From Clostridia bacterium (GTDB lineage: Bacteria > Bacillota > Clostridia > Oscillospirales > CAG-272), in NCBI GenBank assembly GCA_017482355.1, contig JAFUNJ010000011.1, positions 1 through 40,573 on the forward strand: 40,573 bases of DNA, given 5' to 3'. A program made the translations under genes and the position numbers. The notes below the pieces were generated by a model, which saw nothing but the letters and a program-made list of their open reading frames with translations, had not been told where the DNA came from and searched no databases. Each line of letters begins with the position of its first letter. Position 1 is the first letter of the stretch. Positions 1-40,573 of the stretch are shown here, piece after piece.

Positions 1-1
1 C

Positions 2-1084
2 ATCGGTGCTTTTGCCCTTTATGGGTACAAAAAGGACCCCGACCAAAAGGGGCATCTGATCATCGACGAGGAAGCCGCCGCTGTTGTACGTGAGGTGTTC
101 ACACTCTTTTCCCAAGGCTACGGCAAAACCGCAATCGCCCGTATGCTCAATGACAGAGGCATTCCCAATCCAACCGAATACAAGCGTCTTAAGGGATTGC
201 GCTACAAACAGCCTAAAGCCCGGAACAGCACCCTTTGGAAATACTTCGCAATTTCCGATATGCTGGTAAATGAGATCTACATCGGTAATATGGTGCAGGG
301 CAAATACGGCAGTATTTCCTACAAGACCAAGCAGAACAAGCCTCGCCCCAAAAGCCAATGGTACATTGTGGAAGGCACTCATGAGCCCATCATCGACCGT
401 GAGCTTTGGGACAGGGTGCAAAAGATGGTACAGGAAAGAGCGAAGCCTTTTGACGTTGGCACCATCGGTCTATTTGCAAGGAAGGCTCGCTGTGCCAATT
501 GCGGATATGTGATGCGCTCCTCCAAAAATCGAGGCAAGCACTATCTGCAATGCTCTAACCGTCACGTGGCGAAGGATGCCTGCATTGGTTCCTTTATCTC
601 GGTTGATAAGCTGGAGCAGATGGTCATTGACGAGTTGAACTGCCTTTCCGAGGAGTATCTGAACAAGGACGATTTGGAACGGAAGATCGAGTTTTGCAAC
701 AATCTGCAAGCGCAGAAAGACAGCATTCTCAAAAATATTGCTACTTACGAAAAGCGTGTTGCGGAATTGTCCAAGGGTATTCGGGAACTGTACATGGATA
801 AGGTCAAAGGACTAATCAGCGGGGCTGATTATACAGAGATGTCCAAGGACTTTATTGCAGACCGTGACCGCCTTGAAAAACTGATTTCCGATGGGCGTAA
901 GCAGATCGAAGAAATCGAGGTAAAAATCGAAGTCGGCGACAACCGCAGAGAGATCATTGAGCGTTACACAAACCTTAAACACCTCACCAGAGAGATGGTT
1001 GAAATCCTCATTGACTACATTTCCGTAGGCAAGAGAATTCCCAAAACAAACGACGTCCCCATCGAAATTCACTGGAATTTTTGA
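2..1084 (+). CDS. Large serine recombinase, C-terminal part (N-terminus outside window)
   Basis: Open reading frame entering from the left edge and ending at TGA 1082-1084. The visible part begins inside the 'recombinase' DNA-binding domain (GYKKDP, then VREVFTLFSQGYGKTAIARM and LNDRGIPNP, typical of this family). A zinc ribbon follows with two CxxC-like pairs (CANC around 492-503, then C...C around 550-585), and then a long charged coiled coil (about 640-960) and the C-terminal tail. This is the domain order of SpoIVCA/phiC31-type large serine integrases, which catalyse site-specific recombination between attP and attB. The catalytic N-terminal resolvase domain, with its serine, lies outside the window, so activity cannot be judged. 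The 3' end sits about 95 bp from a cotJC fragment, which suggests that the element it mobilises ends here. Confidence 0.93.
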   Translation: MGAFALYGYKKDPDQKGHLIIDEEAAAVVREVFTLFSQGYGKTAIARMLNDRGIPNPTEYKRLKGLRYKQPKARNSTLWKYFAISDMLVNEIYIGNMVQGKYGSISYKTKQNKPRPKSQWYIVEGTHEPIIDRELWDRVQKMVQERAKPFDVGTIGLFARKARCANCGYVMRSSKNRGKHYLQCSNRHVAKDACIGSFISVDKLEQMVIDELNCLSEEYLNKDDLERKIEFCNNLQAQKDSILKNIATYEKRVAELSKGIRELYMDKVKGLISGADYTEMSKDFIADRDRLEKLISDGRKQIEEIEVKIEVGDNRREIIERYTNLKHLTREMVEILIDYISVGKRIPKTNDVPIEIHWNF

Positions 1085-1182
1085 TATGTTGCACTTATGA
1101 GGTTGCAGCTACCCAAAATTCGCGATCCCGAAAACCCGCATAAATACTGGGTTTTTGAGATCTGTCGTTCTTACACAGTTGC
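1085..1182. other. Candidate element/chromosome junction (att site region)
   Basis: This segment of about 98 bp separates the recombinase stop codon from the point where CotJC similarity begins (AAEQKAR, from about 1182). Its translation shows no CotJC character, so the right-hand recombination junction should lie near 1175-1182. Large serine recombinases usually have an attachment half-site right beside their gene. The exact core dinucleotide cannot be fixed without the left junction. The location is inference from the break in similarity. Confidence 0.5.
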
Positions 1183-1384
1183 AGCAGAGCAGAAGGCGAG
1201 AACGACCTACGATAACATTCTCAAGCTCGTCGACGATCCCGACGTCATCGCGCCGATACGCTTCCTGCGCCAGCGCGAAATCGTGCATTTCCAGAGGTTC
1301 GGAGAAGCCCTCGGAATGGTACAGGATCAGCTCGATAGCAAGAATTTCTACTACTTCAACCCCGCCGACAAACGCGGATGCTAA
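1097..1384 (+). pseudogene. cotJC: 3' fragment of cotJC (spore coat manganese-catalase-like protein)
   Basis: Open frame of 95 codons. From about residue 29 onward (AAEQKARTTYDNI, LVDDPDVIAPIRFLRQRE, IVHFQRFGEALG) it matches the C-terminal third of CotJC/manganese catalase family proteins, which are normally about 190-200 residues. The RQREIVHFQRF stretch carries the Glu/His metal ligands of the second half of the di-manganese four-helix bundle. The first 28 codons are not CotJC and probably belong to the inserted element. The ATG at 1097 has no convincing ribosome binding site. The frame and stop are intact and a terminator follows immediately, so the fragment is well preserved. It is either a recent disruption or the 3' exon-like half of a gene that is rejoined on excision. 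Confidence 0.75.
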
Positions 1385-1408
1385 AAAAGAGCCGAACGGC
1401 TCTTTTTT
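1383..1408 (+). terminator. Rho-independent terminator of cotJC
   Basis: GAGCC-GAAC-GGCTC stem with A6 before and T6 after, starting at the stop codon of the cotJC fragment. It is symmetric enough to work in both directions. Confidence 0.85.
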
Positions 1409-1480
1409 GTTTTGTGAAACAATATTTATAGGGTTCACTCAACCTCTGTAAATGATGCGGCAAAACATTCGAACATTACT

Positions 1481-2344
1481 TTACTTGTCCATTATGCATA
1501 TATCTCTTTTACAATTCGAGCAATCTCCCAAACATCTAACAAGCGGTTTTTGTAAATTCTCACTTGTATATCTGTTGAATTCGTGTTCTGAACTCAAAAT
1601 GTGTTCAGAAAGGACAATGTTCATATCCGGATATTTATTCTGGTAATACTTGATTTTTGATATTCGTTTTTGTATTTCGCTATACGATATGTCGTTTTCA
1701 AGAAGTGATAAAAACGTATATTCAGAAACACTATTCTGTTGGCATAAATCCCACACAATATATATTTCGGAATAAGATTTACCTGTTAATACAAGTCTTG
1801 CCTTTGTGTTTTGGGATAGATTATGCTTATTACAAAAGCCTGCAATTTTCGCTAATTCTTTATTTCGAATTTCTCTTTTGCGTTTAAGTTCTTCTCTTTT
1901 TGCCTTTTCGCCAGCTTCAAGAGCCATAATAGCTTTTTTGAATTCATTTGACTCGAGAACAATGATAGCAGACCATTCTTTAGATGTCATATAAGGAAGA
2001 TTTGTGTTTTTGGAAATTAGTTTTGCATGTTCAGATGCTCTTTGAAAATTTTCAAATGTCAGTTTTTCTAATTCCTGAATTTCAAGATATCCCAGCTTGT
2101 AAACGTCTTTTAATTCTTTTAATGTTTCTTCCCGAATTTTTTTCTGTATATCATATTTATTTTGAGTTTGATTTCTAATTTTCCAAACGTATGAATCATT
2201 GACAGTAAAATCATTTGGATTTGAATAAAGCATTTGGTTTGCTTCTTTTCGGCCTGTTGAAAGATATGATGCAATTTCCTTTGCTTTCAATCCATCTGGA
2301 TGTTCTAATAGCAAATTGATAACATCAATTTTGCTAACACTCAT
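1481..2344 (-). CDS. Uncharacterised protein with HTH-like N-terminus and C-terminal Cys cluster
   Basis: 287 residues; I do not recognise the family. Residues 1-60 (KIDVINLLLEHPDGLKAKEI, then ASYLSTGRKEANQML and VNDSYVWKI) read like a winged-helix domain. Residues about 65-175 are highly charged and probably helical or coiled coil (AGEKAKREELKRKREIRNKE). The last 20 residues hold a compact Cys cluster with spacing C-x3-C-x2-C-x4-C (CLGDCSNCKRDIC), which could bind zinc or a cluster. The start at 2344 is supported by GGAG 8 nt upstream on the minus strand. The gene is clearly more AT-rich than the chromosome around it and lies between the recombinase element and the HAD gene, so horizontal acquisition is likely. 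A DNA-binding or defence-related role is possible but unproven. Confidence 0.7.
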   Translation of the reverse strand: MSVSKIDVINLLLEHPDGLKAKEIASYLSTGRKEANQMLYSNPNDFTVNDSYVWKIRNQTQNKYDIQKKIREETLKELKDVYKLGYLEIQELEKLTFENFQRASEHAKLISKNTNLPYMTSKEWSAIIVLESNEFKKAIMALEAGEKAKREELKRKREIRNKELAKIAGFCNKHNLSQNTKARLVLTGKSYSEIYIVWDLCQQNSVSEYTFLSLLENDISYSEIQKRISKIKYYQNKYPDMNIVLSEHILSSEHEFNRYTSENLQKPLVRCLGDCSNCKRDICIMDK

Positions 2345-2486
2345 AATTACAACTCCATATTACAGTCAATTTTAGAATCAAATTTCTAAAGAAAAGCTCA
2401 AAATTATTGCCGCGTGAAGCTTTCGGTGGTAATAAGCAGAGAAATCATTTCTAATTTCACGAATTTCGGGTGGATTTTTGACTATG

Positions 2487-3185
2487 TTATTCTCCCAATA
2501 TCATCTCCGCCACTATCGGCAGCATATCAAGCGATGGGATCTCATAATCCGGTACGATTTCTGGATCGCGGTCGTAACCGCGGAGGTTATACCAAACTGT
2601 CGTAATTCCTGCGTTTTTTCCGCCTTGAATATCCGAGGTCAGACTATCTCCGACGATGAAGCAGTCGGCGCGGTCGAGGTCACCGATAAGCTCGAAGCAT
2701 TTATCAAAAAACTTCGGGTTTGGCTTATCGTAACCGACTCTTTGAGAGATAAATATCTGCTCAAAATATTTACCGATTCCGCTGAGTGCTATTCTTCCGT
2801 CCTGCACCTTGGCAGTACCGTTCGACACTACGAAAAGACGGTATTTTTCTGACATTTCGTCGAGGAGTTCCTCGGCTCCGTCGAGGTAGAACCAGCTATG
2901 CGAGAGGGCGTTTTCGTAACCGCTTTGCACCTTTGCTGGATCGCAGGTGAGACCGAGGTCGGAGAAAAATATCTCGAATCGGCGGTGAAGCACCTGCTCG
3001 CGTGTAAGCTCGCCCTTTTCGAGCAACTTCCACTGTGAAAGATTGACCTTTGAATAGTGCTTTATCATCTCGTTGGTCGGCTCAACGCCGTTTTCGGACA
3101 GCGTTTTGCGGAGCGCGACATCCTCCGAACGGTGAAAGTCGAGCAGGGTATCGTCGAGGTCGAAAAGTATTGCTTTCTTTTTCAT
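2487..3185 (-). CDS. HAD-superfamily hydrolase, YjjG/YfnB-like (noncanonical pyrimidine nucleotidase type)
   Basis: 232 residues. HAD motif I DLDDTLLD is at residues 9-16, with the nucleophile and acid/base aspartates. An alpha-helical cap follows (about 20-90), then motif II VVSNGT, the motif III lysine in YDKPNPKFF, and motif IV GDSLTSDIQGG. The DDTLLDF start and overall length match YjjG/YfnB-type nucleotide 5'-phosphatases, which dephosphorylate mostly pyrimidine and damaged nucleotides. Substrate assignment is inference. The ATG at 3185 lies 1 nt beyond the stop of the asnA mini-gene, so translation is probably coupled to it. Both would be read from the promoter at 3352-3380. Confidence 0.88.
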   Translation of the reverse strand: MKKKAILFDLDDTLLDFHRSEDVALRKTLSENGVEPTNEMIKHYSKVNLSQWKLLEKGELTREQVLHRRFEIFFSDLGLTCDPAKVQSGYENALSHSWFYLDGAEELLDEMSEKYRLFVVSNGTAKVQDGRIALSGIGKYFEQIFISQRVGYDKPNPKFFDKCFELIGDLDRADCFIVGDSLTSDIQGGKNAGITTVWYNLRGYDRDPEIVPDYEIPSLDMLPIVAEMILGE

Positions 3186-3186
3186 A

Positions 3187-3321
3187 TCAAAGGAGTGTTA
3201 TTCCCGCATCAGCGCAAACGCGCAGCGTTTCTTCGTCCCATACCGAGGACTGAACCTCGCCTATTTGTGTCTGACGCGGATTGAGTATTGATTTGTAGCC
3301 CTTCGGAATATAAACGCTCAT
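3187..3321 (-). pseudogene. asnA: asnA remnant: 44-codon mini-gene with in-frame internal deletion
   Basis: Reading 3321 to 3187 on the minus strand gives a complete 44-residue frame. Residues 1-20 (MSVYIPKGYKSILNPRQTQI) are the N-terminus of ammonia-dependent aspartate-ammonia ligase AsnA. Residues 21-44 (GEVQSSVWDEETLRVCADAG then ITLL) are its extreme C-terminus. AsnA is normally about 330-340 residues, so roughly 290 codons are missing and the two ends are fused in frame. The start has a good ribosome binding site (GGAG, 7 nt spacing) and a promoter at 3352-3380. The stop TGA is 1 nt from the ATG of the HAD gene. No catalytic residues remain, so it cannot make asparagine. The assignment rests on remembered family sequence at both ends. 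Confidence 0.8.
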
Positions 3322-3351
3322 AGTACGCTCCAATTTAATAAATCTTTTTAT

Positions 3352-3380
3352 ATTCTACTATATTAAAGCGAAATTGTCCA
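3352..3380 (-). promoter_or_regulatory. Sigma-A promoter for the asnA remnant and HAD gene
   Basis: On the minus strand: -35 TGGACA (3380-3375), 17 bp spacer, -10 TAGAAT (3357-3352), about 30 bp before the mini-gene start at 3321. Confidence 0.75.
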
Positions 3381-3407
3381 TAGTTTTTTGAAAAAATGAA
3401 AATAGTA

Positions 3408-3436
3408 TTGAAAAATTCATAAAATAGGTGTAGAAT
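3408..3436 (+). promoter_or_regulatory. Sigma-A promoter for the lipid kinase gene
   Basis: -35 TTGAAA (3408-3413), 17 bp spacer, -10 TAGAAT (3431-3436), 32 bp before the ATG at 3469. It is divergent from the promoter at 3352-3380. Confidence 0.75.
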
Positions 3437-3468
3437 GGTACCAACAAAATATTTGCGAGGACAGTAAA

Positions 3469-4359
3469 ATGTCGAAAAAAGCGATAATAATTGTAAATCC
3501 GGTCGCGGGAAAAAGGAATATACAAGAGGATCTTCCAAATATGCTCGTAACGCTAAAGGCGCAGGATTACGAAACGAAGGTCTATACTACAAAGGCACGC
3601 GGAGACGCCGCAAAGGTTGCTGAGAAATTCGGACGTACAAGAGATCTCGTCGTTTGCTGCGGCGGCGACGGAACGCTTAACGAGGTCATAAGCGGTCTGC
3701 TCAAGATCGAGCAGAAGCCCCTTCTTCTTTACTATCCCTGCGGAAGCACTAACGATTTCGCGGCTACCCTCGGTCTTTCACGTGACCCGGTAAGAGCAAC
3801 CCGTAACATTGAAAATCGCGAGGTCATGGAGCTTGACGTTGGAATGTTCAATAACGAGCTTAATTTCTCGTATATCGCATCCTTTGGACTGTTTGTCAAG
3901 GCGTCGTATTCCGCTTCTCAGAAGGTCAAGAATATTCTCGGTCACTTCGCTTATATTCTTGAGGGCGCAAAGGAGCTTCCGAATATCGGAAAATCGTATC
4001 GCACGAAGATAGTTTACGACGGCGGCGTGATCAAGGGCGATTATGCGCTTGTCGGTGTTACAAATTCTACCTCTGCAGGCGGCGTTCTTAAGCTTTCGAA
4101 GGACGACGTAAGCTTGAACGACGGACTGTTCGAGGTGCTTCTCATAAGAGGCATCAAGAGCGCAAAGGATCTTGCAAAGACCGCGAAGCTTCTGCTTGCG
4201 AAGAAAACGGACGGCAAGAGAGTAACGCTTCTTCATACGTCTAAGGTTCATATCGAGTGCAAGGATAATCCCGAATGGTGTACAGACGGCGAATTTGCAG
4301 GAATATATACTTCGGTTGACGCAGAGTGTCTGCACGGCGCGGTAAGAATACTGATCTGA
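3469..4359 (+). CDS. Diacylglycerol/lipid kinase family protein (DagK/YegS/BmrU type)
   Basis: 296 residues, the usual length. The N-terminal catalytic domain shows IIVNPVAGKR (residues 6-15), CCGGDGTLNEV with the nucleotide-binding GGDGT motif (about 64-74), and PCGSTNDFA (about 90-98). A C-terminal beta-sandwich domain follows, with the WCTDGEFAG segment near the end. Members phosphorylate diacylglycerol or related lipids with ATP at the inner face of the membrane and recycle DAG from lipoteichoic acid or phosphatidylglycerol turnover. The exact lipid is not predictable. GAGG lies about 8 nt before the ATG. The next gene, a BrkB-type membrane protein, follows after 43 bp in the same direction. 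Confidence 0.93.
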   Translation: MSKKAIIIVNPVAGKRNIQEDLPNMLVTLKAQDYETKVYTTKARGDAAKVAEKFGRTRDLVVCCGGDGTLNEVISGLLKIEQKPLLLYYPCGSTNDFAATLGLSRDPVRATRNIENREVMELDVGMFNNELNFSYIASFGLFVKASYSASQKVKNILGHFAYILEGAKELPNIGKSYRTKIVYDGGVIKGDYALVGVTNSTSAGGVLKLSKDDVSLNDGLFEVLLIRGIKSAKDLAKTAKLLLAKKTDGKRVTLLHTSKVHIECKDNPEWCTDGEFAGIYTSVDAECLHGAVRILI

Positions 4360-4402
4360 TTTTTTGCATATACTTCTTTCATAAAACCGAAACGGAGTAT
4401 AT

Positions 4403-5233
4403 ATGTCAAGGGCAGAAAAGCTTATCCGAGCGTTAGTTTTGATAATAATACGGATAAACAAGTGGCTTGAGGAGCACCGTATTCGGGTGTACGCTTCTCA
4501 GGCCGCTTTTTTTATAATCATATCGGCTGTGCCGATGCTGATATTCGTTCTTTCATTTTTGGGATATTTTATGCCGCGCGGAGAGGACGTGTATTCGCAT
4601 ATCGTAAGGATATTTCCGACGGGACTTGAGCCGTACGCGGCGCGAATTTTATCCGAAATAAACGAAAAATCCAATATACAGCTGCTTTCAGTGAGCGCAG
4701 GCACGCTATTGTGGTCGGCATCAAGCGGTATACGCGGCATCGGCGCGGGAATAAGGAACGTCTACGGCGGCGAAAAGGACAAATGCTATATTTTTTATAT
4801 ATTCAAGAGCATCGTCATAACGCTTCTTTATATTTGCTCGGTGATACTTGCGCTTATCGTATGGGTGTTTGGAGATATGATATTTCAGGCAGTGCCGAAC
4901 TGGAGACACGTCGGAGCTTTGAAGGTGCTTAACAGCGCGGCGCTTTTTCTGCTTCTCAGCGCGGTTTTTATGCTTACCTACCGTGTTTTCGGAGGCGGAA
5001 GGAGCAGGGGAATAAAGGAGGCGCCGGGTGCGTTTTTGAGTGCGGGAGCGTGGTTTCTTTTCTCAGCGATATTTGAATATTACGTTGAGCATTTCGGTCG
5101 GTATTCGTATGTTTACGGAAGTCTTGCATCAATTATCGTCGTTATGCTGTGGTTATATTTCTGTATGGAAATTCTCCTTATCGGCGCAGGAATAAATATT
5201 CTTTTGAGCAGAAAAAAGCGAATGGTAACGTAG
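4403..5233 (+). CDS. YihY/BrkB family integral membrane protein
   Basis: 276 residues with about six hydrophobic helices: IIISAVPMLIFVLSFLGYFM near the start, then VIVTLLYICSVILALIVWV, FLLLSAVFMLTY, AGAWFLFSAIFEYYV and ASIIVVMLWLYFCMEILLIG. The AAFFIIISAVPML stretch and the YGSLASIIVVMLWLY stretch are characteristic of the YihY/BrkB family (once annotated as RNase BN, which was a misassignment). The biochemical role is unknown; some members were linked to serum resistance. It probably shares the upstream promoter with the lipid kinase, which would fit an envelope-related role. Confidence 0.9.
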   Translation: MSRAEKLIRALVLIIIRINKWLEEHRIRVYASQAAFFIIISAVPMLIFVLSFLGYFMPRGEDVYSHIVRIFPTGLEPYAARILSEINEKSNIQLLSVSAGTLLWSASSGIRGIGAGIRNVYGGEKDKCYIFYIFKSIVITLLYICSVILALIVWVFGDMIFQAVPNWRHVGALKVLNSAALFLLLSAVFMLTYRVFGGGRSRGIKEAPGAFLSAGAWFLFSAIFEYYVEHFGRYSYVYGSLASIIVVMLWLYFCMEILLIGAGINILLSRKKRMVT

Positions 5234-5244
5234 GTTTTTTCTCA

Positions 5245-5268
5245 ACTTTCTTGCTCGTGCAAGAAAGT
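5245..5268. repeat. Palindromic intergenic repeat
   Basis: Perfect 10-bp inverted repeat ACTTTCTTGC / GCAAGAAAGT around TCGT. There is no T-tract directly after it, so it is more likely a dispersed palindromic element than a terminator. Confidence 0.6.
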
Positions 5269-5578
5269 AGCAAAGAAACACGCCAAGGGGCAAACCGGTT
5301 TGAATTTTGCCTGCGCAAAATTCTGCACACGTTTTCCCCTTTGGAAACCCCTTTCGGATTAAGGAAGCTTTGATATGTTTGAGTGTTGCTCCCACGTTAT
5401 TGTAGGATGCGACAACCTCGGACCCCCCAAAACTCATTTCATTCGTTTAGGGGAATCCCTTACCTCGGCGCACCGCATAAAACGATGTTACATTATTTCC
5501 GAGCGGACGGTCGAGGACACTCGTCCCCACAAAACGTGGCGAAGCATTTGTTTGTTCTTAATAGAGTGAAGGTCTATT

Positions 5579-5613
5579 GGCTTCCCTTACACAAGGGAGC
5601 CATTTTTGTTTTC
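5579..5613 (+). terminator. Terminator-like hairpin upstream of the YmdB gene
   Basis: GGCTTCCCTT-acac-AAGGGAGCC (one bulged T), followed by a T-rich run. It ends just before the promoter at 5622 and would insulate it. Confidence 0.55.
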
Positions 5614-5621
5614 CTTTCCCG

Positions 5622-5650
5622 TTGACATTTCGGGTGAAATATAGTATAAT
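5622..5650 (+). promoter_or_regulatory. Perfect-consensus sigma-A promoter
   Basis: TTGACA (5622-5627), 17 bp, TATAAT (5645-5650). The expected transcript start is near 5657, which helps decide the start codon of the next gene. Confidence 0.9.
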
Positions 5651-5688
5651 AATCATAATTATACAATACAATGGGGGAAATTTGCCCT

Positions 5689-6483
5689 TTGAACGCAAAT
5701 ACGGTAAAAATTCTGGCTCTCGGAGACATAACGGGCGTGTCTGCCTGCGAAAAGGTCTGCCGATGCCTGAACAAAATAAAAAGTGAATACGGAATAGATT
5801 TCACGGTCGCAAACGGTGAGAATGCCGCTTCACATAACGGTCTTGACCGTTCGACAGCGGAGCTGCTTCTCAGCGGCGGAATTGACGTTCTGACCTCGGG
5901 AAATCACATTTTCCAAAAGCGCGAAATGCTGACCTACATAGAGGAAAATCCCTATATAATCCGCCCCGCGAATTATCCCGCCGGCACACCCGGAAAGGGA
6001 AGCTTCATATTTGAGAGCTTTGGGCTTCGCATCCTCGTTATGAACGTGCTCGGCACGACCTATATGGAGCCGCTTTCCTGCCCATTTGACGCAGTCGAAA
6101 AAATGCTGCGCGAGAATGAGGGTCAGTACGATATTTCAATCCTCGACATCCACGCCGAGGCGACCTCGGAAAAGCTTGCGCTCGCAAATTATTTCGACGG
6201 CAGGATCGACATAATATACGGCACTCACACTCACGTTCAGACCGCAGACACGCGTTTCTTCCAGAAGGGAACTGCGTATCTTACAGATCTTGGAATGTGC
6301 GGACCGATAGATTCGATACTCGGCGTTGACGCTTCGAAGATCATCGAAAAATTCCGCACGCATCTTCCCGTGCGCTTCGAAACGCCCGATGGAGAATGTG
6401 AGCTTAACGGCGCGGTGTTCACCTATGACCGTAAGCTTAAAAAATGCACGGGCATCGAGCTTGTGAGAAGAAGTATAGGATAA
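5689..6483 (+). CDS. YmdB/TIGR00282-like metallophosphoesterase (cyclic nucleotide phosphodiesterase family)
   Basis: About 264 residues. Metal-binding motifs are LALGDITG, VANGENAA and TSGNHIFQKREM, then THTHVQTAD, and TDLGMCGP with the Gly-Pro turn typical of YmdB. YmdB of Bacillus hydrolyses 2',3'-cAMP and affects biofilm and motility; transfer of that function is inference. Start choice: an in-frame ATG exists at 5671, but it lies only about 14 nt after the predicted transcript start and has no ribosome binding site. TTG at 5689 has GGGGGA 10 nt upstream and gives an N-terminus (NANTVKILALGD) close to the family. The gene is monocistronic as far as can be seen. Confidence 0.88.
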   Translation: MNANTVKILALGDITGVSACEKVCRCLNKIKSEYGIDFTVANGENAASHNGLDRSTAELLLSGGIDVLTSGNHIFQKREMLTYIEENPYIIRPANYPAGTPGKGSFIFESFGLRILVMNVLGTTYMEPLSCPFDAVEKMLRENEGQYDISILDIHAEATSEKLALANYFDGRIDIIYGTHTHVQTADTRFFQKGTAYLTDLGMCGPIDSILGVDASKIIEKFRTHLPVRFETPDGECELNGAVFTYDRKLKKCTGIELVRRSIG

Positions 6484-6537
6484 TATCCGAATTATGAACT
6501 TCTTCTCGGCATTACAAAGCATATAGGATATAAGTTT

Positions 6538-6636
6538 ACCTTCTCCGGTGGGAGAAGGTGTCTAAAAAGTGAACTTACTCCTCATCCACCACAGGCGTTC
6601 CGCCTGCGGTCCCCCTTCTCCCTCAGGAGAAGGTCA
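6538..6636. repeat. Composite palindromic intergenic repeat
   Basis: Three hairpins in a row: ACCTTCTCC-ggt-GGGAGAAGGT (6538-6558), CAGGCG-ttc-CGCCTG (6592-6606) and CCTTCTCC-ctca-GGAGAAGG (6614-6633). The first and third arms share the CCTTCTCC/GGAGAAGG sequence, so the whole unit could fold as one cruciform. It resembles dispersed non-coding repeats of many Clostridia. Confidence 0.6.
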
Positions 6637-6711
6637 ATGAACGTGCGATCTTCTTTTGAAATCGCCAAATAGTATAAATAATTCAAACACAACGGCAAAA
6701 AGGATAAAACA

Positions 6712-9048
6712 ATGCAGAAATATATAGAAAAAGTGGAGGCAGTGCGCCTTCCGGTAGTAGTTTTAAGAGGAATAATACCGTTTCCGTCGGTACCGATGAG
6801 CTTTGAGCTCACCGACGAAAAGGCGGCGAGCACCTGTGAGGAAGCCGAAAACGGTGACGGACTTATATTTATCGTTTCGCAGAACGATCTTCGCGAGGAC
6901 GAGCCGTCGGCAGAAACGCTTTTCAGAGTCGGCTGTGCCGCGAAAATAAAGCAGACAGTGCGACTGCCCGAGGGCTCGCTCAAGGTCTTTGCGACGGCAT
7001 ATTGCCGCGCCAGCGTCGAAGAGTATTATTTTGAGGGCAGACGTCTATATGCAGACCTGCTTTGCAAAATGATAACCGCTGATAACGACGGCGGAATCAA
7101 GGGCGAGGCGCTTATTATGGAAATGAGAGATGCCTTTGAAAAGCTCGCGTCGTTTTTACCGAAGCTTGCGCCCGAAATGGTAGCGGCGCTCAAATCAATA
7201 ACAAACCCCGGTATGCTTGCAGACTTTATCGCATGCAACGTGCTTCTCAACTTCAAGGATAAGCAGGCGGTGCTCGAGGAGTATAATCCGATCAAGAGAG
7301 CCGAGCTTGTCTGTGTTCTCATGGAAAGAGAAAGCAAGGTTCTCGGCACCGAAATGAAGATACATAAGCGCGTCCGTGAGCGCCTTGACCGTAACCAGCG
7401 CGACTATTATCTCAAGGAGCAGATGAAGGTCATAAAGGAAGAGCTGGGCGAGGGCGACGAGGAGGAAGACGAGGAGATCGTCGAGTATAACAACCTCATC
7501 GCGGAAGCCGATCTTCCGAAAGAAGTACGCGAGAAGCTGACGAAGGAAGTAAAGAAGCTTGCGAAGATGCCCTATACCTCGGCGGAAAGCTCGGTAATGA
7601 GAAATTATCTCGACCTTTGCCTTGAGCTTCCCTGGGGCAAAAAGAGCAAGGATCGCATCGACGTTGCCGTCGCTAAAAAGATTCTTGACGACGACCATAA
7701 CGGTCTTACAAAGGTAAAAGAAAGAATACTCGAGTTCATCGCCGTTAAGCAGATGACACCCGAGCTTAAGAATCAGATACTCTGCCTTGTCGGCCCTCCC
7801 GGAACGGGTAAGACCTCGATCTGCGCGTCGATCGCGAGAGCAATGAAGCGTGAATACGTAAGAGTATCCCTCGGCGGCGTGCGTGACGAGGCGGACATTC
7901 GTGGACACAGAAAGACCTACGTTGCGGCTATGCCGGGACGAATCGTTACTGCGATTAATCAGGCGCAGACGCTGAACCCCGTAATTCTTCTCGACGAGAT
8001 AGACAAGCTCACACGAGACAGCCACGGCGACCCGTCGTCGGCGCTCCTCGAGGTGCTGGACAGTGAGCAGAACAAGGCGTTCAGAGATCACTTTGTCGAG
8101 CTTCCGATAGACCTTTCCGACTGCCTGTTTATAGCAACGGCAAATGATATAGACAATATCCCCCGTCCGCTTCTTGACAGAATGGAGGTCATCGAGCTTA
8201 AGATCTATACGCGCCACGAAAAGCTCGCGATCGCAAGGGATCACCTTATCCCGAAGCAGATGAAGCGCCACGGTCTCAATAAGCGTATGCTTAAGATAAG
8301 CGACGGTGCGATATTTGAGATAATTGACTTCTATACCCGTGAGGCGGGCGTGCGTAACCTTGAAAGAGAGCTTGCGTCTCTTTGCCGCAAGGTCGCAAAG
8401 AAGATGGTCGAGATCGAAGTTAAGTCGGTCAAGATAACCGAAAAGAATCTTAAAGATTATCTCGGAGTAAGAAAGATAACCCCTGACGCAGTTTACGAAA
8501 ACGACGAGATCGGAGTAGTAAACGGTCTTGCGTATACAGAGGTCGGCGGCGACCTTCTCCGCGTTGAAGCGGCGGCAATGCCGGGTAACGGCAAGATCGA
8601 GCTTACCGGCTCGCTCGGAGACGTTATGAAGGAATCGGCAAAGGCGGCTATAACCTATATCCGCTCGCATTCCTCGGAGCTTGGAGTCGATTCCGACTTC
8701 TATAAGACAAAGGATATACATATTCACGTTCCCGAGGGCGCGATCCCGAAGGACGGACCATCTGCGGGCGTAACTATCGTGACGGCGCTTGCGTCGGAGC
8801 TTTCGGGAAGACCCGTTCGCCGCGATCTTGCAATGACTGGCGAGGTAACGCTTCGCGGACGCGTGCTCCCGATCGGAGGTCTTAAGGAAAAGACGATGGC
8901 GGCGTATAAGGCAGGCGTAAAGACGGTATGTATTCCGAAGGAAAACGAAAAGGATCTGAATGAAATTGATCCTCTCGTTAAAGAATCGCTTGAATTTATC
9001 CCCTGTTCAAGCGTTGACCAGGTGATAAACGCGGCAATAATCAGATAA
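6712..9048 (+). CDS. lon: ATP-dependent Lon protease
   Basis: 778 residues, standard LonA length. An N-terminal substrate-binding domain (about 10-200) and coiled coil lead into the AAA+ module: Walker A GPPGTGKT at 361-368, Walker [10 protein letters not shown] at 424-432 and sensor/arginine-finger region PRPLLDRME. The C-terminal serine protease domain has PKDGPSAG with catalytic Ser684 and GGLKEKTM with catalytic Lys727, the usual 43-residue spacing. It degrades misfolded and regulatory proteins in the cytosol. No clear heat-shock operator (CIRCE) or strong promoter could be read in the upstream region, which is occupied by a palindromic repeat. engB follows after 12 bp, the common lon-engB arrangement. 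Confidence 0.97.
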
Positions 9049-9060
9049 ACGGTGAAATAA

Positions 9061-9636
9061 GTGAAAATAAACGTACAGAATTCCTCTATCGGTATGACTG
9101 CGGGACTGGTCTCACAGTTTCCGCGAGACAACCGACCGCAGATAGTTTTTTCGGGACGCTCGAACGTCGGAAAAAGCTCGCTTATAAATACGCTTCTTGG
9201 CAGAAAAAATCTCGCACGAGTAAGCTCCGCACCGGGTAAGACGATAACGGTAAATTTCTACGATATCGACAAGAAGATATGGTTCGTCGACATCCCCGGA
9301 TACGGCTACGCAAAGCGCGACTTTAAGGACAAGAAAAGATGGTCGGCGCTGACCGATAATTTCCTAACCAGTCCCTGCGAAAAGCGGCTTATTCTTCAGC
9401 TTATAGATATGAAGGTAGGACCTACCGAGGACGACTATATGATGCTCGATTGGCTTGACGAGAGCGAAACACCGTACGTCATCGTCGCAACGAAATGCGA
9501 CAAGCTCAATAAGACGGATTTCAATGCAAATAGGGAAGAGCTGAGTAAGCTCGGCCCCGTTATTCCGTTCTCCTCGCTTAAAGGAATCGGAAAAGACGAG
9601 CTTTGGAAGACGCTCTACGAATTTTTGGAGAACTGA
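9061..9636 (+). CDS. engB: Ribosome biogenesis GTP-binding protein EngB (YsxC/YihA)
   Basis: 191 residues. G1 is GRSNVGKSS with the following [10 protein letters not shown]3 is [11 protein letters not shown]4 is TKCDK and the G5-like segment is SSLKG. This is the TrmE-Era-EngA-EngB-Septin class GTPase that helps assemble the 50S subunit and is often essential. The start is GTG at 9061, 12 bp after lon; a weak GGTGA-like site precedes it. The lon-engB pairing is widely conserved and supports the call. Confidence 0.96.
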
Positions 9637-9639
9637 TAA

Positions 9640-10347
9640 ATGATATTTAGCTATCTTCAGAACGGACTCACAAAGGATGAGCTTATACTGATCTTGCTCA
9701 CCTTCCCGGTAGTCCTCATATCGCTCGTTATTCACGAGCTTGCTCACGGATGGATGGCAAAAAAGCTTGGCGACCCGACTGCAAAATACATGGGCAGATT
9801 GACCTTTAATCCGCTTTCTCACCTCGATCCGATAGGAACAGTATCAATGCTTCTTTTCGGAATCGGTTGGGCAAAGCCCGTGCCGATAGATCCGCGATAC
9901 TTCAAGAACCCGAAAAAGGGAATGGCGCTCGTTGGTCTTGCCGGACCTGTGTCCAATCTTATAATCGCCTTTACCGCTTCACTTTTGCGCAGGGTAACGA
10001 TTGCGATATATGCTTATGCGCTCCCGCAGTCGGCTATGAATCCGACGTCGGATCGGGTTTTTACGATAATTTATGCTTTATTCTATATTTTTGAGATACT
10101 GAATATTTCGCTTGCTGTGTTCAATCTCATTCCCGTGCCGCCGTTTGACGGCTCACGCGTGTTCTACTTTCTGCTTCCCGATAAGTACTATTTCGGCGTT
10201 ATGCGTTACGAAAGACAGATAATGATGATAACGATGGTAGTTCTGTTTTTGGGTGTGCTTGACATGCCGCTCTATTATGCACGCATGGGGATCATGAACT
10301 TATTTGATTTGATTTTTAGATGGATTCCGTATATCGGATCTGTTTGA
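9640..10347 (+). CDS. Site-2 protease family (M50) membrane metalloprotease
   Basis: 235 residues. HELAHG at residues 32-37 supplies the two zinc histidines and catalytic Glu inside the first membrane helix. NLIPVPPFDGSRV near residue 165-177 supplies the third ligand (Asp). Hydrophobic segments lie at about 14-35, 65-75, 95-125, 145-165 and 195-215. It belongs to the short YwhC-like S2P group that lacks a PDZ domain. The family cleaves substrates within the membrane, but the substrate here is unknown. The gene starts 3 bp after engB and precedes scpA, a frequent order in Firmicutes. Confidence 0.92.
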   Translation: MIFSYLQNGLTKDELILILLTFPVVLISLVIHELAHGWMAKKLGDPTAKYMGRLTFNPLSHLDPIGTVSMLLFGIGWAKPVPIDPRYFKNPKKGMALVGLAGPVSNLIIAFTASLLRRVTIAIYAYALPQSAMNPTSDRVFTIIYALFYIFEILNISLAVFNLIPVPPFDGSRVFYFLLPDKYYFGVMRYERQIMMITMVVLFLGVLDMPLYYARMGIMNLFDLIFRWIPYIGSV

Positions 10348-10374
10348 TTAATTCTTTGGATTGGTTTCGTTTTT

Positions 10375-11157
10375 ATGAGTAATGAATTAAGCTTTCATCT
10401 TGAGATATACGACGGTCCTCTTGACCTTCTTCTCGGGTTGATAACGAAAAATAAGGTCGATATTTACGACATACCGATCGCCATGATACTCGACCAGTAT
10501 CTTGAATATCTCGATATGATGCGCGAGATGGATATGGAGATCGCGGGCGAATTTATCGTCATGGCGGCAGACCTTATGCTTATCAAGAGCCGAATGCTGC
10601 TTCCGAAGCCGCAGATAGAGGGAGAAGAGGAGGAAGACCCCCGTGCTGTCCTTGCACGCGCCCTTATCGAATATAAGAGGGCAAAGGAAGCGTCGGTCTA
10701 TCTTCAGGATCAGTACTCGATCTATGCGGGAAGGATAGCAAAGGAGCCCGAGGTGCTTGACACGCGCTCCGATCTTCCCGAGCATATTGATATTGATCTG
10801 CTCAGCCGCGCAATGCAGCGTGCGCTGATAAAGAACAGCCGTCTGCCTGAGCTGGCTAGAGAATCGGAAAAGGCAATACGCCGTCTGCTTGCTGCGAAGG
10901 TAGTTCACGTTTCTGCGAAGATAATTGCCGTTATGAAGTATCTGCGTCAGAACGGAAGAAGTAATTTTGAGGATATTTTGCTGACGGCAAAATCGCGAAG
11001 CGAGCTTATCGCGATATTCTCCGCCACCCTTGAGCTACTTAAGGTGCAGAGAGTTATTATGGAAAACGAGGACGACACGGTGTATCTGACACTGAGTCTG
11101 ACTCATTTAAGAGAGGTAATGTACAATGGACAAGAGGGAGCTTATACCGATAATTGA
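10375..11157 (+). CDS. scpA: Segregation and condensation protein A
   Basis: 260 residues. The N-terminus (FHLEIYDGPLDLLLGLITKN) is the signature that binds the neck of the SMC head. The middle is helical and acidic (EGEEEEDPRAVLARALIEYK), and the C-terminal winged helix is the kleisin part (FEDILLTAKSRSELIAIFSA). ScpA bridges the SMC dimer and binds ScpB in the chromosome condensation complex. It overlaps scpB by 32 bp, which indicates translational coupling and equal dosage. The ribosome binding site for its own start is weak. Confidence 0.96.
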   Translation: MSNELSFHLEIYDGPLDLLLGLITKNKVDIYDIPIAMILDQYLEYLDMMREMDMEIAGEFIVMAADLMLIKSRMLLPKPQIEGEEEEDPRAVLARALIEYKRAKEASVYLQDQYSIYAGRIAKEPEVLDTRSDLPEHIDIDLLSRAMQRALIKNSRLPELARESEKAIRRLLAAKVVHVSAKIIAVMKYLRQNGRSNFEDILLTAKSRSELIAIFSATLELLKVQRVIMENEDDTVYLTLSLTHLREVMYNGQEGAYTDN

Positions 11158-11713
11158 AGCGATACTGTTCGCGGCAGGTTTCCCTGTAAAATACGAAAAA
11201 ATAGCAGAAACGCTTGAAATAACGGTTGACGAGCTGAAGGAGATACTCGAAAGCGACGCGTTCGCTTATGAGGACAGAGGAATACGCCTCGTCTGCTTCT
11301 CGGATTCGTGCCAGCTTTGCACGAACGAGCTTTACGAAAGCATGGTAAAGACGGCGCTCGGTATGCGTCACGGCGGCGCGCTTTCCAATTCTTCGATGGA
11401 AACGCTCGCGATAATCGCCTATAACCAGCCCGTAACGAAGTCGTTTATCGAGCAAGTGAGAGGCGTTGACAGTACTTATGCGGTCACGACGCTCTGCGAA
11501 AAGCAGCTTGTTGAGGTGGTAGGACGCCTTGACGTTCCCGGTAAGCCGAATCTTTACGCAACGACAGAGACCTTCCTTCGTTGCTTCGGACTTTCCTCAC
11601 TTGACGAGCTTCCGAAGACTGAGGTTCTTGAAAGCACCTCAGACGGCGAAGCGGAAGAAAAAACGGAAAACGCTGAGGATACGGAAAACACAGAAAACAC
11701 GGTCAACGCTTGA
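11126..11713 (+). CDS. scpB: Segregation and condensation protein B
   Basis: 195 residues with two winged-helix domains. The first begins IIEAILFAAGFPVKYEKIAE; the second contains ALSNSSMETLAIIAYNQPVT and the conserved VRGVDSTYAVTTLCEKQLVE with GRLDVPGKPNLYATTETFL. It dimerises and binds the ScpA kleisin core of the SMC complex. The last 25 residues are a low-complexity Glu/Thr/Asn tail (EKTENAEDTENTENTVNA), unusual but probably disordered and harmless. GAGAGG precedes the ATG inside scpA. Confidence 0.96.
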   Translation: MDKRELIPIIEAILFAAGFPVKYEKIAETLEITVDELKEILESDAFAYEDRGIRLVCFSDSCQLCTNELYESMVKTALGMRHGGALSNSSMETLAIIAYNQPVTKSFIEQVRGVDSTYAVTTLCEKQLVEVVGRLDVPGKPNLYATTETFLRCFGLSSLDELPKTEVLESTSDGEAEEKTENAEDTENTENTVNA

Positions 11714-11741
11714 TTTGTAAGTAAACGAAGGGGGTGAAGCG

Positions 11742-12524
11742 ATGACGATAATCTTAATACTGATCGGCATTGCTTTGCTTGTTCTGCTTGCGGTGCTGTT
11801 CGGACCGATGATCTTACTGTATATATTCGGCGCTCTGATCGCGCTCGCCGCGCTTGTTCTGATGACGCCGATAAGGGTAGATATAAAGCTCAAGGACGAG
11901 CTTAACGTCGTACTTAAAATTTGGTTTGTCAGAATAAAGCTGATCCCGAAAAAGGAAAAGCCGATAAAGCTTTCGGATTTCAGAATAGCGCGATTCCGAA
12001 AACGGCGGCTTAAGGAGCAGAAAAGATATATTTTTTCCAAAAAGAAGAAAATAAGCGGACATATAACCGATAAGGAAAAGAAGGAAAAGCCGCAGTACGG
12101 CTTGAAGGAAAACGCAAGATACACCTTAGATCTTATACGCCTTGCGCTTCTAAAAACGATCAGGAAGTTCGGAAAGCATATAAGGATCAGCTTGTATTAC
12201 TTGAGGGTATACGTCGGCGGCGAGGATCCGGATAAAACGGCGCTGAAGTACGGATACGTTTGTCAGGGAGTATCGTATTTAACCGAGATATTTGACAAGC
12301 ACCTTAATATGAAGTATCCGGGCAAAGTCGAAAACAGAGTGTACGTCGGCGCTGATTTCGTTTCGTTGAACACGAGGATCGAAGCGCACGTTGCACTCAG
12401 AATAAGATTATGGCAGATAGCGTCGGTGGCTCTGACGGGGTTTACGGAATACCTTAAAGTCCCGAAGCGTAAAACAAAATCAGAAAAAGAAAATAATCCT
12501 GCAAAGGCAGGTACGGAGGTATAA
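11742..12524 (+). CDS. DUF2953 domain-containing membrane-anchored protein
   Basis: 260 residues. Hydrophobic helices fill about residues 1-48 (TIILILIGIALLVLLAVLFG, then LLYIFGALIALAALVLM). A basic linker follows (KKEKPIKLSDFRIARFRKRR), then a C-terminal region of alternating strands typical of DUF2953 (RISLYYLRVYVGGEDPDKTA, then RIEAHVALRIRLWQIASVAL). The function is unknown. In spore-formers the family usually sits next to ytfJ, as here (2 bp gap), which suggests a sporulation link; that link is from context. The ribosome binding site is GGGGGTGA. Confidence 0.85.
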   Translation: MTIILILIGIALLVLLAVLFGPMILLYIFGALIALAALVLMTPIRVDIKLKDELNVVLKIWFVRIKLIPKKEKPIKLSDFRIARFRKRRLKEQKRYIFSKKKKISGHITDKEKKEKPQYGLKENARYTLDLIRLALLKTIRKFGKHIRISLYYLRVYVGGEDPDKTALKYGYVCQGVSYLTEIFDKHLNMKYPGKVENRVYVGADFVSLNTRIEAHVALRIRLWQIASVALTGFTEYLKVPKRKTKSEKENNPAKAGTEV

Positions 12525-12526
12525 AA

Positions 12527-13093
12527 ATGGCAGAGAATAACGTAAGCGAAATGATCAAAAGCTCCCTTGAGGGAATACGCACGGTTGCAGATTCGGGCAC
12601 TGTACTCGGCGAACCGATACAGACCAATAACGGTACGGTAATTATTCCCGTATCAAAGGTTACTGTCGGCTATGCATCAGGCGGTGTTGACTATCTTCCG
12701 AAGAATCGCGATAAGGACGGGGCAAAAACCGTTAAGTCATCGACACCCTGCTTCGGTGGCGGCGGCGGAACAGGAATTTCCGTTACCCCTCTTTGTTTCC
12801 TTGTTGTAGATAAGAATGGCAAGGTAACTACCCTTAACATAAATAATCCTGCAGGAACTAACGCTGCTACCAGCACGATAGATTCCATTTCGTCGCTGCT
12901 CGACAAGGCGCCCGAAACCATTGAGAAGATCAAGGGTCTTTTCTCTAAGAAGGAGCCGGAGACTGCTCTCGATGACGAGGAGCTTGAAAACGAGATCGAG
13001 GAGCTGACTAAGGAGCTCGAGGAAAAGGCAGCGGCAGAGCAGGAAAAAGAGGATAAAAAAGCAGCAAAAAAGACGGCTAAAAAAGCTAAATAA
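12527..13093 (+). CDS. ytfJ: Spore protein YtfJ (GerW family)
   Basis: 188 residues. The conserved core lies at residues about 5-120: IKSSLEGIRTVADSGTVLGE, PIQTNNGTVIIPVSKVTVGY, and a glycine-rich FGGGGGTGISVTPLCFLVV loop. The C-terminus is a charged tail rich in Glu, Lys and Ala (residues about 145-188), longer than in many homologues. GerW/YtfJ is made in the forespore of Bacillus and affects germination. The GGAGG site precedes the ATG by 8 nt. It is probably co-transcribed with DUF2953 and followed by dacF. Confidence 0.93.
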   Translation: MAENNVSEMIKSSLEGIRTVADSGTVLGEPIQTNNGTVIIPVSKVTVGYASGGVDYLPKNRDKDGAKTVKSSTPCFGGGGGTGISVTPLCFLVVDKNGKVTTLNINNPAGTNAATSTIDSISSLLDKAPETIEKIKGLFSKKEPETALDDEELENEIEELTKELEEKAAAEQEKEDKKAAKKTAKKAK

Positions 13094-13143
13094 GGCGTAA
13101 AACGTGCGCTTTGGGCATATATTTTCCCACGGAGGGATGATAT

Positions 13144-14271
13144 ATGTTTAGAAAAACGGTTTTGATTTGCATCATAACTGCAATTTTTATAGGCGTTTTT
13201 GCGCCGTTTTCGGTTTGTGCCGAGGGGCATGAAATAAGCGTTTCCGCGTCGAGCGCGGTGCTTATCGAAGCCGAAAGCGGACGCGTTTTGTATGAAAAGG
13301 ACGCGGACAAAAGACGCCCTATGGCGAGCACTACGAAGATTATGACGGCGCTCGTTGCGCTTGAAAATGCCGACATCAATATGACGGTTAAGATCCCGAA
13401 GGAAGCCGTTGGGATAGAGGGCTCGTCCTTATATCTGATCGAAGGCGAGACCTTGACGCTTCACGAACTTCTTTATGCGCTGATGCTTCGGAGCGCAAAC
13501 GATGCCGCGATGGCGATAGCTATTGCAGTCGGGGGCTCGGTCTCGGATTTTGCCGAGATGATGAACGAAAAGGCGGAGGAAATGGGGCTTACCGATACCC
13601 ATTTCGACAATCCGCACGGGCTGGATAGCGAAAGTCACTATACGACCGCTTACGAGCTTGCGCTTATCACCGCCGAGGCGCTGAAAAACGACGTTTTCCG
13701 CGAGATAGTGTCGACTTATAAGAAGCTTTTGCCGCAAGGGGGCGTGCCCGACAGACGGCTCGTTGTAAATCACAACCGACTGCTGCGCACTTACGACGGT
13801 TGCATAGGCGTCAAGACGGGATTTACCAAGAAGGACGGTCGGTGTCTTGTCAGCGCAGCGGAGCGTGACGGAGTTACGCTCGTTGCCGTAACACTGAACG
13901 CGCCGAACGACTGGAGCGACCATAAAAAAATGCTTGATCACGGTTTTGCGTCGGTAAAACGCGTGAAGATAAGCTCTGACGGTATCGAGGGGTATCTTCC
14001 GACAGTCGGGGCTAAAACCGATATGATAAAGTACGGCGCGGTAGGCGACACGTCGGCGGTTTTGCCGAACGACTCAGGCGAGCTTCGCGTTGTAATTGAA
14101 CTGCCGCGATTCGTTTTTGCGCCCGTGAAAAACGGCGACGTTATCGGCAGAGCCGTGTTTTACGACGGTGAAAACGAGGTCGTATCACTGCCTATTGAGG
14201 CGTTGACCGACGCGCAGAAAAGAAAGGTCAAAAAGACCTTCTGGCAGTGGCTTTTGGGGTTGTTTAGGTAG
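13144..14271 (+). CDS. dacF: D-alanyl-D-alanine carboxypeptidase (DacF/PBP5-like, S11)
   Basis: 375 residues. The signal peptide is about 1-26 (hydrophobic VLICIITAIFIGVFAPF, cleavage near VCA-EG). The S11 active-site motifs are STTK with Ser62/Lys65, SAN at 117-119 and KTG at 224-226. A C-terminal beta-rich domain occupies about 275-360, and a terminal amphipathic segment ends in FWQWLLGLFR, the usual membrane anchor. It trims the terminal D-Ala from peptidoglycan stem peptides outside the membrane. DacF in Bacillus controls spore cortex cross-linking; placement after ytfJ supports that subtype but does not prove it. Confidence 0.93.
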   Translation: MFRKTVLICIITAIFIGVFAPFSVCAEGHEISVSASSAVLIEAESGRVLYEKDADKRRPMASTTKIMTALVALENADINMTVKIPKEAVGIEGSSLYLIEGETLTLHELLYALMLRSANDAAMAIAIAVGGSVSDFAEMMNEKAEEMGLTDTHFDNPHGLDSESHYTTAYELALITAEALKNDVFREIVSTYKKLLPQGGVPDRRLVVNHNRLLRTYDGCIGVKTGFTKKDGRCLVSAAERDGVTLVAVTLNAPNDWSDHKKMLDHGFASVKRVKISSDGIEGYLPTVGAKTDMIKYGAVGDTSAVLPNDSGELRVVIELPRFVFAPVKNGDVIGRAVFYDGENEVVSLPIEALTDAQKRKVKKTFWQWLLGLFR

Positions 14272-14303
14272 TATAACGATGTTTTGACAAAGATGAAACG
14301 TCA

Positions 14304-14330
14304 TCTTGCCTTCCCCAAGGGGAAGGCTAA
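14304..14330. repeat. 27-bp dispersed palindromic repeat, copy 1
   Basis: The palindrome GCCTTCCCC-AA-GGGGAAGGC with flanks TCTT and TAA is identical over 27 bp to 16906-16932. It lies between dacF and the pseudouridine synthase gene. Confidence 0.8.
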
Positions 14331-14363
14331 ATTTTGCGATGATTATATTATCAGGATAAATAC

Positions 14364-15092
14364 ATGGAAACTAATGAAATAAGACTACAAAAATACGTTG
14401 CCGACTGCGGACTTATGTCAAGACGCAAGGCGGAGGAAGAAATACAGGCAGGGCGCATCAAGGTAAACGGCGAGCGCGTCGAACAGGGTAGAAAGATAAT
14501 TCCCGGCGTTGACCGCGTCGAGTACCTCGGCAAGCCGGTTGAAATGCCGCGCGTCAAGAGATTCGTTTACATAATGCTGAACAAGCCGCGCGGATACGTT
14601 ACGACCATGAACGACGAGCTTGGACGCAAGTGCGTGGCGTCGCTTGTGAGTGACGTAGGCGAGCGCGTTTATCCCTGCGGACGGCTTGACCTCGATTCCG
14701 AAGGACTTCTCATTATGACGAACGACGGCGAGCTTGCAAATAAGCTTATGCACCCCGCGCATCATATTCCAAAGCTTTATACGGTTAAGGTGAAGGGTAA
14801 GGTCACCGAGGAGCAGCTCAAAAAGCTGAACAAGCCGATGATGATCGACGGCTACGAGACCGTGCCCGCCGAAGCGAAGATACTTTCGCTCCGCGAGGAG
14901 GAAAGCTCGATCGGCATCACGCTCTACGAGGGCAGAAACCGACAGATACGCAAAATGTGCGAGCAGCTCGGACTTACCGTCACTTCGCTCCGCCGTATCG
15001 CTATCGGCGCTATCACCCTCGGCAACCTTAAATCGGGAACGTGGAAGCGGCTCACAAGAGCACAAGCTGATTATTTGAAGAATTATAAGTGA
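14364..15092 (+). CDS. rluB: 16S/23S rRNA pseudouridine synthase (RsuA/RluB/RluE family)
   Basis: 242 residues. The N-terminal S4 RNA-binding domain (residues about 5-65, RLQKYVADCGLMSRRKAEEE) is followed by the synthase domain with NKPRGYVTT, the catalytic Asp motif GRLDLDSEGLLIMTNDGELA, and the C-terminal EGRNRQIRKMCEQLGL. This matches the RsuA/RluB group, which isomerises a single uridine in rRNA; in Firmicutes the closest is RluB (23S U2605). RluB and RsuA cannot be separated firmly by eye. This gene commonly follows scpAB-ytfJ-dacF in Clostridia, as here. Confidence 0.92.
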   Translation: METNEIRLQKYVADCGLMSRRKAEEEIQAGRIKVNGERVEQGRKIIPGVDRVEYLGKPVEMPRVKRFVYIMLNKPRGYVTTMNDELGRKCVASLVSDVGERVYPCGRLDLDSEGLLIMTNDGELANKLMHPAHHIPKLYTVKVKGKVTEEQLKKLNKPMMIDGYETVPAEAKILSLREEESSIGITLYEGRNRQIRKMCEQLGLTVTSLRRIAIGAITLGNLKSGTWKRLTRAQADYLKNYK

Positions 15093-15117
15093 GACGTGGC
15101 GCCACCCCGCACCCCGC

Positions 15118-15143
15118 AAGGAACTTTTTGAAAAAAGTTCCTT
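15118..15143. repeat. Palindromic intergenic repeat (GGAACTTTTT type)
   Basis: AAGGAACTTTTT-GA-AAAAAGTTCCTT is a near-perfect inverted repeat of a type common between genes in Clostridia. It sits just after the pseudouridine synthase gene and ahead of a separate terminator. Confidence 0.6.
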
Positions 15144-15174
15144 GACCTCAAAAACTTTTGTAAATTGGGATAAG

Positions 15175-15200
15175 AAAAGCACCGCCGTGGCGGTGCTTTT
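15175..15200 (+). terminator. Rho-independent terminator
   Basis: AAAAGCACCGCC / GGCGGTGCTTTT hairpin ending in a T-run, after the pseudouridine synthase gene and directly before the GH20 promoter. Confidence 0.85.
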
Positions 15201-15203
15201 ATA

Positions 15204-15232
15204 TTGACATTATTTAGCTGCGGTGATAAAAT
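15204..15232 (+). promoter_or_regulatory. Sigma-A promoter of the GH20 gene
   Basis: TTGACA (15204-15209), 17 bp, TAAAAT (15227-15232), about 30 bp before ATG 15263, with GGAGG in between. Confidence 0.85.
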
Positions 15233-15262
15233 GTAATCAAAGATGATTCGGAGGAAATTTCT

Positions 15263-16894
15263 ATGATAATTCCAAGAGTTAAAAGCTATAAAGAAACAGA
15301 AAAAACGTGGAAATACGCAGGTTCGTTTGCGTTAGCGTTTGAGAACTGCTCTTTTTCGACGGACGTTGAAAAAGCTTTCAAGCTTTTTCTGCCCGACACC
15401 AAGTTTTGTTCCTGCGGATTCAAGCTTGTTTTCAAGGGTATAGACGAAAAACATCCCGATGAGTGGTATCGGCTTGCCGTTGCGGAGGAGGAGATAACCG
15501 CAGAATTTTGCGATAAAAGAGGCGCGATTAACGCCGCTGCGAGCATTACCTGCCTCGTTCTTGACGGCGAAGCGCCTTGCGGAATTATCGAGGATCATCC
15601 CGATTATTCGCATCGCGGAGTAATGATAGACCTTGCACGAAGCATAAGAGAACCGCTTCAGGACGTAAAGGACGTTATCGTTTACATGGCAATGTCGAAG
15701 ATGAACCGAGTTCATTTTCACCTGATGGATGCCGAAAGTATCTGCTTCAAGTCCGATTATGTGCCGCAGATAAAGGGAACAAAAGCAAGAAACGGCAGAC
15801 AGTACACAAAGAAGCAGCTTTCGGAAATCGTTGAGCTTTGCGATATCTTTGCGATTGAAGCGATCCCGGAGATCGAGGTGCCTGCGCACGCAACGTCTTT
15901 GATCGAGGCGTTTCCTCAGTTTGCTTGCGATACCGACATTGAGAATCAGAGCCATTGGTGCATCTGTCCTACGAGCGACGAGGTTTTTGAGCTGTACGAA
16001 AACATAATCAAAGAGGTCTGCTCGATTTTCCACGGAAAGTATCTTCACGTCGGCGGCGACGAGCTTTATTTTAACGACGCACCGAAGCTGAATCAGCTTT
16101 GCCATTGGGACGTTTGCAGAAAGTGTCGCGCGTTCAGAGCGAAAAACGGACTTTCTGATATTCAGGAGCAGTATTACTACGTTATGAAGCGTATTTACGA
16201 TATCGTAAAGAGCTGCGGAAAAACGATGATAATGTGGAACGACCAGATAGATATTTCAAAGGAATCTCCGATACCGAAGGACGTTCTTATCGCCTTTTGG
16301 AGAATTGCTTATCCCGGCAGAGGTCCTTATGAAAACTGTACTATGGAGGACTTTGCCCGTCAGGGTTATAAGCTCTTTAATTCGATCTACGAAAAGACGT
16401 ACGTTGACCTCGACGAGTATCTTCGTGAAGACGAACTGAAGAGCTGGACGCCCGTTTCCTATCCCGAGATTGCAGATGATCTGAAAAAGCAAGTTGTGGG
16501 CAGTGAAATGTGCGCCTGGGAATACGGAAATAGGGAAGAGTACGGATTCTACGACTACACTCTTAAGCCGAATATTCCTATGTTTGCCGATCGCCTCTGG
16601 GACGGAACCGAGCAGGAATATGACGAGGATTACCGTAAGGAAAACTATAAAATGATCTTCGGAAAGAAGCTCGCAAACGATCTTTCCCCGATCTTCGGCG
16701 GATTTTTGCCGCCGAGAAGCGCGAAGATCATGACGCACGTTGAGGACAAGGATATAGATACCGACCTTATCGCGGCAGTCATCGACGAGCTTTCCGAAAT
16801 AGAGGCAAACGGTCATTACGCAAGACAGCGATTTGAGTATATCAAGCTTTTGCACGATATTGCAAAGCTTAAATATATTGCCGATAAGCAGTAA
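15263..16894 (+). CDS. Glycoside hydrolase family 20 protein (beta-N-acetylhexosaminidase type)
   Basis: 543 residues. A short GH20b-like N-terminal domain (about 1-110) precedes the TIM barrel, which starts at DYSHRGVMIDLARS. Barrel landmarks are MNRVHFHLMDAES, the AIEAIPEIEVPAHATSLIEA strand and YLHVGGDELYF, whose Asp266-Glu267 pair is the catalytic dyad of substrate-assisted GH20 hydrolysis. No signal peptide is seen, so the enzyme should act in the cytosol on imported N-acetylglucosamine- or galactosamine-containing oligosaccharides. It stands alone between its own promoter and terminator, with no transporter beside it, so the substrate is open. The distant sequence leaves the exact glycosidic specificity uncertain. 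Confidence 0.9.
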   Translation: MIIPRVKSYKETEKTWKYAGSFALAFENCSFSTDVEKAFKLFLPDTKFCSCGFKLVFKGIDEKHPDEWYRLAVAEEEITAEFCDKRGAINAAASITCLVLDGEAPCGIIEDHPDYSHRGVMIDLARSIREPLQDVKDVIVYMAMSKMNRVHFHLMDAESICFKSDYVPQIKGTKARNGRQYTKKQLSEIVELCDIFAIEAIPEIEVPAHATSLIEAFPQFACDTDIENQSHWCICPTSDEVFELYENIIKEVCSIFHGKYLHVGGDELYFNDAPKLNQLCHWDVCRKCRAFRAKNGLSDIQEQYYYVMKRIYDIVKSCGKTMIMWNDQIDISKESPIPKDVLIAFWRIAYPGRGPYENCTMEDFARQGYKLFNSIYEKTYVDLDEYLREDELKSWTPVSYPEIADDLKKQVVGSEMCAWEYGNREEYGFYDYTLKPNIPMFADRLWDGTEQEYDEDYRKENYKMIFGKKLANDLSPIFGGFLPPRSAKIMTHVEDKDIDTDLIAAVIDELSEIEANGHYARQRFEYIKLLHDIAKLKYIADKQ

Positions 16895-16905
16895 TTGCAG
16901 CATTT

Positions 16906-16932
16906 TCTTGCCTTCCCCAAGGGGAAGGCTAA
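16906..16932. repeat. 27-bp dispersed palindromic repeat, copy 2
   Basis: Identical over 27 bp to 14304-14330. It is followed by a further G+C-rich inverted segment (GGCGGGAG...CCCCGCC, about 16933-16960) that also looks like dispersed intergenic repeat. Confidence 0.8.
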
Positions 16933-16996
16933 CGGCGGGAGCAAGCCCCCGCCCTACGGTGCGTCGAGGTAGGGGTTCCCGAAGTTGTCGCCCCAT

Positions 16997-17028
16997 ACAA
17001 AAAAGCACCGCAACGCGGTGCTTTTTGT
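16997..17028. terminator. Bidirectional terminator between GH20 and restriction genes
   Basis: AAAAAGCACCGC-AAC-GCGGTGCTTTTT. A/T runs on both sides let it serve the convergent GH20 (+) and restriction endonuclease (-) genes. Confidence 0.85.
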
Positions 17029-17048
17029 GTTGTTATTGTAGTTAGAGT

Positions 17049-18026
17049 TTACCAAGGTTCTACTTGCGCGTGAATTGACGAAGGAAGAGAAACCAACTGC
17101 ACGTCAAATTTTAATGACGGTTCGATTTTGCTTGATGCATTGTGTATTCTCATTGTAAGTGTCCATCCTTCATCGCAAACTATTTCAACTTTATTATCGG
17201 AATTCGGAACAAAACCTATGTGATAAAATCGAGTTGGAAGTTTTAATTTTGCTACATCCACTATGGAGCGATGACCGTTTGCGGGCTTGTTAAGATTTCC
17301 GGCAACATTGATTGCCTCGACTCTTGTCGTTTTATGAGTATCATCGGTAATGACTTTATAAAAATCATATCGCCCGAGCAGATATTCAATAAGCTTGCTT
17401 GGAACATCTGAATTATCATCTGTAAGTCTTTTTAATTCTGTTAAAAAGGCGTTGAGGATCGGAACGTAATACTGCTCTGCTTTATTTGGTATATCGTTCC
17501 ACAGCGGGAGCGGTTCGCCTTTTGCAATCGCGTTTGTTCTTATATCTCGCAACTCATTGAACAGCGGAACTACTGCATCAAAATAGTTTTGCGAACAAGG
17601 TTTACCTAACCATTCTTTACCGAAATCAATGGTAGCTGATAATCTGCTGTGTTTTACCGCGTGATGATTATGCTTGCAGGAAATGCCGATTTCCCATCCG
17701 TTTGATCTGCGGACACAGACCACGTCACGGACATCGCCAGCGATGCCTTGTGCATCCGTTTGAATAACGAGAGTGAGAGAACCGTCGCCATATTCGAGCT
17801 GGGGTTCAAGACGAAGAATTACCCTTGCGGCTGCATTCGCTGCCTTAACCAATTTGTCGGAAAGACCTTCCTTTTCCGCCTTTTCAAAAGCAGCTTTAGC
17901 TGTTTGTAAAGCATCCGATTCTTGAATTGCAATATCACCGTCTGTTTTGTATGACAGATGTTCTTTTATTGCTATAAGACACGCATATTCGTATGCCTTG
18001 CCGTATTCGGTGTTAGATAGAGCCAT
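17049..18026 (-). CDS. HaeIII-family type II restriction endonuclease
   Basis: 325 residues. The central segment contains WEIGISCKHNHHAVKHSRLS followed by IDFGKEWLGKPCSQNYFD, which I recognise as the conserved block of the RE_HaeIII family. The upstream DVRDVVCVR and EIGISCK segments give an acidic/Lys arrangement that could form the metal-dependent nuclease core. HaeIII-type enzymes cut GGCC; specificity here is inferred from the family. It overlaps the methyltransferase gene by 14 bp and lies downstream of it, the usual order that lets the protective methylase be made first. The gene is more AT-rich than its neighbours, suggesting acquisition. Confidence 0.82.
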   Translation of the reverse strand: MALSNTEYGKAYEYACLIAIKEHLSYKTDGDIAIQESDALQTAKAAFEKAEKEGLSDKLVKAANAAARVILRLEPQLEYGDGSLTLVIQTDAQGIAGDVRDVVCVRRSNGWEIGISCKHNHHAVKHSRLSATIDFGKEWLGKPCSQNYFDAVVPLFNELRDIRTNAIAKGEPLPLWNDIPNKAEQYYVPILNAFLTELKRLTDDNSDVPSKLIEYLLGRYDFYKVITDDTHKTTRVEAINVAGNLNKPANGHRSIVDVAKLKLPTRFYHIGFVPNSDNKVEIVCDEGWTLTMRIHNASSKIEPSLKFDVQLVSLPSSIHAQVEPW

Positions 18027-18978
18027 AATCGCCTCTTTGCTGATATGCTTGTTCCAAGTAAGGTCTTATGCAGTTAGCCACAAACTCCGCTAGCTTTACA
18101 GGAACTGCATTGCCGATTTGTTTATATATACTTGTTAAATCTCCGAAGAACTCTAAATCTTTCGGAAATGTTTGGATAGCAGCGACTTCTCGCCAACTCA
18201 AACGACGAGTTTCGCCATTTTTACCGAACTCCCACAGGTCTTTGCCTATCTTTACCATATCAGGTGAACCGGGCCACAAAGTAACTTGTTTTGCCATAGC
18301 AGGAACAGTATATGCAACTTCGTCCCAGTTCCGTTTGCGATTACGTGACATATATCTGGACGAATAGGGTGCAACGCAAACCTCATCTTGTTTTGCATCT
18401 GCCATATCACCGATAGCATCACGAAGCGTCATCGTTTCGCCGTTTGTGTCGGGCAAATCAAATCCTTGCACGCCTATGTCTTTTCTAAAACCGACGATAA
18501 TTACTCGCTCACGGTCTTGGGGAACACCAAAGTTTTTGGCATTTACCAATTTATAATATACATCGTATCCGCATTCTGCAAAATCAGCGATAATGGCATC
18601 AATAATCTTACCATCGCCCATTGTCAAAATACCTTTGACATTCTCTCCAATAAACGCTTTGGGCTTGTTTTGCCGAACTAATTTAACGTAGTGTTTATAC
18701 AAAACATTTCTTGAATCATCAATTTTTCTTGGTCCACTCAAACTAAATCCCTGACAAGGAAAGCCACCCAACATAACATCAGACACGGGTATGGTAGAAT
18801 AGTCTACTTTAGAAATGTCTTCGCAGACTACTGTTGCCTTACTCCAGTTCCGATGAGTTTTACAGGCATCTTTGTCAAAATCATTTGCCCAAATCGTTTT
18901 GAAGCCGGCTCGATGGAATCCCATATCAAGACCGCCGGCACCGCAGAACAAACTGACAGCCGTAAATTCTCTCATCAT
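18013..18978 (-). CDS. DNA (cytosine-5-)-methyltransferase of the type II R-M system
   Basis: 321 residues. The m5C motifs are in canonical order: I FCGAGGLDMG (11-20), IV GGFPCQGFS with catalytic Cys75, VI GENV (Glu112), VIII QDRERV (154-159), the target-recognition region at about 165-255, IX RRLSWREVAAIQTFP and X IYKQIGNAVPVKLAEFVA. Length and motif spacing fit M.HaeIII/M.NgoPII-like enzymes, which methylate GGCC; the partner nuclease supports this, but specificity is inferred. Two ATG codons stand in tandem (18978 and 18975); GGAG lies 4 and 7 nt upstream, so the second may be the real start. No vsr repair gene is nearby. Confidence 0.92.
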   Translation of the reverse strand: MMREFTAVSLFCGAGGLDMGFHRAGFKTIWANDFDKDACKTHRNWSKATVVCEDISKVDYSTIPVSDVMLGGFPCQGFSLSGPRKIDDSRNVLYKHYVKLVRQNKPKAFIGENVKGILTMGDGKIIDAIIADFAECGYDVYYKLVNAKNFGVPQDRERVIIVGFRKDIGVQGFDLPDTNGETMTLRDAIGDMADAKQDEVCVAPYSSRYMSRNRKRNWDEVAYTVPAMAKQVTLWPGSPDMVKIGKDLWEFGKNGETRRLSWREVAAIQTFPKDLEFFGDLTSIYKQIGNAVPVKLAEFVANCIRPYLEQAYQQRGDYGSI

Positions 18979-19012
18979 ATATCTCCGTAAGTTTTAAGGT
19001 TTAATGTTAAAA

Positions 19013-19348
19013 TTACGCCATTTCTCCTGCGAGCTTTGCTCCGCCGAGGATATGGAAATGGAGGTGGGGGACTGTCTGGCAGGCGTCGGGGCCGCAGTTT
19101 GAGACGAGGCGGTAGCCGTTAGTCAGGCCTTCCTCTGCCGCGATCTTGGGTATCATTTTGAAGATATGCGCGACGATCTCGACGTTTTCCTCATTCACTC
19201 CGTCGAGGGAGGGGATATGAGTTTTCGGGATCACGAGAATGTGCGACGGCGCCTGGGGCGCGATGTCGCGGAATGCGAGGATCTTATCGTCCTCATATAC
19301 CTTGTTCGACGGGATCTCGCCCGCAACTATTTTACAAAAAAGACACAT
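19013..19348 (-). CDS. HIT family (histidine triad) protein, Hint-like
   Basis: 111 residues from the ATG at 19348, which has AAGAAGGA 6-7 nt upstream; longer starts reach into the divergent promoter. The N-terminus CLFCKIVAGEIPSNKVYEDD and C-terminus VPHLHFHILGG with the His-x-His-x-His triad are typical of Hint/HinT nucleotide phosphoramidases, which hydrolyse AMP-linked phosphoramidates in the cytosol. The two Cys in CLFC are part of the zinc-binding variant seen in many bacterial HIT proteins. It is divergent from the DUF1858 gene. Confidence 0.93.
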   Translation of the reverse strand: MCLFCKIVAGEIPSNKVYEDDKILAFRDIAPQAPSHILVIPKTHIPSLDGVNEENVEIVAHIFKMIPKIAAEEGLTNGYRLVSNCGPDACQTVPHLHFHILGGAKLAGEMA

Positions 19349-19389
19349 GATTTTTTCCTTCTTTCTACAATTTTTATAATCCAAAATCA

Positions 19390-19418
19390 TTGACAAACGT
19401 ATTATACTTTGCTATAAT
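19390..19418 (+). promoter_or_regulatory. Perfect-consensus sigma-A promoter
   Basis: TTGACA (19390-19395), 17 bp, TATAAT (19413-19418), upstream of the DUF1858 gene; probably also the only promoter feeding trmK and the genes behind it. Confidence 0.9.
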
Positions 19419-19464
19419 GGTTATGATTTTATTAGTATTATAACAAAACGGAGGATTTCTGTCA

Positions 19465-19665
19465 ATGGTAGTAACAAAAGATTCGATCATCGGCGACGTT
19501 CTTGATTACGACGCAGGTACTGCGCAGTTCTTCTTTGAGATCGGTATGCACTGTCTCGGATGCCCCGCATCGAGAGGCGAAAGCATAGAAGCTGCCTGCA
19601 TGGTACACGGCACCGATGCTGATGCGCTCATCACCAAGATCAACGATTATCTGAGCACAAAGTGA
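19465..19665 (+). CDS. DUF1858 domain-containing protein (redox-disulfide type)
   Basis: 66 residues. DSIIGDVLDYDAGTAQFFFE leads to HCLGCPASRGES, the CxxC motif of the DUF1858 'hybrid cluster protein-associated redox disulfide' family, and the protein ends in a helix. The function is unknown; CxxC suggests metal binding or thiol redox. GGAGG precedes the ATG. It has a consensus promoter, so it is probably well expressed. The stop overlaps a possible GTG start of trmK (GTGA). Confidence 0.88.
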   Translation: MVVTKDSIIGDVLDYDAGTAQFFFEIGMHCLGCPASRGESIEAACMVHGTDADALITKINDYLSTK

Positions 19666-19670
19666 ACGAC

Positions 19671-19706
19671 GGCTGTGACCTTATACGGGTTACAGCCCTT
19701 TGTTTT
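19671..19706 (+). terminator. Terminator- or attenuator-like hairpin before trmK
   Basis: GGCTGTGACC-ttatacg-GGTTACAGCC (one G-T pair) followed by CTTTGTTTT. It starts 6 nt after the DUF1858 stop and ends a few bases before ATG 19710, so downstream genes would depend on readthrough. Confidence 0.6.
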
Positions 19707-19709
19707 ATT

Positions 19710-20408
19710 ATGACTGATAAAGAAATTAAGCTTGACGCGCGTCTGAATGCCGTTGCTTCGCTTGTCCGAAACGGCGTGACGCTTTACGATATTGGAAGTG
19801 ACCACGCTTATCTTCCCGTGTCGCTTTTGACTCAAAATAAGATACCATTTGCGTATATTTGCGACGTTGCCCGCGGTCCGCTTTCAAAGGCGGAGGAGAC
19901 TGTTAAGACGTATGGCGTCTCAGATAGGTCGCGGCTTTGTCTTTCCGACGGAATGAAGAGCGTTGAGATAATACCGCCGTGTGATATCAGCATCGCGGGA
20001 ATGGGCGGAGAGCTTATCGCGTCGATAATCGACGCTTGCCCCGACGTAAAAGATCCCGACGTTCGCCTCGTTCTTCAGCCGATGACACGAGGAGAGGAGC
20101 TTCGCAGGTATTTATGCGAAAACGGCTTTGAGATCCTTTGTGAAAACACTGTTTTCGAGGGGAAGTATTATACCGTAATCTCCTGCCGATATACGGGCGA
20201 GAGGTATGAGCTCAGTCCGTCCGAACTTGTTCTCGGAAAGGCGTCGGTCGGGCGCGAAAACGGTGAGTTTTTCGCTATGGCGGAAAACAAGCTTGAGATA
20301 CTTAAAGCGATATACGACGGCAAGAAGCGCGGCGGCGCCGATTGCTTCTACGAAGAAAAACTGATAGACGAGATTACGAAAATTCTTGATAACGGAGAAA
20401 AACGATGA
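19710..20408 (+). CDS. trmK: tRNA (adenine(22)-N1)-methyltransferase TrmK
   Basis: 232 residues from ATG 19710. LDARLNAVASLVRNGVTLYD then IGSDHAYLPVSLL is the TrmK start with the SAM-binding DIGSDHAYLP motif. ISIAGMGGELIASII is motif IV, and LVLQPMTRGEELRRYLCENG follows. It methylates N1 of A22 in tRNA. The start is uncertain: an in-frame GTG at 19662 overlaps the DUF1858 stop (GTGA) but would add 16 residues read through a hairpin and not seen in the family. ATG 19710 has no clear ribosome binding site. It overlaps the next gene by 4 bp (ATGA), the usual trmK-nif3 pair. Confidence 0.92.
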   Translation: MTDKEIKLDARLNAVASLVRNGVTLYDIGSDHAYLPVSLLTQNKIPFAYICDVARGPLSKAEETVKTYGVSDRSRLCLSDGMKSVEIIPPCDISIAGMGGELIASIIDACPDVKDPDVRLVLQPMTRGEELRRYLCENGFEILCENTVFEGKYYTVISCRYTGERYELSPSELVLGKASVGRENGEFFAMAENKLEILKAIYDGKKRGGADCFYEEKLIDEITKILDNGEKR

Positions 20409-21148
20409 CTGTACAAGAGCTTTACCGCGTTCTTGAAAATTTAATACCGCGCGAGCTTTCCTGCTCATGGGATAACGACGGCGCTATGTGCCTGCCGAAC
20501 GGAGCGAAGCAGGTCAATAAGGTGCTTTTGTCGCTTGACGCGACGGATGGTGCCGTTGATTACGCCGCGAAGAACGGTTTTGACCTTATCGTGACGCATC
20601 ATCCGCTTATTTTCCGTCCGATAAAGGCAGTGACCGACGTTAGGTTTATGACCGCGATAAAGAACGATATATCGGTTTTTTCGTTCCATACGCGTCTTGA
20701 CGCAGTCGACGGCGGAGTCAATACGGCTCTGTCCGAAATTCTCGGGCTTACCGAGACCGAGTGCTTCGGCGACGACGGGCTTGGTGTGATCGGAAATGTG
20801 ACGCCAATGACCGACCGTGAGTTTGTGCTCATGGCAAAGGAAAAGCTCGGCATGCCGAAGGCGGAAGCGGTGCTTTTTGATAAGACGGTTACGCGTGTTG
20901 CCGTTGTCGGCGGTGACGGCGAGCATTATATTCCGTACGCGCAGGCGGCGGGTGCCGATCTTTACATAAGCGGACGGCTTAGCTATAACGATATGACCGA
21001 TGCTTCCGTTTACGGAATGAGTATGGCGGCACTCGGACATTTCCATACCGAAAATCCCGTGCTTGACAAGCTTGAGACGATGATAAAGGATGCCGAGCCC
21101 AAGATCGTGACCGAGAAATATAACTGTAACGTAATAGAAACACTGTGA
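20405..21148 (+). CDS. Nif3-like dinuclear metal-centre hexameric protein
   Basis: 247 residues. LIVTHHPLIFRPIK has the first metal histidines, FSFHTRLDAVDGGVN the second set, and ALGHFHTE the C-terminal His/Glu. This is the compact form without the inserted middle domain. The family (YqfO/Nif3, GTP cyclohydrolase I type 2-like) forms a toroidal hexamer with two metals per subunit; its reaction is unsettled. ATGA overlap with trmK implies coupled translation and is a conserved arrangement. Confidence 0.93.
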   Translation: MTVQELYRVLENLIPRELSCSWDNDGAMCLPNGAKQVNKVLLSLDATDGAVDYAAKNGFDLIVTHHPLIFRPIKAVTDVRFMTAIKNDISVFSFHTRLDAVDGGVNTALSEILGLTETECFGDDGLGVIGNVTPMTDREFVLMAKEKLGMPKAEAVLFDKTVTRVAVVGGDGEHYIPYAQAAGADLYISGRLSYNDMTDASVYGMSMAALGHFHTENPVLDKLETMIKDAEPKIVTEKYNCNVIETL

Positions 21149-21157
21149 GGCAAAAAA

Positions 21158-22918
21158 ATGAGAAAGACAAAAATAATCTGTACGCTCGGACCTGCGTCCG
21201 AGACCGAGGAAGTAATAAGAGAGCTGATCCTTTCGGGAATGGACGTAGCGAGAATAAACTTCTCGCACGGCGAGCATTCCGAGCATAAGAAAAAAGTCGA
21301 TATTGTCAAAAAGCTTCGTAAGGAGCTTGGAACGTATACGGCGCTTCTGCTCGACACGAAGGGACCTGAGGTGCGCCTTAAGAAGTTTAAAAACGGAAGC
21401 GCCGTCCTTAAAACCGGCGACAGCTTTACACTGTATATGACCGACCGCGAGGGCGATGAAAATGGTGTTTCCATAACCTACACCGGGCTTTGGCGCGACG
21501 TTACTGTCGGCAGCCGAATCCTTGTTGACGACGGACTTATCGAGCTTCGCGTTGACAGCGTGAACGAAGCAGAGATAAAAACGACGGTTCTTAACGGCGG
21601 CAAGCTTTCCGATAAAAAGGGAATAAACGTCCCCGGGACCAAGCTTTCGATTCCTTTCCTTTCCGAAAAGGACAAGGAGGATCTTGCTTTCGGCGCTCGT
21701 GAGGGCTTTGACTTCATCGCTGCGTCCTTTACGCAGAGTGCGGAGGACATCAGGATGATGCGCGAGGAGCTTGAAAAGCACGGCTGCGGCGACATCAGAA
21801 TTATTGCAAAGATAGAAAACACCGCAGGCGTTGAAAACGTCGATGAGATCCTTAATGAAGCTGACGGAATCATGGTCGCAAGAGGTGACCTCGGCGCGGA
21901 AGTGCCGATGGAGAATATTCCGATCCTTCAGAAGCAGCTTATCTCTAAGTGCTACAATGCCGGTAAGCAAGTAATAACAGCAACTCAGATGCTTGAAAGC
22001 ATGACGCAGAATCCGCGTCCGACGCGTGCAGAGATAACCGACGTTGCTAACGCTATTTACGATGGTACGTCGGCAACGATGCTTTCGGGCGAAACCGCGA
22101 TGGGTAAATATCCCGTTGAGGCGGTCAAGCGTATGGCGAAGATCGCAATGCGTACCGAGAGCGATATTGACTACAAAAAGAGATTCTTTGATAACCGCTT
22201 CGGCGGATTTACGAACGTAACCGACGCGATTTCTCACGCGACCTGTACGACCGCGCACGACCTTGGCGCAAAGACGATAATTACCGTTACGACCTCGGGC
22301 TATACTGCGCGTCTGCTTTCGCGCTTCCGTCCGCAGACCGATATTATTGCCTGCTCACCGTCACATAAGGCGTGCCGACACATGAATATGTCGTGGGGCG
22401 TTATTCCGCTTCACGTTGATAAGGTCGCAGAAAGCTCCGAGGAGCTTCTTGAAATGGCGGTCGACGAGGCGTACAAGAACGGTCACGTTGAGTACGGCGA
22501 CCTCGTAGTTATTACAGCAGGACTTCCGCTCGGCGTTTCGGGAACCACGAATATGCTTAAGGTTCAGATGGTCGGCGACGTTCTCCTTGCAGGTAACGGT
22601 ATAGTAGACAAGTCCGTTTGCGGCAAGCTTTGCGTTTGCGGAACTGACGCTGAGGCGCTGACGAAGTTTGAAAACGGTGATATTATCGTTATCCCGTCGG
22701 CATCCGACAAGATAATAGGTATTCTCCGTCACGCGAGCGCAATAATCTGTGAGCGCGGAGGCGACGATTCTTACGCCGCTATCGTTGGTAAGACGCTTAA
22801 CATTCCCGTTATCGTCGGCGCGGAAAACGCGACGAAGATCCTCAAAACGGGTACGACGGTTACCGTTGACGGTAAGCTCGGAATGGTCTACTGCAACGAA
22901 AAGTGCGTCCTCTCCTGA
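21158..22918 (+). CDS. pyk: Pyruvate kinase with C-terminal PEP-utiliser-like domain
   Basis: 586 residues. The N-terminus TKIICTLGPASE and FSHGEHSEHKKKVDIVK, then DTKGPEVRL, FIAASFTQSAED, IIAKIENTAGVENVDEI and MVARGDLGAEVP are the barrel and active-site landmarks. ATQMLESMTQNPRPTRAE is the pyruvate kinase signature. The C-terminal allosteric domain (about 355-470) is followed by a roughly 110-residue swivelling domain (GDIIVIPSASDKIIGILRHA) like the PEP-utiliser mobile domain, as in Bacillus/Clostridium long-form enzymes. It converts PEP and ADP to pyruvate and ATP. The mobile domain lacks the phosphorylatable TxxGG..(S)H motif (here ICERGGDDSY), so it is probably structural. Confidence 0.96.
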   Translation: MRKTKIICTLGPASETEEVIRELILSGMDVARINFSHGEHSEHKKKVDIVKKLRKELGTYTALLLDTKGPEVRLKKFKNGSAVLKTGDSFTLYMTDREGDENGVSITYTGLWRDVTVGSRILVDDGLIELRVDSVNEAEIKTTVLNGGKLSDKKGINVPGTKLSIPFLSEKDKEDLAFGAREGFDFIAASFTQSAEDIRMMREELEKHGCGDIRIIAKIENTAGVENVDEILNEADGIMVARGDLGAEVPMENIPILQKQLISKCYNAGKQVITATQMLESMTQNPRPTRAEITDVANAIYDGTSATMLSGETAMGKYPVEAVKRMAKIAMRTESDIDYKKRFFDNRFGGFTNVTDAISHATCTTAHDLGAKTIITVTTSGYTARLLSRFRPQTDIIACSPSHKACRHMNMSWGVIPLHVDKVAESSEELLEMAVDEAYKNGHVEYGDLVVITAGLPLGVSGTTNMLKVQMVGDVLLAGNGIVDKSVCGKLCVCGTDAEALTKFENGDIIVIPSASDKIIGILRHASAIICERGGDDSYAAIVGKTLNIPVIVGAENATKILKTGTTVTVDGKLGMVYCNEKCVLS

Positions 22919-23346
22919 TGGATATAAGGAAAAAGGACGGCTCGCTTGCCCCTGCACATATAATTACCGGTGTTGCAGGCGAAAGAGTCGCCGAGGATTA
23001 TCTCAAAGCGAACGGCTATACGGTAATTTGCCGTAACTATAAGCCGTATAACGAAGAAATCGACATAATCGCGCAAAAGGATCAGTATATTGTATTTGTC
23101 GAGGTAAAGACGAGACGCGAGGTCAAGAGTCAGTATGGCAGACCGGCATCCGCCGTTACCGCGAAAAAACGTGCAAATCTTGCCCGAGCCGCTTCCTGCT
23201 TTATAAAAAATTTTCCAAGCGATAAATTTTACCGCTTTGACGTTATTGAGGTGTTCGTATGCTCAGATAAGAACACAGGAGAGGGAAGCTATAAGATAAA
23301 TCACATGAAGGGCGTATTCGGAGCAAAGGGTAGGATCTGGATCTGA
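22918..23346 (+). CDS. YraN/UPF0102 family endonuclease-like protein
   Basis: 142 residues from ATG 22918, which overlaps the pyk stop (TGATG). A GTG at 22903 would add five residues. GERVAEDYLKANGYTVICRN then EEIDIIAQKDQYIVFVEVKT is the nuclease-like core of the UPF0102 family (Glu/Asp...Glu-x-Lys). The role is unresolved; the fold is that of Holliday-junction resolvase-like nucleases. Coupling to pyk is probably accidental operon structure. Confidence 0.9.
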   Translation: MDIRKKDGSLAPAHIITGVAGERVAEDYLKANGYTVICRNYKPYNEEIDIIAQKDQYIVFVEVKTRREVKSQYGRPASAVTAKKRANLARAASCFIKNFPSDKFYRFDVIEVFVCSDKNTGEGSYKINHMKGVFGAKGRIWI

Positions 23347-23353
23347 GGTCACT

Positions 23354-24232
23354 ATGAAATTATTTGATCTTCACTGCGATACTCTCGGCGAGATATTCCG
23401 CCGAGGCGAGACAATGTTTGATAATACCTGCCATATAGAGCTGAACAAGGCGTTTAGTGCCTTGAGCAGCTATACGCAGGTAATGGCTATATGGAGCGAG
23501 GACGATCTGAACAACGACGAGAACTACTCCCGCTGTCTACGGAATCTCGATTATGCCGAGAAGCATATTTTCGGTATTCCGAATTTCACTCCGATACTTG
23601 CCGTTGAGGGCGGAAAGCTTCTTAACGGCGATATAAGCCGACTTGATACGCTTGCCGAGCGCGGAGTTAAGATCTTTACTCTCGTTTGGCGCGACAGCTG
23701 TCATATCGGCGGTGCGTTCAATAATTCCGCGGGGCTGACCGATTTCGGAAAAGCGGTCGTTTGCCGCTGCTTCGAGCTTGGAATAACGCCGGATCTATCG
23801 CATTCAAACGATGAAATCTGTTATCAGGCAATAGAGCTTGCAAAGGACGCGAAAAAGCCGCTTATCGCGAGCCACAGCTGTAGCAGAAGCGTGTTTGATC
23901 ATCCGAGAAATATATCGGACGGAGTGGCGCGTGAAGTGACCAACCTTGGCGGAGTTATCGGTGTAAACTTCGTTTCCGATCACCTCGGAGGCAAAAGTAT
24001 TGATATTCTGCTTGAGCATATAGATCATCTACGCAATACATGCGGAAGCGAAGCGGTTTGTCTCGGCACCGATTTTGACGGAACGTCGGACGATACGCTC
24101 CCTTACGGCATCGAAAACGTCGGAAGGGTCGGAGTTTTGTACGATGCTCTTACGAAAAAGTATCGCTCCGAGAATTTTGCCGATGCGGTATTTTATAAAA
24201 ACGCAGAACATTTTGCAAAAAGCAATTTTTAA
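23354..24232 (+). CDS. Membrane dipeptidase, peptidase family M19
   Basis: 292 residues. LFDLHCDTLGEIFRRG carries the first zinc His-x-Asp, AVEGGKLL the bridging Glu, TPDLSHSNDEICYQ and LIASHSCSRSVFDHPRN the further His ligands, and LGTDFDGTSDDTLP the late Asp. This is the renal-dipeptidase-like M19 fold. It cleaves dipeptides, often with a D-amino acid at the C-terminal side. No signal peptide is seen, so it should be cytosolic. ATG 23354 is 7 bp after yraN, within the same operon. Confidence 0.93.
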   Translation: MKLFDLHCDTLGEIFRRGETMFDNTCHIELNKAFSALSSYTQVMAIWSEDDLNNDENYSRCLRNLDYAEKHIFGIPNFTPILAVEGGKLLNGDISRLDTLAERGVKIFTLVWRDSCHIGGAFNNSAGLTDFGKAVVCRCFELGITPDLSHSNDEICYQAIELAKDAKKPLIASHSCSRSVFDHPRNISDGVAREVTNLGGVIGVNFVSDHLGGKSIDILLEHIDHLRNTCGSEAVCLGTDFDGTSDDTLPYGIENVGRVGVLYDALTKKYRSENFADAVFYKNAEHFAKSNF

Positions 24233-24260
24233 TAAATCCTAATATAGGAAGGAAAAAGAT

Positions 24261-25751
24261 ATGAAGTACATAAGCACGAGAGGAAAAAGCGAAGCCGTAT
24301 CTTCGGCTATGGCGATAAAGAAGGGACTTTGCGAGGACGGAGGACTTTATTTCCCCGACGAAATACCGTCTCTTACCCTTGACGAAATAAAGGCGCTTTG
24401 CGGCGACGGATACGCATCCCGCGCGGCAAAGGTAATGTATAAGTTTCTCTGCGATGAATACACCTACGAGGAGCTTCTGTCGGAATGCGAGGGCGCGTAC
24501 TGTGAAGACAGCTTCCCGGGCGGTCCCGCACCTATATCAAAGCTCGGAGAGAGAATAAGAGTTCTTGAGCTTTGGCACGGTCCGACGGCGGCGTTCAAGG
24601 ATATGGCGCTTCAGATAATGCCTCGGCTTTTCGTGAAAGCCGTTAAAAAGACGGGCGACACGCGTAAGGCGCTCATTCTCGTTGCTACCTCGGGTGACAC
24701 CGGTAAGGCGGCGCTTGAGGGCTACAAGGACGTTGACGGCGTCGGAATTTCGGTATTCTATCCCGTAGACGGCGTAAGCCGCGTTCAGAAGCTTCAGATG
24801 GCAACGCAGGAGGGAAAGAACGTCGAGGTAAATTCCGTTATCGGTAACTTTGACGATGCTCAGAACGGCGTCAAAAAGATATTCTCCGACTCCGAAATAA
24901 ACGCAAAGCTGAACGAAAAGGGAGTTTTCCTCTCGTCGGCTAACTCTATAAACTGGGGACGCCTTGTACCGCAGGTCGTTTACTATATTTCTGCTTACTG
25001 CGATCTACTCAAGGACGGCGATATTGAGCTCGGCGAGGAGATAGATATCTGCGTTCCGACGGGTAACTTCGGTAACATTCTCGCCGCATATATTGCGAAG
25101 CTTATGGGACTTCCCGTTCACAGCTTCGTCTGTGCCTCTAACAAGAATAACGTGCTTACCGACTTCTTCGTAAGCGGTAACTACGATAGAAACCGTCCCT
25201 TCTATGCGACGACATCGCCCTCGATGGATATTCTTATTTCAAGTAACCTTGAGCGGCTCCTTTACCTCACCTGCGGTCAGGCGGAAACCGAAACGCTTAT
25301 GAACGAGCTGAAGGAAAAGGGAAGCTATACTGTTTCCGACGAGGCAAAGGCAAAGATCGGTTCTGAATTTACGGGTCTATCCTGCGATGAGGAGCAGACC
25401 GCTTGCGAGATCAAGCACGTTTACGAGGATTATAATTATCTTTGCGATACCCATACCGCAGTAGGTCTATACTGCGCCGAGAAGTATGTAAAGGAAAATA
25501 ACAGCGGCAGAAAGCTCGTTTGCGCATCGACCGCGTCGCCGTATAAATTCTCGCCTGCCGTTCTTAAGGCACTGACGGGTGAAGTTCCCGAAAACGAGCT
25601 TGACGCAATGGAGCTTCTTGAAAAGAAGACGGGCGTTCCGATTCCGAAGCCCCTATATGGAATTGCACAAAGAAAAGTCCGCTTTGACCCGAATAACGCG
25701 ATCAAAGCGGAGGATATGCCACTTTCGGCACTCAATTTTCAGAGATTCTGA
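24261..25751 (+). CDS. thrC: Threonine synthase
   Basis: 496 residues. The N-terminus (YISTRGKSEAVSSAMAIKKG, LCEDGGLYFPDEIP) is that of the long, fungal/E. coli-like ThrC. The PLP lysine is Lys113 in GPTAAFKDMALQ. ATSGDTGKAALEGYKDV and VPTGNFGNILAAYIAKLMGL are the phosphate- and cofactor-binding loops. It converts O-phosphohomoserine to threonine. No T-box or other leader is visible in the 28 bp upstream, so it seems to be transcribed with the M19 gene. Its 3' end overlaps the convergent DUF1540 gene by 13 bp. Confidence 0.96.
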   Translation: MKYISTRGKSEAVSSAMAIKKGLCEDGGLYFPDEIPSLTLDEIKALCGDGYASRAAKVMYKFLCDEYTYEELLSECEGAYCEDSFPGGPAPISKLGERIRVLELWHGPTAAFKDMALQIMPRLFVKAVKKTGDTRKALILVATSGDTGKAALEGYKDVDGVGISVFYPVDGVSRVQKLQMATQEGKNVEVNSVIGNFDDAQNGVKKIFSDSEINAKLNEKGVFLSSANSINWGRLVPQVVYYISAYCDLLKDGDIELGEEIDICVPTGNFGNILAAYIAKLMGLPVHSFVCASNKNNVLTDFFVSGNYDRNRPFYATTSPSMDILISSNLERLLYLTCGQAETETLMNELKEKGSYTVSDEAKAKIGSEFTGLSCDEEQTACEIKHVYEDYNYLCDTHTAVGLYCAEKYVKENNSGRKLVCASTASPYKFSPAVLKALTGEVPENELDAMELLEKKTGVPIPKPLYGIAQRKVRFDPNNAIKAEDMPLSALNFQRF

Positions 25752-25942
25752 TTTTTCTGCTTGAAGGTTGCACAGACGGTGTCGGTGCAGGAGGTCGCAA
25801 ATGACGGACCGACTGCGATCTTAGACGCCGTGCAGTAATTGTCACCGTCGTGGTAAGCGCAGTTGCGAACGTCGCAGACCACGCCCTTGTTGTGATTCTT
25901 TTTGCCTTCCTTCGTTTCAACGTGCATATCAAAAATTCCCAT
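25739..25942 (-). CDS. DUF1540 domain-containing small Cys-rich protein
   Basis: 67 residues. After a short N-terminus, VVCDVRNCAYHDGDNYCTA and two more Cys (TSCTDTVC) give the six-Cys pattern of DUF1540, a small, probably zinc-binding family found mainly in Clostridia and Bacilli; function unknown. AAGAAAGGA precedes the ATG by 7-8 nt. The last codons overlap the end of thrC on the other strand, so the mRNAs are complementary there. Confidence 0.88.
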   Translation of the reverse strand: MGIFDMHVETKEGKKNHNKGVVCDVRNCAYHDGDNYCTASKIAVGPSFATSCTDTVCATFKQKNQNL

Positions 25943-26023
25943 TTTTCAGTTCCTTTCTTGTGGAGGTATCCACAGTTAGTATTCGTAGTTTTCGGTTGAA
26001 ATATACCGGGGAAGGAGGAGATT

Positions 26024-26734
26024 TTGGCTCTATACGTTATTGCCGACACGCATCTGTCGGAAGCAGTACCGAAGCCGATGGACGTTTTCGGAAACCGTTG
26101 GCGCGATTATACCTCGAAGCTTGTCAGCGGCTGGAACGCAGTCGTCGGTGAAAACGATACCGTAGTAGTTCCCGGAGATATTTCTTGGGGACTGAATCTC
26201 GAAGAAGCAGGTCCCGATCTCAAGCTTATCTCCTCTCTTAACGGAAAAAAGATAATCGGAAAGGGAAATCACGACCTCTGGTGGCAGTCAGAAAAGAAGC
26301 TTAAAGCGTTTTTTGAGCAAGAGGGGATAGATAATATTTCTCTTCTCCACAACAACGCGCATTTGGTTGAGAATATTATCGTCTGCGGCTCGCGCGGCTG
26401 GTTCTACGACCCGAAAAGCGCACCCGACGGAACCGATTTTGAAAAGCTTTCAAAGCGCGAGGTCATACGCGCCGAGCTGTCCTTCAAGGCGGCAGTCGCG
26501 CTCGACCCCGACGGAAAATATGAAAAGGTCGCATTTTTCCATTTTCCGCCTGTTTGTAAGGACTTCGTCAGCCACGATCTTATCGGGCTTATGAGATCGT
26601 ACTGTATCGAAAGATGCTATTACGGACATCTTCATAATTCATACGATATTCCGAGGTCGTTCGATTACGAGGGAATAAAGATGAATATAGTTTCATCGGA
26701 TTATTTGAGCTTTATACCCCTAAAAATCAATTAA
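26024..26734 (+). CDS. Metallophosphoesterase (calcineurin-like)
   Basis: 236 residues from TTG 26024, which has a strong GGAGGAG site 4-5 nt upstream and gives the expected N-terminus ALYVIADTHLS. Motifs in order: ADTH (Asp8/His10), VVPGDISWG, GKGNHDLWW, FHFPP and GHLHNS. The family uses two metals to hydrolyse phosphomono- or diesters. The particular clade (YkuE-like or Ser/Thr phosphatase-like) is not clear and the substrate is unknown. Confidence 0.9.
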   Translation: MALYVIADTHLSEAVPKPMDVFGNRWRDYTSKLVSGWNAVVGENDTVVVPGDISWGLNLEEAGPDLKLISSLNGKKIIGKGNHDLWWQSEKKLKAFFEQEGIDNISLLHNNAHLVENIIVCGSRGWFYDPKSAPDGTDFEKLSKREVIRAELSFKAAVALDPDGKYEKVAFFHFPPVCKDFVSHDLIGLMRSYCIERCYYGHLHNSYDIPRSFDYEGIKMNIVSSDYLSFIPLKIN

Positions 26735-26759
26735 TTAACTACTTTTTCGCCTAAATCTA

Positions 26760-26787
26760 TTGACATTAAGCGAAAATTTGGTAAAAT
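26760..26787 (+). promoter_or_regulatory. Sigma-A promoter of the tig-clpP-clpX operon
   Basis: TTGACA (26760-26765), 16 bp, TAAAAT (26782-26787), followed by GGAGG before ATG 26824. No CtsR- or CIRCE-type operator was seen overlapping it. Confidence 0.8.
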
Positions 26788-26823
26788 TATAAGGATATTA
26801 ATATCATCGGAGGAAAAAACAAA

Positions 26824-28191
26824 ATGAGCTTGAAAAGCGTAAACAAAAATGGAAATCAGGTCGATATCGAAATCGCTATCGACAAGGAGAGCTTCGACCG
26901 TGCAGTCGAGGCCGCATACAGAAAGAATGTTAAGAACATGAACGTTCCCGGCTTCAGAAAGGGTAAGGCACCCCGTTCCGTCGTTGAGAAGATGTACGGT
27001 AAGGGCGTATTCTACGATGAAGCTATAAACGCACTTCTTCCCAAGGCATACGATGAGGCGATCACCGAGTGCGGCGAGACTCCCGTAGGTCAGGCAGAGT
27101 TCGATATCGTTTCTCTTGACGATAACGGCGTAGTTCTTAAGGCATCCTTCCCGGTTAAGCCCGAGGTTACCGTTAAGGAATATAAGGGCTATAAGGTAAC
27201 GAGAACCGTTGCTCCTACTACCGAGGAGGAAGTAAACGCACAGATCGAGCAGGTTCGCGCTCGCAATTCCCGTACCGTTGACATCACCGACCGCGCAGCG
27301 GCTGAGGGCGACATCGCAGTTATCGACTACGAGGGCTCCGTTGACGGCGTTCCCTTCGATGGCGGCAAGGGCGAGAAGTATAACCTTACTCTCGGCTCCG
27401 GTCAGTTCATCCCCGGATTTGAAGAGCAGATCGTCGGCCATAACCCCGGCGACGCTTTCGACGTAAACGTAACCTTCCCGACCGAGTACCACGCAGCTGA
27501 GCTTGCAGGTAAGGCGGCTGTATTTAAGACCGTTCTTCACGAGATCAAGTTCAATGAGCTTCCCGAGCTTGACGACGAGTTTGCTAAGGACGTTTCGGAA
27601 TTTGACACCTTTGATGAATATAAGAAGGACGTTGAGGCAAAAATCACTGAGAGACACAATGCAGAGGCAGACAGAGAAGTTGAGAATAAGCTCATTGATA
27701 TGCTTATCGAAAACCTCGAAGCAGACATTCCCGAAGCAATGTTTGTCACCGAGACCGAGAATCAGGTTCGCGACTATGACAACCGTCTCAGAATGCAGGG
27801 ACTTGATCTCAATACTTACCTTAAGTATACCGGCATGACCCTTGACAACATGAGAGAGCAGTTCAGACCTATCGCTGAAAAGCAAGTCAAGACCCGTCTC
27901 GCTCTTGAAAAGATTGCAGCTCTCGAGAACATCGAGGTAACCGAAGAGGAGATCGAAGCAGAGCTTCAGAAGATCGCTGATGCTTACCGCATCGAGCTTT
28001 CCGAGGTCAAGGCACAGATTACCCCCGATATGATCACCGATGATATCAAGGTATCGAAGGCGGTTGAGGTAGTTAAGAGCAACGCTTCCATCACCAAGCC
28101 CCGTAAGCCAAGAGCAAAGAAGTCAGCTCCCAAGCCGGAGGAAGCAACCGAAGAGAAGACTGAAGAGAAGACCGAAGAAGTAACCGAGTAA
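26824..28191 (+). CDS. tig: Trigger factor (ribosome-bound chaperone / prolyl isomerase)
   Basis: 455 residues. The ribosome-binding signature NVPGFRKGKAPRSVVEKMYG lies at about 40-60. The FKBP-type isomerase domain is at about 160-240 (GDIAVIDYEGSVDGVPFDGG and GSGQFIPGFEEQIVGHNPGD). The helical C-terminal chaperone arms reach about residue 425. A tail of about 30 residues rich in Lys, Pro and Glu (TKPRKPRAKKSAPKPEEATE onward, with EEKT repeats) extends beyond the usual 425-430 length. It folds nascent chains at the exit tunnel. It heads an operon with clpP and clpX, as commonly seen, but with an SGNH hydrolase gene inserted. Confidence 0.97.
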   Translation: MSLKSVNKNGNQVDIEIAIDKESFDRAVEAAYRKNVKNMNVPGFRKGKAPRSVVEKMYGKGVFYDEAINALLPKAYDEAITECGETPVGQAEFDIVSLDDNGVVLKASFPVKPEVTVKEYKGYKVTRTVAPTTEEEVNAQIEQVRARNSRTVDITDRAAAEGDIAVIDYEGSVDGVPFDGGKGEKYNLTLGSGQFIPGFEEQIVGHNPGDAFDVNVTFPTEYHAAELAGKAAVFKTVLHEIKFNELPELDDEFAKDVSEFDTFDEYKKDVEAKITERHNAEADREVENKLIDMLIENLEADIPEAMFVTETENQVRDYDNRLRMQGLDLNTYLKYTGMTLDNMREQFRPIAEKQVKTRLALEKIAALENIEVTEEEIEAELQKIADAYRIELSEVKAQITPDMITDDIKVSKAVEVVKSNASITKPRKPRAKKSAPKPEEATEEKTEEKTEEVTE

Positions 28192-28192
28192 C

Positions 28193-28834
28193 ATGGAGCT
28201 TAAGGGCAAGAAGATAAACTTTCTCGGCGACAGTATCACCGAGGGATCGGGAACATCGGGGCAGGATAAGTGCTTCCATCAGCTCCTTAAAGAGCAGTAC
28301 GGTATGTCAGCTTCCCGCAATTACGGTGTTGGTGGAACACGCCTTGCAAAGCAGGTGACGCCGTCTGTTAGTCCGCGTCACGATCTTGATTTCCCGATGA
28401 GAGCCGTCGATATGGATAAGGATGCCGACGCTATCGTCGTTTTCGGCGGAACCAACGACTTCGGTCACGGTGACGCGCCGATAGGCGAAATGTCCGACAG
28501 AACCCCCGATACCTTCTGCGGCGCGCTTCATTATCTGTATACGTATCTTATGACCGAGTATCCCTCGGCAAAGATATTCATTTGCACGCCCATTCACCGT
28601 CTTACGGAGAATCAGCCCGACAGAAAGGGCAGGATCCTCTCCGATTACGTTGATATGATAAAAGAGGTAGCGCGTTACTATTCGCTTCCCGTTATCGACC
28701 TTTATTCGATATACGGCGTTCAGCCGAAAATAGACGTTCAGAGGGAAATGTTCATGCCCGACGGTCTTCATCCGAATGACGCGGGACATATTCTTCTCGC
28801 CGAACGTATAGGTAACTTTATTCTTTCATACTGA
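28193..28834 (+). CDS. SGNH/GDSL hydrolase family protein
   Basis: 213 residues. Block I is FLGDSITEG with the nucleophile Ser14; block III is [11 protein letters not shown] with the oxyanion Asn; block V is [11 protein letters not shown] with Asp190 and His193. No signal peptide or membrane segment is seen, so it is probably a cytosolic esterase, lipase or acetyl-esterase; the substrate cannot be told. ATG lies 1 bp after the tig stop, so translation is coupled. Its place between tig and clpP is unusual, since those genes are normally adjacent. Confidence 0.9.
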
Positions 28835-28840
28835 CAACGC

Positions 28841-28868
28841 GCGGAAAGCATATAACAGTGCTTTCCGC
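28841..28868. promoter_or_regulatory. Intercistronic palindrome upstream of clpP
   Basis: Perfect 10-bp inverted repeat GCGGAAAGCA-N8-TGCTTTCCGC between the SGNH gene and the clpP ribosome binding site. It has no T-tract, so it is not a normal terminator. It could be an mRNA-stabilising stem-loop or an operator. Confidence 0.6.
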
Positions 28869-28890
28869 ACGGATTTATAGGAGGAAATTT

Positions 28891-29475
28891 ATGGCACTCG
28901 TACCAACCGTAGTAGAACAAACCAACAGAGGCGAAAGAGCATACGACATATACTCTCGCCTGCTTAACGACAGAATCATTTTCCTTTCGGACGAGGTAAA
29001 CGACGTTACTGCGTCGCTCGTTATCGCGCAGCTTCTTTTCCTTGAAGCACAGGATCCCGATAAGGATATATGCCTTTATATCAATAGCCCCGGCGGATCG
29101 GTTTCGGCAGGACTTGCGATATACGATACGATGAATTTCATCAAGTGCGACGTTTCGACGATCTGCGTCGGAATGGCTGCAAGCATGGGCGCGTTCCTTC
29201 TTTCTGCAGGCGCAAAAGGCAAGCGTCTTGCACTTCCGAACAGCGAGATAATGATACATCAGCCCCTCGGCGGTATGCAGGGTCAGGCGTCGGACATCAA
29301 GATCCACGCAGATCACATCATCGCAACGAGAGAAAAGCTCAATAAGATACTTGCTAAGAACACAGGCAAGACTATCGAGGAGATAGCTCGCGATACAGAC
29401 CGCGACAACTTCCTTTCGGCTGAAGCCGCGCTTGAATATGGACTTATTGACAGAGTTATCGAAAAGAGAGACTGA
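28891..29475 (+). CDS. clpP: ATP-dependent Clp protease proteolytic subunit
   Basis: 194 residues from ATG 28891, chosen because AGGAGGAAATTT lies directly upstream and [20 protein letters not shown] is the standard ClpP N-terminus. The catalytic triad is Ser98 ([11 protein letters not shown]), His123 (MIHQPLGG) and Asp172 (RDTDRDNF). It forms the tetradecameric chamber that degrades proteins fed by ClpX, encoded 2 bp downstream, or other Clp ATPases. The mature protein usually loses a short propeptide. Confidence 0.97.
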
Positions 29476-29477
29476 TA

Positions 29478-30755
29478 ATGGCAAATAACGAAAACAAGGG
29501 TAATAGTCACGTTTATTGCGATTATTGCGGTCGGAGAGAGGACGAGGTGCAGTTCCTCATTCCGTCGCCGACGGGGCTTTATATCTGCGATAAGTGCCTT
29601 GAGGGCTGTAACCGCCTCGTCGACGAGCATTTCGGTATAAGCCGAAACGGCAAAAAGACGGGGAAGGGCGGAAAGAGTGAGCTTTCGCTCGATACCTTAC
29701 CGAAGCCGGCAGAGCTTAAGGCGGTCCTTGACGAATACGTTATAGGTCAAGATGACGCGAAAAAGACGCTTTCCGTCGCGGTTTATAATCACTATAAGAG
29801 AATACTTCAGAAAAAGGATAACGCCGACGGCGTTGAGATACAGAAGAGTAATGTGCTTCTTATCGGACCGACAGGTGTCGGTAAGACCTTCCTTGCGCAG
29901 ACGCTTGCAAAGACCCTTAAGGTGCCTTTCGCAATAGCGGACGCGACGACGCTTACCGAGGCGGGTTATGTCGGTGAGGACGTTGAGAACATTCTTCTCC
30001 GTCTTATTCAGGCGGCCGACTTCGATATTGAGAAGGCAGAAAAGGGGATCATCTATATTGATGAGATAGATAAAATTTCCCGTAAGAGCGAAAACCGTTC
30101 CATTACCCGTGACGTTTCGGGTGAAGGCGTTCAGCAGGCGCTTCTTAAGATCCTTGAGGGAACGGTATCGAACGTTCCTCCGCAGGGCGGCAGAAAGCAT
30201 CCGAACCAGGAATTTATTCAGATAAATACCGAGAATATCCTCTTTATCTGCGGCGGTGCTTTCGATAAGCTTGATGAAACGATAAGCAAAAGAGTAAATC
30301 GCGATAAGCAGAGCATCGGATTTTCGAGCGAAGTGCTTACGAAGGAGCAGAAGGAGAAGGTCGACCTGTTTAAGGACGTAACTCCTCACGACATCGTAAA
30401 ATACGGTATAATTCCCGAGCTTGTCGGACGTATTCCCGTTATCGTTGCGCTCAAGAACCTCGACCGCGAGGCGCTCGTCAAGATACTTCGCGAGCCGAAA
30501 AACGCAATCATAAAGCAGTATAAAAAGCTGTTTGCTATGGATAACGTTGAGCTTCGTTTTACCGACGGTGCGCTCGAGAAGATCGCAGATAAGGCGATCG
30601 AGCTGAAAACGGGCGCAAGAGGACTTCGAGCAATAGTTGAGAACGTGCTTCTCGATACCATGTATACTCTCCCCGGTAGGTCTGACGTAAGTGAGGTCGT
30701 TATCACCGCGGATACCGTGGCAAAGGGTTCAAAGCCGAAGCTTGTTACAAAATGA
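29478..30755 (+). CDS. clpX: ATP-dependent Clp protease ATP-binding subunit ClpX
   Basis: 425 residues. The N-terminal zinc-binding domain has Cys14, Cys17, Cys37 and Cys40 (C-x2-C-x19-C-x2-C). The AAA+ module has Walker A GPTGVGKT, Walker [12 protein letters not shown], the [20 protein letters not shown] pore-2 region and the [20 protein letters not shown] arginine-finger region; the small domain follows ([17 protein letters not shown]). It unfolds substrates and passes them to ClpP. It is the last gene of the tig operon, closed by a strong terminator. Confidence 0.97.
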
Positions 30756-30756
30756 T

Positions 30757-30793
30757 AAAAAAGCAGAGAAGTGACGAATTTCTCTGCTTTTTT
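30757..30793 (+). terminator. Rho-independent terminator after clpX
   Basis: AAAAAAGCAGAGAA-N8-TTCTCTGCTTTTTT hairpin with long T-run, starting 2 nt after the clpX stop. Confidence 0.92.
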
Positions 30794-30814
30794 ATTATTT
30801 TTTGCAAAAAGTTA

Positions 30815-30843
30815 TATACAAAAGGGTTTTTTTGTGATATAAT
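30815..30843 (+). promoter_or_regulatory. Promoter with extended -10 for rlmB
   Basis: TGA-TATAAT (30835-30843) is an extended -10; a poor -35 (TATACA, 30815-30820) lies 17 bp upstream. It sits about 40 bp before the rlmB ATG at 30884. Confidence 0.65.
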
Positions 30844-30883
30844 AGACGATGTATAACTATGCGATTTTGAACGGATAGAGATT

Positions 30884-31699
30884 ATGGAAAAGAGATACGA
30901 CAAAAAGAGGAATAACGACCGCCGTAATTTTGAGCGCAGACAGAAAGAAAGCAAGCCGCTTTCGGGCTCGTACGTTATCGGAAGAAACGCAGTATCGGAG
31001 CTGCTTAAAAGCGGACGCGACGTTGATAAGGTCTACGTAAAAAAAGGCGAGAGAACGGGATCTATAACCGTTATCGTCTCCGAGGCGATTGGACGTAATA
31101 TACCCGTCATCGAGGTCGAGGGAACGAAGCTCGACAATATGTCGGGCGGTCAGGCGCATCAGGGCGTTATCGCATCTGCGGCGCTTAAGGATTACGTTTC
31201 GGTCGATGAGATACTCGAAAATGCAAAAAATAAGGGCGAGAAGCCGCTTATCATAATTGCTGACGGAGTAGAAGATCCGCAAAACCTCGGCGCGCTTCTG
31301 CGTGTCGCCGAATGTGCGGGCGCACACGGAGTTATTATTCCGAAAAGACGTGCAGTAGGTCTTACCGAAGCCGTCGGACGTGCTTCTGCAGGAGCCGTTG
31401 AGTACGTGCCTGTTGCAAAGGTGACTAACCTTGCGCAAACGGTCGACGAGCTCAAGGAAAAGGGACTTTGGATATTTGCTGCTGAGGCAGGCGGAAGCCC
31501 ACACTTCGAGACCGATATGACCTGTGCCGCGGCGATAATCCTCGGAAGCGAGGGCTTCGGCGTGTCAAGACTGCTCAAAGATAAAAGCGATTACATAATC
31601 TCGATTCCGATGTACGGAAGCATAAATTCTCTCAACGTTTCGACAGCCGGTGCGGTTATTCTTTGCGAAGCCGCAAGGCAGAGAAATTTTGGTAAGTAA
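30884..31699 (+). CDS. rlmB: 23S rRNA (guanosine-2'-O-)-methyltransferase RlmB / TrmH (SpoU) family
   Basis: 271 residues. A basic N-terminal stretch (1-30) leads to the L30-like substrate-binding domain (SYVIGRNAVSELLKSGRDVD). The SPOUT knot follows: ADGVEDPQNLGALLRVAECA (motif 1), ILGSEGFGVSRLLKDKSDYI (motif 2) and IPMYGSINSLNVSTAGAVIL (motif 3). It transfers a methyl group to the ribose of a guanosine in 23S rRNA (G2251 in E. coli); the exact position is inferred. The downstream membrane protein gene begins 17 bp later with its own GGGGAG site, so the two are probably one operon. Confidence 0.93.
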   Translation: MEKRYDKKRNNDRRNFERRQKESKPLSGSYVIGRNAVSELLKSGRDVDKVYVKKGERTGSITVIVSEAIGRNIPVIEVEGTKLDNMSGGQAHQGVIASAALKDYVSVDEILENAKNKGEKPLIIIADGVEDPQNLGALLRVAECAGAHGVIIPKRRAVGLTEAVGRASAGAVEYVPVAKVTNLAQTVDELKEKGLWIFAAEAGGSPHFETDMTCAAAIILGSEGFGVSRLLKDKSDYIISIPMYGSINSLNVSTAGAVILCEAARQRNFGK

Positions 31700-31716
31700 G
31701 AAAGGGGAGAAGAAAA

Positions 31717-34700
31717 ATGGACAACAAGCATAATTCCGATATATCTGCCGACGAGCTTCTTGCTCAGCTTAAGGCGAATATGGCGGATGGAAACACCGAT
31801 GAAAAGAGCGTTACCGGAAAGAAGTATAAGTTCCGCCGTTCGGGTAAGATAACCGCTTCGGTATCCGAGGAGGATATAAGAGCGCACATGCCCGATAACA
31901 GTGACTACAGCTTTGAAAGCCCCGTTCCGAAGTCGGATATCGAGGATCTCGATATCGACGAGCTTATGAAGAAGTATCTTCCCGAGGAAGATTACAGAAG
32001 AATGACCGAGAAATCGGAGAGTGCCGAGATCGAGGAGAAATTCGTTCAGACGCTTTCCTCAATAGACATCCCCGAGGAAATGACCGAGGGCAGCACCGCC
32101 GAGCCGGATGCTGAGGACGCAAAGGCATTTACAGCCCCCGATGAAGATCTTTATAACCGTCTCAGCGCAGGCGGAAAGGTCTGCGACGTTCCCGAGCTCG
32201 ACGAGGTCGATTCTTACGACAGCATGGCGGATACCATGCAGGCACCGCTTCGTCCGATGACCGATATTGAAAAGACTATCGCTTATATGTCGGACGAAGA
32301 GGAGGGCGGATTTATGTCGGTCCGCGAGATCCTTGCCGCGCAGAATTTGCCTGTTGAAGAAGAGAAGGAAGAGACTGTGCCGAGCGGAGACACGGTCGCG
32401 ATAAATCTTTCAAATACAGTTGAGATCGCTTTCAACATTGATGAAGCTGATGAGGAAGAAAACGATACTCTCACCTTTACCGCAATAAGCGACGCTATTA
32501 TTTCCACGGAGGATAACGACTCTGACGATGGTGACGCTTTTGACGAGATCATAGTTACGAGCCATTCTACAGAGGAAGAATTCGAAGAAGCTGAAGAAGT
32601 AGAGGAAGCCGCAGAGGAACCGACTCGCGATACCGATATTTCCGCTCTTGAAGAGATTTTCTCGGACGACGATCTTTCGCTTGACGAATCCGTTTTTGAT
32701 GACGTTTACGGCGCACCCGCTATGGATGAGCCGAGGTACGGCGGATATGACGAGGAGTCAGAAGAGGTTGAAACACCTGAAGAGGTTGAAGAAGCTGAAG
32801 AAGCAATCGAAGAGCACGAAGAAGCAGACGAGCTAACCGAGCTCGACGAAATAGAAGAATATGATTCTGTCGAAGAGCTTGAAATGCTCGATGAGATCGC
32901 TGAAGAAATGTCCTTCAACGAGTTAACGGAGGAATCAGCGGAGGCAGAAGCTGGGGTGGAAGCAGAAGCCGTGCCTGACGAAGCTCTGTTCGACGAGGTG
33001 GCAGAAGAGGAAGCTCTCGTTCCGACCGAGTTCGATAAATACAGCGAATTTGCCGACGAGATCAACGAGGACAGCTTTGACGAGGTCGACGCCAACCTTA
33101 TGGTCGCCTTCGGTATGGACGAGGAGCTCGACGCGGCGATCGGTAAGGAATCCGCAGACAAGCTTCGCAGCAGTGCAGATGAGCTTATCTCGGACGAGCT
33201 GCCCGTCAAGGAAAAGGCGAAGCCGGAGGAAATTAAGGAGCCGATCAAGGAATTCGTTTCTCCTACCGAAATAAAGGGTATATTTGAAAACTACAAAGCC
33301 GAGTACGGCAAGAGCGCGATCAAGCTCTTCATTCTCGCCGCTATAAGCATTGTGCTTTTCTTCTATGAAAATATCAGTATTTTCGGCGGTAAGCCCCTTG
33401 ATGTATTCAATCCCGAGTATTATCCTATCGTACATATAATGACCGGCTTCCAGCTCATTATTATCGGATTTGCCGTTCTTTACAAGGAAGTAATATTCGG
33501 ATTCAAGAATCTTATAAACAGAAGAGTAACGGTTGAAAGCATACTTCCCGTTATGCTCGCCGTATCGACGCTCTATTCGGTAATTGCCTGCTTCTTCGGA
33601 GCGGGAAGCACGATAGTCGGTTTCAACTTCCCGATGGCGATAGCACTTCTTCTGTTCGCATTTGGTAAGCGTCTCGATCTTCGCCGCGAGATAATGACCT
33701 TCAGGATCATTTCCTCTAAGAGAAGCAAGTTTGCTCTTGAAAAGCTCGATATTATCGACGCTGAGCTTGAAACGAAGGCATTTGACAAATTCCTTCCGAG
33801 TCAGCCCGACATTTTCCGTATAAACAAGACAGCATTCATCGACGGATACTTCCGCCGTACGGGCGAGCATTCATCGGTCAAGAATATACTTAACGCCTTT
33901 ATCCCGGCGACGATAATTGCGTTCGTAATCGGTATAATAGTCGGCGCATTTGTAAGCAAGGACTTCTCGGCAGCAATGTCGACGGGTTATGCGGCGTTTG
34001 CTTTCGCACTTCCCGTAACGGCGTTCTTTGCGTTCAGCTTGCCGATGTTCCGTGCTTCGAAGGTCTCTTATGCAGACGGAAGCGCGATCGTCGGAGAGGG
34101 CGCACTCGACGAGTACACCTCTGCCTCCTCGATCAGTTTTGACGACAGGGAAGTATTCCCGACCGCGGGCGTTAAGCTTCGTTCGATCAAGGTTTTCGGA
34201 AGCGGACGGCTTGATACTGCGATATATTATATGGCAAGCGTTTATTCCTGTATAGGCGGACCGCTTTCAGACGTTCTTAACGTTGCAACAGCAGATATCG
34301 GACGTTCGCAGAACATCGAGGTCATCTCTATCGACGCCGACGGTATCGAGACCGTTGTTGACGGACACCATATCTACGCAGGTAAGGCGGATTATCTCCG
34401 TCATAACGGCTATCTGCCCGTTACCGATCCCGAGGACGAGGAGATCGAGGGCGGCGAGATCAGCATTCTGTTCCTCGTTTGCGACGATGAGGTCGTAGCG
34501 AAGTTCTACGTTCGCTACCGTATTGACCCCGAATTTGAGGCGACGCTCAAGAACCTCTACAAGTCGGGAATCTGCGTCGGAATCAAGACCGTTGACCCTA
34601 ACATCAACGACGAGATGCTCAGCACGAGAATACGCCTGACGAAATATCCCGTTCGAGTTCTCAAATACGACGATCTCGGCGACAGAAGCCGAGGAAGTGA

Positions 34701-34956
34701 TCGCACCGACAGTGGTATCGTATCTAAGAAGTCGGTAAAGGCACTTCTCCGCGCGTTTACACTTTGTGACAAGACGAAGCACGTAACGAAGACTAACCTT
34801 ATGATCGCGGCGCTTTCGATAATAGGCGGTATTGCGATAACCGGTATCGTTGCATTCCTGGGCTCTGTTATGGCAATAAGCTCGGTTTATATTGCTCTTT
34901 ACCAGCTCTTTTGGCTTGCTTCTGTATATCTTGTATCGAGATTTCTTTTGATGTGA
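31717..34956 (+). CDS. Large membrane protein: acidic N-terminal extension plus P1B-ATPase-like core lacking catalytic motifs
   Basis: 1079 residues; no named family recognised. Residues 1-530 are hydrophilic and very acidic, with Glu/Asp/Ala-rich runs at about 280-430. Eight hydrophobic helices follow at roughly 534-553, 569-590, 609-628, 637-652, 727-747, 759-778, 1027-1048 and 1057-1077, a 4+2+2 layout like P1B-type metal ATPases. Similarity is suggested by RRTGEHSSVKNIL before helix 5, and by AFALPVTAFFAFSLPMFRAS and GSAIVGEGALDEY where P1B enzymes have CPC and the GGEALE segment. At the phosphorylation site the sequence is ISFDDREVF (Asp809) instead of DKTGT, and no TGE or GDGxND is found. 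It is therefore probably a non-pumping pseudo-ATPase with unknown role. Homology is judged by eye. Confidence 0.7.
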   Translation: MDNKHNSDISADELLAQLKANMADGNTDEKSVTGKKYKFRRSGKITASVSEEDIRAHMPDNSDYSFESPVPKSDIEDLDIDELMKKYLPEEDYRRMTEKSESAEIEEKFVQTLSSIDIPEEMTEGSTAEPDAEDAKAFTAPDEDLYNRLSAGGKVCDVPELDEVDSYDSMADTMQAPLRPMTDIEKTIAYMSDEEEGGFMSVREILAAQNLPVEEEKEETVPSGDTVAINLSNTVEIAFNIDEADEEENDTLTFTAISDAIISTEDNDSDDGDAFDEIIVTSHSTEEEFEEAEEVEEAAEEPTRDTDISALEEIFSDDDLSLDESVFDDVYGAPAMDEPRYGGYDEESEEVETPEEVEEAEEAIEEHEEADELTELDEIEEYDSVEELEMLDEIAEEMSFNELTEESAEAEAGVEAEAVPDEALFDEVAEEEALVPTEFDKYSEFADEINEDSFDEVDANLMVAFGMDEELDAAIGKESADKLRSSADELISDELPVKEKAKPEEIKEPIKEFVSPTEIKGIFENYKAEYGKSAIKLFILAAISIVLFFYENISIFGGKPLDVFNPEYYPIVHIMTGFQLIIIGFAVLYKEVIFGFKNLINRRVTVESILPVMLAVSTLYSVIACFFGAGSTIVGFNFPMAIALLLFAFGKRLDLRREIMTFRIISSKRSKFALEKLDIIDAELETKAFDKFLPSQPDIFRINKTAFIDGYFRRTGEHSSVKNILNAFIPATIIAFVIGIIVGAFVSKDFSAAMSTGYAAFAFALPVTAFFAFSLPMFRASKVSYADGSAIVGEGALDEYTSASSISFDDREVFPTAGVKLRSIKVFGSGRLDTAIYYMASVYSCIGGPLSDVLNVATADIGRSQNIEVISIDADGIETVVDGHHIYAGKADYLRHNGYLPVTDPEDEEIEGGEISILFLVCDDEVVAKFYVRYRIDPEFEATLKNLYKSGICVGIKTVDPNINDEMLSTRIRLTKYPVRVLKYDDLGDRSRGSDRTDSGIVSKKSVKALLRAFTLCDKTKHVTKTNLMIAALSIIGGIAITGIVAFLGSVMAISSVYIALYQLFWLASVYLVSRFLLM

Positions 34957-34977
34957 TTTTAACTTTACGGTTTTAAG

Positions 34978-35007
34978 CAAAAATGCAGTCGAAAGACTGC
35001 ATTTTTG
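34978..35007 (+). terminator. Rho-independent terminator or attenuator before the radical SAM gene
   Basis: CAAAAATGCAGTC-GAAA-GACTGCATTTTTG hairpin. It ends only 23 nt before ATG 35031, leaving room for a ribosome binding site but not for a promoter. Confidence 0.88.
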
Positions 35008-35030
35008 TAGATATTTGAAAGGAAAAGACA

Positions 35031-36884
35031 ATGGATAAGAAAATGCGCCCAATACTCAAGCAGGTCCTTAAGCCCGGCAGATATACGGGCGGTGAGTATG
35101 GGCAGGTCATTAAAAACAAGGATGAAATAAAGTGCCGCGTTGCGTTTTGCTTCCCCGATACTTATGAGATCGGAATGTCGAACCTTGGCGTGCGACTGCT
35201 TTACGGCGTTCTTAACCTCGAAAAGGACGTCTGGTGCGAAAGAGTTTACGCTCCCTGGGACGACATGGAAGAAAAAATGCGCGAAAACGGTATTCCGCTT
35301 TTTGCGCACGAGAGCCGTGATCCGATAAGCAAGTTCGACTTCGTTGCGTTTACGCTTCAGTATGAGCTTTCGTACACCAACGTGCTGAATATGCTAGAGC
35401 TCGGAAATATTCCGCTTCTCGCTTCCGAGCGTGACGACAGCTACCCGATAATCGTCGGTGGCGGTCCTTGCGCCTATAATGCCGAGCCGGTTGCCGACTT
35501 CTTTGACGCCTTCAGCATCGGAGAGGGCGAGGAGGCACTGCCCGAGATGACTCGTCTTTATAATAAGATGAAGGATGACGGCAGTTATACGAAGGAGGCG
35601 TTTTTGCACGAGCTTGCAAAGCTCCCCGGCTTCTACGTTCCGTCGCTTTATGAGGTTACCTACAAGCCTGACGGTACGATCGAGGCATATACGCCCAAAT
35701 ACGACGATATTCCGACCAAGATAGTCAAGAGAATAATCAAGGATATGGATAAGAGCTATTTCCCCGATAAGCTCATTATGCCGTATATTGAGACGGTTCA
35801 CGATAGGATCGTGCTTGAGGTTTACCGCGGATGTATTCGCGGTTGTCGTTTCTGCCAGGCGGGAATCATTTTCCGCCCCGTGCGTGATAAGACTCCCGAC
35901 GTGCTGAACGAGCAGGCAAAATGTCTGTACGAAAGCACCGGCTTTGACGAAATTTCGCTTTCGTCACTCAGTATCAGCGACTATACGCATCTTCCAAAGC
36001 TTACCGATAAGCTCCTAAGCTGGACGAACGAAAGCAAGGTAAGCTTGTCGCTTCCGTCGCTCCGTATCGACAGCTTTACTAAGGAGCTCATGGATAAGAT
36101 TTCGACGGTACGTACCGGCGGTATTACCTTTGCACCCGAGGCGGGAACACAGCGCTTGCGCGACGCGATAAACAAAAACGTATGTGAAGAAGATCTCCTT
36201 AAAGCTTGCCGCACCGCCTTCGAAGCAGGTAAGACCTCGGTTAAGCTTTACTTTATGAACGGTCTGCCGACCGAAACGCTTGAGGATATTGAAGGAATTG
36301 CCGATCTTGCCATCAAGGTCGAGGATGAGTTCTATAAGAATCCCAACCGCGTGAAGGGAAGAGCACCGACGGTCACTGCGAGCGTTGCTTGCTTCGTTCC
36401 GAAGCCCTTTACGTCGTTCCAGTGGTTCGGTCAGAACGACCTTGAAACCCTTATGATGAAGCAGGAGCATCTGCTTGAAAAGGTCAAGTCGAAAAAGCAT
36501 ATCCGCTACAACTGGCACGAGGCAAAGGTTAGCCGTATTGAGGCGGTATTTGCAAGAGGAAACAGAAAGCTCTCCGCGGCACTTATCGAGGCGCACAAGC
36601 TCGGTCAGAAGTTTGACGGTTGGGACGAGCATTTCTCGTACGAGACCTGGCTCAAGGCGTTTGAAAACGCAGGAATAGACCCGAGCTTCTATGCGAACAG
36701 ACAGTTCGGATTTGACGAAGTCCTGCCGTGGGATATTATCGACTGCGGCGTTACGAAGGAGTTTTTCCTCCGTGAATGGAAAAAGGCATTTGAGTCGAAA
36801 ACGACTCCCAATTGCCGCGAAAAGTGCTCCGGCTGCGGAGCTAATAAGCTTGGAGGTGAAAGAACGTGCTGTCCGAAGCTGTAA
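35031..36884 (+). CDS. TIGR03960-type B12-binding radical SAM protein
   Basis: 617 residues. The N-terminal region (about 15-230) contains FCFPDTYEIGMSNLGVRLLY and IIVGGGPCAYNAEPVADFFD with IGEGEEALPEM, a cobalamin-binding-like domain. The radical SAM cluster motif is CIRGCRFC with Cys268, Cys272 and Cys275, followed by a SAM barrel (ISLSSLSISDYTHLPKL, TFAPEAGTQRLRDAIN, LYFMNGLPTET). The C-terminus has a Cys cluster (NCREKCSGCGANKLGGERTC) that may bind another Fe-S cluster. The reaction is unknown. The next gene, DUF2344, overlaps it by 19 bp; the two are fused in some bacteria and usually lie near ribosome-related genes. Confidence 0.93.
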   Translation: MDKKMRPILKQVLKPGRYTGGEYGQVIKNKDEIKCRVAFCFPDTYEIGMSNLGVRLLYGVLNLEKDVWCERVYAPWDDMEEKMRENGIPLFAHESRDPISKFDFVAFTLQYELSYTNVLNMLELGNIPLLASERDDSYPIIVGGGPCAYNAEPVADFFDAFSIGEGEEALPEMTRLYNKMKDDGSYTKEAFLHELAKLPGFYVPSLYEVTYKPDGTIEAYTPKYDDIPTKIVKRIIKDMDKSYFPDKLIMPYIETVHDRIVLEVYRGCIRGCRFCQAGIIFRPVRDKTPDVLNEQAKCLYESTGFDEISLSSLSISDYTHLPKLTDKLLSWTNESKVSLSLPSLRIDSFTKELMDKISTVRTGGITFAPEAGTQRLRDAINKNVCEEDLLKACRTAFEAGKTSVKLYFMNGLPTETLEDIEGIADLAIKVEDEFYKNPNRVKGRAPTVTASVACFVPKPFTSFQWFGQNDLETLMMKQEHLLEKVKSKKHIRYNWHEAKVSRIEAVFARGNRKLSAALIEAHKLGQKFDGWDEHFSYETWLKAFENAGIDPSFYANRQFGFDEVLPWDIIDCGVTKEFFLREWKKAFESKTTPNCREKCSGCGANKLGGERTCCPKL

Positions 36885-37477
36885 GAATAAAGTTTTCAAA
36901 GGTAGGAAGCTTGCAGTTCATTTCCCATCTTGACCTCAACCGTACCATGAAAACGGTAATGATAAGAGCTGGAATTCCGATAAAGTATTCGGAGGGCTTT
37001 AATCCCCATCCGAAAATGGTCTTTGCACTTCCATTGTCGATCGGTGCCGAAAGCGTGACCGAGCTTCTCGATTTCAAGATAACAAGACCTATGTCGAAGG
37101 AGGAGCTTACTACGCGTCTCAATAACGCGTTTCCGCCCGAAATGAGAGTTCTTGACGCGTATCAGCCCGATAGCAAGTTTGTTTCTATCCGCTATGCCGA
37201 ATACGAGCTTGAAAACGACGATGATTTCTCGGTCGAGCCGCTTGAGCAGGACGAGATCGTTCTTCTGAAGCGTACAAAAAGCGGCGAGAAAATGACCGAC
37301 ATCAAGCCGATGATTCACTCTTATAAAAAAGAGGGGAACAAGCTCACCTGTGTGCTGAGCGCGTCCCCCGATCAGTATCTGAATCCCGATTATATCGCAA
37401 AGGTGCTTGGTATTGCCGATTGCACCATACTCAGAAAAAGAGTATTGCTTGACGATGGCATGACCGAGTTCAGATGA
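36866..37477 (+). CDS. TIGR03936 / DUF2344 radical-SAM-associated protein
   Basis: 203 residues from GTG 36866, chosen because GGAGGTGA is 6-7 nt upstream. AVRIKFSKVGSLQFISHLDL, NRTMKTVMIRAGIPIKYSEG and FNPHPKMVFALPLSIGAESV form the characteristic DUF2344 N-terminus; the rest is alpha/beta and less conserved. It works with the preceding radical SAM protein in an unknown process; translation is coupled by overlap. Its 3' end overlaps the convergent DUF4363 gene by 8 bp. Confidence 0.93.
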   Translation: MLSEAVRIKFSKVGSLQFISHLDLNRTMKTVMIRAGIPIKYSEGFNPHPKMVFALPLSIGAESVTELLDFKITRPMSKEELTTRLNNAFPPEMRVLDAYQPDSKFVSIRYAEYELENDDDFSVEPLEQDEIVLLKRTKSGEKMTDIKPMIHSYKKEGNKLTCVLSASPDQYLNPDYIAKVLGIADCTILRKRVLLDDGMTEFR

Positions 37478-37844
37478 TTCTCTTTAATGAGGGAATCTCC
37501 GATTGACGGAGCGAGCGCAACGCCTCAACGTAGCTCTCGCGTGCCGCCATATAGTCGGCGTAGGTGCCGTGACTGTAGCAGGAAACAAGATGCTCAAGCG
37601 ACGTTTTGATGTTGTTCGGAAGCCGCGTGTGGCTTATCGCACTTAATATTTCGTAAGAAGAGTTTAGAAGCTCCTCGCTCTCGGTTATTACCGACGACGG
37701 GGAGCTTTCTCCGTCCTCTTTTTCGGGGAATTGCTTTTCGAGCTCGAGAAGACGGTCGGTCACGTCTTTAACGTAAAGACCGCTTGCGACTGTAAGCGCA
37801 GTTATTGCGATAATAATTGAAAGAGAGAATATAAACGCCTTCAT
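37470..37844 (-). CDS. DUF4363 family membrane-anchored protein
   Basis: 124 residues. An N-terminal membrane helix (AFIFSLSIIIAITALTVASG, about 3-23) is followed by a helical extracytoplasmic domain. This is the DUF4363 pattern, a family that usually sits beside DUF421 genes in spore-forming Clostridia. Function unknown. Its ATG overlaps the DUF421 stop (ATGA), so the two are translationally coupled. Confidence 0.85.
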   Translation of the reverse strand: MKAFIFSLSIIIAITALTVASGLYVKDVTDRLLELEKQFPEKEDGESSPSSVITESEELLNSSYEILSAISHTRLPNNIKTSLEHLVSCYSHGTYADYMAARESYVEALRSLRQSEIPSLKRII

Positions 37845-38467
37845 TTCTTTTTCTCCTTTGCGAATATCGTCAATGCGTTCCCGTCGCTGACGGCGATAAA
37901 TACCTCGTTCATATCTGCCTTTTGCTCGCGGAGGCGCGCTTTGAGCCAGCTTTCGTCGCGTCCTAAAAGCTTCAGATGACCGTTGTGTATCTTTCCGTCT
38001 ACGATCAGCGGCAGAGCGAGCGTCTCGTCCTTGGAAAAGGAGGAGATCTGTCCGTTGTGCTCGAGAAAACAGAAGTTGACGGTGTTTATATCTGACACAT
38101 TGTTAAGGCGAAGCGAGCTTATCAGCTCGTCGGCGGTAAGACGCTGTTTTTTCAGCTCTGCGATGTTCAGCTTTCCGTTTCCGATAAGGACGGTGGGCGC
38201 CGGTTCAAACATTCTTTTTACCGTGACCGATTTTGTCGTTATAAATGATACGATAATTTCGAGGCACAGAAGTATCATTATCGGTATAAGAGCGTAAAGG
38301 ATCGGCATATCGGGGTCGGTAAGCGGTGTCGTCGCGACCTCGGAAATGAGGAACGCCGTTATCAGCTCCGAAAGCTGTAATTCACCGACCTGTCTTTTGC
38401 CGCTGAGCCGCATCGAAAGCAGCAAAAATACGTATATTATTATCGTTCTTATGACTATGGTAAAAAT
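37841..38467 (-). CDS. DUF421 (YetF-like) membrane protein, probable ATT start
   Basis: 208 residues. Three helices at the N-terminus (TIVIRTIIIYVFLLLSMRLS, ELITAFLISEVATTPL, ILYALIPIMILLCLEIIVSF) precede the cytosolic DUF421 domain with RMFEPAPTVLIGNGKLNIAE and ADELISSLRLNNVSDI. DUF421 proteins normally begin one or two residues before the first helix. At that place there is no ATG, GTG or TTG, but an ATT (38467-38465) with AAAGGGGGA 8 nt upstream. A TTG at 38575 is in frame but has no ribosome binding site and lies inside the divergent rpmG promoter. ATT is therefore my choice; first ATG inside the gene would cut the first helix. Related YetF proteins act in the spore membrane. Confidence 0.78.
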   Translation of the reverse strand: MFTIVIRTIIIYVFLLLSMRLSGKRQVGELQLSELITAFLISEVATTPLTDPDMPILYALIPIMILLCLEIIVSFITTKSVTVKRMFEPAPTVLIGNGKLNIAELKKQRLTADELISSLRLNNVSDINTVNFCFLEHNGQISSFSKDETLALPLIVDGKIHNGHLKLLGRDESWLKARLREQKADMNEVFIAVSDGNALTIFAKEKKK

Positions 38468-38568
38468 GCCGTTTTCCCCCTTTAATATGCCTTTTTGAGC
38501 AGTTTTCCCGAGCGCGGTTTTTTTATTCCGAAAACGGAAAATAATGAGAAAAAGTTTTGTAAAAAGTG

Positions 38569-38597
38569 TTGACAAACGGTAATTAATGTGATAAAAT
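38569..38597 (+). promoter_or_regulatory. Sigma-A promoter of the rpmG-secE-nusG cluster
   Basis: TTGACA (38569-38574), 17 bp, TAAAAT (38592-38597). The leader to ATG 38717 is about 110 nt and contains a CAAAGG/CCTTTG hairpin (38661-38693). Confidence 0.88.
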
Positions 38598-38716
38598 AGT
38601 TCTACCTCTGCGGAGAGGGCTTTTTGTTGTTGCCTTCTTCTTGAGGGAGATAAAATCAGGCAAAGGTGCCGCGGCTTGGCGAAAATGCCTTTGTCAATAC
38701 TATCGGGAGGAAAAAT

Positions 38717-38866
38717 ATGAGAGTCAGAATCACAATGGTTTGCAGTGAGTGCAAGCAGCGCAACTACAACACAATGAAAAACAAAAAGAACGACCCTGAC
38801 CGTCTTGAGATGAGCAAATACTGCCCCTTCTGCAAGAAGCACACCGTTCACAAGGAATCTAAGTAA
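38717..38866 (+). CDS. rpmG: Large ribosomal subunit protein bL33
   Basis: 49 residues from ATG 38717, selected because GGGAGGA precedes it and [20 protein letters not shown] is the normal bL33 start; a longer frame begins upstream inside the leader. Two CxxC pairs (CSEC, CPFC) mark the zinc-binding C+ form. It stands first in the rpmG-secE-nusG cluster as in most Firmicutes. The tRNA-Trp often found between rpmG and secE is absent. Confidence 0.96.
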
Positions 38867-38880
38867 GGGAGAATCGGTTA

Positions 38881-39162
38881 ATGTCAGAAGTTGAGAAGAA
38901 CACCGAAGCTACCAAGGTAGCTAAGGAAAAAGAAGACAAGAAAAAGACTTCTAAAGACCGCAAGCCCGGACTTGGAAGCAAGATCAAAAACTTTTTCAAG
39001 AACAACAAAAGCGAGATGAAGAAGATCTCGTGGTACAGCAAGGCGCAGACTGCTAAGAGCACCGGTGTAGTTATCGTAGTGCTTCTTGTGGCAAGCGTTG
39101 TTATCGGTCTTATCGACCTTGGTCTGTCCAGTCTTCTTACTTGGATTGGAACGCTTTACTAA
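38881..39162 (+). CDS. secE: Preprotein translocase subunit SecE
   Basis: 93 residues. A long charged N-terminal part (1-55, EKEDKKKTSKDRKPGLGSKI) leads to the SecE signature MKKISWYSKAQTAKSTGVVI and one membrane helix (about 62-82). It is the small essential clamp subunit of the SecYEG channel. The N-terminal extension of about 30 Lys/Glu-rich residues is longer than in the minimal Bacillus protein. It sits between rpmG and nusG as expected. Confidence 0.95.
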   Translation: MSEVEKNTEATKVAKEKEDKKKTSKDRKPGLGSKIKNFFKNNKSEMKKISWYSKAQTAKSTGVVIVVLLVASVVIGLIDLGLSSLLTWIGTLY

Positions 39163-39176
39163 TCGGAGGGGCTTAA

Positions 39177-39734
39177 ATGAGTGACTTCGACGAGATAAGC
39201 TCCGAACTGAGATGGTATGTAGCGCATACCTATTCCGGTTACGAGAACAAGGTTAAGGCAAACCTCGAGAAAATCATCGAGAACCGTAATCTTCAGGACG
39301 TTATAACGGATATTCGTATTCCCGTTGAGACCGTCTCCGAAGAGACCGGTAAAGATGAGAACGGAAATCCCGTCCTCAAAGAAACTGAAACAAAGATCTT
39401 CCCCGGGTACGTCCTCGTCAAAATGAAGATGAGCGATGCAACCTGGCACGTTGTCCGTAATATTCGCGGAGTAACGGGCTTCGTCGGCCCCGGATCAAAA
39501 CCCGTTCCGCTTACCGATGAAGAGGTCGCGGCTATCGGAGTTGAGACAAAGCAGATCAATCTCGAATACGAGATCGGTGACAGCGTTAAGGTTACGGCAG
39601 GTCCTCTTAAGGGCTTTGTCGGAACTGTTATGGAAATTTCCGACGACAAAAAGAAGATCAAGGTGCTTGTTTCTATGTTCGGTAGAGAAACTCCTATCGA
39701 GCTTGATTCCGAGAGCGCCGAAAAGCTCTATTAA
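39177..39734 (+). CDS. nusG: Transcription termination/antitermination protein NusG
   Basis: 185 residues. The NGN domain starts WYVAHTYSGYENKVKANLEK and contains FPGYVLVKMKMSDATWHVVR and GVTGFVGPGSKPVPLTDEEV. The C-terminal KOW domain holds GDSVKVTAGPLKGFVGTVME. It binds RNA polymerase and modulates pausing and coupling with translation. GGAGGGG precedes the ATG. No nusG-specific leader is visible in the 14 bp after secE. Confidence 0.97.
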   Translation: MSDFDEISSELRWYVAHTYSGYENKVKANLEKIIENRNLQDVITDIRIPVETVSEETGKDENGNPVLKETETKIFPGYVLVKMKMSDATWHVVRNIRGVTGFVGPGSKPVPLTDEEVAAIGVETKQINLEYEIGDSVKVTAGPLKGFVGTVMEISDDKKKIKVLVSMFGRETPIELDSESAEKLY

Positions 39735-39770
39735 TTAAAAAACACACGATCATTCGCGCAAAGACGCGAA

Positions 39771-39810
39771 GGTGGGAGGGGGAAATACTTATCCCCCGTC
39801 TAATAACCAC
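39771..39810 (+). promoter_or_regulatory. Putative L1-binding autoregulatory leader of rplK-rplA
   Basis: GGTGGGAGGGGG...CCCCCGTCTAATAACCAC folds into a G/C stem closed by an outer GTGG/CCAC helix with an asymmetric internal loop. This resembles the L1 site of 23S rRNA and known rplKA leaders. It ends a few bases before the rplK ribosome binding site, where bound L1 could block translation. Identification is from structure and position. Confidence 0.55.
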
Positions 39811-39828
39811 ATTTGGAGGTAAAAAGAA

Positions 39829-40254
39829 ATGGCAAAGAAAGTAAGCGGTTATATAAAGCTTCAGCTTCAGGCAGGTAAAGCTACCGCACAGCCGCCTGTA
39901 GGTCCTGCACTCGGTTCCTACGGCGTTAACATCGCAAACTTCGTTAAGGAATTCAACGAAAGAACCAAGAATCAGATCGGTCTTGTTATCCCTGTAGTTA
40001 TCACTGTATACGCAGACCGTTCCTTCTCCTTCATCACGAAGACTCCCCCCGCTCCCGTTCTTATCAAGAAGGCGTGCGGCATCGAGACTGCATCCGCGGC
40101 TCCTAACAAGACCAAGGTTGCTACTATCACCAAGGAACAGATCAAGCAGATCGCCGAAACCAAAATGCCCGACCTTAATGCCGGCTCGCTCGAGACCGCG
40201 ATGAGTATGATCGCAGGTACTGCACGCAGCATGGGCGTTACTGTTGTTGACTGA
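39829..40254 (+). CDS. rplK: Large ribosomal subunit protein uL11
   Basis: 141 residues. The N-terminus [20 protein letters not shown] with [20 protein letters not shown], the linker [15 protein letters not shown] and the C-terminal domain [20 protein letters not shown] with [11 protein letters not shown] are standard uL11. It forms the GTPase-associated stalk base. The ribosome binding site is TTTGGAGG. rplA follows after 19 bp. Confidence 0.97.
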
Positions 40255-40273
40255 TTTTCGGAGGTAGATAGAA

Positions 40274-40573
40274 ATGGGAAAGAAATATATTGATAGTGCA
40301 AAGCTTGTCGACACGGCTAAGCTTTATGATTCGGCAGAGGCACTTGACCTCGTATGCCAGACCGCAAAGGCAAAGTTCGACGAGACCGTTGAGCTTCACG
40401 TTCGTCTCGGCGTTGACTCCCGTCACGCTGACCAGCAGGTAAGAGGCGCAGTTGTTCTTCCTAACGGTACAGGTAAGACAGTTCGCACACTCGTATTTGC
40501 TAAGGGCGACAAGATTCAGGCTGCTGTAGACGCAGGTTCTGACTACGTTGCTGATGACGATACAGTAAAGAAG
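40274..40573 (+). CDS. rplA: Large ribosomal subunit protein uL1, N-terminal part (runs off the window)
   Basis: The first 100 codons are present and open to the right edge. [40 protein letters not shown] and [18 protein letters not shown] are classical uL1. It binds 23S rRNA at the L1 stalk and probably represses its own operon through the leader at 39771-39810. GGAGG precedes the ATG by about 9 nt. Confidence 0.96.

Follow-up and report, generated by a model that had tools for sequence, protein, structure and literature searches.

The stretch analysed here, called the window below, comprises 40,573 nucleotides (bases 1-40573) and forms the left end of contig C8 of a metagenome-assembled genome (MAG; G000, 22 contigs, 77.5% complete) of a Clostridia bacterium. 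It begins with an open frame (2..1084, +) that runs off the contig start and whose 360 residues make up the C-terminal portion of a large serine recombinase (LSR), as judged from its Pfam domains (Recombinase, 97.8 bits; Zn_ribbon_recom, 45.4; DUF4368, 28.1; all above their cut-offs) and from a tree of 31 LSRs, in which it falls inside the group that we call lineage A. The N-terminal domain is missing because the contig starts there; the Resolvase, Recombinase and zinc-ribbon domains are all found in a full-length relative (L139). The next stretch, 1085..1180 (+), has 25–32% identity over 60 bp to six intact relatives and is thus not cotJC; we assign it as the right end of the element, that is, the element arm of attR, and in the genome G017, which has a complete element, the arm of attR is similar to it. 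The crossover core GCAGCAGA (1181..1188, +), which is common to attL and attR in relatives, starts the 3′ part of cotJC (1181..1384, +; residues 134–200 and the stop codon), as delimited by tblastn, DNA comparison and Pfam (Mn_catalase, 37.3 bits against a cut-off of 27). Similarity to cotJC sets in at codon 133/134 (1178/1181) and ends with residue 200 (1381), the stop codon occupies 1382-1384, and the cotJC terminator hairpin, AAAGAGCC-GAAC-GGCTCTTTTTT, read from the sequence and conserved in the same-genus genome G002, follows at 1386..1408 (+).

From the comparison with the intact cotJC of G002 (L003), it is clear that the junction between the LSR element and cotJC is abrupt and falls within codons 134–136. 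The 3′ part in the window has 92% DNA identity to this gene over 195 nt, the identity extends through the terminator hairpin, and the two proteins are identical from residue 135 on, residues 133–134 being different; 5′ of 'GCAGAGCAG' the identity is 30%, which is the background level. The uninterrupted site is visible in the intact cotJC alleles of G002 and of a second genome of the genus, G007. The local features on which the original prediction was built are therefore confirmed, namely a recombinase that ends about 96 bp before an intact, in-frame 3′ part of cotJC (1084 to 1181), an abrupt onset of CotJC similarity near 1182, and a preserved frame, stop codon and terminator. Directly after the terminator the G002 sequence diverges from the window, in which a 287-residue ORF with no Pfam match lies downstream of cotJC (1481-2344, −).

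attR alone of the two junctions is visible in the window. Neither the 5′ half of cotJC nor a second cotJC was found in this 77.5% complete MAG with protein and Pfam queries, and G002 DNA upstream of and including the cotJC start (the cotJAB region) had no match there in a search run without a positive control. We attribute the absence of the 5′ half from the assembly to the contig beginning inside the recombinase and to the incompleteness of the MAG. None of the five resolvase matches in the genome resembles the missing N-terminal part of the recombinase; SpoIVA is present. Two other contigs of the genome (G000:C3:90-1829, L214; G000:C20:39-1808, L215) likewise begin directly at an LSR gene, and in the tree these two LSRs stand nearest to lineage A; by eye, no split gene was recognised beside the other recombinases of this genome, L214 and L215 included.

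The junction in the window is one of four sites at which cotJC is cut across genomes: site C near residue 28 (GGPDGE), site B near residue 61 (I/V-G-T-E-E), site A, that of the window, at residues 134–136 (AAEQKAR), and site D near residue 173 (QRFGEA). When the window recombinase was scanned against the contigs of 84,980 species genomes, 338 relatives were obtained, the best 80 of which (75–98% identity) were kept. A site-A half of cotJC lies within 600 bp of the recombinase end in 74 of these best 80 of 338 (tblastn). In 64 loci it is the 3′ half and shares the strand of the recombinase, which is the arrangement of the window; in 10 (L090, L091, L093, L095, L097, L119, L122, L131, L144 and L145) it is the 5′ half, facing the recombinase, so that in these the element would lie in the opposite orientation. 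The six exceptions among the 80 are L081, with just 89 bp of sequence beyond the recombinase, L099 and L107, with an attP-like site after it, and L094, L146 and L155. Both cotJC halves are present farther out in L107, where the attP-like site is located between the recombinase and the 3′ half (L107:6161-13947), as if site A were occupied by two tandem elements. Seven loci are on viral contigs, with an adjacent cotJC half in five, a half at 3.3 kb in L157 and none in L163 (38% identity). No intact attP was seen in the scan of viral contigs, and the phage records retrieved with the lineage-A recombinase (715, all below 60% identity) or with CotJC (11, some with a partial cotJC) named no phage as a user of site A.

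The genomes reached via window-type recombinase loci (13, including isolates; two, those of L077 and L078, are MAGs) all hold 5′ and 3′ pieces of cotJC (the stretch 70–131 was not found in G134), and none of the 13 has an intact cotJC, so that the second complete copy considered in the original prediction is absent from all of them. In G017, G061, G076, Agathobaculum massiliense and Blautia sp. An249, for example, the 5′ half is found where it was anticipated, beyond the element on the strand of the 3′ half, and on one contig with it.

Joining the halves at the core gives an open frame across site A in all 13 loci with both halves (L106, L124 and L136 were joined with motif anchors). A whole protein results from a single join in seven of them (L078, L087, L106, L107, L124, L139 and L147), and in the remaining six cotJC has a further cut elsewhere. 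A direct repeat at both junctions, as foreseen, measures 4 to 18 bp in most relatives; the core is exactly GCAGCAGA in A. massiliense, Amazonia massiliensis and G061, GA or CAGA alone in some others, and GA alone in G128. The least common core is thus the GA of the Glu136 codon (window 1187-1188). In alignments to solved Mn catalases this residue, which we take to be a metal ligand, coincides with a conserved Glu; the whole CotJC of a relative aligns to these structures, and its score with the NCBIfam equivalog ManCatBAC is 90.5, below the cut-off of 350. The joined CotJC products run to about 200 residues in relatives: 225 in A. massiliense (three pieces on a 3.2-Mb contig), 211 in Blautia sp. 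An249 (three pieces), 200 in Amazonia massiliensis, and 200 in Pseudoflavonifractor sp. 524-17 (sites A and D), in which site A shares GA only and the automated choice of core misplaces some residues at that junction. The elements in loci with both site-A halves range from 4.0 kb (L105) to 10.1 kb (L118), and larger ones of 40, 52 and 164 kb are present in G017, A. massiliense and Amazonia massiliensis, respectively. Since the halves in relatives are on the same strand, in frame and bounded by a short shared core, attL × attR recombination would restore an open cotJC. The halves, repeats and joins of the relatives hence support the reading of the original prediction that an intervening element splits this gene.

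Two MAGs seem to contain the joined and the interrupted form side by side. One contig of G032 is joined across site A and leaves cotJC at site D, a second contig shows the reverse, with the interruption at A and the join at D, and the stretch between the two sites is identical in both; in G037, a contig that ends exactly at site D overlaps a joined-gene contig by exactly 141 bp, in the manner of an assembly-graph fork. Either pattern could stem from excision or from a mixture of strains. As for cargo, the 40-kb site-A element of G017 (L056:1358-17501, L057, L058:1-3738) looks like a defence island, carrying type III restriction-modification genes, a DrmD-like helicase, a defence reverse transcriptase-like protein, a SIR2-type defence protein, an OLD-like ATPase and a second LSR; searches of 19 of its 31 ORFs with Pfam or PHROGs named no phage structural or lysis gene. 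Small elements carry, beside the recombinase, an Na/Pi symporter, a GmrSD-type protein or an AlbA_2 protein.

The LSRs at the four sites form separate groups in the tree of 31 (A, 13; B, 6; C, 4; D, 3), each group taking one side of a branch with a support of 99–100, in a tree that has several long branches and a bootstrap not fully settled; identity between groups is 20–33%. At least four recombinase lineages have thus converged on cotJC. A fifth, unrelated LSR type lies beside a site-B 3′ half in G057 (L054:1554-3170, −), and the site-B recombinase frame of G048 (L053:8980-11334, −; 785 residues) has a DNA alkylation repair domain at its C-terminal end.

The extent of these interruptions was surveyed in the host's family, using 86 genomes (the host's own included, the others at least 95% complete), with a cotJC match of any kind in 74 and an orthologue of at least 46% identity in 73. 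Among these 73, a full cotJC copy is present in 41 (two of them have partial ones as well) and lacking in 32, and in 31 species (about two fifths) cotJC was found solely in pieces that end at the four sites, a single piece being all that was found in some of them, the host's own genome included. On inspection G102 is a site-A case; G114, nominally cut at site D, runs into a stop shortly after the site and was left out of the count. All pieces found are on one contig, in order and on one strand, in G017, G061, G076, G081, G085, G088, G111 and G124, and two or three interruptions are present in G017, G034, G067, G082, G094, G100, G105 and G109. The pieces of G082, located on three contigs, give 199 residues when joined over three junctions (cores of 18, 12 and 8 bp); the site-C join of G105 has a core of 4 bp, and for the site-B join of G058 no clear exact core was found. 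In G016 the site-C halves lie on opposite strands of one contig (G016:C3:54036-54548, +, and 162493-162588, −), so that excision could not rejoin cotJC as assembled. SpoIVA served to check for the effect of broken contigs: 47 of 59 relatives, counting the host's own genome, have it, always as a single match that spans 217 or more of 237 positions.

In a region that the contig of the window does not reach, the lineage-A recombinase is preceded in 49 loci by a conserved ORF of some 48 residues, whose stop codon lies at a median of 73 bp before the recombinase start (the L114 match is a wrong ORF); this ORF has no Pfam or NCBIfam match. The pattern ATA-N16/17-CATAnnnT, which resembles the sigma-E consensus, is found upstream of this small ORF in 37 of 49 loci, where shuffled sequences give an expectation of 0.4 (23 of 28 once near-copies are removed), and upstream of the recombinase in 1 of 65, against 0.4 expected. 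A sigma-A-like pattern has the reverse distribution (44 of 65 upstream of the recombinase, against 1.7 expected; 2 of 49 upstream of the small ORF), both patterns having been defined after the sequences were seen. The sigma-E-like pattern also occurs upstream of spoIVA (4 of 18, against 0.1 expected), and upstream of cotJA in 0 of 12. A SpoIIID-like box (29 of 49, against 17.7 expected) was rejected as too weak. An inverted repeat, ACAAGCTGTTTTC ... GAAAGCAGCTTGT, conserved across loci (for example L090, L093 and L122), flanks the sigma-A-like −10 box upstream of the recombinase and is perhaps a repressor site or an RNA hairpin. From its position and its promoter pattern we infer that the small peptide is a candidate directionality factor of the lineage-A recombinase.

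Our main reading, to which we give a probability of roughly 0.7, is that the window starts inside an LSR-integrated element lodged in cotJC at site A, in the Glu136 codon, that this element is excised in the sporulating mother cell, and that cotJC serves it as a safe harbour. cotJC is a mother-cell coat gene, for a manganese catalase of the spore coat. A mobile element would be integrated by its LSR at the fixed site A; in relatives, unrelated LSR lineages take sites B, C and D, with up to three elements per cotJC gene. The small peptide, made from the sigma-E-type promoter, would act as the directionality factor. The element would then be excised in the mother cell during sporulation and CotJC made there; with the factor produced from such a promoter, the forespore would keep the element while the mother cell makes CotJC, and defence islands and other cargo would have a safe place in the gene. 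Of the ways in which the system may work, we regard excision in the sporulating mother cell as the most likely.

A different view is that these are ordinary mobile elements for which the conserved cotJC is simply attB, the gene being dispensable and lost for as long as the element is present, and excision serving transfer only, unlinked to sporulation. Integrases often choose conserved motifs, and all four cotJC sites lie in such motifs; the elements also move between distant hosts and carry cargo such as defence genes. The recombinases are more alike than the cotJC parts, in a comparison made on 32 codons with some rows misregistered, which suggests that the elements move between species and that the insertions are often recent, so that intact frames are no proof of use. 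Moreover, the coat of C. difficile is reported to remain largely normal when two CotJC paralogues are knocked out (PMC11222575), the paralogues thus being not vital to that coat, and loss of CotJC may accordingly be tolerated. About two fifths of the family's species have a split cotJC, yet the 3′ parts are open up to the REIxH motif in 67 of 68 loci, the remaining one being cut by its contig, which speaks against loss of the gene. Such open frames in themselves fit a reversible and a young insertion alike, and a test of kept frames for selection after insertion was dropped as proof of use, with few usable pairs, mostly saturated synonymous sites and misregistered rows (median dN/dS 0.136 for split and 0.122 for intact genes, high values being traced to misregistered rows). 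Since at least four LSR lineages on one gene and a sigma-E-like promoter at the small ORF likewise speak against elements unlinked to sporulation, we consider this view unlikely, though deserving of serious attention.

Two further explanations carry little weight. The window is the end of a MAG contig and several of the relatives' pieces are also at contig ends, as would be expected if chimeric contigs, or contig ends falling in cotJC by chance, had produced the pattern; however, the same junction recurs in 74 of the 80 loci (best 80 of 338), it lies inside long isolate contigs such as that of 3.2 Mb in A. massiliense, and eight family genomes have all pieces ordered on one strand of one contig. 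An assembly artefact is refuted for the class of split-cotJC loci, and overall its probability is close to nil. The pieces might instead be used as they are, the 3′ piece being made as a short protein of its own whose start codon lies within the arm of the element. There is an ATG at 1097 in the arm, in frame with the 3′ piece (a 95-residue ORF), and in-frame arms are seen at some other loci; but each piece has just some of the conserved Mn-catalase motifs, and in other attR arms a stop or a different frame precedes the core, which makes use of the separate pieces very improbable.

Excision in the mother cell, the reading that we prefer, has precedents. Interrupted genes named in the available portions of the literature are sigK, spoVFB, spoVR, spsM, gerE and yabG (PMC6957869, PMC10747680). 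In SP-beta, which splits spsM of Bacillus subtilis, sprA is expressed vegetatively and has a predicted sigma-A site, and sprB, with a mother-cell promoter, is the timing factor, according to the sections of the reports at hand (PMC4191935, PMC6957869). As described there, SP-beta has an LSR with a sigma-A-type promoter, a small timing factor, the order rdf-int-attR and a split mother-cell gene (PMC4191935, PMC6957869); the cotJC elements have a similar layout, their small factor and its mother-cell promoter being candidates. The full-length lineage-A recombinase also matches SprA/YokA structures over most of its length, although its identity to SprA is remote, the target gene is another, and the search of 19 of the 31 ORFs in the G017 element brought up no phage structural gene. 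The gin element in gerE of Bacillus cereus ATCC10987 is, in the accessible part of its description, likewise a non-phage island with restriction-modification genes and more than one LSR that splits a mother-cell gene (PMC5595907); it differs in gene and site, and in being one element per gene, against up to three in cotJC. Similarly, skin in sigK (B. subtilis and C. difficile), vfbin in spoVFB, the spoVR element and yin in yabG each have, as far as the excerpts available on them go, their own serine recombinase and a split sporulation gene that excision rebuilds; in cotJC, by contrast, there are four sites, each with a different LSR lineage. The phi027 prophage of C. difficile R20291 is also a mobile element adjoining a CotJC-type gene, but the available part of that paper (PMC11222575) places this gene (ORF 1465, 678 bp) downstream of attR and makes no mention of a split. 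No report of cotJC as an interrupted gene was found in the literature searched, parts of which were available as excerpts and whose scope left out preprints and most subscription journals. The kind of system is known; what appears to be new is cotJC as the target, its four sites, the convergence of recombinase lineages on it, and its interruption by two or three elements at once.

The same observations can be extended beyond the window, and we lean slightly towards a broader proposal: that cotJC in much of the gut Clostridia is a gene assembled at the DNA level from up to four pieces, through at least four independent recombinase lineages, with all the elements excised in the mother cell and kept in the forespore, so that the gene would be a harbour for defence islands and other cargo without a germ-line cost. 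If true, a 600-bp gene that is targeted repeatedly by unrelated recombinases would constitute a natural test of why integrases favour genes used only in doomed cells. The system would also yield recombinases for four different sites, a promoter together with the candidate directionality factor that it drives, and carriers in culture on which the proposal can be examined. DNA excision as a programmed part of sporulation would then be common in gut Clostridia, cotJC being in pieces in about two fifths of the species in one family.
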